A stretch of DNA of 64,000 bases, taken from Nitrospinota bacterium (GTDB lineage: Bacteria > Nitrospinota_A > UBA7883 > JACRLM01). Position numbers and translations under genes: made by a program. The notes under the pieces are model-generated. The model ran no database searches and was not told the DNA's origin. It saw only the letters and a list, made by a program, of their open reading frames with translations. Each line of letters begins with the position of its first letter. Within the stretch, counting starts at the first letter, position 1. Positions 1 through 64,000 of the stretch are shown here, one piece after another. The stretch covers positions 138,848-202,847 of the forward strand of contig JACQXA010000002.1 in assembly GCA_016208975.1 (NCBI GenBank), in the 5' to 3' direction.

Positions 1-887
1 TTAAAAACGCCCGGCTGGCCATCCTTCAAAAGGAGCCCGGCTTTTCGTTCGTAAAGCTCTCCCTGGAAGACCGGGAGGGCATGGCGAAGCTATTCGCGGA
101 AAACCGGTTCCACACGGTGGTGAACCTGGCGGCGCAAGCCGGGGTGCGCTATTCGCTGGAAAACCCGCTGGCGTATATAGACTCCAACGTGGTGGGTTTC
201 GCCAACATCCTTGAGGGGTGCAGGCATGGCGGGGTAAACCATCTTGTTTACGCCTCCTCCAGCTCCGTTTACGGTGCAAACAAGACCATCCCCTTCTCCG
301 AGCGGCATAATGTGGACCATCCCATGTCCCTGTACGCCGCCACCAAGAAGGCCAACGAGCTTATGGCCCACACCTACAGCTCCCTTTATAACCTGCCCAC
401 CACTGGCCTGCGGTTCTTCACGGTTTACGGCCCCTGGGGCCGGCCGGACATGGCGCTGTTCAAGTTCACCAAGGCCATACTGGAAGGCAAGCCCATAGAC
501 GTTTACAACCATGGCGACATGCGGCGTGATTTTACATATATTGACGACATTGTGGACGGCGTGGCCCGCGTGATAAGCCTGGCCGCTGAAAAAGACCCCG
601 GCTGGGACGGGGCCGCTCCCGTGCCGGACAGAAGCTACGCCCCGTTCCGGGTTTACAATATCGGCAACAACCATTCCGAGGACCTCCTGCGGATGATCAG
701 CATCCTGGAGGAGCATTTGGGAAAGAAAGCGGAGAAAAACTTCATGCCCATGCAACCGGGGGACGTGAAGGAAACCTCCGCCAATATAGATTCGCTAAAG
801 GCGGATTTCGGGTTTAAACCCGCCACGCTCATCGAGCAGGGAATCCCCCGGTTCGTAGAGTGGTACAGGCAATATTACAAGGCATAA
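1..887 (+). CDS. NAD-dependent sugar epimerase, UDP-glucuronate 4-epimerase type (5' truncated)
   Basis: The reading frame is open from base 3, so the N-terminus, including the GxxGxxG nucleotide-binding loop, lies outside the window. What remains is a short-chain dehydrogenase/reductase sugar epimerase. It has the YASSSSVYG strand, the catalytic YAATK (Y-x3-K) and the [16 protein letters not shown] block typical of the CapI/UDP-glucuronate 4-epimerase group. Such enzymes invert C4 of UDP-glucuronate to UDP-galacturonate in the cytoplasm, for polysaccharide synthesis. The internal ATG at 81 is not the start, because coding similarity continues upstream of it (RLAIL...[10 protein letters not shown]). 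A DegT aminotransferase follows after 21 bases. The exact substrate is an inference from family likeness. Confidence 0.85.
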
Positions 888-908
888 GGCTGTAAGTGAC
901 GAAAGGCC

Positions 909-2030
909 ATGAAAATACCCTTCATTGATTTAAAATCGCAATACGCACTGATAAAAGACGAGGTGGCGGCGGGGATCGAAAAGGTCCTGGAGAGCGGCCA
1001 ATACATAATGGGGCCGGAAATCGGCGCCCTGGAAAAGGAGCTTTCGGCTTTCACCGGGGTCAAACACGCCATAACTTGCTCCTCCGGCACCGATGCGCTG
1101 GTGATGGCCCTGATGGCCAAGGGAATTGGCGCCGGTGACGCGGTGTTCACAACGCCGTTCACATTTGTCGCCACCGCCGAGGCGGCGGCCCTGCTGGGGG
1201 CCACACCGGTGTTTGTGGACATCGAGGAGGAAACTTTCAACATAAGCCCCGAACTGCTTAAAAAAGCCGTGGAGCGCACCAGGATCGAGGGAAGGTTAAG
1301 GCCCGCCTGCGTTATCCCTGTGGACCTTTTCGGCCTTCCCGCCGATTACGATGCGATAATGGAAATCGCCGGGGAATCGGGCCTTTTCGTGCTGGAAGAC
1401 GCCGCGCAGTCGTTCGGGGGTGAATACAAGGGGAAAAAAGCCGGGGCCATGGGGCATTGCGCCGCCACAAGTTTCTTTCCCGCAAAACCGCTGGGCTGTT
1501 ATGGCGACGGCGGCGCTATTTTCACGGACGATGATGAATTGGCCGACCGGTTGAGATCAATCCGTGTCCACGGCCAGGGCAAAGACAAATACGAAAACGT
1601 AAGGGTTGGCCTGAACGGCCGGCTGGACACGTTGCAGGCGGCCATCCTTTCCCCGAAACTGCGCCTGCTTGCAGGTGAGATAGAAAAACGCCAGCAGGTG
1701 GCGCAGAAGTACGCCAAAGGGCTTTTGGGATATGCGAAAACCCCGGAAATCCCCGAAGGCTACGTGAGCGCGTGGGCGCAATACACCATAGTCACAGAAC
1801 GGCGTGAAAAGCTGAAAGAGGCTTTGGGCGCGGCCGGTGTGCCCACGGCGGTGTATTATCCAATCCCTCTTCATCTGCAAAAGGCGTTTGAGGGGCTTGG
1901 GCACAAGAAAGGGGATTACCCCGCCTCCGAATGGGCCGCGGACAGGGTGATAAGCCTGCCCATGGGCCCGTATCTTGCCCTTGAGCAACAGGATTACATA
2001 ATCACAGCAGTGCGGGAGGCGCTGGCCTGA
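909..2030 (+). CDS. DegT/DnrJ/EryC1/StrS-family sugar aminotransferase
   Basis: This 373-residue PLP-dependent aminotransferase puts an amino group on a nucleotide-linked keto sugar. Visible marks are the N-terminal IPFIDLKSQYA, the CSSGTDAL phosphate-binding turn, the VLEDAAQSFGG block with the PLP-contacting Asp, and SFFPAKPLGCYGDGG, which holds the Schiff-base lysine. The last motif is very close to WbpE-type enzymes that make 3-amino sugars. The start is preceded by GAAAGG. Its stop overlaps the start of the GmhA-like gene (TGATG), so the two are probably translationally coupled. It is a paralogue of the protein at 47404-48513. The substrate cannot be fixed from sequence alone. Confidence 0.9.
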   Translation: MKIPFIDLKSQYALIKDEVAAGIEKVLESGQYIMGPEIGALEKELSAFTGVKHAITCSSGTDALVMALMAKGIGAGDAVFTTPFTFVATAEAAALLGATPVFVDIEEETFNISPELLKKAVERTRIEGRLRPACVIPVDLFGLPADYDAIMEIAGESGLFVLEDAAQSFGGEYKGKKAGAMGHCAATSFFPAKPLGCYGDGGAIFTDDDELADRLRSIRVHGQGKDKYENVRVGLNGRLDTLQAAILSPKLRLLAGEIEKRQQVAQKYAKGLLGYAKTPEIPEGYVSAWAQYTIVTERREKLKEALGAAGVPTAVYYPIPLHLQKAFEGLGHKKGDYPASEWAADRVISLPMGPYLALEQQDYIITAVREALA

Positions 2031-2620
2031 TGACCAGTCACGGCGACAGGCTGAAAAGCGCGCTTACGGCCTCCATCGAGGCCAAAAAGAGCCTGTTGGC
2101 GGATGAAAGCCGGATAGCGGCTTTCGACAAGGCGGCGGAAGCAGTTGTGGCCGCGTATAAACAGGGCAACCGGCTGTATATCGCCGGTAACGGAGGCTCC
2201 GCGGCGGACGCGCAACACCTGGCGGCGGAGTTTGTGTGCCGTCTATCGGCGGACCGCCCTGCCCTGCCCGCCGAAGCGCTCAGCACCGATACGTCCACCC
2301 TTACCGCCATCGGCAACGATTACGGGTTCGACCAGATATTTTCAAGGCAGATTGAGGCGAAAGCGAAACCGGGGGATGTTTTCCTGGCGATCTCAACATC
2401 CGGCAATTCCCCAAACATACTTCTGGCGCTGAAAAAATGCCGTGAAAAAGGGATAGGGTCCATACTGTTCACCGGCAGGAACGGCGGCGCGGCTAAAGGC
2501 CTGGCGGACCATTGCGTCATAGCCTATGGTGACTCATCCAACATCATCCAGGAACAGCATATCGTAATGGCTCACACCCTTTGCTCATGCGTGGAGGACG
2601 CCCTTTTCAGGGATGCCTAG
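2030..2620 (+). CDS. gmhA: SIS-domain phosphoheptose isomerase (GmhA-like)
   Basis: The 196-residue protein matches sedoheptulose-7-phosphate isomerase in length and motifs. AGNGGSAADAQHLAAEF is the classic phosphosugar loop, AISTSGNSPNI is the second SIS signature, and QEQHIVMAHTLC near the C-terminus carries the catalytic His and metal-site region. GmhA converts sedoheptulose 7-phosphate to D-glycero-D-manno-heptose 7-phosphate, the first step to ADP- or GDP-heptose for LPS or capsule. It overlaps the upstream aminotransferase stop by one base and closes this operon. A second, more divergent SIS protein sits at 24227-24856. Confidence 0.88.
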   Translation: MTSHGDRLKSALTASIEAKKSLLADESRIAAFDKAAEAVVAAYKQGNRLYIAGNGGSAADAQHLAAEFVCRLSADRPALPAEALSTDTSTLTAIGNDYGFDQIFSRQIEAKAKPGDVFLAISTSGNSPNILLALKKCREKGIGSILFTGRNGGAAKGLADHCVIAYGDSSNIIQEQHIVMAHTLCSCVEDALFRDA

Positions 2621-2688
2621 GCGGCAAATCAAAGCTCCCCTCCCCGCCGTTCGCTTAATCCATCAATAGCAAGTGGGCCCCCTCCCCG

Positions 2689-2890
2689 GTGGTGGTATCT
2701 CAGCATGGATCTCAACGGCCTGTTGCCCAAACCGTTTCCCGCAATGTCACCCCGGCCAAGCGAAGCGCGAGCCGGGGCCGCGACCTTATATGTATTTGAA
2801 AAGAGGCCCTGATCCCGGGTCTCCGCTTGCGCTACGCCCGGGACGACATCGCTGGAACCTCCACTGTACTTTCAAACGGAGAAAACACCC
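2689..2890. mobile_element. Short non-autonomous terminal-inverted-repeat element (MITE-like), copy 1
   Basis: About 200 bp of non-coding sequence begins GTGGTGGTATCTCAG and ends with the imperfect complement (CTTTCAAACGGAGAAAACACCC). It is flanked by direct repeats: CCTCCCCG at 2681-2688 and 2891-2898, within a longer shared CCCCCTCCCCG. Inside are two perfect 7-bp stems, CCCCGGC/GCCGGGG and TCCCGGG/CCCGGGA, around AAGCGAAGCGC-type loops. No transposase ORF fits. Its ends and interior match the element at 22333-22483, so I read both as copies of one dispersed family. The 8-bp duplication is seen; the transposase that moves it is unknown. Confidence 0.65.
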
Positions 2891-3088
2891 CCTCCCCGCA
2901 TCCAGATACAGCCAGGCCATGGCATGTCCCATCCCCAGCCGGTTTATCGGCCCGCCCTTATATCGGCGATGCGGGAAAAGCCGTTAAATAGAATAAGCCA
3001 GCAAAACAGCATGACGGCGGCACGGCATAATGTACAAAAAGCCAGCAAGATGTATAAACAGCAAAAGGGATATGTGGAGATAATTAAT

Positions 3089-3118
3089 TTGACAGCAAGA
3101 CGGCAATTGCAATATATT
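3089..3118 (+). promoter_or_regulatory. Sigma-70-type promoter for parA
   Basis: TTGACA (3089-3094) and TATATT (3113-3118) are separated by 18 bases, close to the housekeeping consensus. Transcription would start near 3125, exactly where the CCATTATG/CATAATGG repeats begin, leaving a leader of about 140 bases before parA. This placement fits autorepression by the RHH partner; that is an inference. Confidence 0.6.
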
Positions 3119-3124
3119 GTTAAG

Positions 3125-3189
3125 CCATTATGTGGTATTTAGCGATAATGCCATTATGCGGTTCTAATGGAAACATAATGGCATGATGG
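3125..3189. repeat. CCATTATG/CATAATGG iteron cluster (candidate centromere/operator)
   Basis: Octamers CCATTATG at 3125-3132 and 3151-3158, CATAATGG at 3174-3181, and near-copies CTAATGG (3164-3170) and CATGATGG (3182-3189) occur in both orientations. ATAATGCCATTAT at 3145-3157 is an inverted repeat around one base. Short reiterated degenerate motifs just after a promoter are what ribbon-helix-helix partners of small ParA proteins usually bind, as operator and as parS. Confidence 0.55.
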
Positions 3190-3208
3190 TAAGAGGGATA
3201 TAAAGATA

Positions 3209-3232
3209 AGCTGGCATAACAGCATGCCAGCT
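3209..3232. promoter_or_regulatory. Perfect palindrome in parA leader
   Basis: AGCTGGCAT and ATGCCAGCT form a perfect 9-bp inverted repeat around a 6-base centre. It lies 34 bases before the parA start, between the iterons and the AGGAGG ribosome site at 3251-3256. It may be a second operator or an mRNA hairpin in the leader. Confidence 0.5.
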
Positions 3233-3266
3233 ATATGGTTTTATATAAACAGGAGGCAAGCAGGAT

Positions 3267-3944
3267 ATGGCTGAAATACTGGCCGTGGTGAACCAGAAGG
3301 GCGGGGTGGGCAAAACCCTGCTGGCCACCAACATTTCCCTCATGCTCCATCTAAAGGGGCAAAGGACGCTCTTGATAGACGGCGACAGCCAGCCTTCCGC
3401 CTCCCGGTGGATGAGCAGGCGGGAGGCGGCGGGGCTTGCGGCCATACCGCTGATAACCCTGTCACCGGAGGAGAGCCTTATAAAGGTCATCGAGAAAAAC
3501 CAGGGAAAGTACGACTGGATAGTGGTGGACGTGGGGGGCAGGCTCCAGGCCAGGGCCATCCACGCCTGTTCCATAGCCACGCTGGTGGTGGCCCCGGTCA
3601 TCCCGGCGTCGGAGGATATGGACAGCACCCAGGAGTTCATAGAGCTGGCCCTGCGCCCCATCACCAGGATAAAGAGCGTCAACGCCGTGCTGGCGCCAAA
3701 CTGCGTCCGGCCGAACACTATTTTGCACCGGGAGGCGCTGGGGCATCTGTCCAACCTGGGGCCCGCGGTGGCCGAATCGCCGCTGGGGATGCGGGCGGTG
3801 TATCAGGAATCCGCATCCACCGGGATGGGTGTGGTGGAGCTGGACGAGAGGGGCGCGGGCGGGCAGGAGATCGCCGCGCTGTTCAAAGAGCTTACGGGCA
3901 TCAAGTGGGGCAAGGCTAAACGGCAAACGGCGCAAAGCGCATAA
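3267..3944 (+). CDS. parA: Small ParA-family partition ATPase
   Basis: The 225-residue protein opens with a deviant Walker A box, NQKGGVGKT, followed by LLIDGDSQPSAS (Walker A-prime) and WIVVDVGGR at the Walker B position. ParA proteins of this short type (no N-terminal HTH) bind DNA non-specifically as ATP dimers and position plasmids or other cargo together with a small DNA-binding partner. AGGAGG lies 10 bases before the ATG. The Walker B segment reads DVGG, not the usual D-x-PP or D-x-PA, which is unusual but keeps the Asp. The partner gene follows after 19 bases. Being linked to a plasmid-like control region, it could be a remnant of an integrated plasmid or a chromosomal positioning system. 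Confidence 0.88.
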   Translation: MAEILAVVNQKGGVGKTLLATNISLMLHLKGQRTLLIDGDSQPSASRWMSRREAAGLAAIPLITLSPEESLIKVIEKNQGKYDWIVVDVGGRLQARAIHACSIATLVVAPVIPASEDMDSTQEFIELALRPITRIKSVNAVLAPNCVRPNTILHREALGHLSNLGPAVAESPLGMRAVYQESASTGMGVVELDERGAGGQEIAALFKELTGIKWGKAKRQTAQSA

Positions 3945-3963
3945 GCGTCAGGAGGGGAGAGAT

Positions 3964-4344
3964 ATGTCCAAAAGAAATTTCAAGTTCGGCGTGGTTGTTC
4001 CCTTGTCTGAAGAGGAGCGGGTCAAACGCCTGCGGGCCACCACGGGCTCCACGGCGGAGGATATCGCCAAGGCGGTGGTGGGGGATGCGGACAGGCCGCA
4101 AGAGCCGGAGCGGGCCAGGATTAAACCAGGGCCAAAGCCCAAAGGCGCCTTGCCCGGCGTGGAGCTACACTTCAAAAAGGTCACCATTTACATGGATCCG
4201 GAGACCCATCATGAGTTGCGCTACAAATCCTACAGGGCGGGGATGGACATATCGGCGCTGATCCGGGCCTGCCTCCAGGAGAAGGGGATAACGGTGCCCG
4301 GAGAACGGTTTACGCTGGACTGGGAGAGCCTGAAAAACCCCTAA
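3964..4344 (+). CDS. Ribbon-helix-helix partner protein of ParA
   Basis: The start at 3964 is chosen because GGAGGGGAG sits just before it and the in-frame upstream stretch overlaps parA. The 126-residue protein has a basic, flexible N-terminal half (RARIKPGPKPKG). Its C-terminal part, VTIYMDPETHHELRYKSYRAG followed by ISALIRACLQEKG, has the strand-helix-helix pattern of CopG/MetJ-type RHH domains. Small proteins with an N-terminal tail that stimulates ParA and a C-terminal RHH that binds iterons are known as ParG/omega-type centromere-binding proteins. I assign this role from architecture and gene order; direct similarity to a named protein was not tested. Confidence 0.7.
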   Translation: MSKRNFKFGVVVPLSEEERVKRLRATTGSTAEDIAKAVVGDADRPQEPERARIKPGPKPKGALPGVELHFKKVTIYMDPETHHELRYKSYRAGMDISALIRACLQEKGITVPGERFTLDWESLKNP

Positions 4345-4353
4345 AAAAGCATT

Positions 4354-4375
4354 GGGCGCGGGGGAAAGAACGCCC
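4354..4375. terminator. Candidate bidirectional terminator between convergent genes
   Basis: GGGCG and CGCCC arms (4354-4358, 4371-4375) flank a 12-base loop between the RHH gene and the convergent ligase-like gene. Read on the minus strand, the stem is followed within a few bases by TTTTTT; the plus-strand U-tract is poor. Confidence 0.35.
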
Positions 4376-4378
4376 GTC

Positions 4379-6409
4379 TTAAGGTTTCGCCCGCAGGATA
4401 ACGCCAAGAGTGCGGTTGTCCGGGCTGAATCCTTGCGCCTTTGGATTGATGACGTAGCCCGCGCTGATCTTTACCAGAGCCTTTGAGGCGCCGGGCGAGG
4501 CGGGGATTTCCATCTGCTTTACGCCGGGGGATGTAATCTGGATTTCCCCCGTGGCGCCGTTAATCTCCGCCAACACGGTTTGCGGGTTTTTATCCAGCCC
4601 GGGAAGAGGGCAATCGAACCACAGCGTCACCTTGCCGTCCACCACGTCCGTCATTAAAACTCCACGGCGGCCCATCCAGCGGCCAGCCGTTCCATCGGGC
4701 TGTTGTTCCCAATCGTAAAACCCGGCGGCGAACTTGGGGCCAATGGGGCGCTCCATTACCATCCACACCTGCCAGCCGAACGCCATGGCCAGCGCGCCCG
4801 CCAGAATGGTTTTGGATTTAACGCCGAAGCGGCACTCCCTAAAACTGTCCACCGAAAGGCCAGCCAGGATGCCCAGGGTGATCCAGAAGAAGCTGTCTAT
4901 GGCCCGGCACAGGGGCACATGGTGCGTCAGCCCGAGAAAAAGCCACATTAGGGCCGTAAACAGCAACGCGGACACGCATATGCGCTCATCCGGGGCGGAC
5001 AAGAGGCGGAACCTGCGGAATCCCGCCAACAACACCGTTGCGATGAAGGCGAAAAACAATATGAAGCCGAATATCCCCTGGTTGGCCAGCGTCTCGAAAT
5101 ATATGGAGTGGGCGGACTCCCGCGCGGCGAAGCCGATGTCCTCCCAGCTGTACCAGTCGGAGGCGTAGTAATCCATGAAAAGCCCGGTGAACCTTCCAAG
5201 GCCCGCGCCCAGCAACGGCGCGGAAACGAACATTAGGACAGCCGTGTGCCACAGGAAGAACCGCGGCTCCATGATCCCCGCGTGGCGCATGAAGTAGAGC
5301 GGATCGTTTATATAAAGATAGGAGTACTTGATCAACTTCCAGTTGAACTTTCCTAACAGCTCTTTTTCAAACCGTTCCGAAGCCAGGCCCGAGGCCAGAA
5401 TTACCCCAACCAGCGCGGCGATTATCAATAGCCCCACTGCGCCGGTGAAAAAGGCGCTCCTGTAACGCACGCCCAAAGCGTTCCGGAGAAGGATGAATAT
5501 CACAACGATGACCGCCATGAAGAAGGCCATGGCCGCGGTGCGAAGCCCGCCCTGGATCACGCAAAAGGAGATTAATATGACCGTCAGCGCCGACGCGCCC
5601 ACCGCCACAGGCCTTTGCCTGTTCATCCATACAAGCCCCACGGCGATGGGCAAGGCCAGTAGCAGGTACTGGTTGAAAAAATGAAGGGCGTAGGAAAACC
5701 CGGTGATGGAGCGCTCGTACCTGCCCACCAGCGAAAGGCTCAGGTATCGCCACTGGGCCGGATCCCTGGGTATCACATCGTAGGCCATAAGTATGGCGAT
5801 AACGCAAATGACCCCCGCCAGCGCGGCGTATGCGGTGAACAGCCTGCGCAAATACGGGAACCCGGTTTTAGACGCGTAATGCGCCATAAGGGCGAAAATC
5901 CCCAGCGAAGTGGCGAGGTTCGTTAACACCCGCAGGTAGTATATTATCGGCATTGGATGGGCGGCCAGCCAGATAAGGAATTGCTCTTTTATTCCCGTGG
6001 CCCACAGCTCGTAATAAAACTCTTTTCCGTCAATGGGGACGCTGGCGGCGGAGGTTAGGAGCAGAAAAGCCGCAAAATACTTTAAAGGGAGCTGGAGCCG
6101 CTCCCGTTTTAAAGCCCAATGGACGGCGGCGGAGAGAAGGACGCCCCATATGAATACCTCCAAAAGCCAGAACCACGGCCAGCCGCTTTCGCCCAGGAAA
6201 AACGGGGTGGAAAGAAAGATGAAAGCCAGGCCATTTAGAGGATTGGCGGCGGTGGCGACAGCGAAAAAGGCCGCTACAATACCAGCCGTTACGCCTTCGG
6301 GCAGTTTGAAAATCAGCGCCCCGCCCGCCACGCAGGCGAAGAAAACGGGAATAAGGTATGGATTCAGCAGAAAGCGCGCCTCTCTCATCTCTTGCCCGGC
6401 CGCGTTCAT
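4379..6409 (-). CDS. O-antigen ligase/polymerase-like membrane protein with C-terminal beta-rich domain
   Basis: The 676-residue protein has about 11-13 hydrophobic segments over residues 15-535. Before the last of these is the motif ESAHSIYFETLANQGIFG, the hallmark of the Wzy_C/O-antigen ligase superfamily, whose members join or polymerise lipid-linked glycans on the periplasmic face. Residues from about 545 onward are not membrane-like: FYDWEQQPDGTAGRWMG begins a roughly 120-residue, probably periplasmic beta domain. Its start overlaps the stop of the SGNH gene at 6406, so the minus-strand genes form an operon. Whether it ligates O-antigen to lipid A core or polymerises repeats cannot be told from sequence. 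Confidence 0.8.
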   Translation of the reverse strand: MNAAGQEMREARFLLNPYLIPVFFACVAGGALIFKLPEGVTAGIVAAFFAVATAANPLNGLAFIFLSTPFFLGESGWPWFWLLEVFIWGVLLSAAVHWALKRERLQLPLKYFAAFLLLTSAASVPIDGKEFYYELWATGIKEQFLIWLAAHPMPIIYYLRVLTNLATSLGIFALMAHYASKTGFPYLRRLFTAYAALAGVICVIAILMAYDVIPRDPAQWRYLSLSLVGRYERSITGFSYALHFFNQYLLLALPIAVGLVWMNRQRPVAVGASALTVILISFCVIQGGLRTAAMAFFMAVIVVIFILLRNALGVRYRSAFFTGAVGLLIIAALVGVILASGLASERFEKELLGKFNWKLIKYSYLYINDPLYFMRHAGIMEPRFFLWHTAVLMFVSAPLLGAGLGRFTGLFMDYYASDWYSWEDIGFAARESAHSIYFETLANQGIFGFILFFAFIATVLLAGFRRFRLLSAPDERICVSALLFTALMWLFLGLTHHVPLCRAIDSFFWITLGILAGLSVDSFRECRFGVKSKTILAGALAMAFGWQVWMVMERPIGPKFAAGFYDWEQQPDGTAGRWMGRRGVLMTDVVDGKVTLWFDCPLPGLDKNPQTVLAEINGATGEIQITSPGVKQMEIPASPGASKALVKISAGYVINPKAQGFSPDNRTLGVILRAKP

Positions 6410-8160
6410 CTGACGCCCACGGGCAACAGGTTATCCGCTCTCAGCCAGCCCAAAAGCGCGTTGGCGAATAGCTCGTTCCCCTTTTCGTTAAAATGGGTGT
6501 CCCGGCAATAATAGATGGGTTTCCCGTCCCATTCAGCCTTCATGGGCTCCATGGCGTTAAACAGCTTTATGCCCCGTTTCCCTGCTTCCGCCATAAGCGA
6601 CTTCTGCGGCTCGCCGAAATCGTATTGCGCCCCCATCTGGCTCCGGATACCGATCACCTCCGGCGTTTCAAACTGCATGGAATCGGGCATTATGGCGATG
6701 GCCAGCTTGAAATTGTTTTCCTTCGACAGCTTTTCAAACGCCTCCAGCCATTCAAAAGCTTTCGTGAAACTCCGGGCCATCACCGGGTCGAACTTATCCC
6801 TGGGCATATGGATGTGGCCGCCCACATCGGTGATGCAATCGGCCCTCACTTTGTTCATCTCCTGCCGCACGGAATCGCTCTTTTTCCCCACAGCCTGGAA
6901 GATGGCGTCATAGTCCCTGTTTACTACAAACCTCGCGAGATGGAAACGGTTAATAAACTCCCGTTTGGTTTTTTCCCAGGAGATCTCTTCCCTGGTAAAT
7001 TTGGCGGCGTCCTCCACATGTATTAAAACCCCATCTATGGCGGTGTTGGCGGGATGCTGGAGGCTGTCGGTGATGTCGTTGCCAACGAAGAAACCTACGA
7101 TGACAAGATCCGGCTCGAATTCCAGGCCGTAGCGCTTAAGGTACAGGTATTCCTCATCGGGGCCGTACCCGGCCACGCCCGCGTTGATTACTTCTATTTT
7201 ATTGGACCCACCAGCCAGGGCGCGCTCCAATATTTTCGGATAGGAGTTTTCGAGACTGGTGAGGGAGAAGGTGAAGGAGTCGCCAATACAAAGGACGCGG
7301 AAAACGCCGCCGGGTTTTTTCTTGGTGTACCTATCGTAATCGCGCATGCCGAACCGGTTCGTATCGAATCCCAATGTGGTTTTAACATTGGGGCGAAGCA
7401 CAAAACCTATCTCCGGCTCCGGGTCGTAAACCGTCTGGATGTTGGGCACAAACTCCCGCTGGGGGAAAAAGTTCCGCATCACGAGTTCAAGGATCCCAAG
7501 GGAGACAATCAATGAAAAGGCCGCCAGCGCGGCGTTTGCCGAATGGGTTTTCAAAAGGCCGTAGGCCAGCGCATGGCGGATGTAAAGGATGGCCAGCGTC
7601 ATAAAACCAAGCGCCGCCGCGGGTAGGGCCAATGGCGATGGGGTGGGGCAGGCCTCAATCCTGTTTATAACCGCCCAGGAGCCCTGGACGCTCCGGAATG
7701 TGATAACGCCGCGCCCATCTTTCATTCGCGCCGCCGGGGCGTCCAGCGTAAACGTGGAGGGAACGCCTTTGGAATCCCAGAAGTCCGCCGTTAAACCCGA
7801 CCCGGGCGCGGGCGTTATCCGCGCCACCTCCATCCCGCCGGTTTCCACCTGTATTTCCGGCGGGGCGGTATTATGGCTGTCCATGAAGCTTATGGTTATC
7901 CGGGTATCACCGGTGTACGGAGTTTCTATGGAAAACTCCTTGGATTCCGACCCAGCCCAGCCATCCATGGGGCCGGGCAGTTGATAGGGCACAAGAGGCG
8001 ACTGGAGCGTGGCCCGGTGCGCCTTTCGCCCCGCCCAGAACTCCCCTTCCTTCATCGAGGTGTCATGGACGTACACCACCTTCCGGGCCGATGAAAGGGC
8101 CAGGTCCGCAAGGCCCGCCAGCGCGATAGCCGCAATGAACAGAATTATCGCTTTTTTCAT
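6406..8160 (-). CDS. Membrane-anchored SGNH/GDSL hydrolase
   Basis: The 584-residue protein starts with a hydrophobic signal or anchor. It then has a beta-rich extracytoplasmic domain (about 30-170), two hydrophobic segments (about 180-235) and an SGNH hydrolase domain from about 285. Block I is CIGDSFTF (around residue 295) with the nucleophile Ser; FFVGNDI holds the Asn block; CRDTHFNEKG (about 553) gives the Asp/His pair. Such proteins act as carbohydrate O-acetylesterases or acetyltransferases on surface glycans. The neighbour is an O-antigen-ligase-type protein, which fits glycan modification in the periplasm. No MBOAT partner is present in this window. Confidence 0.75.
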   Translation of the reverse strand: MKKAIILFIAAIALAGLADLALSSARKVVYVHDTSMKEGEFWAGRKAHRATLQSPLVPYQLPGPMDGWAGSESKEFSIETPYTGDTRITISFMDSHNTAPPEIQVETGGMEVARITPAPGSGLTADFWDSKGVPSTFTLDAPAARMKDGRGVITFRSVQGSWAVINRIEACPTPSPLALPAAALGFMTLAILYIRHALAYGLLKTHSANAALAAFSLIVSLGILELVMRNFFPQREFVPNIQTVYDPEPEIGFVLRPNVKTTLGFDTNRFGMRDYDRYTKKKPGGVFRVLCIGDSFTFSLTSLENSYPKILERALAGGSNKIEVINAGVAGYGPDEEYLYLKRYGLEFEPDLVIVGFFVGNDITDSLQHPANTAIDGVLIHVEDAAKFTREEISWEKTKREFINRFHLARFVVNRDYDAIFQAVGKKSDSVRQEMNKVRADCITDVGGHIHMPRDKFDPVMARSFTKAFEWLEAFEKLSKENNFKLAIAIMPDSMQFETPEVIGIRSQMGAQYDFGEPQKSLMAEAGKRGIKLFNAMEPMKAEWDGKPIYYCRDTHFNEKGNELFANALLGWLRADNLLPVGVR

Positions 8161-8316
8161 GCCCGCAAAACAGGTTGCACCAGGTGGAATGGAAGCCCGC
8201 TAAAGCATTGGCTTCCCGCATACGCAAACACGGAAAGATACCATATCGGGCATGGGATTGGAACGCGCGGGAGGTGTCCCGGGATTCCCGGATAAAAATT
8301 GAAAGATCCTGAAAAA

Positions 8317-8345
8317 TGTCATCCTGAGCCCGCCGAAGGGTGACA
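8317..8345. repeat. REP-like hairpin in intergenic spacer
   Basis: TGTCATCCT and AGGGTGACA form an imperfect inverted repeat inside the 259-base gap 8161-8419, which otherwise shows no gene. The TGTCATCCTGAG core also resembles the AGGATGACA string inside the mobile element at 22333-22483. Unlike that element, no terminal repeats or target duplication were found here. Confidence 0.45.
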
Positions 8346-8419
8346 ACAACTCTTCGTGCCATGGTTCGGCTGGTCCACCATGACACGGTTTCCCCTTCCC
8401 GCCGCTTTGGCGTGGAGGT

Positions 8420-9844
8420 TTACGGTTTCCTCCCAGTCATCAGCCGCCATCCTTCCAGTCCCCCTATGATGACGGGGTAAAGGTAAATGTGCCTCATGCG
8501 GAACAGCGTGCCCAGGTTTGGCACAAACAGCCCCAGCGGCAGGATGAAAAGCACAACGGAGATTACCAGCCAAACCTTCACATGCGCCCCTGCGCCAGCC
8601 CGGGCCAGGTAGATCATGAACCCGATGTACATGGCGTACCAGAACGCCGTCTCCAGCCCTCCTACAAGGCGGATAAGCCTGCCGCCCCCTTGTCCGTCGG
8701 AAAGCCATGTGTTGGGGAAGGGCGAGAACAGCCCTATCTGCGCGCCCCGGGGGATATAGCGGGCAATGTCATAAACATCGCGGAACAGTATCGTACTGTC
8801 CACGGTGTTGGTATCGGGCGTTATGTAATAGGTAAGGAAACTGTCCCGGTACTGGCTGGCGCGGAATATTTGCTGTTCGATGGCGCGGGGGATCCATCCG
8901 GTGTAACGCCATTGGGTCAGGAACCGGTCCATGAAAGGCTCCAGCCCTTCTTTGTGGGCGCGGGCCAGGTTTTCGAGAACCGCGCGCCGTTCGTCCACCG
9001 AAGGCCAGGGCGCCGTTTCCAGCCAGCGGGCTATTTTTGATTGGAGCTGTGGGGTATAGGCCGCCTCAGTGACATTAGCGCGTACGACGCTGTAAACCCT
9101 GTCCGGCTCCTGGGCGTATGCGGGAATCGCCACCTGGCCGAACAGGGCCATTAACGTTAGCGCGACAGCGGCGGCGGCATGGATTAATGCGGGCCGGGCC
9201 CGCCAGGCTATCAACCCCAGGGAAATTATGGCGACAAGGGCTATTATCAGTTTGGCCTCCACCCGGATGCTCCCGCAGATAACCGCTCCCAGCGCCGGGG
9301 CCGTGACAAACAGGAACCGCCGTTCATTGGTAAGCAGGGCCACCCATCCTGCGCCCATGAGCAATACGCCAAGGTTGTAGAAAGGGTCTTTTAAAAGCTG
9401 GGTGGATAGCAACAGGGTGGAAGGCATCAACCCGAACAACAGCGCCGCCGCCCCGGCGAATCCCGCCCCTCCGGCGGTCAGGCGCATCACCAGAAAATAA
9501 ACCAGCGCCACCTGCGCCGCCCAGGCTAAGGCGTTCAGCGGCTCGAACATCAACGGGTCCGGCGTGGTGGCGTAATAGATCATCGAGAGCGTTTTAACGT
9601 GAAACGGCTCGTCCTTGCGGAGCCACCTGCCGGTATCGCCGCTCTTTAGCATCCCGGCAAGCTCGGCGGCGGTGGCGTGATAGTTATAAGAGTCTTTCCC
9701 GAACTCCCACAACCCGGCGCCGTTGTGATGCCCGGCCATGAAGCCGGTGCGCGCCACGGCGGACATGGCCCCGGCGGCCATAAAATGGAACAGTACGAGG
9801 GCCGCGAATATTTTAAGTCCCCGCGCAAACCCGGTATTAGGCAA
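8420..9844 (-). CDS. Polytopic membrane protein of surface-glycan operon, function unknown
   Basis: The 474-residue product has roughly 9-10 hydrophobic segments and a large hydrophilic loop (about residues 235-365) between them. This layout is found in GT-C glycosyltransferases and Wzy-type polymerases, but I see no diagnostic motif and assign no enzyme class. The start is a TTG at 9844, preceded at good distance by AAGGGGAG; the next in-frame ATG lies within the first membrane segment. It sits between two SGNH-hydrolase genes and upstream of the ligase-like gene. It is separated by 63 bases from the next gene upstream. Confidence 0.65.
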   Translation of the reverse strand: MPNTGFARGLKIFAALVLFHFMAAGAMSAVARTGFMAGHHNGAGLWEFGKDSYNYHATAAELAGMLKSGDTGRWLRKDEPFHVKTLSMIYYATTPDPLMFEPLNALAWAAQVALVYFLVMRLTAGGAGFAGAAALLFGLMPSTLLLSTQLLKDPFYNLGVLLMGAGWVALLTNERRFLFVTAPALGAVICGSIRVEAKLIIALVAIISLGLIAWRARPALIHAAAAVALTLMALFGQVAIPAYAQEPDRVYSVVRANVTEAAYTPQLQSKIARWLETAPWPSVDERRAVLENLARAHKEGLEPFMDRFLTQWRYTGWIPRAIEQQIFRASQYRDSFLTYYITPDTNTVDSTILFRDVYDIARYIPRGAQIGLFSPFPNTWLSDGQGGGRLIRLVGGLETAFWYAMYIGFMIYLARAGAGAHVKVWLVISVVLFILPLGLFVPNLGTLFRMRHIYLYPVIIGGLEGWRLMTGRKP

Positions 9845-9907
9845 AAGGCGCTCCCCTTGTTTTTGGCGATGTCGGTCGGGTGTAGTTTACCCTAAAACCG
9901 GCCCTGG

Positions 9908-11056
9908 CTATCTTGCGGGCTGACGCAAAAAAGGCCCTATTTTCCTGAAAACCGCCCCGGCGATGATTTTGTTGCCATAAGCCGAAGCGTGGCCTGAATA
10001 CGGGGTAATGTTAAAACTCGCCGGGTCGAACCGTTCCTCGGCGATGTCCACCACCACAAGCCCGCTTTGGCCGTAAGCCGTTTTCAGCGATCCGGCGAAC
10101 TCCGCGTAAGACATCTTCCCGTTCCGCTGATACCGTTTCAGGTCGGCTATCTCCGGGATGAAAAGCAGGACCGGCGTGAACCCGTTCTCTTTGCCCAGCG
10201 CCACGAACCGATCCACCACTGCCCTCATGGTCTTAACAGGGCGTTCTTCTTTCCAAAGGTCCTCCCACCGTTTAACGTCGAACAGAAGGTACTTCGAGGT
10301 CTGGATAAGGCTGACCGAGTATGGGAAGCCGATCGTGGGCCTGCGGCGGTTGTAATCGCGCCAGAAATCGTATTTCTCCACGGCATCCAAGGCGCTGGCG
10401 CGGCCTTCGGGGGTTGAGAGGTTTTCAAGGTAATCCCCTTTCCAGCTGAAAACGCCGTTCTCCTCCACCAATACCGGCTTGAACCCGTATGCGGAGCCTT
10501 CGGCCCAGTAAAAACGCGGGTTGACGTTCACTATCCGGGCGATATTCTCGCTGAGCGCGCTCAGGATAACGATTTTCGCATGGCGGCCCGCGTTTAAATC
10601 AAGCTCCAGTTTCAGCAACGCCTGGTCCGGCCCATAGCCACGGGCTCCAAAATTGGCGACGCCTGTCGCGGAGAGCTCCCCAAGATAATGAGGCCAGGTT
10701 TCATCATCGGCCACATCCTGGCAATAGGTGAACGAGTCGCCATAGACGGAGACACCTGTTTTACCGGGGCTCGAAGGCTCATTTCGGCTTGCCAGCGCGA
10801 AAGGCTCCGGCAGGTTCGAGTTTACCGGTATTTCGTCCCACCCCATCACCCGATGGAACGTGGGGCCGGGCAGTTTGGCCGCCGGGGCGTTTAAAACCTC
10901 TTCGGCGAACAGCCGCTCGTCCACCTTTATGTGGTAATGAAGCCTTTCCTCGCCGTAAAACCGGAAGAAGGCCCAGCTGGCCGATTCCACCGCCAGGGCC
11001 ATCAATACGCAAAGCGTCACCCAAAACGCGGTCCGCCGTGGCTCTTTCCCGCTCAT
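9908..11056 (-). CDS. SGNH-hydrolase-like membrane-anchored protein
   Basis: The 382-residue protein has one N-terminal hydrophobic segment (FWVTLCVLMALAVESASWAF), which would anchor it in the inner membrane with the rest in the periplasm. SVYGDSFTYCQD at about residue 105 is block I of the SGNH fold, NFGARGYGPDQ follows at the usual distance, and the C-terminal YSGHASAYGN supplies a candidate catalytic His. Members with this layout resemble AlgJ/AlgX-type O-acetylation proteins. It overlaps the next upstream gene by ATGA, so the two membrane proteins are probably co-translated. The substrate is unknown. Confidence 0.7.
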   Translation of the reverse strand: MSGKEPRRTAFWVTLCVLMALAVESASWAFFRFYGEERLHYHIKVDERLFAEEVLNAPAAKLPGPTFHRVMGWDEIPVNSNLPEPFALASRNEPSSPGKTGVSVYGDSFTYCQDVADDETWPHYLGELSATGVANFGARGYGPDQALLKLELDLNAGRHAKIVILSALSENIARIVNVNPRFYWAEGSAYGFKPVLVEENGVFSWKGDYLENLSTPEGRASALDAVEKYDFWRDYNRRRPTIGFPYSVSLIQTSKYLLFDVKRWEDLWKEERPVKTMRAVVDRFVALGKENGFTPVLLFIPEIADLKRYQRNGKMSYAEFAGSLKTAYGQSGLVVVDIAEERFDPASFNITPYSGHASAYGNKIIAGAVFRKIGPFLRQPAR

Positions 11057-12600
11057 GGCCGCTCCTCGTCTTGCAGGGCTGGAGTCAAAAGATCCGTTCC
11101 CGTGTGGATACTTTTCAGCATCAGGTAGAAAAGTTTTGTTTCGTTATGGGGCTGTATTTTGGCGGGCGGAGCCACGGCGGCGTCCAGCGCAATCAAATTC
11201 CTCTCCATCCTCGGGAACGGGCTTTCGAAAGTGATTTTAACGTAGTTGAACTGTAGGTAGCCCAACATGCCGCATAGCAAAACCACGGCCATGGCGGCAT
11301 AAACTTCGCGCCGCAACACCGTCATCAGAATGTATTTGATGAAAATGAATGCTACCAGCATATAGATTAACGGCCGCAATAAAAATAGCGCGCGCCCGTG
11401 GAACTGCGCCCACAAAGTTACCGAGCTGTATGTCTCGCCCATGGTTTTATAACCCGCGTAGGCTATGGGCAACGTGACGGCCCATATAAGAAGCATGACG
11501 GCCATTTGCGCCACCCGTTCGTCCCCCGGCAGTATGGCCCTAATCTTGCCCGCAATGCCTCGCCAGTATCCGGAGCCGAGAAGCCACGCCATAATGGTCA
11601 CCACAGCGAAAGCCGCCGCTGTGGCTATCAGCAAAGCCATCCAGGCCTTTCCGCCGGACAAACGCGTCACAGCGCCGTTGAAAAACAGGAACAGCGTAAG
11701 TAACAATCCCAACGCGGTAAAAAGGGGTTTGCGGCGGAACATTTCGGGTTGGGTCGCGGCGTCGGCGATCATGGCGAAAAATGCAAGTATGGCGGCGTAA
11801 TCCATGTGGATGTGGGGCAGGAAGATCAAGAATCCGTATGACGCCGCGTATCTTCCGCTAAAACGCAGGGCAAGCCATGCCATGGCCAGCATGGCCGCCT
11901 GGCCCGAGGGAACAAGGGAGAATGGTATGAACGCGTTCTGCGGATAAACCATGATGTGCCGCAGGCGCAAAATAAAATCCCACGCGTCCGGCGCTTTCAT
12001 CAGGAACCGGGCGTCGAATATGGGGGTGATCTGGAATGCGGCGGAGGCGGCGTATTCGGGCCTTAGCTCGGTTAGGGCCGAAACGCCCAACAATCCCCAG
12101 GCAAGAAGGAACGCGGAGAACACCAGCAAATCCTTTGGCCATGCGGCCACGGCTATGGTAACCGCCATGAGGGCCAAAAACATTCCGGCAAGCCCTGCCA
12201 GCATTGAAAACGCCACCGCCTGGGGATATTGGCGGCTCGAATCGAAAATCCCCAACCGCATGGCGGTTTTCGCGATGGGGCGGAACATGCGCTCCCAAAG
12301 AATGTAGCTGGAGCCGCGTTCCAACCGGTCGTTAATCCGCGCTTTCACTTCTTCCCCGGCTGTCCCGGTTTTCCTGGCCACGGCGGTTATGAATTCGCCA
12401 TATTTACCGCCGCTGTCGGGTTTTACGGAATAAAGGTATAGCAGAAGATGGTCGTCGTCGGCCCCTTTTAAATAGCTTTGGCCGTGGGCGAACCCCAGCA
12501 GGCCCACGCAAACTGCGATAAGTATCCCCGCGGCCAGCGCAAGTTTTGACAGGGTCGCTGAAACAGGAGATGAAGCGGATTTATTCGATTTGTCTGCCAT
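11053..12600 (-). CDS. Polytopic membrane protein, possible GT-C-like or polymerase
   Basis: The 515-residue protein has about 11 hydrophobic segments starting at LALAAGILIAVCVGLLGFAHG. An early extracytoplasmic loop of about 80 residues after TM1 (SYLKGADDDHLLLY) contains acidic residues, an arrangement found in GT-C glycosyltransferases. I do not recognise a family signature. It lies between the LPG-synthase-TM protein and an SGNH protein in one minus-strand operon, so a step in glycan assembly at the inner membrane is likely. Confidence 0.6.
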   Translation of the reverse strand: MADKSNKSASSPVSATLSKLALAAGILIAVCVGLLGFAHGQSYLKGADDDHLLLYLYSVKPDSGGKYGEFITAVARKTGTAGEEVKARINDRLERGSSYILWERMFRPIAKTAMRLGIFDSSRQYPQAVAFSMLAGLAGMFLALMAVTIAVAAWPKDLLVFSAFLLAWGLLGVSALTELRPEYAASAAFQITPIFDARFLMKAPDAWDFILRLRHIMVYPQNAFIPFSLVPSGQAAMLAMAWLALRFSGRYAASYGFLIFLPHIHMDYAAILAFFAMIADAATQPEMFRRKPLFTALGLLLTLFLFFNGAVTRLSGGKAWMALLIATAAAFAVVTIMAWLLGSGYWRGIAGKIRAILPGDERVAQMAVMLLIWAVTLPIAYAGYKTMGETYSSVTLWAQFHGRALFLLRPLIYMLVAFIFIKYILMTVLRREVYAAMAVVLLCGMLGYLQFNYVKITFESPFPRMERNLIALDAAVAPPAKIQPHNETKLFYLMLKSIHTGTDLLTPALQDEERP

Positions 12601-12609
12601 GGCGGCGTC

Positions 12610-13662
12610 CTATTTATTTCCCTCTTCCCGCTCCAGGTTTTTCAGGTTGGCGATGGACACGCCGCTGTCGCCCCGTAAGCTGGACAGATACACGAGCCCT
12701 CCAATAACCAGACACAGGGCGATGTTCACCGCGTGGAACAGAACCGCCAGCTCCACCCCCTTGTTGGAGCCGAACATGGCGAACACCGCGCCAAACCCCA
12801 CCTCGCCCACGCCAAGCCCGCTGGGCGCCACCGGGATGGAGTTTATCAGCGCGCATACCGGCAGGGCGAACAGATACTGCCAGAAGGGCAGTTCCGTAAT
12901 TTTCAGCGCCGCGGCCATCAGCCATATGGAGGCGTATGCCACCAGCTGGGCGATGATGGAGAAAACCAGCGACCGCAACATAAGCCCGGGTTCTCTGCCG
13001 AAGTTCTTGGTGGCTCCGTGGATTTTCATAATGGCCGCCGAAAAAGGGAGCAGGCCGATAAGACGCGCCAGCGCTGGCGATTCGCCCACCCGCTTGCTCA
13101 TAAACAATAACGCCATTACCGAAGACATGGCGAAGGCGATTATGGAAAACAAAACCAGGCCTTTAATGGATGGCGTCCACCATCCGGGCGTATCCGGCGA
13201 AATCCAGACGAACGCCGCCGCGCCCGCGCCCGCCAGGGCGGCCATTAAAAACATGGTGTACAGACCTGCTATCCTGTCGAAGAAAACCGTGGTGACCAGG
13301 GCGGTTTTCTGGCTCTGGCCCCGGGCCAGGTAATAGGCTTTAACGATGTCGCCCCCCACAACGCCGGGCAGGGCGATGCTGAAGAACATGCCGATGAGGG
13401 TAAGCCGTAGCGCCGGGCCGAACCCCACGGAAAATTTCATGGCCGAAAGAAGCGCCCGCCACCGTTCCACACCGATGGCGATGGCTGTTAATGTGAGCGC
13501 CAGGCTGGCGGCCACGTGGCCCGGCGTTTCGGTGAGCGCCATGCCAAGGGCCGCAAAATCCAGCCGCCCGGAGCCGTACAGCCACGCGAATATCCCCGCC
13601 ACAAGCATGAGCTTTACGGCCATAATGGCCCTTTGTTTATCCGCTCCGGCGGCGCCAGCCAT
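12610..13662 (-). CDS. Lysylphosphatidylglycerol synthase TM-region/UPF0104 family membrane protein
   Basis: The 350-residue product is an integral membrane protein with about 8 segments. The motif LPGVVGGDIVKAYYLARGQ, followed by a FFDRIAGLY block, is diagnostic of the LPG_synthase_TM (YbhN/AglD-like) family. Several members are thought to flip or handle polyprenyl-linked or phospholipid-linked substrates, and they commonly sit next to DPM1-like glycosyltransferases, as here across the divergent spacer. It is the first gene of the minus-strand operon, so its promoter should be in 13663-13854. Confidence 0.8.
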   Translation of the reverse strand: MAGAAGADKQRAIMAVKLMLVAGIFAWLYGSGRLDFAALGMALTETPGHVAASLALTLTAIAIGVERWRALLSAMKFSVGFGPALRLTLIGMFFSIALPGVVGGDIVKAYYLARGQSQKTALVTTVFFDRIAGLYTMFLMAALAGAGAAAFVWISPDTPGWWTPSIKGLVLFSIIAFAMSSVMALLFMSKRVGESPALARLIGLLPFSAAIMKIHGATKNFGREPGLMLRSLVFSIIAQLVAYASIWLMAAALKITELPFWQYLFALPVCALINSIPVAPSGLGVGEVGFGAVFAMFGSNKGVELAVLFHAVNIALCLVIGGLVYLSSLRGDSGVSIANLKNLEREEGNK

Positions 13663-13746
13663 ATCCTGTCAGAGACTCCTGGTTTTAGTGATGGGCGCGG
13701 TGTTTTATCCGCGACGCGATATTGTAACGCACGACAGCGCGGAAAA

Positions 13747-13794
13747 GGGGGCCAGGTTGCTTTTTAGGGTGGTTAAACTGTGGCCTGGGCCCCC
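13747..13794. promoter_or_regulatory. Imperfect inverted repeat in divergent spacer
   Basis: GGGGGCCAGG (13747-13756) and CCTGGGCCCCC (13784-13794) face each other across 27 bases in the 192-base spacer between the divergent membrane-protein and glycosyltransferase genes. It could be an operator serving both directions. I saw no clear -35/-10 pair here. Confidence 0.25.
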
Positions 13795-13854
13795 AAGGTG
13801 CGGTATCATTTTTTAAAGCGCCGGTGGCGCCATGTTTAATTCCTGGAAAGCCGC

Positions 13855-14919
13855 ATGGAAGACCTTTTTCACATATCGAACCTAAGGCTGTTGGGGGCGC
13901 TCACGGGCGCGGTGGCCATTTATTGCGCCATCAGGAAGTTGCGCTCCTATTCCGACAGCCGGGCCAGCGTGTCCGCCTTGGGCGGGTTCGGTATAGTAAT
14001 CCTGCTTGTTAGCCTTTTCCCCTCCCTTGTAAACATCCCCGCCGGGGTGATCGGCGAACGGGGCCAGCCTTCGGGCAGGATAATCACCTTATTGGTCATA
14101 TCGGTCTTATTTTTATTCGTGGCGCTCATTGATGAGCGGGGCAAACGGGAAAAACTGGCCGCCCAGTTCGACAGGCTTGTAAGAAAGCTCGCCATGGACC
14201 GGTTCATGTCCATGGAGGACCTTGCGCCCATGGAGCGCGCCGTTATCATCGTCATGCCCGCGTATAACGAGGTGGAGAACATCGCCCAGGTCCTGCCGCG
14301 AATCCCCGGGATGGTCCTTGGCCTGCCTTTGATAACCCTTGTGGTGGACGATGGAAGCGCGGACGGCACCGGCGATTCGGCCCGGGCCCTGGGGGCGCGG
14401 GTCATAAGCAACGTGACAAACCGGGGCGGGGGCGCGTCCATCCGCCTGGGGCTGGACGCCGCGAAGGCCATGGCCAACGATGGCGCCGTGGTGATAATGG
14501 ACGCGGACGGCCAGCACCAGCCGGAAGAGCTGGAGACCCTTGTCGCCCCGGCGCTTGCGGGGGTGGCGGACATGGTGGTGGGCTCCCGCATACTGGGCGC
14601 CCGGGAGAGCGACTCGGCCATCCGCCTGGCCGGGGTGCATTTTTTCAGCGCGCTTTTAAGCCTGCTCACGGGGTTTAAGATCACAGACTGCTCCAGCGGC
14701 TACCGCGCCCTGCGGATGGACGCCCTGCGAAAGATGGACTTGCGGCAGGACCAGTTCTGGGCCGCCGAACAGCTATTAGAAGCCGGTAAGAGGGGTTTGA
14801 AACACACCGAACGCCCCATCACCATAACGCGCAGGATAAGCGGCGTGAGCAAAAAGGGGACCAACCTGGTTTACGGGTTCAACTTCATGCGCTCCATCGT
14901 CAAGACCTGGATACGGTGA
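13855..14919 (+). CDS. DUF2304-GT2 fusion, polyprenyl-phosphate-type glycosyltransferase
   Basis: Residues 1-115 contain three hydrophobic segments and match the DUF2304 layout (LFPSLVNIP...LFLFVALIDE, then a basic helix). This is joined to a GT-A glycosyltransferase of the DPM1 type: VIVMPAYNEVENI, VVDDGSADGTG, GGGASIRLGLD and the metal-binding MDADGQHQPEE. Such enzymes transfer a sugar from a nucleotide donor to undecaprenyl phosphate on the cytoplasmic side. DUF2304 proteins are more often separate small partners, so the fusion is notable. The following epimerase starts 4 bases after the stop. The divergent LPG-synthase-TM protein may act on the same lipid-linked sugar. Confidence 0.85.
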   Translation: MEDLFHISNLRLLGALTGAVAIYCAIRKLRSYSDSRASVSALGGFGIVILLVSLFPSLVNIPAGVIGERGQPSGRIITLLVISVLFLFVALIDERGKREKLAAQFDRLVRKLAMDRFMSMEDLAPMERAVIIVMPAYNEVENIAQVLPRIPGMVLGLPLITLVVDDGSADGTGDSARALGARVISNVTNRGGGASIRLGLDAAKAMANDGAVVIMDADGQHQPEELETLVAPALAGVADMVVGSRILGARESDSAIRLAGVHFFSALLSLLTGFKITDCSSGYRALRMDALRKMDLRQDQFWAAEQLLEAGKRGLKHTERPITITRRISGVSKKGTNLVYGFNFMRSIVKTWIR

Positions 14920-14923
14920 CGCG

Positions 14924-15886
14924 GTGAAGCTGGGCCGTATATTGGTTACCGGCGGGGCCGGATTCATCGGCGCAAGCCTGGTTAAACGCCTGGTGGCGGA
15001 AGGGGCGCGGGTAACGGTGTTCGACAATTTTTCGACCGGCTCCCGGAAGGCGGTGGATGGTTGCGGCGCTACCGTCATTGAAGGGGATGTGCGGGACCCT
15101 CAAGCCGTGGAACGGGCCGTGGCCGGGCATGACGCGGTGGCCCATCTTGCCGGGCACGCCGATGTGGCCGAGTCCATAAAAGACCCAATGCTGGATTTCG
15201 GGGTGAATGTGGCCGGAAGCCTGAACACCCTCATGGCGTCGGTTAAGAACGGCGTTAAAAGGTTCATATTCGCTTCCTCCTCGGCGGCGGTGGGGGAGGC
15301 GCCCCAGCCGGTGGATGAGAACTCGCCGCTAAAACCCCTGTCGGCTTATGGCGCCTCGAAAATGGCGGTGGAGGGCTATTTGTCCGCCTGTCACGCCTCT
15401 TATGGGATTCAAACCGCCGCCCTGCGCTTCTCCAACGTTTATGGGCCGGGCTCGATGATGAAGTCCGACGTGGTGTCGGTGTTCTTCAGGAACGCGCTGG
15501 AGGGCAGGCCGCTTGCCATCTATGGCGATGGCGGGCAGACCCGGGATTTTATATACATAGACGACCTGTGCCGGGCCATTATCCTTACGCTGGAGAATGG
15601 GCGCCACAACGCCGGAGGTCCGAATATATGGGGTTCAGCCTACCAGCTGGGTTCCGGGACGGAGACTTCGATAAACAGCCTGGGCGATATGGTAAAGCGA
15701 GTCGTGGAGCGTCACGCCGGGATAACCGCCCCAATAGAATATTTGCCACCCCGGCCCGGGGAGATAATCAGGAATTACGCCGACATCTCAAACTTCTCGC
15801 GGGTTTTCGGATTCAAGCCGGAAACCGCCCTACCGGAAGGGCTGGAGCGCGTCTGGGAGTTCTTCCGCAAGGAACTTGGGAAGTAA
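14924..15886 (+). CDS. NAD-dependent nucleotide-sugar epimerase/dehydratase
   Basis: The 320-residue SDR-type enzyme begins at a GTG 4 bases after the glycosyltransferase stop. It shows RILVTGGAGFIGASL (NAD loop), FASSSAAVG, the catalytic YGASK, and the substrate-binding RDFIYIDDL and RPGEI blocks of the GalE/WbpP/RmlB-related extended SDRs. It probably provides the sugar used by the upstream glycosyltransferase. The 4-epimerase versus dehydratase choice is open: the active-site Thr/Ser is present, but no dehydratase-specific Asp-Glu pair is obvious. Its stop lies 17 bases from the convergent ankyrin gene. Confidence 0.85.
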   Translation: MKLGRILVTGGAGFIGASLVKRLVAEGARVTVFDNFSTGSRKAVDGCGATVIEGDVRDPQAVERAVAGHDAVAHLAGHADVAESIKDPMLDFGVNVAGSLNTLMASVKNGVKRFIFASSSAAVGEAPQPVDENSPLKPLSAYGASKMAVEGYLSACHASYGIQTAALRFSNVYGPGSMMKSDVVSVFFRNALEGRPLAIYGDGGQTRDFIYIDDLCRAIILTLENGRHNAGGPNIWGSAYQLGSGTETSINSLGDMVKRVVERHAGITAPIEYLPPRPGEIIRNYADISNFSRVFGFKPETALPEGLERVWEFFRKELGK

Positions 15887-15903
15887 CGGCGGTATCAGGC
15901 CGG

Positions 15904-18234
15904 CTATGGGGTTTCTTCCCCGTTTTCTTCTACACCAGCTTCCGTCTCCACGCATCCGCAAACGGCCATGGCGGCGGCGTGATATGTTCCCGGCGGAATG
16001 GAGCCACCGGGCGCAGTCCAGAAGGCTCCGGGCTTTTCAGCAAGGATTTCGCGCGTCTGGGCCCCACCCTGGTTCCCGCCGCAAAGAACCGTGGCGGTAA
16101 ATCCTGATGCGTTTTTCCGTGATGGGCCTTGCGTTGTTTTGTATCCACAACCCCGCGCCCTCGAAAATTCCTTGCGCCAAACCGGGTTTGCAAGAGCCGC
16201 GGCCAAATATTTGTTGCGGGCCTGGGCCGTGGAGAAACGGTATTTATCGCCGGTAACGTACTTACCTTCCCTGATGGAGGTGAGCAAGGCGAGGGAATCC
16301 TTAAAACCCGCGGCCAGCGCAGGGGCTCCGCCCACCGCTGGCTTGCCTTTTTCTGAGAGACTTTTGAAAAGAGGCTCATCCCTGGCCACGGCGGCGCCAG
16401 CGCCCTCAAGATTCTCCGCCATCTCTTTAGCCGCGCCGGAATGTCCCAAAGCCAGCGCCAGCTTTAACGGAGCAAATCCGCCGTTATCCGCTTCCGTTCC
16501 CCTGGCGCCCGCCGGCAATAACGCTTTTACCACGTTCAGATGGTTTCCAAGCGCGGCTAGATGGAGGGCCGTGGCCCCGGAGACGGAGTCTTTAGTATCG
16601 GCATTCGCGCCGAATAGCAGAAGCAGGTTGGCCCCTTCCGCGTTGCCGGTGGCGGCGGCCAACATCAATGGGGTCCTTCCGCATGAATCCGCCCGGTCCG
16701 GCTCCGCGCCGTTTCTAAGCAACGCCAGCGCCGCGCCATTGGCGGAGTTTTGTATTGCCGCCGATAGGGGAGTGGCCGCGGAGCAATTAATACTGTTTGG
16801 GTTTTTGTAACCATCACGGATAAGGCCCGCCAAATCATCCGCCCTGGGGCCGTAATATTCATAGGGGAATTTAAGCGCGCCAGCTTTGTTGGGATTGGCC
16901 CCTTTTTCCAGCATGGCCTGGATGGAGTTTTCCATCCCTTCCAGCGATGCATGGAATAAAAGCCTGTCCAGAGCCTCGCCTTCCGCCACCGCAAGTTTTG
17001 TTATATATTCCCGCTCCCGGATGAGTTGATAGGCTTTCCTGTGCCCCAGCTTTAAGGCCGCCTCGAAGGGTTTCACCCCGTCTGGCCCGGCCCGGGTCAC
17101 ATCCGCCCCGGCCGCAAGCAACAGCGACACCGTTTGCCCGTCCCCATTTTTAGCGGCGGCAAGTATCGGGGTCTCCCCCGCGCCGGATACGGCGTCCACG
17201 TTGGCCCCGGCTTTTATGAGCGCGTCAGCCGTTCCGGCGGCCCCGGCCATGGCGGCCTTGCCCAGGGCGGTCTGCCCATACTGGTCCACGGCGTTAACGT
17301 CCGCGCCGGACTGGATGAGTATTTGAGCCGTCTCTACGTCATTAACCTCGCCAGCGGCCATCAGGGGCGTTCTCCCGGCGTTGTCGCCAGCGTTCACGTC
17401 GGCCCCATGGATTATGAAGTTTAGCGCGGCAGGGCCGTTCCCGGCCTTTATGGCTTCGATGAGCGGCGTTTGCCCCAGGGTGTCCATGGCGTTCACGTCC
17501 GCCCCGGCGGCGATAAGGACTGAGGCGGTGGACCAGTCCGCCTGCCGGGTGGAAAGGGTAAGCGCGGTCTGCCCCAGGTCGTCGGTGGCGTTCACGTCGG
17601 CCCTGGCGGCGACAAGGAGCTTTATGCACTCAACCGCCCCGGTGGATGCGGCGCCTATCAGCACGGTCCTGCGGTTCGCGTCCCTCGCTTTTACCGAAGC
17701 TCCCGCGCTGATTAACGATGCCACCATTTGGGTGGAGCCACTCATGGCGGCGCGGATGAGGGGGGTCTTGCCCATCCTGTCGGCGATTTCCACGTCCGCC
17801 CCGCCGGCGATGAGCGCATCCACCAGCGCCGGATGTTTTGTCTCGACTGCGATAAACAGCGCCGTGCGCGAAAGGTTGTCTTTCAAATCCACCTTCGCCC
17901 CGGCTTCCAGTAGCGTCCTGGCGGCTTCCGGCCGGTTTTTGCCAGCCGAGAGCATCAGCGCGGTTTTCCCGGCGTAGTTAACGGCGTTCACATCCGCTCC
18001 GGCTGTTATGAGCCTTTTCAGCGCCTCCACGCGCCCCGCCTCGCTTGCGGCCATAACCGGGGTGAACCCCAGCTCGTCGGCTGTTCCGGGTTTCACGCCT
18101 TCGGCCAGCAGGGTATCTATATGCGACAGGTCTCCCTTGGCGGCGGAGGTCATCAGAAGGGATGGATCGTGGCTGGCGCAGGCCGAGCTTAACAAAAGGC
18201 AGGCGCATGCCAGCAAAGCGGACAACCGGTTCAT
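15904..18234 (-). CDS. Ankyrin-repeat lipoprotein
   Basis: I place the start at 18234, giving MNRLSALLACACLLLSSAC, a signal peptide ending in a lipobox (LSSAC); the longer in-frame extension has no signal. The 776-residue protein then carries about 16 ankyrin repeats (recurring G-x-TPL-x-A and GADVNA), with eleven in a row, a linker near residue 400, and five more. The C-terminal 150 residues are not ankyrin and contain Cys pairs (ARGCGY, AVCGCVE). Export and lipidation place it in the cell envelope, where ankyrin proteins act as protein-binding scaffolds. It lies downstream of the rSAM gene on the same strand but has no evident functional tie to glycan synthesis. Confidence 0.85.
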   Translation of the reverse strand: MNRLSALLACACLLLSSACASHDPSLLMTSAAKGDLSHIDTLLAEGVKPGTADELGFTPVMAASEAGRVEALKRLITAGADVNAVNYAGKTALMLSAGKNRPEAARTLLEAGAKVDLKDNLSRTALFIAVETKHPALVDALIAGGADVEIADRMGKTPLIRAAMSGSTQMVASLISAGASVKARDANRRTVLIGAASTGAVECIKLLVAARADVNATDDLGQTALTLSTRQADWSTASVLIAAGADVNAMDTLGQTPLIEAIKAGNGPAALNFIIHGADVNAGDNAGRTPLMAAGEVNDVETAQILIQSGADVNAVDQYGQTALGKAAMAGAAGTADALIKAGANVDAVSGAGETPILAAAKNGDGQTVSLLLAAGADVTRAGPDGVKPFEAALKLGHRKAYQLIREREYITKLAVAEGEALDRLLFHASLEGMENSIQAMLEKGANPNKAGALKFPYEYYGPRADDLAGLIRDGYKNPNSINCSAATPLSAAIQNSANGAALALLRNGAEPDRADSCGRTPLMLAAATGNAEGANLLLLFGANADTKDSVSGATALHLAALGNHLNVVKALLPAGARGTEADNGGFAPLKLALALGHSGAAKEMAENLEGAGAAVARDEPLFKSLSEKGKPAVGGAPALAAGFKDSLALLTSIREGKYVTGDKYRFSTAQARNKYLAAALANPVWRKEFSRARGCGYKTTQGPSRKNASGFTATVLCGGNQGGAQTREILAEKPGAFWTAPGGSIPPGTYHAAAMAVCGCVETEAGVEENGEETP

Positions 18235-18324
18235 ATTGATTCTGGAATTCACAAGAAGCCTTATATAAAAACCATGAACCAACATATTAAAGGCGACCGG
18301 TCCGCGTTTCCAGCCTAAAGCCGT

Positions 18325-20106
18325 CTATCGCGCCTGACTCCGGCGCGCCGGGATTATCTCCCCGGCGGAGTTGATGAAATATACATCGCGTATGGAAAGC
18401 CGTTCCGCCACCTCCAGCACATTGCCATACCCCCGGCAATGATATGAGTTTGATGGGATAAAAGCGGTGTCCGGCGCGAACCGGGCGATGTTATCTAAAA
18501 GAGATCCATCCAGCCCGTCCACGCTTAAAAAGCCTTCGCGCCCGTAAGGGAGGATTTTCAGCCACGGCCGGTTATTTTCGAAACCGGCCCTGTGGCCCTC
18601 GTGACATAGAAACCCTACCTCCGCTTCAGTCCAGCTTTGCCGGACGGCGTTCAGGCACATTTCGATGTGCCAGTCCCGGCTGGAGCGGAACAGCAGAGGA
18701 CGCTTTGGCGCAATCCCAGCGGTTTTAACAGACTTGTCCCAGTTGTCGTAAAACACCCGGCCGTCCCGTGTTTTGCGGGCCTCGTCATAAGCATGTAGCG
18801 CGTCGAGACGGACAGACTCTATCTGTCCGCCCGTATAGCCCGGCAGGTCTATCACGCTGGACACGCCACCGTCGAAATCCTCCCAACCCCTGTCCACCAG
18901 CGCCCCCGCTTCCAGCGCCCAATCGTAGAAAGGCGTTCCCGGCTGGGGTGTGCAGATGGACACCTGGCAGTCCGATATCAGGTCGCTCTCAATGAGCTGT
19001 CGCATGAGCTTAACCGTCTTGCCGTCTTCCTCTGCGGTTGCGCCCGGCCCGCCCAGGGTGAAGGTGGCGTACACTCCCAGCCCTATTTCTTTTGCCGTAT
19101 CCAAAAACGAGTTAAGCTTATCGGGCCGGTATTTCGCGCCCAGCTGAAGCCCTTGGGCCACGGTGTCGCTGGCGGTTTCCACTCCCACGCGAACCTGGTA
19201 ATATCCCGCCCGTTTCATAAGCTCCAGCGCCTCCCGGTCGAAATTCTGGTATGCGCACATGGCGTCGTACCGTTTACCGTCCAGCCCGGCGGCGGTTATG
19301 GCCCGGGCCAGTTTCTTTGTGCGGGCGATGTTGGCGTTGTGGATCTCGTCGTCGAAAAACGCCCCTTCCAGCGAGGGGTATTTGGTGAAAAGCATGTCCA
19401 GCTCCGCCACCACGCTATCCGCGTTCCGCGCCCGGTAATCCGGCCCGCCGTAATAGGTGTGGCACGCCACGCAATACACGCACCTGTATGGGCAACCACG
19501 AGAGGCGTAAACCTGCGCCTCCCGGTATCTGCAAATGGGGTCGCCTTTCATGGCGTAAGCCAACCGGCTTATGTCTCCGTCTTCCGGCAACGGCAGTTCA
19601 TCCACGTCTATCAGGTTGCCCCGGTCAAACTCGATGACGCCGCTGGCAGGGGTTTTAGCGCCGTTCCTGAAAAACTCCAGAGCGGGTTTCAGGTATTCCC
19701 CTTTTATCACCAGGTCGCAAACGCCTTCCACCGACCGGGGGTAGGTGGTGGGGTGCTGGCCGGTCATGGCCACTTTGGCCCCGGTGGCGGCCTTAACGGC
19801 GCGGGCCACCCACATGTCCTCGTTTATGGTGCGGGTGGAGCTTTCCATCAACAGCCAGTCCGGCTTCTCACCGGCGATGAGTTTGGCGTAGTCCTCTTTG
19901 TCCATCCGGGTAAGGCACGCGTCCACAAGTTTTATTTCGTGGCCGGTATCCCTTTTCAAAAGTGAGCTTAGATAACCCAGGTCTCTCGGATAATAGGTGA
20001 AAGCGTCGCTATGCCCTTTGGCGGAGGTTGTCCACCGGCTGGGGTAGGGGATGATGTACCATCCCGCGCCGTCTATCCCCACGCAGTTGGCCAGGACTAT
20101 TTTCAT
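18325..20106 (-). CDS. Cobalamin-binding-type radical SAM protein
   Basis: The 593-residue protein has an N-terminal B12-binding-like domain (residues 1-150, with LVDACLTRMD and AMTGQHPTTYP blocks). A radical SAM core follows, with RGCPYRCVYC (CxxxCxxC at about residues 207-214) and GGPGATAEE. A C-terminal region from about 470 has no evident match. Such proteins methylate unreactive carbon or rearrange sugars and lipids. The canonical DxHxxG cobalamin motif is not obvious, so true B12 binding is unproven. It is followed by the ankyrin gene and preceded by the MKFHF-family gene, all on the minus strand. Confidence 0.8.
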   Translation of the reverse strand: MKIVLANCVGIDGAGWYIIPYPSRWTTSAKGHSDAFTYYPRDLGYLSSLLKRDTGHEIKLVDACLTRMDKEDYAKLIAGEKPDWLLMESSTRTINEDMWVARAVKAATGAKVAMTGQHPTTYPRSVEGVCDLVIKGEYLKPALEFFRNGAKTPASGVIEFDRGNLIDVDELPLPEDGDISRLAYAMKGDPICRYREAQVYASRGCPYRCVYCVACHTYYGGPDYRARNADSVVAELDMLFTKYPSLEGAFFDDEIHNANIARTKKLARAITAAGLDGKRYDAMCAYQNFDREALELMKRAGYYQVRVGVETASDTVAQGLQLGAKYRPDKLNSFLDTAKEIGLGVYATFTLGGPGATAEEDGKTVKLMRQLIESDLISDCQVSICTPQPGTPFYDWALEAGALVDRGWEDFDGGVSSVIDLPGYTGGQIESVRLDALHAYDEARKTRDGRVFYDNWDKSVKTAGIAPKRPLLFRSSRDWHIEMCLNAVRQSWTEAEVGFLCHEGHRAGFENNRPWLKILPYGREGFLSVDGLDGSLLDNIARFAPDTAFIPSNSYHCRGYGNVLEVAERLSIRDVYFINSAGEIIPARRSQAR

Positions 20107-20136
20107 TTACGCTCCATTGTTCGGATCAATAACCCT

Positions 20137-21171
20137 TCACCCCGCGAACGGGATGAACAGCCGGTTCCATTTCTTCAGCCCCAGGGCCTGCTTTATTATC
20201 TTATCCGCGTTTTGCCCCACAGCTTCCCATTCGTTGGACATATCCGCGTGATGGATGCGGATAGGCTGGCGCAGAAAATGATGGTGTATCCTGTCGCCGC
20301 GCCGGGCGATGAACCGGGCGAAACTGGATAAGCTGAACCTGTTGGGCATGATGGGGCCCTGCTCCTTCCCACGCCCGCTCACCTCAAACGTGGCCATCTC
20401 GTCGGAATCGCCCACTATGTGGTAATCCGCCGGGTCGGGCACGGCGGCTGTCAGGAAATCGGTGTCTATCGCGCCGACAGGAAGCGCGCCTAAATTACGG
20501 GGCCATACCATCGCGGGGAATAGATGCAGGCAATGGGCCACGAACCCTTCCTGCCCCACCCGGAAATAAAGGTTCACCGGAGCCTCGCTGAAATTGGGCG
20601 AGTCCGCGAAATATGTGTCCATTAGCGGATGGGCATGCTCAAGGGCCAGCTTTACCAATTGCCTGGGCGCGGCGCTTATCACCCCCCCGGCGCCAAAGGC
20701 CGATCTTAAAGCGGGCGCGAAGGTTTCTTTCACCGTGCGGAAACCCGTGGTCATCACGGCCCGTTTGCCCATCCGCGCCAGCTCGTAAAGGCGGTTGAAG
20801 AACCCGTCGGACCAAACCATGTCCGGCGTAAGGAACACCAGCGCCGCGTTTTCAGAGGCCGCCTCGGCCACAGCCATGCGGTGGAGCCACGTCATGCCCA
20901 TCAACGGATTGGATTTTGTCACGCCGCCAGTGGAGAATAGATGGTCAACCGCCACCACGTCCACCGGGGCCTGCGCCACAAGGCTTTTAAATGAGGCGTG
21001 GGACACGATTCTTTCCGCGTCGGCGGTGGTTGTATAAATCTTGTAAACCGCATCGGCCTTAAGCGTGACAGATGGCACGTTGCCGGGCGCAAGGTGGGTC
21101 GGCAGGCATAAATCAAGATACAGGCTTGTGTATTCCTCCCCCCACAACACTGTGACGAAATGGAATTTCAT
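20137..21171 (-). CDS. MKFHF-family protein, probable glycosyltransferase-like, single-domain form
   Basis: The 344-residue protein begins MKFHFVTVLWGEEY and shares a set of motifs with the products of 37410-38840 and 39957-41354 and with the C-terminal half of 43610-46015. These are FLTPDMVWSDGFF, APRQLVKLALEHAHP, an F-x-G-x-x-G-x-x-x-x-x-L-x-P-x-x-V-W-P stretch and DSDEM. The pattern (N-terminal beta strand, TPD near a helix, DSDE) suggests a nucleotide-diphospho-sugar transferase-like fold, but I know no name for this family. It overlaps the upstream gene by ATGA. A role in adding sugars to a surface glycan is an inference from the fusion to a CgeB-like transferase and from neighbours. Confidence 0.6.
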   Translation of the reverse strand: MKFHFVTVLWGEEYTSLYLDLCLPTHLAPGNVPSVTLKADAVYKIYTTTADAERIVSHASFKSLVAQAPVDVVAVDHLFSTGGVTKSNPLMGMTWLHRMAVAEAASENAALVFLTPDMVWSDGFFNRLYELARMGKRAVMTTGFRTVKETFAPALRSAFGAGGVISAAPRQLVKLALEHAHPLMDTYFADSPNFSEAPVNLYFRVGQEGFVAHCLHLFPAMVWPRNLGALPVGAIDTDFLTAAVPDPADYHIVGDSDEMATFEVSGRGKEQGPIMPNRFSLSSFARFIARRGDRIHHHFLRQPIRIHHADMSNEWEAVGQNADKIIKQALGLKKWNRLFIPFAG

Positions 21172-22148
21172 AGCCGGTCTCCGCGCGGTTGAAAGATCTG
21201 CGCCACGGCGTGGGCGGCGCGTCCCGCGCTCTCTTCCGAATCCGGCGAAAAGTTGTCGAGACTTGTAAACCTGGACTTGGCGATTTCACAGATTTTCACA
21301 GCCTCCGAAACAGCTTTATCGGTTACATTACCGTTCACGCATAAAACCGCCTCCGCCACCTGCGATTCGCCGGATACCCGTTTCATCATCCCTAGCGACT
21401 GTTCCACGCCATAGCCCGGCGCGGAGCAGTTTATAACCCGGTAGCCGGGCAGAAGCTCTTGCAACCGCCAGGGGAATGTTTTCTCATCGCTCAAATTGGG
21501 GGCGAACACGCCGGTTCCGCCGAATATCGCCATGACCGGCCTATTACCCCCGGTTTCCCCGCCGGGAGCGGTTACGCGCCGCCCGGCAATGTCTATCGTC
21601 ATCTGGAAAAGCCCATCAACCGCGCCGCCTTCCCTAAAGATGTGACGTTTGACACTAGTTGGGCGGTTAATCCAGCCCAGCCCCTCGTCATGGGCCAGAA
21701 TGGCCCACGGGTCTTTAAGGGCCGTGGAGGGGAACCTCCAGGGTCGCAACCCGCCCGGGTCTATGGAAAAGGATATAAACGTTTCGGCCCGGGGCAGAAG
21801 GCCCGCGCGGATCCATTTATCCAGCGCGTCAACAACGTTGAAATGGTAGAACTGGTCGCCAATAACAATGGCGATGCGGGCCGGGCGGATTTTCCTGAGC
21901 GCCCGCAACAGCGAAAGGTTGCGCCATGAAATATGGCCGGAGAATGCGGATAAAGCGGTTCCGCCAGCCGAAAATGTTTCCGCCCTGCTTTTTTCCACCA
22001 GCAGGTGGACAGCGCCCTCCCGGAGCCGCAAGGCGGAAAGCGCTTTTATAACGAACTCGTTCCGGGCGGTTCCAATCAGGACCAGGGTTCCGGCGGAGTG
22101 ATTCGCCGACCCAGCTCCCCCGCCGCTGTTATTGCCAGTCAAACCCAT
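21168..22148 (-). CDS. Two-part protein with degenerate SGNH-like C-terminal half
   Basis: In this 326-residue protein, residues 1-200 are of unknown kind, with LVLIGTARNEFVIKAL and IAIVIGDQFYHFNVVD strands. From about 205, IFGGTGVFAPNLSDEKTFPWRL followed by YRVINCSAPGYGVEQ copies the spacing of SGNH hydrolase block I and block II. However, GDS is replaced by GGT, so the nucleophilic Ser is missing and hydrolase activity is doubtful. The stop overlaps the MKFHF gene start. The start at 22148 lacks a well-spaced ribosome site, so a later start is possible. Confidence 0.5.
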   Translation of the reverse strand: MGLTGNNSGGGAGSANHSAGTLVLIGTARNEFVIKALSALRLREGAVHLLVEKSRAETFSAGGTALSAFSGHISWRNLSLLRALRKIRPARIAIVIGDQFYHFNVVDALDKWIRAGLLPRAETFISFSIDPGGLRPWRFPSTALKDPWAILAHDEGLGWINRPTSVKRHIFREGGAVDGLFQMTIDIAGRRVTAPGGETGGNRPVMAIFGGTGVFAPNLSDEKTFPWRLQELLPGYRVINCSAPGYGVEQSLGMMKRVSGESQVAEAVLCVNGNVTDKAVSEAVKICEIAKSRFTSLDNFSPDSEESAGRAAHAVAQIFQPRGDRL

Positions 22149-22332
22149 CCTGATATTATCGGCGAAAGAGGGTTTATGATTAGCGCTTAATGGATAAATG
22201 CCGCTTGCGCAGGGCGCATTTTAAGCGCGTGTTCCGCGCCAACAGGGCGTATTATTTCCCGCAACGGCCATAAAGTAAAGTATTTAGCGTTATTTGGCCC
22301 CGTCAAAAAGCCGCCGGGCCAAGGCTTATTTC

Positions 22333-22483
22333 GGTGGTGTCCCAGTTTGGATCTCAAATAATGGACAGATCCTTCACTTCGCTTGCGCTTCGCCCAGGAT
22401 GACAATGTTATCAACGGCTTTTATATTGCCGTTCTGGGCGTAAGTGAAGAATCCCCCCTGTACTTTCAAGCTGAGACACTACC
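22333..22483. mobile_element. Short non-autonomous terminal-inverted-repeat element (MITE-like), copy 2
   Basis: The 151-bp element runs from GGTGGTGTCCCAGTTTG to CAAGCTGAGACACTACC; the right end, complemented, is GGTAGTGTCTCAGCTTG, so the inverted ends match at 14 of 17 positions. It is bounded by a perfect 8-bp target duplication CTTATTTC (22325-22332 and 22484-22491). The interior contains CGCTTGCGCTTCGCCCAGGA and an extended hairpin with CTTCACTT/AAGTGAAG arms. It has the same ends and core as copy 1 at 2689-2890 but is about 50 bp shorter. No coding capacity. Eight-base duplications are typical of, for example, IS1595-type transposases, but no transposase is present to confirm this. Confidence 0.75.
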
Positions 22484-22542
22484 CTTATTTCCCTAAAGTT
22501 AAAATGCCAATTACCGATATGTTAAATTGTAGGGCGGGGTTT

Positions 22543-22572
22543 TTGACTTATTTGTTAAAATCGCCGGTTAAT
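22543..22572 (+). promoter_or_regulatory. Candidate promoter of the long plus-strand operon
   Basis: TTGACT and GTTAAT with an 18-base spacer lie about 110 bases before the first gene of the 18-gene operon. The -10 matches only 4 of 6 consensus bases. The whole gap 22149-22681 otherwise contains the mobile element and no gene. Confidence 0.3.
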
Positions 22573-22681
22573 ACCGGGTTTGAGGGCTTGGAAATGACTA
22601 AAAGGCCAGCCATTCGCCAAACCCCGCTTTCGTTGTTGGAAGATACTCCATTGGCCATCGTTAGACGTTCGGATTGGCGAA

Positions 22682-24208
22682 ATGAACCATAGAGACAAGA
22701 TCAAGACGCTGGCGGAGCTGGCCGAAACGGCGCAATCCGCCCGGGCCGGGGGGAAAAAGGTCGTTTACTGCCACGGCGTTTTCGACCTGCTTCACATCGG
22801 CCACATAAAACATCTGGAGGCCGCCCGCCGGTTGGGGGACATCCTCATCGTAACCGTCACCCCCGACCGGTTCGTGAACAAGGGGCCGCACCGCCCCGCG
22901 TTCCCCGAAATGTTGCGCGCCGAGGCGCTGGCCGCCATGGGGTGCGTGGATTGGGTGGGTGTGAACAACTGGCCCACAGCCGTGGAGCCCATAAACATCA
23001 TCAAACCCGACCTTTTCGTTAAGGGCATCGTGCGCGGCGAGGGCAAGCGGGACCATTCGGACGCCATTGACCAGGAGGAAAACGCAATCCGGGGCGTCGG
23101 CGGAAACATGGTGTTCACCGACGAGGAGACCTATAGCGCCTCCACGCTGATAAACCGGTTTATGGACATTTTCACCCCGGAAGCCAAACTTTTCCTGGAA
23201 GATTTCCGGAGCCGCCACACCCCCGAGGAAATAATCGGCCACATCCAGAAGATAAACCAGCTCAAGGTCCTCACCATCGGCGAGACTATCATAGACGAGT
23301 ACCATTTCTGCGCCGCCCTGGGCAAAGCCAACAAAGAGCCCATCCTGGCCGTCCGCAACCTTTACAAGGAAACCTACGCCGGGGGCATATTGGCCATCGC
23401 CAACCACGTTTCCGGATTTTGCGGCCAGGTGGGGCTTATGAGCATGATCGGCGAGGTGGACTCCTTCGAGGATTTTGTCCACGGGAAGCTTTATCCCAAT
23501 GTTACGCCCATGTTCCTGCGCCAGCGCGGAAAACCCACGCTGGTGAAACGCCGGTTCGTGGAAAGCTATTCGGGCTCCAAGCTGTTCGAAGTGTACATAA
23601 TGGAGAACGGCAAGATAAACGGCGAGCTGGAGGAGGCTTTCTGCGCCAGCCTGGAGGAGGAGCTTCCAAAATACGACGTGGTGGTGGTGGCCGATTACGG
23701 CCATGGCCTGTTCACCGACCGGTCCATAAAAATCCTGGCCGAAAAGGCGAAATTCCTGGCGGTGAATACCCAGACCAACGCCGGGAACATGGGGTTTAAC
23801 ATGATCTCCAAATACCCCCGGGCGGATTTCATATCAATAGCCGAGCCGGAGATACGGCTGGACAGCCGCGACATGAGCGGCGATCTGAAAAAGCTTGTGG
23901 AGCGGGCCGCCAAAAATTCCAACTGCGGCCGGATGGTGGTTACCAAGGGGAAGAACGGCTGTCTGTGTTATGATGAAACCACGGGTTTTTGCGAAATTCC
24001 GGCGTTTTCGGTGAAAATGGTGGACCGTATCGGATCCGGCGACGCGGTGCTGGCCCTCACGGCGCCGTGCGTTACGCTGGGGCTCCCCATGGAGGTCGTG
24101 GGGTTCATCGGCAACGTGGCCGGCGCGGAAGCCTGCGCCATCATGGGGAACAAAACGCCGATAGAGCCTTCCAGTCTTTTCAGGCATATTACGTCGCTGA
24201 TGAAATAA
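22682..24208 (+). CDS. Nucleotidyltransferase-PfkB kinase fusion, HldE-like with reversed domain order
   Basis: Of its 508 residues, 25-160 form a cytidylyltransferase-like fold: CHGVFDLLHIGHIKHLE holds the HxGH motif, followed by TVTPDRFVNKGPHRP. Residues about 190-508 form a PfkB/ribokinase-type sugar kinase: GGILAIANHV, VADYGHGL and the anion-hole VDRIGSGDAV with the catalytic Asp. HldE has the same two activities (heptose-7-phosphate kinase and heptose-1-phosphate adenylyltransferase) but in the opposite order. I infer activation of a sugar phosphate to a nucleotide sugar, probably a heptose or relative, given the SIS isomerase next door. It heads an operon that runs to 41354. Confidence 0.8.
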   Translation: MNHRDKIKTLAELAETAQSARAGGKKVVYCHGVFDLLHIGHIKHLEAARRLGDILIVTVTPDRFVNKGPHRPAFPEMLRAEALAAMGCVDWVGVNNWPTAVEPINIIKPDLFVKGIVRGEGKRDHSDAIDQEENAIRGVGGNMVFTDEETYSASTLINRFMDIFTPEAKLFLEDFRSRHTPEEIIGHIQKINQLKVLTIGETIIDEYHFCAALGKANKEPILAVRNLYKETYAGGILAIANHVSGFCGQVGLMSMIGEVDSFEDFVHGKLYPNVTPMFLRQRGKPTLVKRRFVESYSGSKLFEVYIMENGKINGELEEAFCASLEEELPKYDVVVVADYGHGLFTDRSIKILAEKAKFLAVNTQTNAGNMGFNMISKYPRADFISIAEPEIRLDSRDMSGDLKKLVERAAKNSNCGRMVVTKGKNGCLCYDETTGFCEIPAFSVKMVDRIGSGDAVLALTAPCVTLGLPMEVVGFIGNVAGAEACAIMGNKTPIEPSSLFRHITSLMK

Positions 24209-24226
24209 TTGGAAAAACCTGCGCAC

Positions 24227-24856
24227 ATGAATAACTCAACATGGCTTGAAGAGCTGAAAAAGCTGAACCACCTGCTTTCGTCCTTCTCGTTCCGCGACGA
24301 GATGGGGGGCGACGTGAGTTTCGACGAGGGGTTCGCCCTCTGGCGCAGGTGGACGGTGGAGCTTAGGGAAAAACGAAGGCTCTGTTTCCTCATAGGCAAC
24401 GGCGCCAGCGCCTCCATGGCCAGCCACATCTCGGCGGACCTGGCCAAGAACGCCCATGTGCATACCCAGGTTTTTTCGGACCTGTCGCTAATCACCGCCA
24501 TGGCCAACGACATAAGCTACGACGCGGTGTATTCGGAGCCTCTGCGCAGGCGCGGCGCTTTGGGAGACATGCTTGTGGCCATCAGCAGTTCGGGCCGGTC
24601 GGAAAACATATTGAACGCAGTAAGCGTGGCCCGGGAACTGGGCATGACGGTGATCACGCTTTCGGCAATGTCCTCGGAAAACCCGTTGCGGATGGGCGGC
24701 TCCCTGAACGCGTACGTTCCCGCCGAAACCTACGGCCACGCGGAAACCTGCCACGCCGCCATATTGCATTTCTGGATGGACTCTGTAAGCCTCGACGGGC
24801 GCAAGCCTTTGGATGATTGCCTTTCAAGGAAACTATTCGCCCCCAACCAGTCCTGA
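24227..24856 (+). CDS. SIS-domain phosphosugar isomerase, GmhA-related
   Basis: The start is set at the ATG 24227; an upstream in-frame TTG is less likely. The 209-residue protein shows LIGNGASASMASHISADLAKN and AISSSGRSENILNAV, the two SIS phosphosugar signatures. The layout (N-terminal helix, NDISYD block, YGHAETCHAAILHFWMD) follows GmhA-type sedoheptulose-7-phosphate isomerases. The usual QEQH near the C-terminus is replaced by AETCH, keeping one His. With the upstream kinase/nucleotidyltransferase it would form a short route from a ketose phosphate to a nucleotide-activated sugar. Confidence 0.8.
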   Translation: MNNSTWLEELKKLNHLLSSFSFRDEMGGDVSFDEGFALWRRWTVELREKRRLCFLIGNGASASMASHISADLAKNAHVHTQVFSDLSLITAMANDISYDAVYSEPLRRRGALGDMLVAISSSGRSENILNAVSVARELGMTVITLSAMSSENPLRMGGSLNAYVPAETYGHAETCHAAILHFWMDSVSLDGRKPLDDCLSRKLFAPNQS

Positions 24857-24873
24857 AACGAAGAATAACGAAC

Positions 24874-25833
24874 ATGGTTTTCGATCGATCCAGGCTGAAG
24901 CTTGAGCCGCTCGATCAGCGCCAAAGCGATCTGGATTTAACAGCGATCCTCGATTTGACCGGGTCCGGCATGGCTTCGCCCGGGCTGGACAAGGCCGCGG
25001 ACCGTATCCGGCAAGCCAAGGAGCGCGGCGCGGCGGTGATTTTTATAATGGGCGCCCACGTCATAAGAAGCGGCGTCCAGCGCTACATAATAGACCTGAT
25101 GGCCAGGGGATATATATCCCTTGTGGCCACCAACGGGGCCGGGGCGATTCATGATTACGAGTTCGCGCTCACTGGCAAGACCACCGAGAGCGTGGCCCGG
25201 TACGTTTCCGAAGGGCGGTTCGGTCTGTGGCGGGAAACCGGGCGCGTGAACGACATCGCCGTGGAAGGGTGGCGTGCCGGGCTGGGGCTGGGCGAGGCGG
25301 TGGGCAAAGCCATCGAAGATGAAAAACTGCCCCACAGAGACATCAGCGTTTTCGCGGCGGGTTACAGGCTGGGCGTGCCGGTGACGGCCCATGTGGGCAT
25401 CGGGTACGACATAGTCCACGAACACCCCAATTGCGACGGGGCCGCCTATGGCGCCACAAGTTACACCGATTTTCTCAAGTTCGCCGCCGTTGTGGAAAAG
25501 CTTGAGGGGGGTGTGGTGATGAATTTCGGCTCGGCGGTGATGGGCCCGGAGGTTTATTTAAAAGCCTTGGCTATGGCAAGGAACGTGGCCCATTCGGAAG
25601 GGCGGCGCATCCGCCGGTTCACGACGCTGGTGTGCGACCTTCACGATATCGGCGGGCGCGATTACGGCAAAGAGCCTCAAAAAGGCGACCCGGCTTATTA
25701 TTACCGCCCATGGAAAACCATGCTGGCCCGCACCGTGGCCGACGGCGGGGAGAGCATATACGTCCAGGGCGCGCACGCGCAAACAATCCCGGCGCTGTGG
25801 GCCAGGCTGGCCCAAACAGGCGCCAAACCTTAA
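24874..25833 (+). CDS. Deoxyhypusine-synthase-like protein
   Basis: I take ATG 24874 as start, 17 bases after the previous stop; a longer frame would overlap that gene. The 319-residue protein contains AHVIRSGVQRYIIDLM, ATNGAGAIHDYE, a HVGIGYDIVHEHP block and NFGSAVMGPEVYLKALAMARN. These resemble a bacterial family usually labelled deoxyhypusine-synthase-like, with a Rossmann-type NAD fold. Bacteria lack eIF5A, so the classic reaction does not apply; relatives such as homospermidine synthase transfer an aminobutyl group through NAD chemistry. Its place among sugar-activation genes suggests another substrate, which I cannot name. Confidence 0.55.
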   Translation: MVFDRSRLKLEPLDQRQSDLDLTAILDLTGSGMASPGLDKAADRIRQAKERGAAVIFIMGAHVIRSGVQRYIIDLMARGYISLVATNGAGAIHDYEFALTGKTTESVARYVSEGRFGLWRETGRVNDIAVEGWRAGLGLGEAVGKAIEDEKLPHRDISVFAAGYRLGVPVTAHVGIGYDIVHEHPNCDGAAYGATSYTDFLKFAAVVEKLEGGVVMNFGSAVMGPEVYLKALAMARNVAHSEGRRIRRFTTLVCDLHDIGGRDYGKEPQKGDPAYYYRPWKTMLARTVADGGESIYVQGAHAQTIPALWARLAQTGAKP

Positions 25834-25848
25834 AGCAGGCGTAAATAA

Positions 25849-26925
25849 GTGGACAAGTTCAGGGTTGATAACCACAAGCTTCACTACCATGTGGGCCGGG
25901 TGAACAGCTGGCTGAATGGGGAGAACATCTACCCCGTCTATATGGAGATAAGCCCCACCGGAGCCTGCAACCACCGGTGTACCTTCTGCGGCGTGGATTA
26001 TCTGGGCTACAAGCCCCGGAGCCTTGAAACATCCATTGTCAGGGAGCGGCTGGCGGAACTGGGCGCGCTGGGGTTGAAAAGCGTGATGTTCTGCGGCGAG
26101 GGTGAGCCGCTACTGCACAAGGACATCGCTGAAATGGTGGAGTCCGCCAAAGCCGCCGGGATAGACGTGTCCATGACCACCAACGGCGTCCTTTTCAAAA
26201 AGGGCCTGGCGGAGCGCATCCTGCCCCACATGGAGTGGATAAAATTCAGCGTCAACGCCGCCACCAACGGCACATACATGAAAGTGAACGGCGCGAAGAG
26301 CGGTGAGCTGGAGACGGTTATAAACAACATCACCGCCGCCAGAAAGATAAAAGACGATAACACCTACAAGGTGACACTGGGCATGCAGATGATATTACTT
26401 CCGGAAAACCGGGAGGAGGCCGTTGCGCTGGCCAGGATAGCCCGGGACACCGGCGCGGACTATCTGGTGGTGAAACCATATTCCCAGCACCCGCAGAGCG
26501 GATCCACCGTGTATAAAGACGTTAAATACGAGGATACTGAAAGGCTGGCCGAAGAGCTGGCCGCTCTAAACGGGAACGGGTTCTCGGTGATATTCCGGGG
26601 GAACGCCATGTCCAAAAACAGCGCCAACGCTGGAAAGGCCGGGCGGTATCAGAAATGCCAGGCGCTACCGTTCTGGTCTTATCTGGACTCCGGCGGTGGT
26701 GTATGGGGATGTCTGGATTTCGTGGGGGACGGGCGTTTCTATTACGGCTCCATTTATGAAAACAGCTTCCGCCAGATTTGGGAAGGGGAGAAAAGACGCA
26801 AGTCGCTGGAATGGGTCGCCAACGGGTTCGACCTGTGCCAGTGCCGGAACAACTGCCGGATGGACGAGGTGAACAGGTATCTGTGGGACCTGAAAAATCC
26901 GCCGCCCCATGTCAATTTCATATAG
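25849..26925 (+). CDS. Radical SAM/SPASM-type enzyme
   Basis: The 358-residue protein starts at a GTG 15 bases after the previous gene. MEISPTGACNHRCTFCG holds the CxxxCxxC [4Fe-4S] motif at about residues 40-47; CGEGEPLLHKDI is the GGEP-like SAM-binding turn. The C-terminal part has scattered Cys (KCQALPFW, WGCLDFVGDG, CQCRNNC), as expected for a SPASM/twitch auxiliary cluster. It belongs to the group found in LPS and antibiotic sugar clusters, where relatives dehydrogenate or epimerise sugars or amino acids. The substrate is unknown; two similar proteins lie at 31089 and 36397 in the same operon. Confidence 0.85.
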   Translation: MDKFRVDNHKLHYHVGRVNSWLNGENIYPVYMEISPTGACNHRCTFCGVDYLGYKPRSLETSIVRERLAELGALGLKSVMFCGEGEPLLHKDIAEMVESAKAAGIDVSMTTNGVLFKKGLAERILPHMEWIKFSVNAATNGTYMKVNGAKSGELETVINNITAARKIKDDNTYKVTLGMQMILLPENREEAVALARIARDTGADYLVVKPYSQHPQSGSTVYKDVKYEDTERLAEELAALNGNGFSVIFRGNAMSKNSANAGKAGRYQKCQALPFWSYLDSGGGVWGCLDFVGDGRFYYGSIYENSFRQIWEGEKRRKSLEWVANGFDLCQCRNNCRMDEVNRYLWDLKNPPPHVNFI

Positions 26926-26940
26926 CCCCCGCATGAACAT

Positions 26941-27639
26941 ATGAACAGACAATTACTGATAGGCGTGGATTTCGACAACACCATCGCCGACTATGACGAC
27001 CTCATCTTCTCCATAGCGTTGGAGCGGGGGTTTACCGCGCCCGGCGCGGACCGGGGCAAGAAAAGCGTTCGTGACGCCATACGGCTTCTGCCGGAGGGGG
27101 ACATCCTCTGGCAATCGCTCCAGGCGGAAATTTACGGCCCACGGATGCGGGACGCGAAGCTGAAAGACGGGGCGCGGGAGTTTTTTGAAAGATGCCACGG
27201 CGCGGGCATTACAACCTGCGTGATAAGCCATAAAACCGAATACGCCGGGATGGACACCACCGGCACGAACCTGCGTTCGGCCGCCATGGGCTGGATGGCC
27301 GGGCAGGGTTTTTTCTCCCCCGGCGGGTTGGGGTTGAAACCGGGCCAGGTGTATTTCGAGAGTACCCGGTTTGAAAAGGTGGAACGGATAGGGGCGGCGG
27401 GTTGCACCCATTTCATTGACGATCTGGAGGAAGTGTTTCTGGAAGACTCATTCCCGGCGGATGTGGGCAAAATCCTTTTCTGTCAGGAAGGGCAGGGTCC
27501 ATTTCCGCCCGGCGTTGTGGTGATGAAAACCTGGAAAGAGATAGAGGGTTTTTTCTTCGCCGCCTCGCCGGATAGCCGCTCAACATCCGCTTCTCCGGGG
27601 TCGCCTGACCCCGGTCCCTCCGCAAAGGCCGGACTATGA
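26941..27639 (+). CDS. HAD-superfamily phosphatase-like protein
   Basis: The 232-residue protein starts GVDFDNTIADYDD, the HAD motif I with both catalytic Asp residues (DxDxT). VISHKTEY serves as motif II, and THFIDDLEEVF supplies the acidic pair of motif IV. A cap-sized insertion lies between motifs I and II. The last 25 residues are Ser/Pro/Gly-rich and look disordered. In the heptose pathway a HAD phosphatase (GmhB) removes a phosphate between kinase and nucleotidyltransferase steps, so a similar role is plausible, but this protein is not close to GmhB in motif detail. Its stop overlaps the next gene start by ATGA. Confidence 0.7.
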   Translation: MNRQLLIGVDFDNTIADYDDLIFSIALERGFTAPGADRGKKSVRDAIRLLPEGDILWQSLQAEIYGPRMRDAKLKDGAREFFERCHGAGITTCVISHKTEYAGMDTTGTNLRSAAMGWMAGQGFFSPGGLGLKPGQVYFESTRFEKVERIGAAGCTHFIDDLEEVFLEDSFPADVGKILFCQEGQGPFPPGVVVMKTWKEIEGFFFAASPDSRSTSASPGSPDPGPSAKAGL

Positions 27640-28673
27640 CTGGCGAAACATCCACAACGGTCCCCGGCGTTCCGCCGGAGGTGGAGGGCCGGCAAGTGGT
27701 GGCCGCCACCTGGCTGGGCGGCGGCAGGAACAGCGCCGTGTATCTCATAACGCTGGAGGATGGAGACCGCAGAGCGCTCAAACGGTATTTCGGCAAAACC
27801 ATGGATGGCAGGAGCCGGATGGAAGTGGAGTTTTCAGCGTTACGGTTCCTGTGGGACAACGGGTTCCGCAATGTTCCCAGGCCGGTGATGGCCGACAGCG
27901 AAGGGAACCAGGCCGTATATGGATATATCGAGGGTGAAGCGATTGGGCAGGATAAACTCACCGCGGGCAGGATAGACGAGCTTGTGGGTTTTGCCGCCCG
28001 GCTTAAACAAATCTCCGGGGCCGATGGCGGCCGGGAATTGTTTCCAGCGTCGGAAGCCTGTTTTTCCTTGCGGGCCGTGATGGAGAGCGTCCGCAGGCGG
28101 TATGACGCGCTGGAAAATATTCCGGTGGACAGCCAACCGCATGATGACCTGAAAAAGTTCCTTGGCGGGGTGTTCAAGCCATCTTTCGATGAGATGGAAA
28201 AATGGGTTACGGACAATGGCGGGCTGGCGATGGATGAGGAGTTGGGGGTGGCGTATCGAACCTTGAGCCAGTCGGATTTCGGCTTCCACAACACGGTGCT
28301 TGGGAAGGAAGGCCAGCTGGTATTCGTTGATTTCGAATATTTCGGCTGGGACGACCCGGCGAAGATGATATGCGATTTTCTTCTGAGCCCGGCCATGACG
28401 CTGACAGAAGCGCTTAAACGCCGGTTCCTGGATGGCGCGATGAACGTTTTCGGTAACGACGGGAATCTTCCAGTCCGCGTCCGGTATTATTATCCGTTGT
28501 TCGGCTTAAAATGGGCGATGATCATGTTGAACGATTTTCTGCCGGGCCGGGCCTTACGGCAGGCGGCAAACGGCGCGGACGCCGAAAATATCCGGCGCGC
28601 CCAACTGCGAAAGGCGGAGCGCATGACCGGTGAAATAACCAAAAATTACGCCAATTTTTATTGCGGGGCATGA
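27636..28673 (+). CDS. APH/choline-kinase-type phosphotransferase
   Basis: The 345-residue protein has the protein-kinase-like fold of aminoglycoside and choline phosphotransferases. LGGGRNSAVYLI is the nucleotide loop, RALKRYF holds the ATP-contacting Lys, SQSDFGFHNTVL the catalytic Asp-x-x-x-x-Asn, and VDFEYFGWDDPAKMICDF the metal-binding Asp. In glycan clusters such kinases phosphorylate sugars, choline or amino alcohols. It is coupled by ATGA overlaps to the HAD gene before it and to the transketolase subunit after it, so the three probably act in one pathway. An antibiotic-resistance role is unlikely in this context. Confidence 0.8.
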   Translation: MTGETSTTVPGVPPEVEGRQVVAATWLGGGRNSAVYLITLEDGDRRALKRYFGKTMDGRSRMEVEFSALRFLWDNGFRNVPRPVMADSEGNQAVYGYIEGEAIGQDKLTAGRIDELVGFAARLKQISGADGGRELFPASEACFSLRAVMESVRRRYDALENIPVDSQPHDDLKKFLGGVFKPSFDEMEKWVTDNGGLAMDEELGVAYRTLSQSDFGFHNTVLGKEGQLVFVDFEYFGWDDPAKMICDFLLSPAMTLTEALKRRFLDGAMNVFGNDGNLPVRVRYYYPLFGLKWAMIMLNDFLPGRALRQAANGADAENIRRAQLRKAERMTGEITKNYANFYCGA

Positions 28674-29494
28674 TGCCGGTGAATCAGGCTTTATCCATTT
28701 TAGACAAACGGTCGCTGGGCTTGCGGCGGATGATCGTCAAAACCCTGGGAGCCGCCGGGCGGGGGCATCTGGGGCCCGCATTCTCGCTTGTTGAGATTAT
28801 CCGGGCGCTTTATGACCACGTCTTACGGTACGACGCTAACAATCCGTCATGGCCCCTGCGGGACCGCTTCATATTGAGCAAGGGGCACGGGTGCGTGGCG
28901 CTATATGTAATGCTGGCGGAGAAGGGCTTCTTCAACGAAGAAGAGCTCTGGAAGCTGTGCAAGTTCGAAGGCCTTTTAGGCGGCCATCCTGAACATTCCA
29001 CCCCCGGCGTGGAGGTATCCACCGGCAGTCTGGGCCACGGCCTGCCCATCGGTACGGGAATGGCCCTGCACGCCCGGCGGAAAAAAGAAAACCACAGGGT
29101 TTTTGTGGTAATGGGTGACGGCGAGCTGGGCGAGGGCTCGGTATGGGAAGCGGCCATGAGCGCCTCCAAACACAAGCTGTCAAACCTCACGGCCATTGTG
29201 GACTACAACAAGTCCCAGGCTTACGGTTCCACCTTCGAGGTGCTGGACCTGGAGCCGCTGGCGGACAAATGGCGCAGTTTCGGGTTCGAAACCCGCGAGG
29301 CGGACGGGCACGATGTGGAATCCCTCGCGAAGTTATTTAACGCAAAATCCGAAAGCGGCAAACCCGTGGCCGTTATTTGTCACACCGTAAAGGGCAGGGG
29401 CGCCTCTTTCGTGGAGAACAACATGGAGTGGCACCACAAGAACAAGATCGGGCAGGACGAGGTCAGCCGCCTTATGGAGGCGCTGGAAGGGTAA
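28670..29494 (+). CDS. Transketolase, N-terminal (TPP-binding) subunit
   Basis: The start is ATG 28670, overlapping the kinase stop (ATGATG); the upstream TTG is not needed. The 274-residue protein corresponds to the pyrophosphate half of transketolase: GHLGPAFSLVEI, LSKGHGCVALY, STGSLGHGLPIGTG, and the TPP motif GDGELGEGSVWEAA ending in DYNKSQ. Split transketolases occur in many bacteria and, inside sugar clusters, transfer two-carbon ketol units to make unusual chain lengths. The partner subunit follows after one base. Together with the SIS isomerase it could feed a C7 or longer ketose phosphate to the kinase/nucleotidyltransferase. Confidence 0.9.
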   Translation: MMPVNQALSILDKRSLGLRRMIVKTLGAAGRGHLGPAFSLVEIIRALYDHVLRYDANNPSWPLRDRFILSKGHGCVALYVMLAEKGFFNEEELWKLCKFEGLLGGHPEHSTPGVEVSTGSLGHGLPIGTGMALHARRKKENHRVFVVMGDGELGEGSVWEAAMSASKHKLSNLTAIVDYNKSQAYGSTFEVLDLEPLADKWRSFGFETREADGHDVESLAKLFNAKSESGKPVAVICHTVKGRGASFVENNMEWHHKNKIGQDEVSRLMEALEG

Positions 29495-29495
29495 C

Positions 29496-30419
29496 ATGCG
29501 CAAGACTTGCCTGGACATGGTTTATGAGATGGCCAAGGCCGACGAACGGGTGTTCTTCATAGGCTCCGACCTGGGCGTGGGCACCCTGGATAAGTTTAAA
29601 AAGGAGATTCCCGAAAGGTTCCTGATGGAGGGCATTTCGGAGGCCAACATAGTGGGCATGGCCGCCGGTATGGCTTTGGAGGGAAGCATCCCGTACATCA
29701 ACACCATCGGCGTGTTCCTCACCCGCCGCTGTTTCGAGCAGATAACGCTGGACCTGTGCCTTCACCATCTCAACGTCCGCCTTATCGGGAGCGGCGGAGG
29801 GCTGGTTTACGCGCCGCTGGGGCCGTCGCATCTGGCCATCGAGGACATGGCCATATTGCGTTGTCTGCCGAACATGACCATCCTGGCCCCCGCCGACGCT
29901 TCGGAAATGAGCAGGCTCATGCCCCTTACACTGGAGCATCAAGGCCCCATTTATATACGGCTGGCCAAGGGTGGCGACGCCATAGTCACCCCGGCGGAAG
30001 CGGAATATAAAATCGGCAGGGCGGTTCCCATAAGGGATGGGAACGACGCCGTGATAATCACCACCGGCGTTGGGCTTCATGTGGCGCTGGAAGCGGCGGA
30101 CTCGCTGGCGGCCCAGGGCGTGCGCGCCGGGGTGCTCCATATGCATACCGTAAAACCTGTGGACAAGGAGGCCATCCTCCAGCGGCTCCAACAAGCGCCG
30201 GTGGCGGTGACGGTGGAGGAGGGGGTAATAAACGGCGGGCTGGGTAGCGCCGTGGCGGAAATCGTGGCGGAAGCCAATTTCAACCCCTCGAAAAAATTCG
30301 CCCGCATTGGCATACCCGATGTTTTCGCGGACAGGTACGGCTCCCAGGCGGAGCTTATGCGCTATTACGGCATCACGGCGGAAAACGTGGCTGACACGGT
30401 AAAGAGGCTTGCGGGCTGA
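29496..30419 (+). CDS. Transketolase, C-terminal (pyrimidine-binding) subunit
   Basis: The 307-residue partner of the preceding gene has VFFIGSDLGVGT, the catalytic-Glu segment MEGISEANIVGMAAGMALEG and the phosphate-side GPSHLAIEDMAILR. Its C-terminal domain has VEEGVINGGLGSAVAE, as in DXS/PDH-E1-beta/transketolase C-terminal folds. It would complete the thiamine diphosphate site with the N-terminal subunit. The stop overlaps the next methyltransferase start by one base. The pair is unlikely to be the housekeeping enzyme because it is embedded in a glycan operon. Confidence 0.9.
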   Translation: MRKTCLDMVYEMAKADERVFFIGSDLGVGTLDKFKKEIPERFLMEGISEANIVGMAAGMALEGSIPYINTIGVFLTRRCFEQITLDLCLHHLNVRLIGSGGGLVYAPLGPSHLAIEDMAILRCLPNMTILAPADASEMSRLMPLTLEHQGPIYIRLAKGGDAIVTPAEAEYKIGRAVPIRDGNDAVIITTGVGLHVALEAADSLAAQGVRAGVLHMHTVKPVDKEAILQRLQQAPVAVTVEEGVINGGLGSAVAEIVAEANFNPSKKFARIGIPDVFADRYGSQAELMRYYGITAENVADTVKRLAG

Positions 30420-31081
30420 TGGGCGGGCTTGTTTCCATATTCACCCCGTTACACAAGCGGACGGCGAGGGACTACATGGGCCGCATGGCCGATGAAAAAA
30501 CGGCGTGCATGAAAATGGCGCGGGAGTACGGGAAGGACTATTGGGATGGGGACCGGCGGTTCGGGTACGGCGGTTACAAATATGACGGCCGGTGGGCCCC
30601 GGTGGCCCAGAGATTAAAGGAAGTTTACGCGCTGACCGATAAAGCAAGGATACTGGACGTGGGTTGCGGGAAGGGTTTTCTGCTGTACGAGCTGAAAAAA
30701 CTCCTGCCCGAGGCCGAAGTGGCCGGTTTTGACGTATCGGAGTACGCCATAGCCAACGCCAAGGAAGAGGTTCGGCCCCATCTTTTCAAACACGGGGCGC
30801 AGGAGCCGTTCCCGTTTGAAGCCGGGCATTTCGACCTGGTGGTGTCGCTGAACGCCCTGCACAACCTGCCGGTGGACCAGCTGGCCGGGGCGCTGGGGGA
30901 GATGGAAAGGGTTGGCCGCCGGAAATACCTGGTGGTGGAAAGTTACAGGAACGAGGAGGAGCTGTTCAACCTTCAATGCTGGGCGCTCACCTGCGAGGCT
31001 TTTTTCAGGCCCGAAGGTTGGGAGTGGCTCTTTGACAGGTTTGGATACACGGGCGATTATGAATTCATCTATTTCGAGTAA
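30419..31081 (+). CDS. Class I SAM-dependent methyltransferase
   Basis: In this 220-residue protein the SAM-binding motif I is ILDVGCGKGFLLYELKK (about residues 76-92), followed by EVAGFDVSEYAI (motif II) and FDLVVSLNALHNLP (motif IV). The short N-terminus (YWDGDRRFGYGGYKYDGRW) resembles the substrate-binding lead of small-molecule methyltransferases. It is coupled to the transketolase subunit (TGATG) and stops 7 bases before the next radical SAM gene. The methyl acceptor is unknown, possibly the sugar made by the upstream enzymes. Confidence 0.85.
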   Translation: MGGLVSIFTPLHKRTARDYMGRMADEKTACMKMAREYGKDYWDGDRRFGYGGYKYDGRWAPVAQRLKEVYALTDKARILDVGCGKGFLLYELKKLLPEAEVAGFDVSEYAIANAKEEVRPHLFKHGAQEPFPFEAGHFDLVVSLNALHNLPVDQLAGALGEMERVGRRKYLVVESYRNEEELFNLQCWALTCEAFFRPEGWEWLFDRFGYTGDYEFIYFE

Positions 31082-31088
31082 TAAAGCC

Positions 31089-32159
31089 ATGGGCCGGTTA
31101 TACACCAGCATGAAGATATTCCATTTCGGCGAAAAGCTGGAATCCCTGCCCAAAGAGTCGGGCAGGATAATGGCCCCGCTCCACGTGCGCATTAAACCCA
31201 CCAACGTTTGCGCCCATAACTGCGGTTACTGCGCGTACCGGACGGACTACCTCCAGCTGGGCAAAGACATGGGCAGGCGGGATTTCATTCCCCAGCCCAA
31301 GATGATGGAGATCATCGGCGACCTGGCGGATATGGACGTGAAAGCCGTCACCTTCAGCGGCGGGGGAGACCCGTTCTATTACCCCCACCTGGCCGAGGCC
31401 GTTAAAAAACTGGCCGCCACGAAAATAAAATTCGCGGCGCTCACCAACGGCGCAAAACTCTCCGGCGAGCTGGCGGAGCTGTTCTCCGCCAACGCCAGCT
31501 GGATAAGGATATCAATAGACGGGTGGGACGAAAAAAGCTACGCCGAATACCGCGGCGTGTCCGAGGATGAGTTCCGCAAGGTCATGGGCAACATCGGCGC
31601 TTTCGCCAAACTCAACGGCAATTGCTACCTGGGCGCGGTGATAGTGGTGGACCAAAAAAACGCGGCCCACGTTTACGAGCTGGTGTCGCGGCTGAAAGAC
31701 GCTGGCGTCCATAGCGTGAAAGTGTCGCCGTGCATCATGAGCAACGACGGCGCGAAGAATAACGAGTACCACCGCGATATCTTCGAACCGGTGAAGGAAC
31801 AGGCCGCAAGGGCCATGGAAGAGCTGGCCGGGGAGGGGTTCGAGATTTACGATTCGTACCATCTGCTGGACGACAAGTTCACCAAGGATTATCAATGGTG
31901 CCCGTATCTCCAGATATTGCCCGTGATAGGGGCCGACCAGAACGTTTACTCCTGCCACGACAAGGCTTACAACCTGGATTGCGGCCTGCTTGGTTCCATC
32001 AAGGAGCAAAGTTTTAAGGAAATGTGGTTCTCGGACAAGAACAGGTTTTATCAGATAAATCCGTCCATCCATTGCGACCATCATTGCGTGGTGAACCGGA
32101 TTAACAAGCAGATCCTCGAATTCATAGAAGCCGATCCCGACCATCTGGAATTCGTTTGA
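31089..32159 (+). CDS. Radical SAM/SPASM-type enzyme
   Basis: The start is ATG 31089 (a second ATG at 31110 is possible); the longer frame would run through the methyltransferase. The 356-residue protein has KPTNVCAHNCGYCA with CxxxCxxC near residue 40, FSGGGDPFYYP as the SAM-binding turn, and C-terminal Cys residues (YSCHDKAYNLDCG, CDHHC) suited to a SPASM auxiliary cluster. It is a paralogue of 25849 and 36397. The gene order methyltransferase, radical SAM, methyltransferase suggests successive modification of one scaffold; that is an inference. Confidence 0.85.
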   Translation: MGRLYTSMKIFHFGEKLESLPKESGRIMAPLHVRIKPTNVCAHNCGYCAYRTDYLQLGKDMGRRDFIPQPKMMEIIGDLADMDVKAVTFSGGGDPFYYPHLAEAVKKLAATKIKFAALTNGAKLSGELAELFSANASWIRISIDGWDEKSYAEYRGVSEDEFRKVMGNIGAFAKLNGNCYLGAVIVVDQKNAAHVYELVSRLKDAGVHSVKVSPCIMSNDGAKNNEYHRDIFEPVKEQAARAMEELAGEGFEIYDSYHLLDDKFTKDYQWCPYLQILPVIGADQNVYSCHDKAYNLDCGLLGSIKEQSFKEMWFSDKNRFYQINPSIHCDHHCVVNRINKQILEFIEADPDHLEFV

Positions 32160-32170
32160 AAGGCCATTAC

Positions 32171-32857
32171 ATGCCGGGAAAACACACGAAAGAGCCGCAA
32201 TACCAGGCCCTGCTGGACATCTTGCAGAAAGAGGGGTTGGCCCCCCTGGGCCTTATGACCAACCAGGTGTGGCACGACGATCCCCGGCGGCTGGTGTTCA
32301 CCCTGTCGCGGTACAAGTTCGTCTCAAAGATGTTCAGCGGCAGGGAACGGGTGTTGGAAGTGGGATGCGCCGACGCGTTCGCTTCAAGAATAGTCCAGCA
32401 GGAAGTCAAAAACCTCACGGCGGTGGATTTCGACCCCATCTTCGTAAAAGACGCCAACGACAGGATGACCGGTAAATGGCGGTTCACCGTAAAGACCCAC
32501 GACATCCTCGACGGCCCCGTGGAGGGGGAGTTCGACGCGGCCTACTCGCTGGATGTCATTGAGCATATACCGGCGGAGCGGGAAAACGATTTTGTCGCCA
32601 ACATCACAAGGTCGCTGACCCCGGCGGGCGCCCTTATCATCGGCACGCCGTCAATCCAGTCCCAAGCCTACGCCTCGCCCCAGAGCATGGAGGGGCATGT
32701 GAACTGCATGGACCACAAGAGGCTTAAAAGCCTGATGGAAAAATATTTCCACAACGTTTTCATTTTTTCCATGAACGACGAAGTGATACACACCGGGTTT
32801 TACCCCATGGCGCATTACCTTTTCGCCCTGTGCGCAGGGAAAAAGGCCGCGTCATGA
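32171..32857 (+). CDS. Class I SAM-dependent methyltransferase
   Basis: The start ATG 32171 is preferred to an in-frame TTG inside the previous gene. The 228-residue product shows VLEVGCADAFASRIVQ (motif I), LTAVDFDPIFVKDA and FDAAYSLDVIEHIP, a Methyltransf_11/23-like core. An unusual point is CADAF where most members have CGxG, so the glycine-rich loop is altered. TPAGALIIGTPS marks the later strand. It overlaps the next methyltransferase gene by ATGA. Confidence 0.8.
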   Translation: MPGKHTKEPQYQALLDILQKEGLAPLGLMTNQVWHDDPRRLVFTLSRYKFVSKMFSGRERVLEVGCADAFASRIVQQEVKNLTAVDFDPIFVKDANDRMTGKWRFTVKTHDILDGPVEGEFDAAYSLDVIEHIPAERENDFVANITRSLTPAGALIIGTPSIQSQAYASPQSMEGHVNCMDHKRLKSLMEKYFHNVFIFSMNDEVIHTGFYPMAHYLFALCAGKKAAS

Positions 32858-34038
32858 ATTGCATACTGTGCGGGGGGGCCCGAATTGCCCTGGCGCCTCC
32901 GCCGCAGAGCCTCCACGGCGTTGCGTCGGACTGCAAACCCATGCCCCGGGTGGGGGATTTTATGGTTTGCGAGAGTTGCGGCCATGTGCAGAAATGGCTG
33001 AACAACGAGTGGCTGTCGAACATAAAGCGGATTTACGCCCAATACGACATGTATGCCGTCAGCGGCGGGGCGGAGCAGTCCGTTTTCAACGGCGGCGGCG
33101 ATGTGGAGCCGCGAACGGCGCATCTTCTAAGACGTTTCCTGGGCGAGAGGCGCGTTCCGGAAGCGGGCCGCCTGCTGGACATCGGTTGCGGCAACGGCTC
33201 CATCCTGCGCACCTTTGGCGGCATGAACCCGAAATGGCGCCTGGCCGGGTTCGACCAGGGGGACAAGTTCAGGGACGAGGTTTTGCGGATCCCCGGCGTG
33301 GAAGCTTTCCATAAGGGCTCGCTGGACGATGTGGACGGGATGTTCGACCTGATAACCCTCCATCATGTGTTCGAGCATATTACGGAGCCCATCCAGTTTC
33401 TTAAGAAACTCCGCCGTCTGTTAAAGCCCGGCGGCGCCATTCTCTTGCAGACCATGAATTTTATTAGTAACCCTTTCGACCTTGTGATCGTGGACCATTG
33501 CTCCCACTTTACGTTACGCACGCTGGCCCTGGCCGTGAGAACGGCCGGTTATGAAGTGGAGACCGCCAGCGACATCTGGACGCCCAAAGAGCTCAGCGTG
33601 ATAGCCACCGCCCAATCCGGGGAGGGAGAGACAGGGGCAAATCCCGATGCCGCCCAAACCGCCCGGGATGAATTGGCGCTTCGCCTCAAATGGCTGGGGA
33701 TAGTGGAGAACCACGCCCGGCGCACGGCGGAACAGGGGGAGTTCGGCGTTTTCGGCGCGGCCATAGCGGGCACGTGGCTTGCCACGGCGCTGGGGCGCGA
33801 TGTTGGTTATTTTATGGACGAAGACCCTCAGCGGATAGGGAAAAGCCACATGGGACGCCCGGTGATAAAACCCTCCAGCCAGCCGGTAGCGGCCCAAACG
33901 TATCTGGCCTTCGCGCCGGAATTCGCCCATAAGCTGGGTGGGCGTTTGTTGAAAACATATCCGGCCATTCGGCTGGTGTTCCCCCCGGCCATGCCTGGAA
34001 TGGAAACGCCCATGCCGCTGGCGCTAAAACAAGAGTGA
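32854..34038 (+). CDS. Zinc-ribbon C-methyltransferase with C-terminal Rossmann-like domain
   Basis: The start is ATG 32854, overlapping the previous stop. The 394-residue protein has three parts. MNCILCGG and VCESCGHVQ form a four-Cys zinc site; LLDIGCGNGSILR with LITLHHVFEHI forms the SAM domain; from about residue 295, GVFGAAIAGTWLA with YFMDEDPQRIGK forms a small Rossmann-like domain. This is the layout of sugar C-methyltransferases of the TylC3/NovU group (Methyltransf_13, 11 or 23, and 14). It probably methylates a dTDP- or other nucleotide-linked keto sugar. The C-terminal domain is related in pattern to those of 38840, 37410, 39957 and the insert in 41351. Confidence 0.82.
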   Translation: MNCILCGGARIALAPPPQSLHGVASDCKPMPRVGDFMVCESCGHVQKWLNNEWLSNIKRIYAQYDMYAVSGGAEQSVFNGGGDVEPRTAHLLRRFLGERRVPEAGRLLDIGCGNGSILRTFGGMNPKWRLAGFDQGDKFRDEVLRIPGVEAFHKGSLDDVDGMFDLITLHHVFEHITEPIQFLKKLRRLLKPGGAILLQTMNFISNPFDLVIVDHCSHFTLRTLALAVRTAGYEVETASDIWTPKELSVIATAQSGEGETGANPDAAQTARDELALRLKWLGIVENHARRTAEQGEFGVFGAAIAGTWLATALGRDVGYFMDEDPQRIGKSHMGRPVIKPSSQPVAAQTYLAFAPEFAHKLGGRLLKTYPAIRLVFPPAMPGMETPMPLALKQE

Positions 34039-34046
34039 CTAACCTC

Positions 34047-35495
34047 ATGAATAATGCCAGAAAACGCAAAGTGACGCTGTTGATGCCGAACACCCGCTGG
34101 TTCGGCAGGCGCCCGTGGATAATGTTGCAGTACGCGCCGTTGATCCTTACCACCCTCCTTAAAGACGAGTTCGACTTCTCCATAGTGGACGCCAACGCTG
34201 GCGACCTTTCGGAGGAAGAGTGTCTCAACCGCCTGCGGGAGCTTAATCCCGAGGCTTTGCTGGTGTCCGGGCTGTCCACCGAGTATTTCCAGCAGTTCCA
34301 CGCGGGCATCGCCATGGGTAAAAAGCTCAATCCGGATTGCGTCACCATCATGGGCGGGGTGTATCCCACGGTTCTGGGCGAGGAGGTGTTGAAAGACACA
34401 AACCTGGATTACATATTCCAGGGCCACGCCGAGGAGCGGGTGAACGAATTTTTAAGGCTCGCGCTTGCGGACGGGCATGAGGCGGTCAAGAAACTTCCGG
34501 GGGTGGGGTTCAGGAACGCGGATGGAAAAGCGGTGATAAATCCGGTGGCCACCTACATATCCGACGTGAAAGAGCAGGTGAAGCCGGATTACTCGCTGGT
34601 GGACATGAACTGCTATCTAAACCAGAACACCAAACACTACCAGTTGAATTCCAACCTTCCCACGGCCACCATACTTACATCTTACGGGTGCCCCTTTAAC
34701 TGCATGTTCTGCGCCACCAGGACCGTCAGCGGCCGGGGCGTGGCTTTCAGGCCGGAGGAGGATGTGCTGGAGGAAATAGGGTATCTGGTTAAAAACTTCG
34801 GCGTGGCCAACGTGATATTCATAGACGATTTCTTCCTGGCCAAGAAAAAGCGGTGCATCACAATGATGGAAGAAATGGTCCGCCGGGGTTACAACCTGGA
34901 ATGGAAGATAATGACCGTCTCCGCATGGCATCTGGACGACGAACTGCTGGAAGTCATGAAAAAAACCGGATGCACACAGATCACCATTTCCGTGGAGTCC
35001 GGCAGTCAGCGTGTTCTGAAAGAAATAATCCACAAACCGCTGAAGCTGGACATCGTGCCGGGAATAGTAAAAAAGTGCAAGGAACTGGGGATAGACATCG
35101 GAGCCAATTTCGTCATCGGTTTTCCGGGCGAGACCTGGGAGGAGTTGCGGGAGACGTTCCGGTTCGCCGAGCTGTGCGATTTCGACATTTCCCATTTCCA
35201 TATCGCCACACCACTGCCAAAGACCGACCTTTACGAGGTGGCTAAAAAAGAAAACCTGCTGGATCCGGAGTTCGGTTTCACAAACCCCGCTTATTTCGGG
35301 TATGGCCGGGGTTTTATTTCCACCAGCGAGTTCAGTCCCTTTGAATTGCAGGTGCTACGCTCCTTCGAGTGGGACAGGATAAATTTCAACACCCCGGAAA
35401 AAACGCTGAAAATAGCCCAGATGATGGGCCTCACAGTAGATGAGCTGAACGAACACAGGAAGCAGACGCGGCAAAAATGCGGCGTGCACGTGTGA
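34047..35495 (+). CDS. B12-binding-domain radical SAM protein
   Basis: Start ATG 34047 is chosen with AAGAG 11 bases upstream; a GTG at 34035 overlapping the previous stop is the alternative. Of 482 residues, 1-190 form the B12-like domain (VTLLMPNTRWFG, VDANAGDLSEEE, IMGGVYPTV) and the radical SAM core has SYGCPFNCMFCA (about 211-222). DDFFLAKKKR and GFPGETWEEL are typical of this class. The canonical DxHxxG is not clear. Such proteins include C-methylases and bond-forming enzymes. It overlaps the downstream reductase start (TGATG). Confidence 0.82.
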   Translation: MNNARKRKVTLLMPNTRWFGRRPWIMLQYAPLILTTLLKDEFDFSIVDANAGDLSEEECLNRLRELNPEALLVSGLSTEYFQQFHAGIAMGKKLNPDCVTIMGGVYPTVLGEEVLKDTNLDYIFQGHAEERVNEFLRLALADGHEAVKKLPGVGFRNADGKAVINPVATYISDVKEQVKPDYSLVDMNCYLNQNTKHYQLNSNLPTATILTSYGCPFNCMFCATRTVSGRGVAFRPEEDVLEEIGYLVKNFGVANVIFIDDFFLAKKKRCITMMEEMVRRGYNLEWKIMTVSAWHLDDELLEVMKKTGCTQITISVESGSQRVLKEIIHKPLKLDIVPGIVKKCKELGIDIGANFVIGFPGETWEELRETFRFAELCDFDISHFHIATPLPKTDLYEVAKKENLLDPEFGFTNPAYFGYGRGFISTSEFSPFELQVLRSFEWDRINFNTPEKTLKIAQMMGLTVDELNEHRKQTRQKCGVHV

Positions 35496-36400
35496 TGGGC
35501 GCAATGGAAAAATATCTGGTGCTTGGCGCTTCAGGCGTGGTTGGGCGTAACCTTATGGCGCGGCTGGGGGATAAAGTTGCGCTGGCCACGTACCATTCAC
35601 GGCCAGTTCCCGGCGCGGTCCGGTTCGACCTCGGCAAAGACAGTCTTGATACGGTTCTAAGCGCGGCCCAGGGCGCCACCGGAGCTTTCCTGTTGCTGGG
35701 GATGACCAATATTGACGCTTGCCACACGCGTCAGGCCGAGGCCCGGAAAATAAACGTGGACGCTATTTTAGACCTGGCAAAGGCGTTGGCGGATATGGGC
35801 GTAAAACCGGTGTTCACCTCCACCGATTACGTGTTCGGCGGAAACCGGGGCGGATATAGAGAAGAAGACCAGCCCGACCCAATCACCGCTTATGGCGCTT
35901 TTAAGGCCGAAGTGGAGAAGGATTTAATGGAGACCGTCGGGAACTACGCCGTGGCGCGGCTCTCAAGGGTGATAGGGGCCCAGCGAGGCGACGGTTCGCT
36001 TTTCGACGGCTGGATGGACGCCATCGAAAATAACGAGCCTATCCACTCGGCGGACGACCAGATATTTTCCCCAATCTTCGCCACCGACGCTGTGGAAGCG
36101 CTGGTATGGCTGGCCGATAGCGGCGCCAATGGGCTCTACAACGTTTGCGGGCCGGAGGCCTGGAGCAGGTACGGCCTATGCGCGAAGTTCTGCGATAAAG
36201 TGTCAGCGCTTGGTAAACCTGTTCCCCAAATCCTCCGCTGTAAAATTAACGGCATGGGCTTGAAAGCCATCCGTCCGCTGGACACATCCATGTCATCGTC
36301 AAAACTTTCGCGGGCCTCTGGAATAAAACTTATGGGCGCGGACGAAATGATGGAAAGGTTCCTGCGTTCGTGCGGGCATGGAGCGCCGTTGGCCGTATGA
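35495..36400 (+). CDS. RmlD-like SDR sugar reductase
   Basis: Start ATG 35495 overlaps the previous stop. The 301-residue protein has YLVLGASGVVGRNL (NAD(P) loop), FTSTDYVFGGNRGGY and AYGAFKAEVEK with the catalytic Y-x3-K. These match the dTDP-4-dehydrorhamnose reductase/RmlD group, which reduces a 4-keto nucleotide sugar. The family's usual YGxTK is AFGAFK-like here. In the operon it would follow C-methylation and radical steps on a keto sugar. Its stop overlaps the next radical SAM gene by ATGA. Confidence 0.82.
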   Translation: MGAMEKYLVLGASGVVGRNLMARLGDKVALATYHSRPVPGAVRFDLGKDSLDTVLSAAQGATGAFLLLGMTNIDACHTRQAEARKINVDAILDLAKALADMGVKPVFTSTDYVFGGNRGGYREEDQPDPITAYGAFKAEVEKDLMETVGNYAVARLSRVIGAQRGDGSLFDGWMDAIENNEPIHSADDQIFSPIFATDAVEALVWLADSGANGLYNVCGPEAWSRYGLCAKFCDKVSALGKPVPQILRCKINGMGLKAIRPLDTSMSSSKLSRASGIKLMGADEMMERFLRSCGHGAPLAV

Positions 36401-37392
36401 AAAAATACCCGGAGATGCTAAAGGAATACCTGGTGAGCAGGATAGACCCCGGCTCCACCTGCGAGGGGCTTCTGGAGTTCCCCAGGTATTTCGAGATAGA
36501 AACGGTGAACGCTTGCAACGCCCGTTGCTCCATATGCGCGGTGACGGAGTGGACTTCGGACACAAAGATTATGAAACAGGAGCTGTTCGAAAAAATAGCC
36601 AGCGAAATAGCCCCTCACGCGGACACCATCAAGCGGGTTTCCCTCTTCCGCAACGGCGAGCCGTTACTGGACAAGAGGCTGGAGGAGAAGATAGCGCTCT
36701 TGCGCGCCAAAGGCATAAAAAACGTCTGCCTCAGCACCAACGTATCGTTGCTTAACGCCAGGCGTGCCGAGGGCATTTTATCGGCGGGGGTGGGCGTGAT
36801 GATCCTGTCCATAGACAGCCTGGAAAAGGATGTCTACCAGAAAATACGGGTAAACCTGGATTTCGATGAAGTAATGGCCAACGCCACAAGGTTCATCGAA
36901 ATGCGGGACCGGATGGGCTCCAAAGCCTCCATCTGGGTGCGGATGGTGAAACAGCCGCTGAACGCCCACGAATGGCCGGAATACGAAAAATACTGGCGGG
37001 CGCTCCTTTCGCCGGGGGACAGGGTGTTTTACCGCAACCTGCACAACTGGGGCGGCCAGTTGCAAGGGGTGGCCCCTTCCAGCGAAAGTTACGAGGCCCA
37101 GCTACCCTGCGTGGCGCTGTGGTCGCTGATGATAATTTACGCCAACGGCGAGGCGCCCATATGTAGCGCGGACATCAAAGGGGAGCGCTCGCTGGGCAAC
37201 GTCCGCGAAAAGAGCATAAAGGAGATATGGACGTCTGCCCAGGCCGATTATTACCGGGACAAGCACGCCGCCGGCAGGAAAGGGGAGATAGACATGTGCA
37301 GGGATTGCAACATGTGGGAGGAGCCGGGGGACTGGAAAGAGAGCATCGCCGCCAAATACGCTGGCGAAAGATCCATGTTGTTCAGCGAGTGA
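36397..37392 (+). CDS. Radical SAM/SPASM-type enzyme
   Basis: The 331-residue protein starts at ATG 36397, overlapping the reductase stop. EIETVNACNARCSICA contains CxxxCxxC near residue 40; LFRNGEPLLDKRLEE is the SAM-binding turn; the C-terminus has APICSADIKGERSLGN and MCRDCNMWEE, typical SPASM Cys spacing. It belongs to the same subfamily as 25849 and 31089, giving three in one operon. An MKFHF-family gene follows after 17 bases. Confidence 0.85.
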   Translation: MKKYPEMLKEYLVSRIDPGSTCEGLLEFPRYFEIETVNACNARCSICAVTEWTSDTKIMKQELFEKIASEIAPHADTIKRVSLFRNGEPLLDKRLEEKIALLRAKGIKNVCLSTNVSLLNARRAEGILSAGVGVMILSIDSLEKDVYQKIRVNLDFDEVMANATRFIEMRDRMGSKASIWVRMVKQPLNAHEWPEYEKYWRALLSPGDRVFYRNLHNWGGQLQGVAPSSESYEAQLPCVALWSLMIIYANGEAPICSADIKGERSLGNVREKSIKEIWTSAQADYYRDKHAAGRKGEIDMCRDCNMWEEPGDWKESIAAKYAGERSMLFSE

Positions 37393-37409
37393 CGGGAGTT
37401 TAAGCGCCG

Positions 37410-38840
37410 ATGAAATTCCATTTCGCCACCGCCGTATGGGGCGGGAAGTATGTGGACCTTTTTTTAAACGTGTGTCTGCCCAACCAGCTGACGAAGGGGA
37501 ACCTTCTGGCTTTCACCGGGCATGATTGCGTCTATAAAGTGTTCACATCCAAAAAGGACGCGCGCGCCATCGCAAGGAACAGGCTTATCGCGGAAGCGCA
37601 AAAAATAATGCCGGTCAAAATCATCCCCGTCAAAAACCTTTTCAAGCTGGCCGGGAAACATGACATGACTCAATATTCCGCCGCCATCGAGTCCATGAAC
37701 AAATGCCACAAAATGGCCATAGAAGAGGCCAACGCGGAAGACGCGCCGCTGTTTTTCCTTCCGCCGGACCAGGTGTGGAGCGACGGGGCTTTCGCCCGGG
37801 CCCGGGAGATAATATTGCAAGGCAAACGGGCCATAAACGTGGCCACGCCACGGCTTGCGCGGGATACGTTCCTGCCGCTGTTCCTTGAAAAATTCCGCGA
37901 CAGCGATGGATACATGCCCGCCCCCGCCCGGGAATTGACAAAACTTGCGTTGGGCCATCTGCATCCGCTGATAAACACCTTCTTCGCCGACTCTAAAGAT
38001 TTCGCCGCCGAGTGGACATGGCACATATTCTGGCGGGTTGGAAAATCCGGCGTTTTGGGCCGTTTCCTGTTTTTCTACCCGCTGGTGGTGTGGCCCACCG
38101 AAAAAAACGTAAGGCCGGGACTGGCGATAGATTTTGATTATCCATTCATGGCTGTCCCAAATTTCGATGATCACTATATAGTCACCGATTCGGACGAGAT
38201 AGCCGGTTACGAGTTCAGCCCCTCTGACAAGTTCGAGGAAAAAATAACCCCCGCAAGGTTCGACCCGCATTATTTCGCCTCCAACATCCTGAACAGGTTT
38301 TCCAACAGGATTAACCGCCGGTTCCTGCTAAGGTCCGTGCGGTTGCATGGCGAGAGCCTTTCGCCGGAATGGGAGCAGGCTGAAAAAGTTGCCAAAAGGA
38401 TTGCGCGCAAATCCCTGGCGGCCTATGCCCAGGGGAAAAAATGGGAGGCCAACCAGCTTACCTCCGTGTTGAGCCGCAAGGTGGACAGGGTGGTGATATT
38501 CGGCGGCGGAACGGGCGGCGAGCTGGCCGTGAAAATGGCGAAACGGAGCGGCTGGAAGGTGGCCTATTTTGTGGACAACAACCCGGCCAAATGGGGAACC
38601 ACCCTGTTGAACCGCCCGGTAAAAGGCCCGGCGGAGCTTATGAACAAGGATTTCGACCTTATCGTGGTGGCCTCCTACCCAGGCAGGCGGGCCATATCCA
38701 GACAACTTAACAAAATGGGTTTCGCGTACAATTACGATTACATCTGCCATGTGAATTACGACTCGCGCGCCCTGAACGCTATTAAGGGCAAGATAACTAA
38801 AACCGTCGTGTCAGCGCAAATACTTGAAGGAGCCATGTGA
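37410..38840 (+). CDS. MKFHF-family protein with C-terminal Rossmann-like domain
   Basis: Residues 1-350 of this 476-residue protein are the MKFHF unit: MKFHFATAVWGGKY, FFLPPDQVWSDGAF, APARELTKLALGHLHP, a WHIFWRVGKSGVLGR stretch ending PLVVWP, and DSDEIAGYEFSP. After a linker, residues about 357-455 form a Rossmann-like domain (VVIFGGGTGGELAV, YFVDNNPAKWG, DFDLIVVAS). The two parts match 39957-41354 over the full length, so the pair arose by duplication; the gene between them (38840) carries the same C-terminal domain. The probable role is transfer or handling of a nucleotide-activated sugar; this rests on context and fusion, not on a named family. Confidence 0.6.
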   Translation: MKFHFATAVWGGKYVDLFLNVCLPNQLTKGNLLAFTGHDCVYKVFTSKKDARAIARNRLIAEAQKIMPVKIIPVKNLFKLAGKHDMTQYSAAIESMNKCHKMAIEEANAEDAPLFFLPPDQVWSDGAFARAREIILQGKRAINVATPRLARDTFLPLFLEKFRDSDGYMPAPARELTKLALGHLHPLINTFFADSKDFAAEWTWHIFWRVGKSGVLGRFLFFYPLVVWPTEKNVRPGLAIDFDYPFMAVPNFDDHYIVTDSDEIAGYEFSPSDKFEEKITPARFDPHYFASNILNRFSNRINRRFLLRSVRLHGESLSPEWEQAEKVAKRIARKSLAAYAQGKKWEANQLTSVLSRKVDRVVIFGGGTGGELAVKMAKRSGWKVAYFVDNNPAKWGTTLLNRPVKGPAELMNKDFDLIVVASYPGRRAISRQLNKMGFAYNYDYICHVNYDSRALNAIKGKITKTVVSAQILEGAM

Positions 38841-39931
38841 TGGGTATCGGGCCGAATGTTTTACGCCTGTATTGCCAGCTGAAAAGGGAAGGCATATTCG
38901 ACAACGTAAAGTCCGTTATGGAGTTCGGCTCCCAGGAGTTTTCGGCGGCGTGCAAGGGGCATGAGTCCGCGGTTTACGAGCTTGCCCGCCTGTTCGGGGT
39001 TAAAAACGCGCCAGCCCCCGTGGAGGTTGCGGAAATGCTGGACTGCGGCCCCGCGAAACCTTTATATGAAATGCTTGGCCTCTCTTACGCCAGCCTGGAC
39101 ACCGACGGCCGCCACGGGGCCCTGCCGTGGGACCTAAACTTTGTAACCGTCACGCCGGAGCATGGGGGCAAATACGGTTTCGTCACCAACCACGGCACCA
39201 CCGAGCACCTGATAAACCAGTGGAACGCCTTTAAGGTTGCCCACGATTTAACCAGCGTGGGCGGCTACATGTTGCATTGCCTGCCGTTCATGAACTATCT
39301 GGACCACGGCTTTTTCTCATACCACCCCAATTTCTTCTACGCGCTGGCGACGGCAAATGGCTACGATGTGCTTGGCCCGTGGGTCACCATAGACGACTCG
39401 CTGAATCATTACATCCCATACGACCAGTCCATCTTTAAATATATAAACCAGACCGGTAACAGCACCATGCTGGTGATACTGCGCAAGACCGGGCCGGACC
39501 CTTTCGCCACGCCATTCCAGGGTGTGTACGAATCCTCCCGCACCACGGAGAACGCCGCCCGGTACATCACCGTCTCCGCCAGCGCCAGGTCTGGCGGGTA
39601 CGAGACGGATTTATCCAACATGGTGAGGCGCCATTTTTACCGCGCCAAAAAGGTGGTGGTCTTCGGAGCGTCTTCGGCCGGGAAGGCCATTCTGCGCCAG
39701 CTTAAAACTCTGAAGTTCGAGATAGCCATTACAGACAACAATCCCGCTGTTCACGGCGCGGAAATAGAGGGAATAAAGGTTGTTGCGCCGGACACGCTAA
39801 AAGGGAAAGGTTATTACGTCATCATCGCATCCCAACCCGGCTACCATGAAATATCGCGCCAGCTTGTGGAGATGGGATATTCAAAATACGCCGATTTCGC
39901 GGACTACAGGCTCCTGCCGGAGCTAATGTGA
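38840..39931 (+). CDS. Methyltransferase-like protein with C-terminal Rossmann-like domain
   Basis: The start is ATG 38840, overlapping the previous stop (TGATG). In the 363-residue protein, VMEFGSQEFS occupies the place of motif I but lacks the GxGxG loop. FVTNHGTTEHLINQ and GYMLHCLPFMNYL resemble later strands of SAM methyltransferases in LPS clusters. Residues from about 270 (VVVFGASSAGKAILR, ITDNNPAVHGAEIEG, YYVIIAS) are the small Rossmann-like domain shared with its neighbours. With a degenerate SAM loop, methyltransferase activity is uncertain. Confidence 0.55.
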   Translation: MGIGPNVLRLYCQLKREGIFDNVKSVMEFGSQEFSAACKGHESAVYELARLFGVKNAPAPVEVAEMLDCGPAKPLYEMLGLSYASLDTDGRHGALPWDLNFVTVTPEHGGKYGFVTNHGTTEHLINQWNAFKVAHDLTSVGGYMLHCLPFMNYLDHGFFSYHPNFFYALATANGYDVLGPWVTIDDSLNHYIPYDQSIFKYINQTGNSTMLVILRKTGPDPFATPFQGVYESSRTTENAARYITVSASARSGGYETDLSNMVRRHFYRAKKVVVFGASSAGKAILRQLKTLKFEIAITDNNPAVHGAEIEGIKVVAPDTLKGKGYYVIIASQPGYHEISRQLVEMGYSKYADFADYRLLPELM

Positions 39932-39956
39932 TCCGGCGGCGGAACATGACTATATC

Positions 39957-41354
39957 ATGAAGTTCCATTTTGTCACCGTGGTGTGGGGCGAGGAATATAC
40001 CGCCCATTTTCTTAACCGTTGCCTGCCAAACCAGCTTACGCCCGGCAACCTCCACGCTTTTAAAGACACCGGCGGCGCACTCTACAAAATATACACCACC
40101 AGAAAAGACGCCGGATCAATCGAAAACAGTGAAAATTACAAGCGGGTAAAATATATATTACCTGTTAGCCTGAACATCATGGACGAAGACTCCCTGGAAA
40201 ACATCGCCGGGGACGAAAAATACCGGAAGACCATAGACCTTATGAACAGTCTCCATGGCAGGGCCATTAAAGAAGCCAACGCGGACGACGCGGCCATTTT
40301 CATCCTCACACCGGACGCGCTGTGGTCCGAAGGGGCCTTTTCAAAAGCGCGGGACATTGTGAAAGGCGGCAAGCGCGTGGTGCTCCTGCCACAGCTAAGA
40401 GTGGCCCAGGAAACCTTCCTGCCCGAATATGAAAGGCTGTTTGGCGCTGGCAATGGCGGTTGTCCCGCCCCGGCGCGGGAACTGACAAAGCTGGCTCTGG
40501 CGCACATGCACCCATATACGAAAACGTTTTATGTGGACTCGCCAAATTTCTCCACGGAATTCACCTGGTATCTTTTCTGGCGCGCCGGGGAAAGCGGGCT
40601 CGTCGCCCGGTGCCTTTATTTCCACCCGTTCCTGATTTATCCAAAAGTGAAGGACGCGGTTCCCATGGTGGCGGTGGACCATGATTACCCCGCCATGGCC
40701 GTGCCCGAATATAAGGATTATTACTTCGTCAAGGACTCCGACGAGATCGCCGGTTACGAGTTCAGCCCCGCTGGAAAGCTGGCGGAATTCATTTCGCCGG
40801 GGCAATTTAATGAGCGGGATTTTACATGGAACGCGCTGGCGCGGTACTCCCGGCCTTTAAACAGGAAAATGCTACTTAACCCGATTGTGGCGCACGGCGG
40901 CGAGGTTACGCGGGAATTCATGGAGGCGCGGGAGGAGTCCGGCAGGATAGCTCGCAGGCTGGTGGCGATGTTCGAGCTGGCCCAGCGTTATAAGAACTGG
41001 CAGGAGAAGCCGCGCCCCAGGAATATGGACCATGTGAAACGCGTGGTGATATTCGGGAGCGGCTCTGGCGGGCGGAAAATGATCCCAGTCGCGGCAAGGC
41101 TCGGCTGGAGCGTTGCGTACATTGTGGATAATGACAGCGCCCGGTGGGGCGGCGTAGTGGACGGTTGTGGAATAAAAGGGCCAGACGCCCTTGGTAGCGC
41201 GGATTACGATTTGATAATGGTTTCTTCCGGCCCGGGCCGCGAGGGCATTTTCGCGCAACTTTATGGGCTGGGTTATAAATATGGGCGGGATTATATTTAT
41301 TACCAGGACACGGTGATAGTTGGCGGCGAGTTAATATCCCTTTTTGATTATTAA
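39957..41354 (+). CDS. MKFHF-family protein with C-terminal Rossmann-like domain, second copy
   Basis: The 465-residue protein has the same order as 37410-38840: MKFHFVTVVWGEEYT, FILTPDALWSEGAF, APARELTKLALAHMHP, WYLFWRAGESGLVAR, DSDEIAGYEFSP. A Rossmann-like domain follows from about 358 (VVIFGSGSGGRKM, YIVDNDSARWGG, YDLIMVSS, YGRDYIYYQD). The closing YGRDYIYYQD is nearly the same as YGKDFIYYQD in the asparagine synthetase insert, indicating recent exchange. It is the last gene of the plus-strand operon; its TAA overlaps the TAA of the convergent gene. Confidence 0.6.
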   Translation: MKFHFVTVVWGEEYTAHFLNRCLPNQLTPGNLHAFKDTGGALYKIYTTRKDAGSIENSENYKRVKYILPVSLNIMDEDSLENIAGDEKYRKTIDLMNSLHGRAIKEANADDAAIFILTPDALWSEGAFSKARDIVKGGKRVVLLPQLRVAQETFLPEYERLFGAGNGGCPAPARELTKLALAHMHPYTKTFYVDSPNFSTEFTWYLFWRAGESGLVARCLYFHPFLIYPKVKDAVPMVAVDHDYPAMAVPEYKDYYFVKDSDEIAGYEFSPAGKLAEFISPGQFNERDFTWNALARYSRPLNRKMLLNPIVAHGGEVTREFMEAREESGRIARRLVAMFELAQRYKNWQEKPRPRNMDHVKRVVIFGSGSGGRKMIPVAARLGWSVAYIVDNDSARWGGVVDGCGIKGPDALGSADYDLIMVSSGPGREGIFAQLYGLGYKYGRDYIYYQDTVIVGGELISLFDY

Positions 41355-43603
41355 GGGCGCTTTGGCCGTTTGGCCAGAAAAGCCCGCCCAAGAACGTGTG
41401 TTTGCAGATACGGCCAGAACTGGCCCACCTGTTTTAAGTCCCCCTTTTTGTACGCTTCGTTAACAGCCCTGCGGATGGCCTGCCCGTCCCACACCTGCGA
41501 TTCTAAAAACATTGCGCTGTTAACGGTATCCAGCGCGAAAGGTTTCAACGGGCCCGCCAGCCATTGGGCCATCGGGTTGGCAAACCCCACCTTCGAAGGC
41601 CGCGTCCGGATGCTTTCGGGAAGAACTCCGCGCATGGCCTCCCGCAGGACCAGTTTTGTAAAACCATCTCCAACTTTGCGCCCCTCCGGTAGCGAGAACG
41701 CGTAGCGCACAAGTCTCCAGTCCATAAACGGCGCGCGTATCTCCACCCCGTGCGCCATGGAAACCCTGTCGAAATTGCGCAAGATGGTCGGCAGGCGGGT
41801 AAAGTGGAAATCATCGTACAGCCTGCGGTTAAGAACGCCCATGCCCTGGAGAATCTTCATGTCGTCATCGGGTATATCTCTTGCGTAGCGCTCCGGCTTT
41901 CTAATAAGCCACGGGTTGGGATAAACCGGGGATTTAAAATAATCTTTCGTAACCATGATTTCAGAACTGGCGGAATAAATATCGTCCTGATAGTAGATAA
42001 AATCCTTTCCGTAAATGAAACCCGACTCGTGAAGGCTGTTAAATATCCCTTTCTTGCCCGGCGCGGAGGCCACAATTATCAGGTCAAAATCCCGGCCCGG
42101 CAATATTGCCGGGTCTTTAATTTCGAGCCCCTCCAAAGCGGATCCCCACTTGCCCTTATCGTTATCCACGAAACAAACCACTTCCCACCCACGGCTTTCC
42201 GCAAGGCGTAAGGCGGCGGCGCCTCCTTGCCCCGAGCCGAAAATAACCACCCGCCGGACGTTATCGCCAACAACCACTGTGGCGGGGTGGTTGCTGTTGG
42301 CGTAATATTCCAGGGTTTTTGAACTTCGCTCCGCATAATCCGGAAAAACGCTTCGGACACCAGGCGGATACATGCCGGTAAGGATTGTCCGTAGCTTCTC
42401 ATACCGGGTCGGGTCCGGTTGCGGCAGGATATGGCTGTCCATCAGCTCTTCCACGTGATGGTGATAGCCAGCCAGCAATTCATCACCGCCGTGCCCGTCT
42501 ATGGAAACGCGCAGGCCATCTTCCCGCATTCTGCGGTATAACAGCCACGCGGAGGCGGGCAGGTCGTAAATCTCCTCGAAACCGGACAGGATTTCATCCA
42601 GCAGGCATATTCCCCCCAGCGGGTCTATCTCCTCGAAAACGGCGGGAGCCCCGGTGTGGCGAATGACATCTTCGGCGAATGGGCGTTCGTCCTGCGGCGT
42701 GGCGGGGAACGAAGCCACAAAAGCCTTCGGCCGCCGCTCCGGTCCTCCTCCGCCTTTCCATAACGAGCAGAAGATGGAGCCGGAATCCAGCCCGCCGCTT
42801 AACGCGGCCCCGATGGGCACGTCGCTCCGTGTCCTTATCCCGCACGCGTCGAAAAACAGTTCCCGGAACTTTTCTACCTGCTGTTGAGGCGTGGAAGGGG
42901 GCGCATAAAGATGCTCCAGCGTGTTCCACCATCTGGATACCCTGGGCGGATAGCCTTTCATTATCGTAAGGCAATGGCCGCCCATGAGCCTTTTCACGCC
43001 CGTTAAAAGACAGTCCTCCGAGCCTTCGATGCTGTTATAGTCATTCAAGGCGCGGGCCACTATTCGCGGGTCGTAAACCGGGTTGAACCACTCCAGGGCC
43101 AGAAACGCTTTCATCTCGGAGGCGAAAGCGAATCGCGCTCCGTCATAAAAATAATGGAGAGGTTTTACGCCGAACCTGTCCCGGGAGAGAAACAGCTTCC
43201 TCTCCCGGCTGTCCCATATGGCCAGCGCCCACATCCCGTTGAAATGGGTCTGGCAGGCCTCGCCCCACTGCGCGTAAGCCGCCAGAACCACCTCCGTGTC
43301 CGACGAGCTTTTGAAACGATGTCCCAGCCCCTCCAGACGTTCCCGCAATTCAGGGTGGTTATATATCTCGCCGTTGAAGGTTATGGTATAGCGTCCATCC
43401 AGGTAAGACATGGGCTGTTTGCCGGCGCCGGAAAGGTCGATAATGGCCAGCCGCCGGTGACCAAGGCTCAAGCGGGCTTCCGCGTCGCGGTAAACCCCGC
43501 GCCCGTCCGGGCCGCGGTGGGCGAGGCTGTCGGTGAACGCGTCCATATCGGCGGGGGAGATGTCCCGCCCGTCAAGATTCCATACGCCGGTTATTCCGCA
43601 CAT
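41351..43603 (-). CDS. asnB: Asparagine synthetase (glutamine-hydrolysing) with inserted Rossmann-like domain
   Basis: The 750-residue protein starts MCGITG, placing the glutaminase nucleophile at Cys2, and keeps AHRGPDG and FNGEIYNH. The synthetase half has the PP-loop ALSGGLDSGS (about 265-275), DGHGGDELLAGYHH (about 369) and NFDRVSMAHGVEIRAPFMD (about 610). Between the last two, residues about 445-545 are foreign to the family. RRVVIFGSGQGG, CFVDNDKGKWG, DFDLIIVASAPGKK and YGKDFIYYQD form the same Rossmann-like domain found in the neighbouring MKFHF proteins. Family members are usually about 600-650 residues. In glycan clusters such enzymes amidate uronic acids or other carboxylates. Both active sites look intact. 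Confidence 0.88.
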   Translation of the reverse strand: MCGITGVWNLDGRDISPADMDAFTDSLAHRGPDGRGVYRDAEARLSLGHRRLAIIDLSGAGKQPMSYLDGRYTITFNGEIYNHPELRERLEGLGHRFKSSSDTEVVLAAYAQWGEACQTHFNGMWALAIWDSRERKLFLSRDRFGVKPLHYFYDGARFAFASEMKAFLALEWFNPVYDPRIVARALNDYNSIEGSEDCLLTGVKRLMGGHCLTIMKGYPPRVSRWWNTLEHLYAPPSTPQQQVEKFRELFFDACGIRTRSDVPIGAALSGGLDSGSIFCSLWKGGGGPERRPKAFVASFPATPQDERPFAEDVIRHTGAPAVFEEIDPLGGICLLDEILSGFEEIYDLPASAWLLYRRMREDGLRVSIDGHGGDELLAGYHHHVEELMDSHILPQPDPTRYEKLRTILTGMYPPGVRSVFPDYAERSSKTLEYYANSNHPATVVVGDNVRRVVIFGSGQGGAAALRLAESRGWEVVCFVDNDKGKWGSALEGLEIKDPAILPGRDFDLIIVASAPGKKGIFNSLHESGFIYGKDFIYYQDDIYSASSEIMVTKDYFKSPVYPNPWLIRKPERYARDIPDDDMKILQGMGVLNRRLYDDFHFTRLPTILRNFDRVSMAHGVEIRAPFMDWRLVRYAFSLPEGRKVGDGFTKLVLREAMRGVLPESIRTRPSKVGFANPMAQWLAGPLKPFALDTVNSAMFLESQVWDGQAIRRAVNEAYKKGDLKQVGQFWPYLQTHVLGRAFLAKRPKRP

Positions 43604-43609
43604 GCCCTG

Positions 43610-46015
43610 TTACCGCTTGAATGAATATCTGGCGAAAGAAGCAAGATCGGCTAACGCGGCTTTCGCTTCAAGCCTGGAATTTATCCGGCCTATTATTCTG
43701 TCCGACTCCAGTTCCGCGGTTTCCCAGTCCGTTTGGCCATCTTTCACCCGCATGTAGTATTTATGGTGTGAATAGCGGCGGTGGTCCGCCCCATGGGCGT
43801 TTAGACGGAAACGATTGACGCTGGCAAGGTCTGGTTCGCAATAAGACGCATCAGCGTCCACCAGCCTCAAAAGCAGAATGTCGTCCGAATCCGTGATGAA
43901 CTCAACATCGGAGGCTTTTGGGGCCGTGTCATAATACACATCCGTATCCACATCTTCAGGGTCCAGCTTATTCCAATCCAGGTAGCTTACGGACCTTGGC
44001 CATATTAGCAGGGGGAGCCAATCGTAACTGCGGACCAGCATTCCACAGTCCCCGGCTTTCCAGAAATGTTTCAATCGCGCGGGTGAAACGCCGTAACCGC
44101 CGCCGCTTTTCCACCGTATCGCTCCGGATGGATGTCGAAGCGCCAGTTTCGCCAGCCGCCTGGAGGAATTGTCCGGATTTCCGTCCTTGCCCATAAGCGC
44201 CCGGGAAAAATCCCCGTCAACCGGGACATCCGGCGCAAGGGCCAGATATTTTTTCCCACGCGCCGCCATCTCGTAAAGCTTCGGGAAAGTTCCGTCGGAT
44301 AGAATGATGTCCGGGGCCAGCATGACCAGCGCCGCCCTGGTTTCCGCCGCCTTCATGATAGCCGTCCGTTGGAACATCGCTCTGGCGCGCCGGAGCTCAT
44401 TGTGCGGTATCCGTTCGAATCCCCCTGTTGAAATGGATACCGGCAGGATTTTCGCCAGCCTGTTAAACGCGGGTGAATTTTTGATCCCCTCCGCCAACTC
44501 ATCCGGCGCGAACAGGGTGTAGCTGACCTCCGGGAAATCCTGTAGCGACGGAAGATTTTTCATGGAAAGGTGGCAGGGTAGCGCGACACCCGTGTAAAGT
44601 CCGGCCTCCCGTTCCGTCATTACCATTGTGGCGATGTTCAACGGCGTCAGGCGCTCCTTCGCGGTAGCCAGGGGAACTCCGGCGCGCCTTGGCCCCCGAA
44701 GCCGTTCCAGGATTAATTCATGGATCCGCCCGCACCGTTTGATGGGGGTGTGGTCTCGAAGGGTACGTTCCTGCCCGGCCCTGGCTATTTGTTCGCGAAC
44801 GGAGTCATGCTCCAGGAGGTACGCGGCTTTTTCCTCGCATTCGCCCAGCGACGAATATGTGACAATCTCGCGATCCTTATCGAACAGGTCGGCCATGTTG
44901 GTTCCGTCATCGGTCAGCAGGCACGCGCCCACGCCAGTGGCCTCGAACATCCGCATGTTGCCCACCTCGCCATCCGCGGCCACGGTATGGATGTTCAGGG
45001 TTACCCTAGACCGCGCCAGGACCCGGTACATATCCATACCGAAAACGGCGTCCCGGCATTTATCCGGATACAGGTCTCTTAAACATTTGGATGGCGCTAT
45101 GGCGTTTACATGACCCGAGCCGTTGTTACCGGCGTTCAATGCGCCCCGAGCCATTTTTATAAGCTCGATGCCTGCATTGCTGGCAACCTTGCCTTCAAAT
45201 GAAACCAGCCGCCTCAAAAAGGTTTCGCCGACTCTGTTCAAACCCCCTTGCGCAAGTATTTTCGAGATCCGGCTGATATGTTCAACGAAAGACGGATCCG
45301 GGGCCGACCGGCCCATTTCCCAAACTTGAAGATCTGTCCGCTCCAGCAAATCCGAAAGCATTTTATATCGCGACCAATGGGTTTCAGGCATGGCCGGGTA
45401 TGAACAGCCGGACGAGCCGATGAAAGAAAACCCGATGTCCCTTATGGTGTCCTGGGCGTCAAGCCTGGCCAAAACAGACTGGTCAAAGGAATGGTAGATT
45501 ACGTGGGACTGTATGCCGTTTGCGTGCAATTGCCTTTTCAGTTTCGGCGCGCCTACGATTATCAGATCGTAATATTGACATTCGCCGGGCGGGATAAGAA
45601 AGCTTAAATTGAGGGCCACAAGCCTTACGAATGGAAACCGGCTTAAAAAGGTTTTTTGAATTTCCTCCGGAAACAGATTCCCCCCTTGGTAATAGACCAC
45701 ATCCGGTTTGATGGACTCGATCTGCCCCAGAAGGATCTCATGCCGCCAATTGCGGGGTTCATAAGGAAATCCGTTTTCCCTCGCCCAGGTCTCCTGGGCG
45801 ATTTTAGCGTCGTAAACGATATCGGACGCCTCGTTCCCCAGCGCGCGCATGGCTTTTGAAAAACTGTCGGAATAAAACAGGCCCTGGGCGAATAGGGCGC
45901 GCATCTGCTCTTCGTAGGGCTTGTTTTCCAGCCCCGGATTGTTTTCATACACCCCTTCGATGGCCAAGGGATAATGGCCCATCGGGGCGATTCTCAAAAT
46001 GCGGTAATTATCCAT
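43610..46015 (-). CDS. CgeB-like glycosyltransferase fused to an MKFHF-type domain
   Basis: The 801-residue protein has two halves. Residues 1-450 look like a GT-B transferase of the CgeB/Glyco_trans_1_2 kind: QGGNLFPEEI, FSFIGSSGCSYPA, and the donor-side segment MRMFEATGVGACLLTDDGTNM. Residues about 456-790 carry the MKFHF motifs without the MKFHF start: LVMLAPDIILSDGTFPKLYE, SSRRLAKLALRHPSG, LKHFWKAGDCGMLVRSY ending LLIWPRS, and FITDSDDILL. The fusion is the best clue that the MKFHF family acts in glycosylation. It lies 6 bases upstream of the asparagine synthetase on the same strand. Confidence 0.75.
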   Translation of the reverse strand: MDNYRILRIAPMGHYPLAIEGVYENNPGLENKPYEEQMRALFAQGLFYSDSFSKAMRALGNEASDIVYDAKIAQETWARENGFPYEPRNWRHEILLGQIESIKPDVVYYQGGNLFPEEIQKTFLSRFPFVRLVALNLSFLIPPGECQYYDLIIVGAPKLKRQLHANGIQSHVIYHSFDQSVLARLDAQDTIRDIGFSFIGSSGCSYPAMPETHWSRYKMLSDLLERTDLQVWEMGRSAPDPSFVEHISRISKILAQGGLNRVGETFLRRLVSFEGKVASNAGIELIKMARGALNAGNNGSGHVNAIAPSKCLRDLYPDKCRDAVFGMDMYRVLARSRVTLNIHTVAADGEVGNMRMFEATGVGACLLTDDGTNMADLFDKDREIVTYSSLGECEEKAAYLLEHDSVREQIARAGQERTLRDHTPIKRCGRIHELILERLRGPRRAGVPLATAKERLTPLNIATMVMTEREAGLYTGVALPCHLSMKNLPSLQDFPEVSYTLFAPDELAEGIKNSPAFNRLAKILPVSISTGGFERIPHNELRRARAMFQRTAIMKAAETRAALVMLAPDIILSDGTFPKLYEMAARGKKYLALAPDVPVDGDFSRALMGKDGNPDNSSRRLAKLALRHPSGAIRWKSGGGYGVSPARLKHFWKAGDCGMLVRSYDWLPLLIWPRSVSYLDWNKLDPEDVDTDVYYDTAPKASDVEFITDSDDILLLRLVDADASYCEPDLASVNRFRLNAHGADHRRYSHHKYYMRVKDGQTDWETAELESDRIIGRINSRLEAKAALADLASFARYSFKR

Positions 46016-46170
46016 CGGTAAACCGTATAGTCGCGCTGAAAGGCCAGGTTGTTTTCCATCATCGGGCGTTCAGGAATATTAACATAAGCCTCGCCAAACC
46101 ATGTGATTGACAACGCGCCGCTCTGCCCTAAGAATAGGTAATCGGGCTTTGTCCGGTTGTTTTGGCTCAT
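45994..46170 (-). CDS. Small ORF, 58 residues, overlapping the start of the glycosyltransferase gene
   Basis: An ATG at 46170 follows AAAGGCGTT and opens a 58-codon frame (MSQNNRTKPDYLFLGQSG to TVYRWIITAF). Its stop lies 22 bases inside the downstream glycosyltransferase gene. Composition looks protein-like (WFGEAYVNIPERP), and the overlap would allow translational coupling. I recognise no family. It could be a leader peptide, the remnant of a longer gene, or chance; the rest of the 46171-46284 spacer shows nothing clear. Confidence 0.35.
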   Translation of the reverse strand: MSQNNRTKPDYLFLGQSGALSITWFGEAYVNIPERPMMENNLAFQRDYTVYRWIITAF

Positions 46171-46284
46171 AACGCCTTTATCGGTAAAAAAGCGGCCATC
46201 GCGAGGCTAAAAGCTAAAGAATTATCCGGAAAATGCCGATAAAATGGGAAACCGCATGAAAAAACCACGTTCGGGCCTCGGCGT

Positions 46285-47367
46285 ATGATAATTGTTGGGC
46301 AGTTGGGCTGTGGCTATTGGGGGCCAAACCTTCTCCGCAATTTTTCTTCCAGGAAAGATTGCCGGGTTAAATGGGTGGCCGAGGTTAGCGCCGAGCGCCA
46401 GGCCTATGTCCGCGAAAATTATCCGGACACCCCTGTTACTCCCCACTTCGAAGAAGTGTTGGCGGATCCTGAAGTAAACGCGGTGGTAATAGCCACACCG
46501 GCGGCCACCCATTTCGCCCTGGCCCGAGCCGCGCTTCAAAACGGCAAACATGTCCTCGTTGAAAAACCCTTCACCAACAGCGTCTCCCACGCCCAGGAGC
46601 TTGCGGCCCTGGCGGCGGAAAAAGGGCTTGCGCTGATGGCGGGCCACACGTTCATTTACAACGCCGCCGTGCGGTATGTGAAAAACCTGGTGGATTCAGG
46701 GGAACTGGGGGACATCTTCTATATTTACTGCCAGCGGCTGAACCTGGGCAAGGTGCGGTCCGATGTCAACGCATGGTGGAATTTCGCGCCGCACGACGTA
46801 TCCATATTGCTATATCTGTTGAATGGCAGTCTTCCGGCGGCGGTCACCGCTGTCGGTTCGGATTACATCCAGTCCGGCGTCGAAGACGTGGTGTTCGCCA
46901 CATACTCGTGGGCGAACAAAATGACCGCCCACGTGCACGTAAGCTGGCTTGATCCGGGGAAAACACGCCGGATAACCGTGGTGGGTAGCAAGAAAATGGT
47001 GGTGTACAACGACATCAGCGACGACAAGATAGCGATATACGACAAAGGGGTGGATCGCATCCCCCGGCTGGCCCAGCGGATGGATTTCGACCATTACAAC
47101 GGATATCAGCTTTCCCAGCGCACCGGCGATGTGATATTGCCCAAAATAAATTTCACAGAGCCGCTGAAAGTCCAGGCGGAGCATTTCCTGGAATGTATCC
47201 GGGACGGCAAAGAGCCGCTGACAGGCGCGCGGCACGCCATACCGGTGGTGATGGCCCTGGAGGCGGCCCAACGGGCTTTAAAAACCAGGCAAAGCGTTTC
47301 GATAGGCCACGAGCATCCGGATTTCAGCGGCCCGTTGGCTGAAACAAGCCTTTCGCACATTAAATAG
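46285..47367 (+). CDS. Gfo/Idh/MocA-family sugar oxidoreductase
   Basis: The 360-residue NAD(P)-dependent enzyme has GQLGCGYWGPNLLRNF (dinucleotide loop), VVIATPAATHFA and the catalytic HVLVEKPFT with the EKP Lys. The C-terminal alpha/beta domain follows, with WNFAPHDVSILLYLL supplying the family's His/Asp. GYWGPNL is typical of WlbA/WbpB-like dehydrogenases that oxidise C3 of UDP-N-acetyl-hexosaminuronate. The next gene is a WlbC/WbpE-like aminotransferase, so together they probably make a 3-amino sugar. The substrate is inferred from that pairing. It heads the second long plus-strand operon. Confidence 0.87.
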   Translation: MIIVGQLGCGYWGPNLLRNFSSRKDCRVKWVAEVSAERQAYVRENYPDTPVTPHFEEVLADPEVNAVVIATPAATHFALARAALQNGKHVLVEKPFTNSVSHAQELAALAAEKGLALMAGHTFIYNAAVRYVKNLVDSGELGDIFYIYCQRLNLGKVRSDVNAWWNFAPHDVSILLYLLNGSLPAAVTAVGSDYIQSGVEDVVFATYSWANKMTAHVHVSWLDPGKTRRITVVGSKKMVVYNDISDDKIAIYDKGVDRIPRLAQRMDFDHYNGYQLSQRTGDVILPKINFTEPLKVQAEHFLECIRDGKEPLTGARHAIPVVMALEAAQRALKTRQSVSIGHEHPDFSGPLAETSLSHIK

Positions 47368-47403
47368 CCGGTGTCCGGCTCCCGGCCTTTAACATGGTAA
47401 CCA

Positions 47404-48513
47404 ATGATTCCTCTGGTTGATTTAAAAGCCCAATACGCCGCCATCCGGCGCGAGATAGACGCCGCCCTGCAAGGCGTGCTGGACTCCTGCGCGTTCATAA
47501 AAGGCGCGAACGTGGCGGCGTTCGAGCGGGAATTCGCCGGGTTTTGCGGCGCCAGCGGATGCGCCACCACCGGGAATGGAACAGACGCGTTGTATTTGGC
47601 CCTCCGCGCCCTGGGAATCACCGCCGGGGATGAGGTAATCACCGTTGCCAACACCTTCATTGCCACCGCGGAGGCCATAACCCTCGCAGGCGCCAAGCCG
47701 GTTTTCGTGGATACGCTGGAAGGCTCCATGCTCTTGGATCCATCCGCGCTGGAATCCGCTATAACCTCCAAAACAAAAGCCATAGCCCCGGTGCATTTGT
47801 ACGGCCAGCCCTGCGACATGGACAGTGTGATGGATATCGCCGGGCGCCACGGCCTGCTCATGGTGGAAGACGCGGCGCAGGCCCATGGGGCGTTGTGGTC
47901 TGGCAAACCGGCGGGAACGCTGGGCCACGCGGGCTGTTTCAGTTTTTTCCCGGGTAAAAATCTGGGCGCTTATGGGGACGGCGGCGCCGTGATAAGCGGC
48001 GACCAGGAATTGATACGCAAAATCGGTCTATTATCGAACCATGGCCGGTCGGACAAATACCTCCACCAAATGGAAGGGGTCAACAGCAGGCTGGACGAGC
48101 TTCAGGCGGCGGTGTTACGCGTCAAACTGCGATACCTGCGGGAGTGGACGGATAAGCGGAACCGCGTTGCGAGACTATATATAGAGGCCCTCACCGGCTC
48201 AAATGTAAAATTGCCGGAAGTGGATGGGCGTTCTGAACCCGCATGGCATCTTTTCGTTATCCGCGTTGGCAACCGGGACGAGCTTCGCGCCAGGTTGAAG
48301 GAACAGGGGGTGGACACCGGCGTTCACTATCCCGTTCCACTTCATCTGCAACCGGCCTATGAACGGTTTGGGATGCCCGAAGGTTCCTTGCCGGTCACCG
48401 AGCGGCACGCCCGGCAAATCCTGAGCCTTCCGATATATCCGGAGCTTTCCGGGGGCCAAGTGGCCCATGTGGCTGAAATTGTGCGAAAGTACGCCCGGCC
48501 GGTGGAGAATTGA
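47404..48513 (+). CDS. DegT/DnrJ/EryC1/StrS-family sugar aminotransferase
   Basis: The 369-residue PLP enzyme has IPLVDLKAQYAAI, GNGTDALYLALRA, MVEDAAQAHGA (PLP-contacting Asp) and SFFPGKNLGAYGDGG with the Schiff-base Lys. VHYPVPLHLQPAYE near the end is conserved in this family. Gene order after a Gfo/Idh/MocA dehydrogenase is that of WlbA-WlbC or WbpB-WbpE, so it probably aminates the 3-keto sugar. It is a paralogue of the enzyme at 909-2030 but clearly distinct in sequence. Confidence 0.9.
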   Translation: MIPLVDLKAQYAAIRREIDAALQGVLDSCAFIKGANVAAFEREFAGFCGASGCATTGNGTDALYLALRALGITAGDEVITVANTFIATAEAITLAGAKPVFVDTLEGSMLLDPSALESAITSKTKAIAPVHLYGQPCDMDSVMDIAGRHGLLMVEDAAQAHGALWSGKPAGTLGHAGCFSFFPGKNLGAYGDGGAVISGDQELIRKIGLLSNHGRSDKYLHQMEGVNSRLDELQAAVLRVKLRYLREWTDKRNRVARLYIEALTGSNVKLPEVDGRSEPAWHLFVIRVGNRDELRARLKEQGVDTGVHYPVPLHLQPAYERFGMPEGSLPVTERHARQILSLPIYPELSGGQVAHVAEIVRKYARPVEN

Positions 48514-48520
48514 GCGGAAT

Positions 48521-49555
48521 ATGAGCATCGTCGCCCATCCGTATAACGCGGAGCTTGCCAGCGCATGGGACGACTTTGTTTCAAACCAGTCCAGAAACGG
48601 GACCATCTTCCACGAACAGCGCTTTCTGGAGTATCACCCGCCCGGCCGGTTTACCGACGCTTCGCTGGTGTTCCATGAAAATGGCTCCGCTGTGGAAAAA
48701 ATCATCGGCGTGTTTCCGGCGGCGCTGGTTGCGCAAAATGGAGAGACGAGGCTTGTGTCCCATCCGGGAAGCTCTTACGGCGGGCTTGTTTACGGGCCGA
48801 AAACCACCGCCCGGCAGGTGATGGAGATGGTGGAGGGAATTATAGGACACGCGCAAAGCCTGAAGGCCCAATCGGTGGAAATGCGCCTGGCGGAGAACCT
48901 GATTTTCTCCGACCCGCCGGATCAGGAGCTGGGCTTCATGCTCTGGCACAGGGGGTTTACGCGCAAATCGCTGGAGCTGAGTAGCGCCATAAACCTTTTG
49001 ACCGGCGCGCGTCTTTCCGGGATGAAAAGCACCGTGCGATGGTCCGTGGGCCGGGCGCAAAAAGACGGGGTCACGGTGGAGACGGAAAGGCCCGTGGAAG
49101 AGGCCTACGCGCTGATAGAGAAAAACCTGGCCGCAAAATACGGGAAGAAACCAACCCACTCACTGGAAGAGTTGCAGGAACTCAAACGCAGGTACCCGGA
49201 ACGGATACGCATATGGTCCGCCATGACAGACGGCCAATGCGCCGGAACCACGGTGATATTCGAGGCCAATAGAAAATCCGTACACGTATTTTACATCGCG
49301 CAGGATTACAAATTCTCCAAAGCCCAGCCGCTCTACCTGCTTTTCGACAGGGTTGTCGCCCACTACGCGGACATGGGTTTTGAATGCCTCAACTTCGGTA
49401 TCTCCTCCCGGGAACGGTGGATAAAATGGGGTATACTTGAGTTCAAAGAAAGCTTCGGCGCCCGCGGCGTCACACGGGAAACATGGGCGCTTAACGATTT
49501 GGCGGCCCCTAAACCGCACGACGGCCCGCCGCATGAAACAGGTATCCGGCAATGA
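48521..49555 (+). CDS. FemAB/GNAT-type acyl- or aminoacyltransferase
   Basis: The start is ATG 48521, 7 bases after the aminotransferase stop; the longer frame overlaps that gene. The 344-residue protein has a double-GNAT outline like the FemAB-related proteins of exopolysaccharide clusters. It shows FHEQRFLEYHP, VFPAALVAQNG, YGGLVYGP, a KSTVRWSVGRAQKDG block, and FEANRKSVHVFYIAQDYKFSKAQPLY-type strands before FLNFGIS-like FECLNFGISSRE. It may acylate the amino group made by the upstream enzyme, replacing the hexapeptide acetyltransferase (WbpD/WlbB) that is usual in this pathway. The acyl donor is unknown. Confidence 0.65.
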   Translation: MSIVAHPYNAELASAWDDFVSNQSRNGTIFHEQRFLEYHPPGRFTDASLVFHENGSAVEKIIGVFPAALVAQNGETRLVSHPGSSYGGLVYGPKTTARQVMEMVEGIIGHAQSLKAQSVEMRLAENLIFSDPPDQELGFMLWHRGFTRKSLELSSAINLLTGARLSGMKSTVRWSVGRAQKDGVTVETERPVEEAYALIEKNLAAKYGKKPTHSLEELQELKRRYPERIRIWSAMTDGQCAGTTVIFEANRKSVHVFYIAQDYKFSKAQPLYLLFDRVVAHYADMGFECLNFGISSRERWIKWGILEFKESFGARGVTRETWALNDLAAPKPHDGPPHETGIRQ

Positions 49556-51039
49556 AACTCAGGGCGCTTCTCATCAAGCCGAACATTGTTTCAAGACGCG
49601 GTTTCGACATGCTCAACAAAATGACGCCCCCCCTGGGCCTCGGCTACATCGCAAGCGCCCTGCTGGCGGCAGGGCATGAAGTGAAAATACTGGACATGGT
49701 GGCCGAAGGCGCGGGCAGGATGTGGGATTACGGAGCCTCCCATACCTGCCATGGCCTAACAGACGATGACCTGCTCGATGTTTGCCGGGCCTTCGCTCCG
49801 GATGTCGTGGGCGTCACCGGATTCACGACCCAGCATTCCAGGATCGTGGAAATCATATCGGCGGTCAAAATAGCGTTGCCAGGCGTGATAACCGTGCTGG
49901 GCGGCGTGCACGTCACATCCATTCCGGAGATGGTGATGGAATGCTCCGGGGCCGATTACGCCCTTCTTGGTGACGCGGAGGAATCCATCGTAGGGCTGTT
50001 CGAGGCGGTGTCGCCGGGTAATGCCCAAGCTTTGGAGCGGATAGGCGGGCTTGCGCGGCGGGTGGACGGCGGGATAGCGGTTAATCCGTTGAACGCCAGG
50101 GGGCTGGATATAGGTGGAATAAGGCCTCCGGCGCGCCAGCTGTTACCCAATGAGGCGTATATCAGGCACGGCATCCCAATGCCCGTGATCACCTCCCGCG
50201 GATGCCCTTACAGTTGCGCGTTCTGTTGCGTGCACGTCAGCCGGGGCCGTTCATACTATTACCGCGACCCCGCCAGCGTGGTGGACGAGATAGAGTCCGT
50301 CGTCCGCGATTACGGTTACGGCACGGTATCGATATTCGATGACGCTTTCAACGTTATTCCGGAGCGGGTTATCGCGATTTGCAAGGAGATCAAGAATAGA
50401 AGGCTGGGCATAAGGCTGGTGCTCCCCAGCAGTCTGATAATAAGCAGGCTCACGCGGGAAACGCTTTTCTGGCTCAAGGAGGCCGGATGCGTTTCGGTGG
50501 CGCTTCCATTCGAGCATGTGGACGAGAAGATAAGGAACTCCGTCATCAACAAGAACCTCCCTTCATCCCGGTTCGAGGAAGTGTTGGAATGGTGCAGGGA
50601 CGTGGGGCTTCTGGCCGTAGTAAATTTCGTTCTCGGCATGCCGGGGGAGACGGAGGAAACGCTCCGCGCCATCGTGGATTATGTGGGAAAAAACGCGTTC
50701 CGGATGGACGGGGTGGCCAGCTACATCGCCACCCCTTTTCCCGGCACCCCGTTTTACCGGGAATGTGAGGAGAAAGGGTATCTGGACAGGGCCGCCCCAT
50801 TTCTGGAGTACGACCTGTATGGAAGCGTGATAGACACTCCATGGATAACGGGGCGGGTGGTGGAGAAATACAAGACGGAGATCGATTCGGCGTTCAAACG
50901 GGCCAGGGAAGGGCTTTTCGATGAAAATATCGTAAGGCGCGCCATCCGCAAGTCCGATAAGGAAGCCATGGCGTATGTGAACAGCTACTATTTCGAAAAG
51001 CGCAACCAGGAGTGGGACAAGAGGGCGGAAATCCGCTGA
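49552..51039 (+). CDS. B12-binding-domain radical SAM protein
   Basis: In this 495-residue protein, residues 1-190 have the B12-type layout (PPLGLGYIASALLAAGHEV, ILDMV, VGVTGFT, TVLGGVHVT, LLGDAEESI). The radical SAM core holds SRGCPYSCAFCC with CxxxCxxC at about 216-223. NFVLGMPGETEET and YIATPFPGTPFY complete the pattern of the RimO/Elp3-like half. It overlaps the preceding gene by ATGA and lies directly before the phosphoramidate cassette. It could C- or P-methylate an intermediate, but it could equally belong to the amino-sugar branch. Confidence 0.82.
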   Translation: MKLRALLIKPNIVSRRGFDMLNKMTPPLGLGYIASALLAAGHEVKILDMVAEGAGRMWDYGASHTCHGLTDDDLLDVCRAFAPDVVGVTGFTTQHSRIVEIISAVKIALPGVITVLGGVHVTSIPEMVMECSGADYALLGDAEESIVGLFEAVSPGNAQALERIGGLARRVDGGIAVNPLNARGLDIGGIRPPARQLLPNEAYIRHGIPMPVITSRGCPYSCAFCCVHVSRGRSYYYRDPASVVDEIESVVRDYGYGTVSIFDDAFNVIPERVIAICKEIKNRRLGIRLVLPSSLIISRLTRETLFWLKEAGCVSVALPFEHVDEKIRNSVINKNLPSSRFEEVLEWCRDVGLLAVVNFVLGMPGETEETLRAIVDYVGKNAFRMDGVASYIATPFPGTPFYRECEEKGYLDRAAPFLEYDLYGSVIDTPWITGRVVEKYKTEIDSAFKRAREGLFDENIVRRAIRKSDKEAMAYVNSYYFEKRNQEWDKRAEIR

Positions 51040-51060
51040 TCCAAAGACCCGGTAATAAAA

Positions 51061-51792
51061 ATGGCAATAGACGTGGATAAACAGCGGGGGATACTGGAAG
51101 GCATTTCACGCCACTATAACGTTTACGAGGGGTTCGACCGGCGGCAGAACGAAGTGGTGGGGGAAATGATGGCCGAGCGCGTCCGCGGCAAAAGGACCCT
51201 GGAATTGGGATGCGCCAACGGGCTCATCACGGGGATGTTGCTTAAAACCGCCGCCGCGCTGGACGTGGTGGACGGCGCCGGAAAATACATCGCCGAGGTG
51301 ACCGCCAAATACGGTCCGGCCATAAGCGCGCATGTATCCCTTTTCGAGGAGTATGATCCCCCCTGCAAATACGAGGCGGTGGTCTTCGCCAACACCCTGC
51401 ATCACATCCATGCCCCGGAGGCGTTGCTGGAAAGGATACGCGGATGGGTGGCGCCCGGAGGCAGGCTGTATATAACCGCGCCCAACATGCTTTCCCTTCA
51501 CAGGCGTCTGGGAGTGCTGATGGGGAAGCTTAAAGACACCCATGACGCGACCGAGCGGAACCTGGCCTTCGACCAGCCGGGGCGCTATACCAAGGCCAGC
51601 CTTATTGCCCAGCTGGAACGGGCGGGGTACCGTGTAGTGGAGTGCCATGGATTTTTTCTAAAGCCGTTCAGCCACGCCCAGATGGAAACGCTGGATCCTT
51701 CGCCGGAGCTTATGAAAGCCCTCTGCCAGATGGGCAGGGAACTGGAAGAGTACGCAAGCCTTATTTTCGCCGAAGCGGAGCCTTTAAGATGA
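51061..51792 (+). CDS. Class I SAM methyltransferase, candidate phosphoramidate-pathway methylase
   Basis: Motif I of this 243-residue protein is TLELGCANGLITGML (about 45-59), followed by DVVDGAGKYIAEV and YEAVVFANTLHHI. The N-terminus HYNVYEGFDRRQNEVVGEMM resembles small-molecule O-methyltransferases. It stands immediately before the glutamine-kinase-like gene (ATGA overlap), the place of Cj1419/Cj1420 in the C. jejuni O-methyl phosphoramidate locus. Methylation of the phosphoramidate oxygen is therefore the leading guess; the acceptor is not shown by sequence. Confidence 0.75.
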   Translation: MAIDVDKQRGILEGISRHYNVYEGFDRRQNEVVGEMMAERVRGKRTLELGCANGLITGMLLKTAAALDVVDGAGKYIAEVTAKYGPAISAHVSLFEEYDPPCKYEAVVFANTLHHIHAPEALLERIRGWVAPGGRLYITAPNMLSLHRRLGVLMGKLKDTHDATERNLAFDQPGRYTKASLIAQLERAGYRVVECHGFFLKPFSHAQMETLDPSPELMKALCQMGRELEEYASLIFAEAEPLR

Positions 51793-54239
51793 AACGGCTG
51801 GCCAGGCGGATGGACCGTGGGGCAAGACCCGGAGAGACTGTGGCTGAATTCCGCTTCGGAACCAAGGCCGAAACCCTGGAGCGCCTGCAAAGAACGCTTA
51901 GCGGCGCGGTTGTGCCGGAATTCTTTTATTTTGACGCCGACGCCTGGAAAACAGGATGGATGGACATAATCCGGCGAGCGCCATCTGTTTCCGGGGGCGG
52001 GAAAATAATAATCCGCAGTAGCGCCGCCGGTGAGGATGGGGCCGCCCGCTCTATGGCTGGCGCATATTTAAGCGTGGCGGATGTGGATCCGCAAGACGAG
52101 ACGGCTGTGAAAAAGGCCATCGCCCGGGTTATCGCTTCGTACAAGGGGAACGGCGGCCAGGTGATCGTCCAGCGCATGGCGCTGGATATAGCGGTAAGCG
52201 GCGTAATCATGACCCGGAGCGTTACAGACGGCGCGCCATACTATGTCCTGGATTACGATGATGTTTCGGGAAAGACCGACGTGGTAACCGGCGGTATCGG
52301 CGCGCACAAAACGGTTTACGTTTACAGGGGATCGGCCCACTCGGCCATAAAATCGCCCCGGGTGGCGGCGATGGTGGATCTGGCCAGGAAGGTGGAGGCC
52401 GTCTGCGGAGAGACGCCTCTGGATATAGAATTCGCGCTGGGCAATGATGGTACCCAATTCCTCCTCCAGGTCCGCAGGATAACCTCTGAACATCATTGGC
52501 GGGCCCATACGGCGCGTGATGTGGCCCAAAGCCTTTCGGGCCTGGAGGAATTCGTGGCCGGACGGTCAGCGCCCCGGCCCGGCCTTTCGGGCTCGTCCAC
52601 GGTGTTCGGCGTCATGCCGGACTGGAATCCCGCAGAACTGCTGGGCGACGCTCCGGCGCCTCTGGCCATTTCCCTGTTCCGCTGGCTGATAAGCGATGAG
52701 GTATGGAGAAAGGCCAGGGAGCTTATGGGCTACAAGCGCCTTCCTGAAGAAGAGCTTATGGTTACCCTGTGCGGCCGTCCCTATATAGACGTGCGTAATA
52801 GCCTGAATTCCTTTCTCCCCGCCGGTCTTGACGGAAAATTTGAGAGCGCCCTTGTGGACGCGTGTCTTGCCCGGCTCTCCGAAAGCCCCGAGCTTCACGA
52901 CAAGCTGGAGTTCGAGGTGGCCCTGACCGTCCTGGATTTTGATTTCGAAAGGGAAACAGCCGCGTGGTATCCGGATGTGTTCACAGGCGGCGGTAAAATG
53001 CGGTTCCGCGAAAGCCTGCGCGCGCTTACGAACAACGCCCTTGACCTGGGCCATGGGGGCACGTTGCCGGAATTCATCAGCCAGGCCATGAAGCTTGAAG
53101 CCATGCGGGATGGCGGTGACCGGGCGCTTGAAAAAAACGGAGACTCCACCGAACTGCTTGGCCAGGCGCTAAAACTGCTGGATGAGTGCCGGATATATGG
53201 CACGCTTCCATTTTCATCCATAGCAAGACATGCGTTCATCGGCGAAAAACTTTTAAAATCGGCGGTGGCCAGGGAGGCGCTTGACGCAGGAAGGGTGGCT
53301 GGGTTCAAAAGATCCATCCGCACCGTATTCAGCGAGCTTTCCCGCGATATGGCCAAGATCTCCCGGGGTGGCGCTTCCCTGGATGGTTTCATGCGCCGCT
53401 ATGGACATTTGCGGCCAGGGGCGTTCGATATCACCTCCAGCCGTTACGCCGATATGCAGGAGATGTTTATCAACGGGGAATTGGCGGCCCCGGCGGAAAA
53501 CGGGGCTTTTACGCTGACTGCGCGGGAAAGCGGGGCCATTGGAAGCCTTCTGGCCGAAGCCGGGATAAATTCCGCAAACCCCGCCGGGCTTTTGGAGCAC
53601 GCCAGGCTTTCAATCCAGTGGCGGGAACGGGCCAAGTTCCTCTTCACAAAGAACCTTTCGGATGCTCTGGAGCTCTTCGCCGCCTGGGGGGAGCGCCAGG
53701 GATTGTCCAGGGAGGACACGTCATTCCTGACCGTCCGGGAGATGGAGGAATTCGCGGCGCGCCCCGGCTCCATCGGGGCTTCAACGTTGCGCGAAGTGGT
53801 TGACAGCAGAAGGGCCGGGAAGGATCTTTTCAAAACGGTCAAGCTGGGATATTTAATAAGGAACATCAGCGACCTGCGCGTCTCTCCCGTGTTACGGAGC
53901 CGTCCGAATTTCATAACGGAAAAAAGGGTGTCGGGTCCGGTGGCGCTGATAGAAAAGATACCGGAAGACACAAGGAACATCGCCGGGAAAATAGCCCTCG
54001 TTAAAAACGCCGACCCTGGGTACGACTGGATATTCACCCGTCGCATTAAGGGGCTTGTGACAAAATACGGCGGGGCCAACTCTCACATGGCCATCCGGTG
54101 TGTGGAGATGAACCTTCCCGCGGCCATAGGTTGCGGTGACGAGATTTTCGCAAAACTTGCGGCCAGCGGTTACGCGGAGTTGAATTGCGATGAGAAAACC
54201 GTGCGCCCTGCGATAGTGGGAGATTATGACGGAGCTTAG
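51789..54239 (+). CDS. PEP-synthase-like dikinase, probable L-glutamine kinase (Cj1418-like)
   Basis: Start ATG 51789 overlaps the methyltransferase stop. The 816-residue protein has the ATP-binding domain of PEP synthases and dikinases (IIIRSSAAGEDGAARSMAGAY, Arg76 and onward; LDIEFALGNDG). It ends with the swivelling phosphohistidine domain KYGGANSHMAIRCVEMNLPAAIGCG, with His766. The C-terminal PEP/pyruvate TIM barrel of PPDK is absent, and the middle region is unlike rifampin phosphotransferase. C. jejuni Cj1418 has this architecture and phosphorylates the amide nitrogen of L-glutamine with ATP, giving AMP and phosphate. Gene order with a GATase and a cytidylyltransferase supports the same reaction here. 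Confidence 0.75.
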   Translation: MKRLARRMDRGARPGETVAEFRFGTKAETLERLQRTLSGAVVPEFFYFDADAWKTGWMDIIRRAPSVSGGGKIIIRSSAAGEDGAARSMAGAYLSVADVDPQDETAVKKAIARVIASYKGNGGQVIVQRMALDIAVSGVIMTRSVTDGAPYYVLDYDDVSGKTDVVTGGIGAHKTVYVYRGSAHSAIKSPRVAAMVDLARKVEAVCGETPLDIEFALGNDGTQFLLQVRRITSEHHWRAHTARDVAQSLSGLEEFVAGRSAPRPGLSGSSTVFGVMPDWNPAELLGDAPAPLAISLFRWLISDEVWRKARELMGYKRLPEEELMVTLCGRPYIDVRNSLNSFLPAGLDGKFESALVDACLARLSESPELHDKLEFEVALTVLDFDFERETAAWYPDVFTGGGKMRFRESLRALTNNALDLGHGGTLPEFISQAMKLEAMRDGGDRALEKNGDSTELLGQALKLLDECRIYGTLPFSSIARHAFIGEKLLKSAVAREALDAGRVAGFKRSIRTVFSELSRDMAKISRGGASLDGFMRRYGHLRPGAFDITSSRYADMQEMFINGELAAPAENGAFTLTARESGAIGSLLAEAGINSANPAGLLEHARLSIQWRERAKFLFTKNLSDALELFAAWGERQGLSREDTSFLTVREMEEFAARPGSIGASTLREVVDSRRAGKDLFKTVKLGYLIRNISDLRVSPVLRSRPNFITEKRVSGPVALIEKIPEDTRNIAGKIALVKNADPGYDWIFTRRIKGLVTKYGGANSHMAIRCVEMNLPAAIGCGDEIFAKLAASGYAELNCDEKTVRPAIVGDYDGA

Positions 54240-54849
54240 GATAGGCGTTACAACACGGGAGACCCGCCACGCGGCAAGCGGTGATACGAGGGACGCCATA
54301 AGCCGCGATTGGGCGGGGTTTATCGGCGCGGCCCTGCCGGAAGCGTTGTGGATGCCCGTGCCGAACGTGGGCCCCACCGCGCGGGAATACGCCCAAAGAT
54401 GGGGGCTTAACGGTTTCATATTCACCGGCGGGGAGGATTACACAGGGCGATCGGTCAGAGATGTAACTGAAAAGGGGCTTCTTGAGCTGGCGCTGGAAAA
54501 TAAATATCCGGTCTATGGCGTGTGCAGGGGGATGCAATTCTTCCAGATATATTTTGGCGGGAGTCTTGTGGAGTGTCCTGGCCGGTCGCACGTGTCCGCC
54601 CGCCACGCGGTGACTTTCGTCAACACAGGCAAAGAGGAGCGCGCCACGGTGAATTCTTTCCACAGATGGGGGATGAGGGCCGATGGGCTCGCTCCGGCGC
54701 TGAAACCTTTCGCTATCACGGACGACGGTTTTGTGGAGGGGGTCAATGCGCCGGATAACAGGCTAATGGCCACAATGTGGCACCCGGAAAGGGAATCCCC
54801 TTTCGCAAGGGGCGATATTGGACGTTTGCAGGCTCTGTTCCTATCGTGA
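54226..54849 (+). CDS. Class I glutamine amidotransferase-like hydrolase (Cj1417-like)
   Basis: The 207-residue protein shows FIFTGGEDYTG, then YGVCRGMQFFQIYFGG with the nucleophile Cys100, and MWHPERESPF with His186 and Glu188, so the catalytic triad is complete. It overlaps the kinase gene by 14 bases. By itself it would be called a gamma-glutamyl-GABA hydrolase-like protein. In the C. jejuni pathway Cj1417 splits gamma-glutamyl-CDP-amidate into glutamate and cytidine diphosphoramidate, and this gene is in the matching position. No synthetase subunit is fused or adjacent, consistent with a free hydrolase. Confidence 0.8.
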   Translation: MTELRIGVTTRETRHAASGDTRDAISRDWAGFIGAALPEALWMPVPNVGPTAREYAQRWGLNGFIFTGGEDYTGRSVRDVTEKGLLELALENKYPVYGVCRGMQFFQIYFGGSLVECPGRSHVSARHAVTFVNTGKEERATVNSFHRWGMRADGLAPALKPFAITDDGFVEGVNAPDNRLMATMWHPERESPFARGDIGRLQALFLS

Positions 54850-55622
54850 ACACAAGGACGCTTAACGCTGTTATTCTGGCCGCTGGCAGGGGCTCCCGAA
54901 TGGGGGAAGTCACCGTGGACACGCCCAAATGCCTGGCCTCCATCGGCGGCAAGCCGATGCTTCAATGGCAAATGGCCGCCCTGAGGGAAGCCGGAATCGG
55001 GAAGATATCAATTGTGACCGGTTACAAGCGGGAAAAGCTGGAGGCATACGCGGGGGATAGTGTTGGTTTTTATCACAATCCCCGCTGGGCGGAAACGAAC
55101 ATGGTCAGCAGTCTTGTAACCGCGAGCTCCGTTTTATCGGGGGATGGGTGCGTGGTCAGTTATTCGGATATCGTATATCATCCCTCCGTCATAAAAACGC
55201 TGATTGCGGCGGAGGGGGATGTATGCGTCACATACGACACCCAATGGCTGGAACTGTGGGGGATAAGGTTCCCAGATCCGCTGGAGGACGCGGAAACCTT
55301 CAGGGAAGAGGGCGGCCGCCTGCGGGAGATCGGCGGTAAACCGGCCAGCCTTGAACAAATAGAGGGGCAATACATGGGCCTTCTGAAATTTACGCCAGCC
55401 GGATGGCGCGGGGTTTCGGGCGCTTTAGCGGCCCTGCCGGAAGACCGCCGCGGGAAAATGGACATGACATCGCTTTTAAGCCATCTTCTCAGGCTGGGAA
55501 TCCCGGTGGAAACCGTGGCGGTGCGGGGCCGGTGGCTGGAGGTGGACAGCGTCGGCGATATCATCGCCTACGAGAAGAAACTCGCTGGCGCAGACACATT
55601 CAGCCATGACTGGCGCTGGTGA
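54846..55622 (+). CDS. Nucleotidyltransferase, probable CTP:phosphoglutamine cytidylyltransferase (Cj1416-like)
   Basis: GTG 54846 overlaps the previous stop (GTGA); the longer frame is an artefact. The 258-residue GT-A-like enzyme has AVILAAGRGSRMG (residues 8-20) and TPKCLASIGGKPM, the signature of LicC/PntC/Cj1416-type cytidylyltransferases, with YSDIVYHPSVI as the metal-Asp region and WLEVDSVGDIIAYE at the end. The short C-terminus without a hexapeptide repeat excludes GlmU-type enzymes. In context it would join CMP to L-glutamine phosphate. A phosphocholine or phosphonate substrate is the alternative, but no choline or PEP mutase genes are seen. Confidence 0.78.
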   Translation: MNTRTLNAVILAAGRGSRMGEVTVDTPKCLASIGGKPMLQWQMAALREAGIGKISIVTGYKREKLEAYAGDSVGFYHNPRWAETNMVSSLVTASSVLSGDGCVVSYSDIVYHPSVIKTLIAAEGDVCVTYDTQWLELWGIRFPDPLEDAETFREEGGRLREIGGKPASLEQIEGQYMGLLKFTPAGWRGVSGALAALPEDRRGKMDMTSLLSHLLRLGIPVETVAVRGRWLEVDSVGDIIAYEKKLAGADTFSHDWRW

Positions 55623-56488
55623 CACACGAAATGTTTAACAAGATGATCGGTACGATTGAAAGCGCCATCACCGGGGCGCGGGAAGCCCTTGACGCGCATG
55701 GGGCCGCCACACAGGGTGATCTTGTGGAACACGCGGCGGCGCTTATGAAAATGGCGGCCGAGCTGGTGGATCTTTCAAACACGGCCAAGTACCGGGCGTA
55801 TAAAGCGCTTCTTCCAGATGGCGTTGACGGGTATAAACCATACTCCACACCGTACTTGGCCATGATCAAAGATGTGGAGAACCAGGTGCGCCTCCAGAAT
55901 GAGGAGTATGGAAAATACAAATATTTTTTCGGCCAGCCGTATCAGGCCTTCGCAACGCTGGGAATATTCGGCGCCAGGGACACGGAGACAAGATACCGGG
56001 AATATGGTCTCGGCGGCATGGTGTCGCCGCATCATCGCGTGCTGGACATAGGGGCCAGTTGCGGTTTCATGTCAATTTACACCGCGCTGATGAATGGTTG
56101 CCGCGCCGACTGTGTGGAGCACAATCCGTATATGGTAAAAATCGGCGAGATAGTCGCCGGTTACCTCGGCCTCACCGGGAAAATGCGGTTCTTCGCCACG
56201 GACGTGACCGGCTGGGAGCCGGATTGCCGCTACGATGTGGTTTTCAGCTTCGCCTCCCATCACACCGATGATGGAGGGCACAGCCCGGTCTTGCGGGACT
56301 ACATGAAGCGGTTGTGGTCACTGCTTGTCCCGGGTGGCGCGCTGGTTTTCGAGGGGCACTGCGCCGATTATGGGAACGGGGTGTTTTACAGGGATCTCGA
56401 GGAAAACCGTGATTTGTTCAGCTGGAGCGGCTCGCGCCGGTTCCCGCAGTCGAACCGGGAACTGTTCATAATGAGGCGCAATGGCTGA
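55619..56488 (+). CDS. SAM-dependent methyltransferase with helical N-terminal extension
   Basis: GTG 55619 overlaps the previous stop; ATG 55631 is the alternative start. In the 289-residue protein, residues 1-115 are mostly helical (HAAALMKMAAELVDLSNTAK) with an aromatic-rich end. The SAM domain has VLDIGASCGFMSIYTA (about 140), CVEHNPYMV and YDVVFSFASHHTDDGG. It is the second methyltransferase in the cassette, as C. jejuni has two (Cj1419, Cj1420). It overlaps the next gene by 8 bases. Confidence 0.78.
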   Translation: MTHEMFNKMIGTIESAITGAREALDAHGAATQGDLVEHAAALMKMAAELVDLSNTAKYRAYKALLPDGVDGYKPYSTPYLAMIKDVENQVRLQNEEYGKYKYFFGQPYQAFATLGIFGARDTETRYREYGLGGMVSPHHRVLDIGASCGFMSIYTALMNGCRADCVEHNPYMVKIGEIVAGYLGLTGKMRFFATDVTGWEPDCRYDVVFSFASHHTDDGGHSPVLRDYMKRLWSLLVPGGALVFEGHCADYGNGVFYRDLEENRDLFSWSGSRRFPQSNRELFIMRRNG

Positions 56489-57644
56489 GCCCGGTTTTTC
56501 GCTGGAATGGCCCCTGCGGCCTGAATGGATAAAATCCACGGCCCCCGTCATTCAGCAGACGCGCGCCAGACCCGCCATGCCGAATGTAAACCGGGTGGCG
56601 TTCGCCATGCACAACACCGAGCTGATCAACCACTATGGCCCCATCATGCGCAAGCTTGCGCCTGCGGAATATGACATTGTGTACGTTGCGGCCAATGAAG
56701 CCGAGCGCCGGGAGATGGAATCATTCGCGCAAGGGCTGGGGTGCAACGCCGTCCCGGCCGCGCTGGCGCTTTCCGAAGGGCGTGTTTATGACGCGGCGGT
56801 GGGCGTGCATTACGGCTCCGCGGGAACGGCGCCGGATGGGGCGCCGGCCCTCTTCCGGCTGGCCGTAACCCAGATTCGCCTGATGTACAGCATCGGTAAA
56901 GACGCATGGCTGTTTTCGGACGATAATTATCATTACAACATCATCCTTTGTTTCGGCCCTTATCACCTGAACAACTTGTTGCCGTTCACGAACGCCAAAA
57001 AAGTGTCCGTGGGATACCCCAGGTTCGACAATTTCTTCAATAATCCCCCGGACAGGGCGGCGGCGCTGAAAAGCATGGGACTGGACCCGGCGCGCGAAAC
57101 AATAGTGTGGCTTCCCACCCACGGAGCCTTGTGTTCCGTAAGGGAATTCGCAAAAGCGATCGGTGAATTGTCCGGAGAATACAATGTGGCGATAAAACTC
57201 CACCCGCTTACCGCCGTTAGCGACCCGGCGTCCATCGCCGCGCTTGAGGAAGCCGGTCTTAACAATTACTTTTCCGGAAGCTTCGACAACAGCAACTTGT
57301 TCTCCATAGCGGATTACGTTATCGCCGATTACGGCGGCTCCTCCTTCGGCGCCATATATACCGGCAAAAATCTTGTTCTTCTCGATGTGGCCGCGGCGGC
57401 TGGCAACGAAAATATCACCGGCGAATCATCCAGCGTCGAGCTTCGGCGATGGTTCCCCCATTACGGAGCCGGTGAAGCGGATAAAATAAGAACCGCCCTG
57501 CAAAATAAAACGCTCTGGAGCGGACAGGCCAAGACCAGCGCGGCGCTTCGGGACAGGTTCTTTGCGCCCCATTATGGTTTTTCTTCGGATGTCGCCGCGA
57601 TGGCCATAAGAAATCACAGGAAGATAACCGGCGCGGAAAAATAG
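56481..57644 (+). CDS. CDP-glycerol glycerophosphotransferase-like GT-B transferase
   Basis: The 387-residue protein is similar in pattern to TagB/TagF-type CDP-polyol phosphotransferases. VGYPRFDNFF, TIVWLPTHGALCS, VAIKLHPLT, then SIADYVIADYGGSSFGAIYTGKNLVLLD are the donor-binding half. In those enzymes the two His residues of THG and KLHP bind the CDP donor, and both are present. Located between the cytidylyltransferase and the CysC-like kinase, it could be the enzyme that moves the phosphoramidate from its cytidine carrier to the glycan, or it could handle a separate polyol phosphate. Confidence 0.7.
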   Translation: MAEPGFSLEWPLRPEWIKSTAPVIQQTRARPAMPNVNRVAFAMHNTELINHYGPIMRKLAPAEYDIVYVAANEAERREMESFAQGLGCNAVPAALALSEGRVYDAAVGVHYGSAGTAPDGAPALFRLAVTQIRLMYSIGKDAWLFSDDNYHYNIILCFGPYHLNNLLPFTNAKKVSVGYPRFDNFFNNPPDRAAALKSMGLDPARETIVWLPTHGALCSVREFAKAIGELSGEYNVAIKLHPLTAVSDPASIAALEEAGLNNYFSGSFDNSNLFSIADYVIADYGGSSFGAIYTGKNLVLLDVAAAAGNENITGESSSVELRRWFPHYGAGEADKIRTALQNKTLWSGQAKTSAALRDRFFAPHYGFSSDVAAMAIRNHRKITGAEK

Positions 57645-57656
57645 ACAGGCGGAAGA

Positions 57657-58172
57657 ATGGTTATATGGATAGTGGGCCTTTCGGGGTCGGGTAAAACCTC
57701 CATCGGGCGTGAGGTATATTCCTTGTGGAAGGAAAAGGCGCCCAACACCGCGCTTGTTGACGGTGACGAGATAAGGGAGGTTTTCGGCGCCCGGGGCGAG
57801 GCGGATTATTCTGTGGAGGGGCGCGAAAGAAACTCAAACCGCGTGGCGGCCCTTTGCGCCTGGCTCGACAGGCAGGGGATTAACGTCGTGTGTTGCATCC
57901 TGTCCATCTTTGAGGATAGAAGAAAAAAGAACCGCGCCGGTTATTCTTCATATTTCGAGGTGTTTGTTGACACCCCCTTTCCGGTCATCCTTCAGCGGGA
58001 CACCAAGGGCCTTTATGCCCCGGCCATGCGGGGCGAGATAAAAAACGTGGTGGGGGTGGACATACCTTTCACTCCCCCCGCCGCGGCGGATCTCCGGATA
58101 GACAATAGCGCGGATAAAACCTCTTATCGTGATGACGCCGCGCTTATTCTGGCCAAGGCTGGCGTGATGTAA
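57657..58172 (+). CDS. CysC-like kinase, probable cytidine diphosphoramidate kinase (Cj1415-like)
   Basis: The 171-residue P-loop kinase has IVGLSGSGKTS (Walker A, residues 7-14), VDGDEIREVFG, RNSNRVAALCAWLD and FVDTPFPVILQRDTKGLY, all matching the adenylylsulfate kinase fold. The CysC segment FISPFRxDR is changed to CCILSIFEDRR, so the nucleotide-phosphosulfate site differs. Cj1415, a CysC-like enzyme, phosphorylates the 3'-OH of cytidine diphosphoramidate. A normal APS kinase serving the sulfotransferase at 59428 is the main alternative, but no ATP sulfurylase gene is in the window. Confidence 0.75.
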   Translation: MVIWIVGLSGSGKTSIGREVYSLWKEKAPNTALVDGDEIREVFGARGEADYSVEGRERNSNRVAALCAWLDRQGINVVCCILSIFEDRRKKNRAGYSSYFEVFVDTPFPVILQRDTKGLYAPAMRGEIKNVVGVDIPFTPPAAADLRIDNSADKTSYRDDAALILAKAGVM

Positions 58173-58718
58173 ATGCCGTACATTTATTCCACGGGCGGCA
58201 TGCCCGAAACAAAGATGCAGTATTCCTATTCCCCTTTCCTGGGGATCGGCTTTCTCCATGACTGGTTCAAGGACAGGGATAACGCCCTGGAATATCTTGG
58301 CGGCGTTTCACCGGGGCAGTCCCCATCCGCCGGAGACATTTTCGGGGGCATTAAAAAGGGGCTGGGCTCAAGCTCCATCAAGGAGGCGGAGGCCGCGCGC
58401 GAAAAGCTGGCCACCCTGGTCAAGCGGTTTGAAGTGACCAAGCGGATATATTCGGCCTATAACGGCGAACTGCGCCCGGTGGACACTCAGGACTTCATGG
58501 GGCTGGGTAATTATGCAAGTTTCGCGGAGACTCTCATAGCCGCGCATGAAATTACCGGAAGCCTGGTGTATCTGAACGCATTGCTAAAATGTGTGGATAT
58601 CCTGTGCGCGGCCCGGGAGCGGATTGGGGATCAGCTTAAGGGCAGGGTGGCGGCTGTCATCAGGGAAGAAAGGGCGCGTGTGCTGGCTGTCTGCGCCCGT
58701 CATGGGACACCGTTATGA
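58173..58718 (+). CDS. Hypothetical protein within the phosphoramidate/formyltransferase segment
   Basis: I do not recognise this 181-residue protein. It begins directly after the kinase stop and overlaps the formyltransferase start by ATGA, so it belongs to the operon. The N-terminus is aromatic-rich (YIYSTGG, YSYSPFLGIGFLHDWF). The middle has a Gly-rich FGGIKKGLGSSS, and the rest is mainly helical (EAEAAREKLATLVKRF; AAVIREERARVLAVCARHG). No signal peptide or membrane segment is visible. A role linked to the formyl or phosphoramidate step is only suggested by position. Confidence 0.7.
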   Translation: MPYIYSTGGMPETKMQYSYSPFLGIGFLHDWFKDRDNALEYLGGVSPGQSPSAGDIFGGIKKGLGSSSIKEAEAAREKLATLVKRFEVTKRIYSAYNGELRPVDTQDFMGLGNYASFAETLIAAHEITGSLVYLNALLKCVDILCAARERIGDQLKGRVAAVIREERARVLAVCARHGTPL

Positions 58719-59437
58719 ATTTACCGGGAGTGGTTTTTCTGGCCGGCAGGACCGTCAGGGCGCAGGCATACGCCCAGGCCATGGCCCGCGCGGGGATGAA
58801 ACCGGAATGGGCCTTTGTATATGGCGCCGAAAGCTCCGTTACAGTTCCACCCTCTTTGCCGCAGGCTGGGCCGCCGACTGGTCTGCCACTTCCGGATCTT
58901 TCCGTGCCGCTGGAGGAAACGGCGGCGAACGCGGGCTGGCGGATTCATGAAACCGTGGCCGGGAACGTCAATGACCCCGCCATTCTGGATTTCCTTAAAC
59001 GCGTAAGGCCAGCCCTTGTCATATATGCGGGTTACGGCGGACAGATAGTGGGTGATGAGGCGTTGTCTGTAGCCCCGTTCATGCACGTCCATTCGGGGAA
59101 CCTGCCGGAGGAGCGGGGGAGCACCACTGTCTATTACGGTATTTTAAAGGGAACCGGCGTATGGGCCAGCGCCATTTTGCTGGAGCGGAAAATAGACACC
59201 GGCCCGGTTCTTTTAAAGGCGGAATATCCGCTTCCGCCAGCGGGGCTTGATATAGACCGACTTTACGACCCGGCCATCCGGGCCGATTTATTGTTGAAAG
59301 CGCTGAGGGAATACGCGGCCAGGGGGCATTTGCCGGAAGGGGTTAGACAGGAGCCGGATTGTGGCGAGGATTATTATGTGATACATCCCGTGTTAAAACA
59401 TATTGCGGCGCTTTCCATCAACAAACCTCAGCTATAG
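58715..59437 (+). CDS. Formyltransferase-family protein (Formyl_trans_N)
   Basis: The 240-residue protein has the core of 10-formyl-THF-dependent formyltransferases. IYAGYGGQIV leads to MHVHSGNLPEERGSTTVYY, with the catalytic His and the SxLPxxRG loop at about residue 122; ASAILLERKIDTGPVLL holds the catalytic Asp at about 160. The usual Asn two residues before the His is replaced (M-H-V-H), so the triad is atypical. In sugar clusters these enzymes formylate amino sugars; the amino sugar from 46285-48513 would be a candidate acceptor. It is the last plus-strand gene and overlaps the convergent sulfotransferase by 10 bases. Confidence 0.8.
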   Translation: MNLPGVVFLAGRTVRAQAYAQAMARAGMKPEWAFVYGAESSVTVPPSLPQAGPPTGLPLPDLSVPLEETAANAGWRIHETVAGNVNDPAILDFLKRVRPALVIYAGYGGQIVGDEALSVAPFMHVHSGNLPEERGSTTVYYGILKGTGVWASAILLERKIDTGPVLLKAEYPLPPAGLDIDRLYDPAIRADLLLKALREYAARGHLPEGVRQEPDCGEDYYVIHPVLKHIAALSINKPQL

Positions 59438-60411
59438 CCCATGGCGGTTATGTATTCGCCCAGTTCTTTTTCCATGTAGCTTCTCGCCTTGGGCTCCAGG
59501 CTGTTTTCCCAATTGTTCACCTGATCAATGGATAAGTTCACTCCGCCGCCGGAAGGGTAGGGATACCCCGATTTATCCACGCCGATAGCTTCGGCTATTA
59601 CGCCGAACCACTCATCCCACGCCTCCCGGCCGGAAGCTATTTCCTCCAGCTTTATTTCCATGTAATAGTTCGACTTCAAATCCACCTTTGAGCGCAAATG
59701 GAACCACCGCCGGTAAACCGGCTTTAGTATATATTCGCAAACGTCCTCCACCTTGTCCGGAGCCCATGGCATACGCATAAGAGAATAGGCCACGCCTCGC
59801 GGATCCCTCTTGATGTGGATGAAAGCGCAGTCCGGAAAAAGTTCATAAAGAAAATCAATGTCCAGTATGTTGTGCGGCGTCTTTTCGCACCAGGTCTTTT
59901 TCCCCGCCTTTTTCGTGGCGGCCATAAACACGTTATCCACGAACCTTGCGGCGTGGGCGGTTAATTCGCCCCTGTCCGGGAAATACGCGGGGAGTGTCCA
60001 TAAAATGGAGGACTTCTGCGATGGATGATAAAAATTAACGCCCAATGGCGGAATACTTCTGACAAACTGCGCACCGCGAAACTTGGAGACAAATTCATCC
60101 AGTTCCCGCAGATAAACGGGCAGGTCCACATATTGTTCCACGCAATGCGCCCCCCACCGCTCCGAAAAGCTGTCCGTAAGCTGGCGGCGCAGGAAGTGGT
60201 CGAACTCCCGCGCTACGTCCCTTGCCCTTGTGAAGGAGTATGAAACCGTAAGCGCGTCCACCAGATCTTTCAGTCCATGGGAGTCTATGATGAACCGCGT
60301 TTCAGTTGGAATGGCGTAAACCTCAGGGTGCGTTCCGATAAGGTAATTCATTATGGATGTGCCGGAACGGCCCGTGCCGCCCACGAAAATGCGCTTGGGA
60401 GTTACATACAT
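59428..60411 (-). CDS. PAPS-dependent sulfotransferase
   Basis: I set the start at ATG 60411, behind AAAGGA, since the longer frame adds an unlikely 29-residue lead. The 327-residue protein has RIFVGGTGRSGTSIMNYL (5'-phosphosulfate loop) near the N-terminus and FIHIKRDPRGVAYSL (3'-phosphate site) at about residue 200. KKTWCEKTPHNI is found in glycan sulfotransferases of the Sulfotransfer_3 type. It would sulfate a surface saccharide using PAPS. It is transcribed against the operon and separated by 129 bases from the C1q-like gene. Confidence 0.85.
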   Translation of the reverse strand: MYVTPKRIFVGGTGRSGTSIMNYLIGTHPEVYAIPTETRFIIDSHGLKDLVDALTVSYSFTRARDVAREFDHFLRRQLTDSFSERWGAHCVEQYVDLPVYLRELDEFVSKFRGAQFVRSIPPLGVNFYHPSQKSSILWTLPAYFPDRGELTAHAARFVDNVFMAATKKAGKKTWCEKTPHNILDIDFLYELFPDCAFIHIKRDPRGVAYSLMRMPWAPDKVEDVCEYILKPVYRRWFHLRSKVDLKSNYYMEIKLEEIASGREAWDEWFGVIAEAIGVDKSGYPYPSGGGVNLSIDQVNNWENSLEPKARSYMEKELGEYITAMGYS

Positions 60412-60540
60412 TACATTTCCTTTTGCACCAAGTGCATTCAGGTTTATCGAAAGCTCATGGCTATACACACTGGCCAGATAAATACTTGATGAAATCAATA
60501 CAACTAAGCGAACAAAGCATGTTGCGCCGTTGGATCAATT

Positions 60541-60975
60541 TCAGGAAACTTGGAAGCCAGCCAAGAAAGTAGTTGATGCGTCTTGTAAAACCGTTGCCGC
60601 AAGGTTGGCGAACACCTGCATTGTTATAAAATCCCCTTTGTTGCACGAAACAAGCGTTGATGCCATAGGGTATGAAAGCGTAGCGCCTGCCTGGACATTT
60701 GTCCTGCCTTGGCCCTTTATAACGCCGTTAACAAGAATGAAAGCATATGCGTCACCAGGCACAGGATTTGCCGCTATCTTCCACTCTGCATTGAAGAAAT
60801 AAAGTCCATCAAACGGTATAACATATCTGCTATTCGCTAGGTCAGCCTTTGACATATTGTCTATTTCAGCGGCCTGCCACGTCACTGTGGTTGTCGTCAT
60901 CCCAGTGATAGCCTGATCAGCGGTCTTTACGAGCTTAAACGATGGCGTAATTAATACGCCCTTGTAGCATTCCAT
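60541..60975 (-). CDS. C1q/TNF-like jelly-roll protein
   Basis: The 144-residue product resembles the C1q globular domain: SRYVIPFDGLYFFNAEWKI, DAYAFILVNGVIKGQG, QAGATLSYPMASTLVSCNKGDFITMQVFAN and AGFQVS follow the ten-strand pattern of that fold. Such stand-alone domains in bacteria are found in exported, spore-coat or phage receptor-binding proteins. There is no signal peptide. GGAGG lies 5 bases before the ATG and a near-consensus promoter is 53 bases upstream. The gene is more AT-rich than its neighbours, which suggests transfer, possibly from a phage. Confidence 0.6.
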   Translation of the reverse strand: MECYKGVLITPSFKLVKTADQAITGMTTTTVTWQAAEIDNMSKADLANSRYVIPFDGLYFFNAEWKIAANPVPGDAYAFILVNGVIKGQGRTNVQAGATLSYPMASTLVSCNKGDFITMQVFANLAATVLQDASTTFLAGFQVS

Positions 60976-61027
60976 GGCGCCTCCATATAAATATGAATAA
61001 AAGTATAATAGTAGCGTACCAGCGCCG

Positions 61028-61057
61028 ATTATATCTATCCCAAAAAGGACGCGTCAA
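61028..61057 (-). promoter_or_regulatory. Sigma-70-type promoter for the C1q-like gene
   Basis: On the minus strand TTGACG (61052-61057) and a perfect TATAAT (61028-61033) are 18 bases apart, about 50 bases before the start at 60975. This is one of the clearest promoters in the window and implies that this small gene is transcribed on its own, at a good level. Confidence 0.65.
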
Positions 61058-61079
61058 TGCTTATTGCGATTTATCCATG

Positions 61080-61223
61080 TTAGCGACTCCTTTTCCATCC
61101 TCTTATCGTCACGCCTCGGATGTACCTGTCCTCCTCGTTAGAGAGGGGCCGGCGCATGACCAATGCGTCCGCCAGGGTGTAGTCCAGCCCGTTTTTGCCA
61201 AACCAGTAGGCTATTTCCTCCAT
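61080..61223 (-). CDS. Small ORF, 47 residues, in frame just after the NHL-protein stop
   Basis: An ATG at 61223 opens a 47-codon frame (MEEIAYWFGKNGLDYTLADA to IRGWKRSR) with protein-like composition. It is in the same frame as the large NHL protein, and the nine codons between the two also lack stops, so the TAA at 61251-61253 is the only barrier between them. It could be a separate small protein, a tail lost by a stop mutation, or a readthrough extension. No ribosome site is evident. Confidence 0.4.
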   Translation of the reverse strand: MEEIAYWFGKNGLDYTLADALVMRRPLSNEEDRYIRGVTIRGWKRSR

Positions 61224-61250
61224 GGACGGCGGATGAAAGAAAGCGACAAT

Positions 61251-64000
61251 TTACGCATAGCTCTCCGTTTTAAAAATATGCAACTGCGCGTTGCTCCTGT
61301 CGGTCAGCGCCAAATCCCCACCGGCGAAAGTATAGCCCCGCTTTCCGGACAGATAGCCGCAGTGGATGTGCTTTGCCGTGGCGCCCTGCTTAAGCGATGT
61401 TATCTGGTACACCAGGTCTCCGTGGGGGCCGTACACCTGCATGCCTATGCCCCTGGCGTTAGTTACATAAAGCAACCCGCTGTCATCATGCGCCACACCA
61501 GAGGGGGTTACGCTGAGACGCGATTGGATTATTCTGGTGTCGCCGGTTTTTAAATTCACGCTGTGGATCAGGTTTTCCATCCAGTATGTCAGCGCCAGCT
61601 CACCCTCATGATGTGAAATATCGCTTATCTGGCCGTCTGGCGCGGCTACCGGCTCGCTCTTCGTGAAATCCCTGTCCGCCAGCCATACGTTCTGCCCGCC
61701 GCTTTTTTCCCCCATTAATCCGGTCATCACAAATCCGGAGGAGTTATTCGAGGTTAGCCTGAAAGGCGTTTCCGGTAGCTGGCATTTTATTTCGCCGGTA
61801 TAATCCCGCGCATGGCCGGTTTCCAGGTTTAACAACCTTACGCCTCCGCTTTTATATGGCGGCTTGTCCGCGACCAGGGTTAGAAGCGCCTCACGCTGGT
61901 TGACCAGCTCCACGTCGCCTATACTGAATCCCGGCTCAGCGAAAACCGGTTTCAAACCGGCCCTGTCCGGCGCAATAAGGAAAAGCGCGCCATTTATATC
62001 CGCCACAAGGATTCCGAATCCCGGCGCCATCTTCGCCTTATAAGGATGCAAAGGAGCTCCAGTGTCTGGATGAACAAGCGAAAGGCTTGTAACATATCGC
62101 AGGCCCGCGCCCGCCGGTGGCGGTTCTTTACCGGCGCTCTTTAACGCTTCCGCCACAGACTGCCCGATGGAGAGCGTTACGGAGCGGTCCTTCGTTTCCA
62201 TCAGCGCCCGTTGCGTGCGCCCCAGATTATCCCACTCTTTTTTCGCCGCCGGGTCGGAAGCAACCTGTGGGGCGAACTTGTTTATCAGCTCGTCCGCTGT
62301 GGCTATCGCCCCGCATATCTGAAGCCGCTTCACAAGTTCCCGGGCGTTCAGCTGGTCTTGGACCTCTTTTACGGCAGGCGCCAGCGCCGCCCCCAGGGCT
62401 TCGTTCCCCTCGCCATGGCGGAACATCAGGTCGAACATTGAAATGGCATACCAATGCCGTTCACCGGATGTCCCGGATTCAATCCCGTGCCGGTAAACCA
62501 TCCGGGCGGTCTGGTAATGGCCCCATTCCTCGCTTATCTGGGCGATAAGCGTCAACACTTTGTTCACAAGCTCTGTCTGGTCTGGCCGGAAAGGCTCAAG
62601 CCTTGGGCGCAAGGTTTTTTCATCTTCCAGTCCATCCGCTTTAAACGCGGCGTCCAGCCTGCCGATGGCTTTCGACATCAGGCTGATATGGTCCCGCAGG
62701 AACAAGATCACGGCGAAAGCGTGCAGGGCCGCCTGCGGGTTCACATTCTGGGGTGAAGATAATCTCTCCCGCAGGTATTGCGCCACGTCCGTATAGTCTT
62801 TCCGGCGCTGGGCGTATTCGCTGTTAAACAGCTCCAAAAACCCGGCCCGCTCAGGCGCAAGCGCCTCGCTATCCTTTCCCGTGAGAACATCGCATATCCC
62901 GTTCAAATCCCCCGCCAGGGCGTGGCGAAGGGCGATCCGCGTTTGCTGGGACGCCTTATACTGCACCCGTTCCCAATTGGCCAGTTTCGCCGGGTCGTCG
63001 GAACCGCCCCCCTTCTTCTTGCCCGCCCGCCACTCGTCCATTAAATCGTAACGCCGCACAAGGGCCTGGAACATTTCCCCCTCGATGGTGTTCAGCTTTG
63101 TGGCGGCGGCTACGGCGGACTTTTTGGCCGTAGCCAAAAACGTCTTCGCCTTCGAAAGGGTTTCGGCGCCGCTGGCGCTGGCCGCAAGATATGACAACCA
63201 TCGCCCGCACCCGCTCTCGGTCCAGTTGTTGGGAGTATCGGCGAACTCGCCGTCCCCGGGGAAGGCTTGCGGGGCGGGGTTCCTGCTGGCCCCGGGTGTG
63301 ATGGAAAGCCTGTATCGCCGGATAATCCCCTTTTCCCCATCGGCGATAACAAGCTGTGTTTCGCCATTGGCGCCCTTATAAGCGGAAAAGGCGCTGGTGT
63401 TGATGATGGCGCCGTTCAGGCAGGTCTCGTCTGAAATCCACATACCGGACGTATCGGCCACGCGGAAGGCGGAGTTCAGGCTCTTGATCAAAAATAAATC
63501 CTCGCCCAGCGCCGCTACCGCCAATGGATAGGTATAAGGCGGTTTGCCGTTCACATCCAGCTTTATAAGCCCCGTGGCTGTCCCATCCGGGCCGAATTTA
63601 ATGACGCGCCGGTTGCCGGTGTCGGCAATCACAAAATCGCCGCTGGAGAGCCGCGCAAACCCCATGGGGAACTTTAATCCGCGAACCGCTGGCGCGTTAC
63701 CCAAAACCGTTTCGGCCGGGTCGTTCATGGCCTCCTCATCCGCCACGCCCAGCCTCTTGCCGAACTGCGTTATCAGCCTCCCGTCCAGCGAGTGTTTCTT
63801 TACCCGGTGGTTGCACCGGTCAAGGACCCATATGGCGGAGCCATCGGCGATAACGCCCACCGGCTCGTCAAACTGGCCGTCTCCATCGCCGATGGAGCCG
63901 GACGCGGCAATAAAGTTCCCGTCCATATCGAACCGCTGGATGCGATGGTTCCAACCGTCACAAACCACCAGCTCGCTTACCGGGCCGTTTTGGACAATGG
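61251..64000 (-). CDS. Large NHL/beta-propeller-repeat protein (5' end beyond window)
   Basis: The frame is open to the right edge, so the N-terminus is missing; at least 916 residues are present. The first 250 carry NHL-type repeats (CDGWNHRIQRFDMDGNF, DRCNHRVKKHSLDGRL, ADTGNRRVIKFGPDG). A helical middle of about 300 residues with TPR-like spacing follows (AQISEEWGHYQTARMVYRHG), then a second propeller-like section (LVADINGALFLIAPDR, GLLYVTNARGIGMQVYGPHG). Proteins of this sort are scaffolds or sensors outside the cytoplasm. Without its N-terminus, export cannot be judged. No link with the glycan genes is evident. Confidence 0.75.
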   Translation of the reverse strand, partial: IVQNGPVSELVVCDGWNHRIQRFDMDGNFIAASGSIGDGDGQFDEPVGVIADGSAIWVLDRCNHRVKKHSLDGRLITQFGKRLGVADEEAMNDPAETVLGNAPAVRGLKFPMGFARLSSGDFVIADTGNRRVIKFGPDGTATGLIKLDVNGKPPYTYPLAVAALGEDLFLIKSLNSAFRVADTSGMWISDETCLNGAIINTSAFSAYKGANGETQLVIADGEKGIIRRYRLSITPGASRNPAPQAFPGDGEFADTPNNWTESGCGRWLSYLAASASGAETLSKAKTFLATAKKSAVAAATKLNTIEGEMFQALVRRYDLMDEWRAGKKKGGGSDDPAKLANWERVQYKASQQTRIALRHALAGDLNGICDVLTGKDSEALAPERAGFLELFNSEYAQRRKDYTDVAQYLRERLSSPQNVNPQAALHAFAVILFLRDHISLMSKAIGRLDAAFKADGLEDEKTLRPRLEPFRPDQTELVNKVLTLIAQISEEWGHYQTARMVYRHGIESGTSGERHWYAISMFDLMFRHGEGNEALGAALAPAVKEVQDQLNARELVKRLQICGAIATADELINKFAPQVASDPAAKKEWDNLGRTQRALMETKDRSVTLSIGQSVAEALKSAGKEPPPAGAGLRYVTSLSLVHPDTGAPLHPYKAKMAPGFGILVADINGALFLIAPDRAGLKPVFAEPGFSIGDVELVNQREALLTLVADKPPYKSGGVRLLNLETGHARDYTGEIKCQLPETPFRLTSNNSSGFVMTGLMGEKSGGQNVWLADRDFTKSEPVAAPDGQISDISHHEGELALTYWMENLIHSVNLKTGDTRIIQSRLSVTPSGVAHDDSGLLYVTNARGIGMQVYGPHGDLVYQITSLKQGATAKHIHCGYLSGKRGYTFAGGDLALTDRSNAQLHIFKTESYA

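Follow-up and report, generated by a model that had tools for sequence, protein, structure and literature searches.

A tightly packed operon of nine genes (G1 to G9) on the plus strand of contig JACQXA010000002.1, from a little-studied Nitrospinota bacterium, probably synthesises phosphoramidate in activated form and attaches it to a surface polysaccharide, by a stepwise route that would lead from G2 through G4, G3 and G7 to a transferase, with G8 and G9 acting as a pair. P-N bonds are rare in biology. The operon occupies positions 51061-59437 of the window, by which we mean the whole 64,000-nucleotide stretch of DNA that was analysed, and its genes meet at stop/start overlaps or near-zero gaps. 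The nine genes and their two neighbors are as follows:

B12-binding radical SAM protein, 49552..51039, +, directly upstream of the operon (PF04055, PF02310)
G1, 51061..51792, +, class I SAM methyltransferase that opens the operon (PF13489, 46.9 bits)
G2, 51789..54239, +, predicted L-glutamine kinase of the Cj1418 family (NF004508, 814 bits, cut-off 501)
G3, 54226..54849, +, class I GATase-like predicted gamma-glutamyl-CDP-amidate hydrolase, Cj1417-type (NF045546, 79 bits, under the cut-off of 250)
G4, 54846..55622, +, predicted phosphoglutamine cytidylyltransferase, Cj1416-type, LicC-like (PF12804, 79 bits)
G5, 55619..56488, +, SAM methyltransferase with an additional region at its N-terminus (PF13649, 29 bits)
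G6, 56481..57644, +, CDP-glycerol glycerophosphotransferase-like protein, candidate phosphoramidate transferase (PF04464, 28.9 bits, gathering score 22.1)
G7, 57657..58172, +, CysC-like predicted CDP-amidate 3'-kinase, Cj1415-type (PRK05541, 156 bits, cut-off 127)
G8, 58173..58718, +, all-helical protein with no known fold, conserved cassette partner (recurrence, fusions, AlphaFold2)
G9, 58715..59437, +, formyltransferase-fold protein with an invariant HxH, conserved cassette partner (recurrence; PF00551, 24.0 bits)
Sulfotransferase-fold protein, 59428..60498, -, convergent with the operon, alternative transferase candidate (PF13469, 69.7 bits)

The sequence-only reading had described G1 to G7, and all seven lie where it placed them, all on the plus strand with overlapping or near-zero junctions. 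Its end point at 58172 proved to be an artificial boundary, as the operon continues through G8 and G9 to 59437; G7 and G8 share a reading frame with one TAA between them. The formyltransferase that it took for context unlike that of Campylobacter is G9, which belongs to the cassette together with the preceding unannotated G8, as judged from the recurrence, fusions and co-occurrence presented below. The start of G2 was refined to 51789 from 51642, and that of G4 is most likely the GTG at 54846, which overlaps the G3 stop, rather than 54777. Genes weakly similar to the upstream B12 radical SAM gene occur near ten related cassettes.

The core enzymes were assigned using trees and alignments in which the references were Campylobacterota cassette proteins recognised by gene content. 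G2 had been described as PEP-synthase-like with a terminal phosphohistidine domain and no PEP barrel, and its architecture is indeed PPDK_N, a family-specific middle region and a C-terminal PEP-utilizers (phosphohistidine) domain whose His766 is present in 94/94 aligned members of the kinase family. A FastTree phylogeny with long outgroup branches sets G2 apart from PEP synthases at support 100, with 13 Campylobacterota proteins on the G2 side, and these proteins share with G2 the blocks MPDWNPAE, DKxEF, HLR and RExxK, which are absent or different in PEP synthases. G2 is thus a predicted Cj1418-type L-glutamine kinase, which would catalyse ATP-dependent N-phosphorylation of glutamine with release of AMP. 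G3 retains the full GATase triad noted previously (Cys100, His186 and Glu188, invariant in 88/88 relatives), and its best NCBIfam match is the gamma-glutamyl-CDP-amidate hydrolase family NF045546; because it scores below the equivalog cut-off of that family, it is best regarded as a distant counterpart rather than an equivalog. The LicC-like character of G4 is borne out by LicC being its best PDB match, and residues found only in the cassette proteins (N78, N85-M86, Y106, Y111, W134, W138, E150 and others) are common to G4 and Campylobacterota and absent from sugar nucleotidyltransferases. G7, likewise correctly recognised as CysC-like (over the PF01583 cut-off), separates at support 98 from 31 true CysC proteins, the host's own included, together with the Campylobacterota cassette kinases. 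The host's separate true CysC scores 224 bits versus 112 bits for G7, and G7 is therefore not needed for sulfate activation.

All four core enzymes group with the Campylobacterota Cj1415-1418 proteins rather than with PEP synthases, APS kinases, PuuD or sugar nucleotidyltransferases; trees with PEP synthase and CysC outgroups did not place them among those outgroups, the outcome set beforehand as contrary to the assignment. All four come from large superfamilies, as would be expected if unrelated PEP-synthase-like, APS-kinase and sugar-nucleotide enzymes adjoined by chance, yet the trees, the cut-offs and the reappearance of this gene block across many phyla make that explanation very improbable. 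In a comparison set of about 90 related loci, G2-, G3- and G4-type genes are contiguous in 76 of the 87 loci holding all three, and chance grouping of kinase, hydrolase and cytidylyltransferase is excluded for this reason. Identity of the window proteins to their Campylobacterota counterparts is only about 25-40%, which, like the hydrolase score below the equivalog cut-off, would suit a cassette that turns another amide (e.g. asparagine) into a related CDP-linked product with a different final group. We regard such a product as improbable, given that essentially all 94 members of the kinase family, Campylobacterota included, agree at the invariant residues of its family-specific middle region.

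How would these enzymes act together? From the sequence we infer each reaction, and the product, as follows. After phosphorylation of glutamine by G2, G4 would join CMP from CTP to phosphoglutamine to give CDP-L-glutamine, from which G3 would remove glutamate to leave cytidine diphosphoramidate; G7 would then phosphorylate the 3'-OH of this compound, and a transferase, either G6 or the convergent sulfotransferase-fold protein, would move H2N-PO2 to a sugar hydroxyl. G8 and G9 would work jointly, whether on the activated group, on its transfer or on its acceptor. An O-antigen ligase, aminotransferases, a sugar oxidoreductase and heptose-type genes mark the window as a polysaccharide locus, and it is reasonable to infer, as was proposed earlier, that the organism produces a phosphoramidate glycan. 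An alternative hypothesis is that a small secreted molecule receives the activated phosphoramidate, as might be suggested by an Agrobacterium vitis plasmid on which the three core genes have LysE exporters and a CDP-alcohol phosphatidyltransferase, but no glycan genes, among their listed neighbors. The glycan genes of the window argue against this for the Nitrospinota operon, which moreover contains neither a CDP-alcohol phosphatidyltransferase nor a LysE gene, and we consider a small-molecule product unlikely, at perhaps the same low level as another amide.

A fundamental question is which protein would carry out the transfer. G6 exceeds the PF04464 gathering score, in keeping with its earlier description as CDP-glycerol-transferase-like, and relatives of it occur in 22 loci, mostly as the gene immediately preceding G7. 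Enzymes of the PF04464 family use CDP-linked donors, whose beta phosphate is attacked by the acceptor; the host has no glycerol-3-phosphate cytidylyltransferase over cut-off, and nothing therefore points to CDP-glycerol as the donor that G6 uses. The sulfotransferase family, for its part, reads 3'-phosphonucleotides, and 21 loci, this window among them, have sulfotransferase-like genes near the cassette. The exclusion between such genes and G6 is weak, with one locus common to sets of 15 and 17 (p 0.05), and G6 and the convergent sulfotransferase-fold protein are competing candidates for the transferase role. An iterated search of the window found no DUF2972 (PF11186, Cj1421/1422-type) transferase. 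A profile comparison of DUF2972 with sulfotransferases gave 15% probability and aligned only at the RDP motif, and a shared fold is not claimed.

The two genes at the end of the operon recur widely: of 80 retrieved loci, 36 contain G9 and 30 contain G8, and G8 is accompanied by G9 in 23/23 cases. In the sampled genomes both occur only where the kinase is present and never away from it, and G8 is fused elsewhere to G7, to G9 or to the cytidylyltransferase. The AlphaFold2 model of G8 (pLDDT 90) is all-helical, and fold searches with it yielded nothing below E 0.05 in PDB or below E 0.1 in BFVD; a credible sequence match in PDB was likewise absent. A model of a G8-G9 fusion (L057, six sequences) reached pLDDT 64, and for this reason no interface is read from it. 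G9 has the Formyl_trans_N fold, falls below the PF00551 cut-off (24.0 vs 26.1 bits), and carries an invariant His in place of the formyltransferase catalytic Asn (HxH versus NxH) while keeping the second His and the Asp.

One hypothesis is that G8 and G9 are a helper and an ordinary sugar N-formyltransferase for the host glycan that merely travel with the cassette. Such a role would fit the fold of G9, its nearest PDB relatives, which include sugar N-formyltransferases, and the DegT aminotransferase upstream. However, NxH is kept in 28/29 matched formyltransferase relatives, other loci have fusions of G8 with the kinase and with the cytidylyltransferase, and neither protein was found apart from the kinase in the sampled genomes, so that we hold this role to be rather doubtful. 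Alternatively, we tentatively hypothesize that G8 and G9 could be a new enzyme pair replacing the Cj1419/1420-type methyltransferases and chemically altering the phosphoramidate, either once activated or once transferred, perhaps by adding a one-carbon or acyl group; the result would be a decoration undescribed so far. G9 and these methyltransferases share 0 loci among 24 and 27 (p 8e-9), an exclusion that is strong by count but comprises few independent changes on the tree (sign test p 0.125).

A 2022 review (PMC9561416) describes the glutamine kinase as specific to C. jejuni. In the present analysis, hundreds of matches to kinase relatives extend across bacterial phyla and to two archaeal MAG contigs, and the comparison of about 90 loci shows the predicted CDP-phosphoramidate chemistry, supposedly Campylobacter-specific, to be spread over many phyla and often accompanied by G8 and G9. 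LPS of Xanthomonas campestris and Shewanella is reported to carry unmethylated phosphoramidate (as cited within PMC3907429), and a gene marker for such glycans would therefore be useful. The steps marked by the G8/G9 pair, which recurs, and by the exchangeable transferases lend themselves to direct testing in harmless isolates.

The closest known system is the C. jejuni O-methyl phosphoramidate (MeOPN) pathway, Cj1415-Cj1422, with which the window shares the kinase-hydrolase-cytidylyltransferase order, a CysC-like 3'-kinase and a polysaccharide locus. The reference locus L200, whose proteins exceed the NF004508 (1173 bits) and NF045546 cut-offs, has the C. jejuni gene order, including capsule and heptose genes. 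The collinearity with Cj1420-Cj1415 that had been proposed for the window is partial, because G5 and G6 separate the cytidylyltransferase from G7; moreover, G1 and G5, previously taken for relatives of Cj1419/1420, score 0 and 10 bits, respectively, against a profile of 28 such proteins, so that collinearity holds only for kinase, hydrolase and cytidylyltransferase. G1 has no relative in the related loci. The window thus differs from the MeOPN pathway in its methyltransferases, in these two intervening genes and in having no DUF2972 transferase, and adds G6, G8 and G9, of which G8 and G9 stand beside no Campylobacterota cassette examined. PAPS synthesis with sulfotransferases is alike in using a CysC-fold 3'-kinase followed, possibly, by a sulfotransferase-fold transferase, whereas G7 falls in a clade apart from true CysC and a CDP-amidate would serve as donor. 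Sugar and Met-tRNA formyltransferases (PF00551) resemble G9 in fold, second catalytic His and Asp, whereas G9 has the invariant His for Asn, its own conserved C-terminus and the partner G8. Cassettes of Pseudomonas, Methylotenera, Magnetococcales, Verrucomicrobia and others share with the window G2-G3-G4 and G7-G8-G9, often with G6 directly before G7, and differ in a permuted order and, in some, in the fusion of G8 to G7, G9 or G4.

Nine genes, G1 to G9, run together with starts and stops that abut or overlap by a few bases; the largest gap, 12 bases, lies 5' of G7, and the GC content of the operon (0.579) matches that of the remaining window (0.573).

51061-59437, + strand, operon of nine genes (G1-G9)

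The putative L-glutamine kinase, G2, consists of PPDK_N and PEP-utilizers domains and no others, and scores 814 bits against NF004508 (cut-off 501). Campylobacter references were retrieved with NF045546, the gamma-glutamyl-CDP-amidate hydrolase equivalog, first as one genome over cut-off and then across its family and order, and were called Campylobacterota on gene content (cassette, capsule and HddC/GmhA/HddA-like genes). These loci, L198-L203, carry methyltransferases, kinase, hydrolase and cytidylyltransferase, in most cases with a CysC-like kinase nearby, and resemble Cj1420-Cj1415. In L200 a pair of capsule genes (PF05159) follows the kinase and HddC/GmhA/HddA-like genes precede it; its kinase scores 1173 bits to NF004508, its hydrolase 328 to NF045546 and its CysC-like protein 292 to PRK05541.

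In the APS-kinase family tree, 31 of 31 true CysC proteins, including those of E. coli and the host, stand apart from 74 cassette kinases, Campylobacterota among them (support 98); the host encodes a genuine CysC (224 bits) besides G7, the CysC-like 3'-kinase. The 94 glutamine kinases, 13 of them from Campylobacterota, separate from PEP-synthase-like proteins with support 100 in a tree whose outgroup branches are long, and within the family blocks such as MPDWNPAE, DKxEF and HLR, like the phosphohistidine His766, show little or no variation. The hydrolase (G3) and cytidylyltransferase (G4) trees show equivalent clustering, apart from a single misplaced outgroup row per tree. The trees, which group the four core enzymes with Campylobacterota and apart from outgroups, bear out the sequence-only reading that they are of the Cj1415-1418 type, and the predicted core pathway, with reactions as assigned to those proteins (PMC11800397, PMC6429109), is well supported by sequence.

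A 2022 review termed the glutamine kinase C. jejuni-specific (PMC9561416). Two kinase peptides searched against 84,980 species genomes gave at least 534 matching stretches, although a single gene may account for more than one of these. The 80 best loci span 16 groups of the listing used, including Pseudomonadota, Thermodesulfobacteriota, Verrucomicrobiota, Bacteroidota, Acidobacteriota, Omnitrophota and two archaeal MAG contigs. The kinase occurs in 6 of 370 genomes of a broad sample (host counted), on fourteen plasmids and, within the host phylum, over cut-off in the host alone (1 of 24 genomes).

Kinase and hydrolase are also encoded in a human stool record (L281, 679-3672) that is labelled 'Bacteriophage sp.', is unverified and may be mislabelled bacterial DNA. 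In an acidobacterial MAG (L084, 10001-12971) the kinase adjoins a CysC-like gene, with hydrolase and cytidylyltransferase absent within 10 kb. On an Agrobacterium vitis plasmid (L282, 8914-14003) genes for a CDP-alcohol phosphatidyltransferase and LysE exporters lie beside those for kinase, hydrolase and cytidylyltransferase, an arrangement that may represent a small-molecule phosphoramidate locus. In L283 (8368-11355, Vibrio alfacsensis plasmid) and L099 (9275-12415), sequence weakly resembling a cytidylyltransferase lies at the kinase N-terminus or ahead of it, possibly as a fusion. An Azospirillum plasmid (L284, 5633-8149) encodes a cassette-adjoining 838-residue protein with a C-terminal APS-kinase domain, its first 650 residues having no Pfam match. 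About ten distant cassettes have a B12-binding radical SAM gene close to the kinase, the proteins being only weakly alike.

49552-51039 of the window, B12-binding radical SAM gene near the kinase; also in L049, L060, L082, L087, L091, L100, L104, L108 and L109

The cassette had been thought to end at 58172, a boundary that did not hold: when window genes were searched against the best 80 loci, the formyltransferase-fold G9 was found alongside core genes in 36 and the small helical G8 in 30. Among 63 loci with sufficient flank, G8 is accompanied by G9 in 23 of 23, an association that persists when independent pairs are compared across the kinase tree (p ~0.002). G8 is fused in one open reading frame to G9 (L050, L055, L057, L063, L068, L069), to the G7-type kinase (L065, L078, L080) and to the cytidylyltransferase (L058); at the G7-G8 junction of the window (58170-58173) both genes are in the same frame and a lone TAA parts them. 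Full-length G9 (>280 bits; next-best score 76) occurs in 2 of 370 genomes, both kinase-bearing, and G8 in the same two among 187; neither turned up on the 72,556 plasmids searched. Aligned to formyltransferases, G9 has H-x-H, invariant across its family, where N-x-H stands. The Asn of N-x-H is catalytic in formyltransferases, and of the other 29 that were matched 28 retain the motif. The predicted G8 structure is a confident helical fold (pLDDT 90) with no match in PDB or BFVD.

The methyltransferases G1 and G5 proved not to be of the Cj1419/1420 type with which they had been paired. Methyltransferases of that type and G9 share none of their 24 and 27 loci (of 63), although too few changes enter the tree-aware test for a firm association. 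Knock-outs of Cj1419/1420 in particular cause no visible change (PMC11800397).

Putative transferases vary by locus: DUF2972 proteins (Cj1421/1422 family) near Campylobacterota cassettes, G6-like PF04464 proteins at 22 loci, proteins with a sulfotransferase fold at 21 and CDP-alcohol phosphotransferases near some. The 3'-kinase is present in all full-flank loci of the sulfotransferase and DUF2972 types and missing from 2 of 17 PF04464 loci; a Vibrio plasmid without it has kinase, hydrolase, cytidylyltransferase and PF04464 gene in a row. The pattern, in small numbers, fits a 3'-phosphate required only by transferases of the sulfotransferase kind. The window holds one PF04464 candidate (G6) and one of the sulfotransferase fold.

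Ten other scanned window proteins, including an O-antigen ligase, DegT aminotransferases, a GFO/IDH oxidoreductase and heptose-type SIS-domain and cytidylyltransferase/PfkB proteins, point to a polysaccharide locus in this 2.97 Mb genome. The SIS-domain gene (2030-2620) and an RfaE-like gene (22682-24208) suggest that this locus also provides for heptose synthesis; C. jejuni bears one of its phosphoramidates on a heptose. We infer the product, as well as what G6, the sulfotransferase, G1, G5, G8 and G9 do. The operon is a previously undescribed variant of the Campylobacter pathway and belongs to a family of phosphoramidate cassettes that is both varied and widely distributed.
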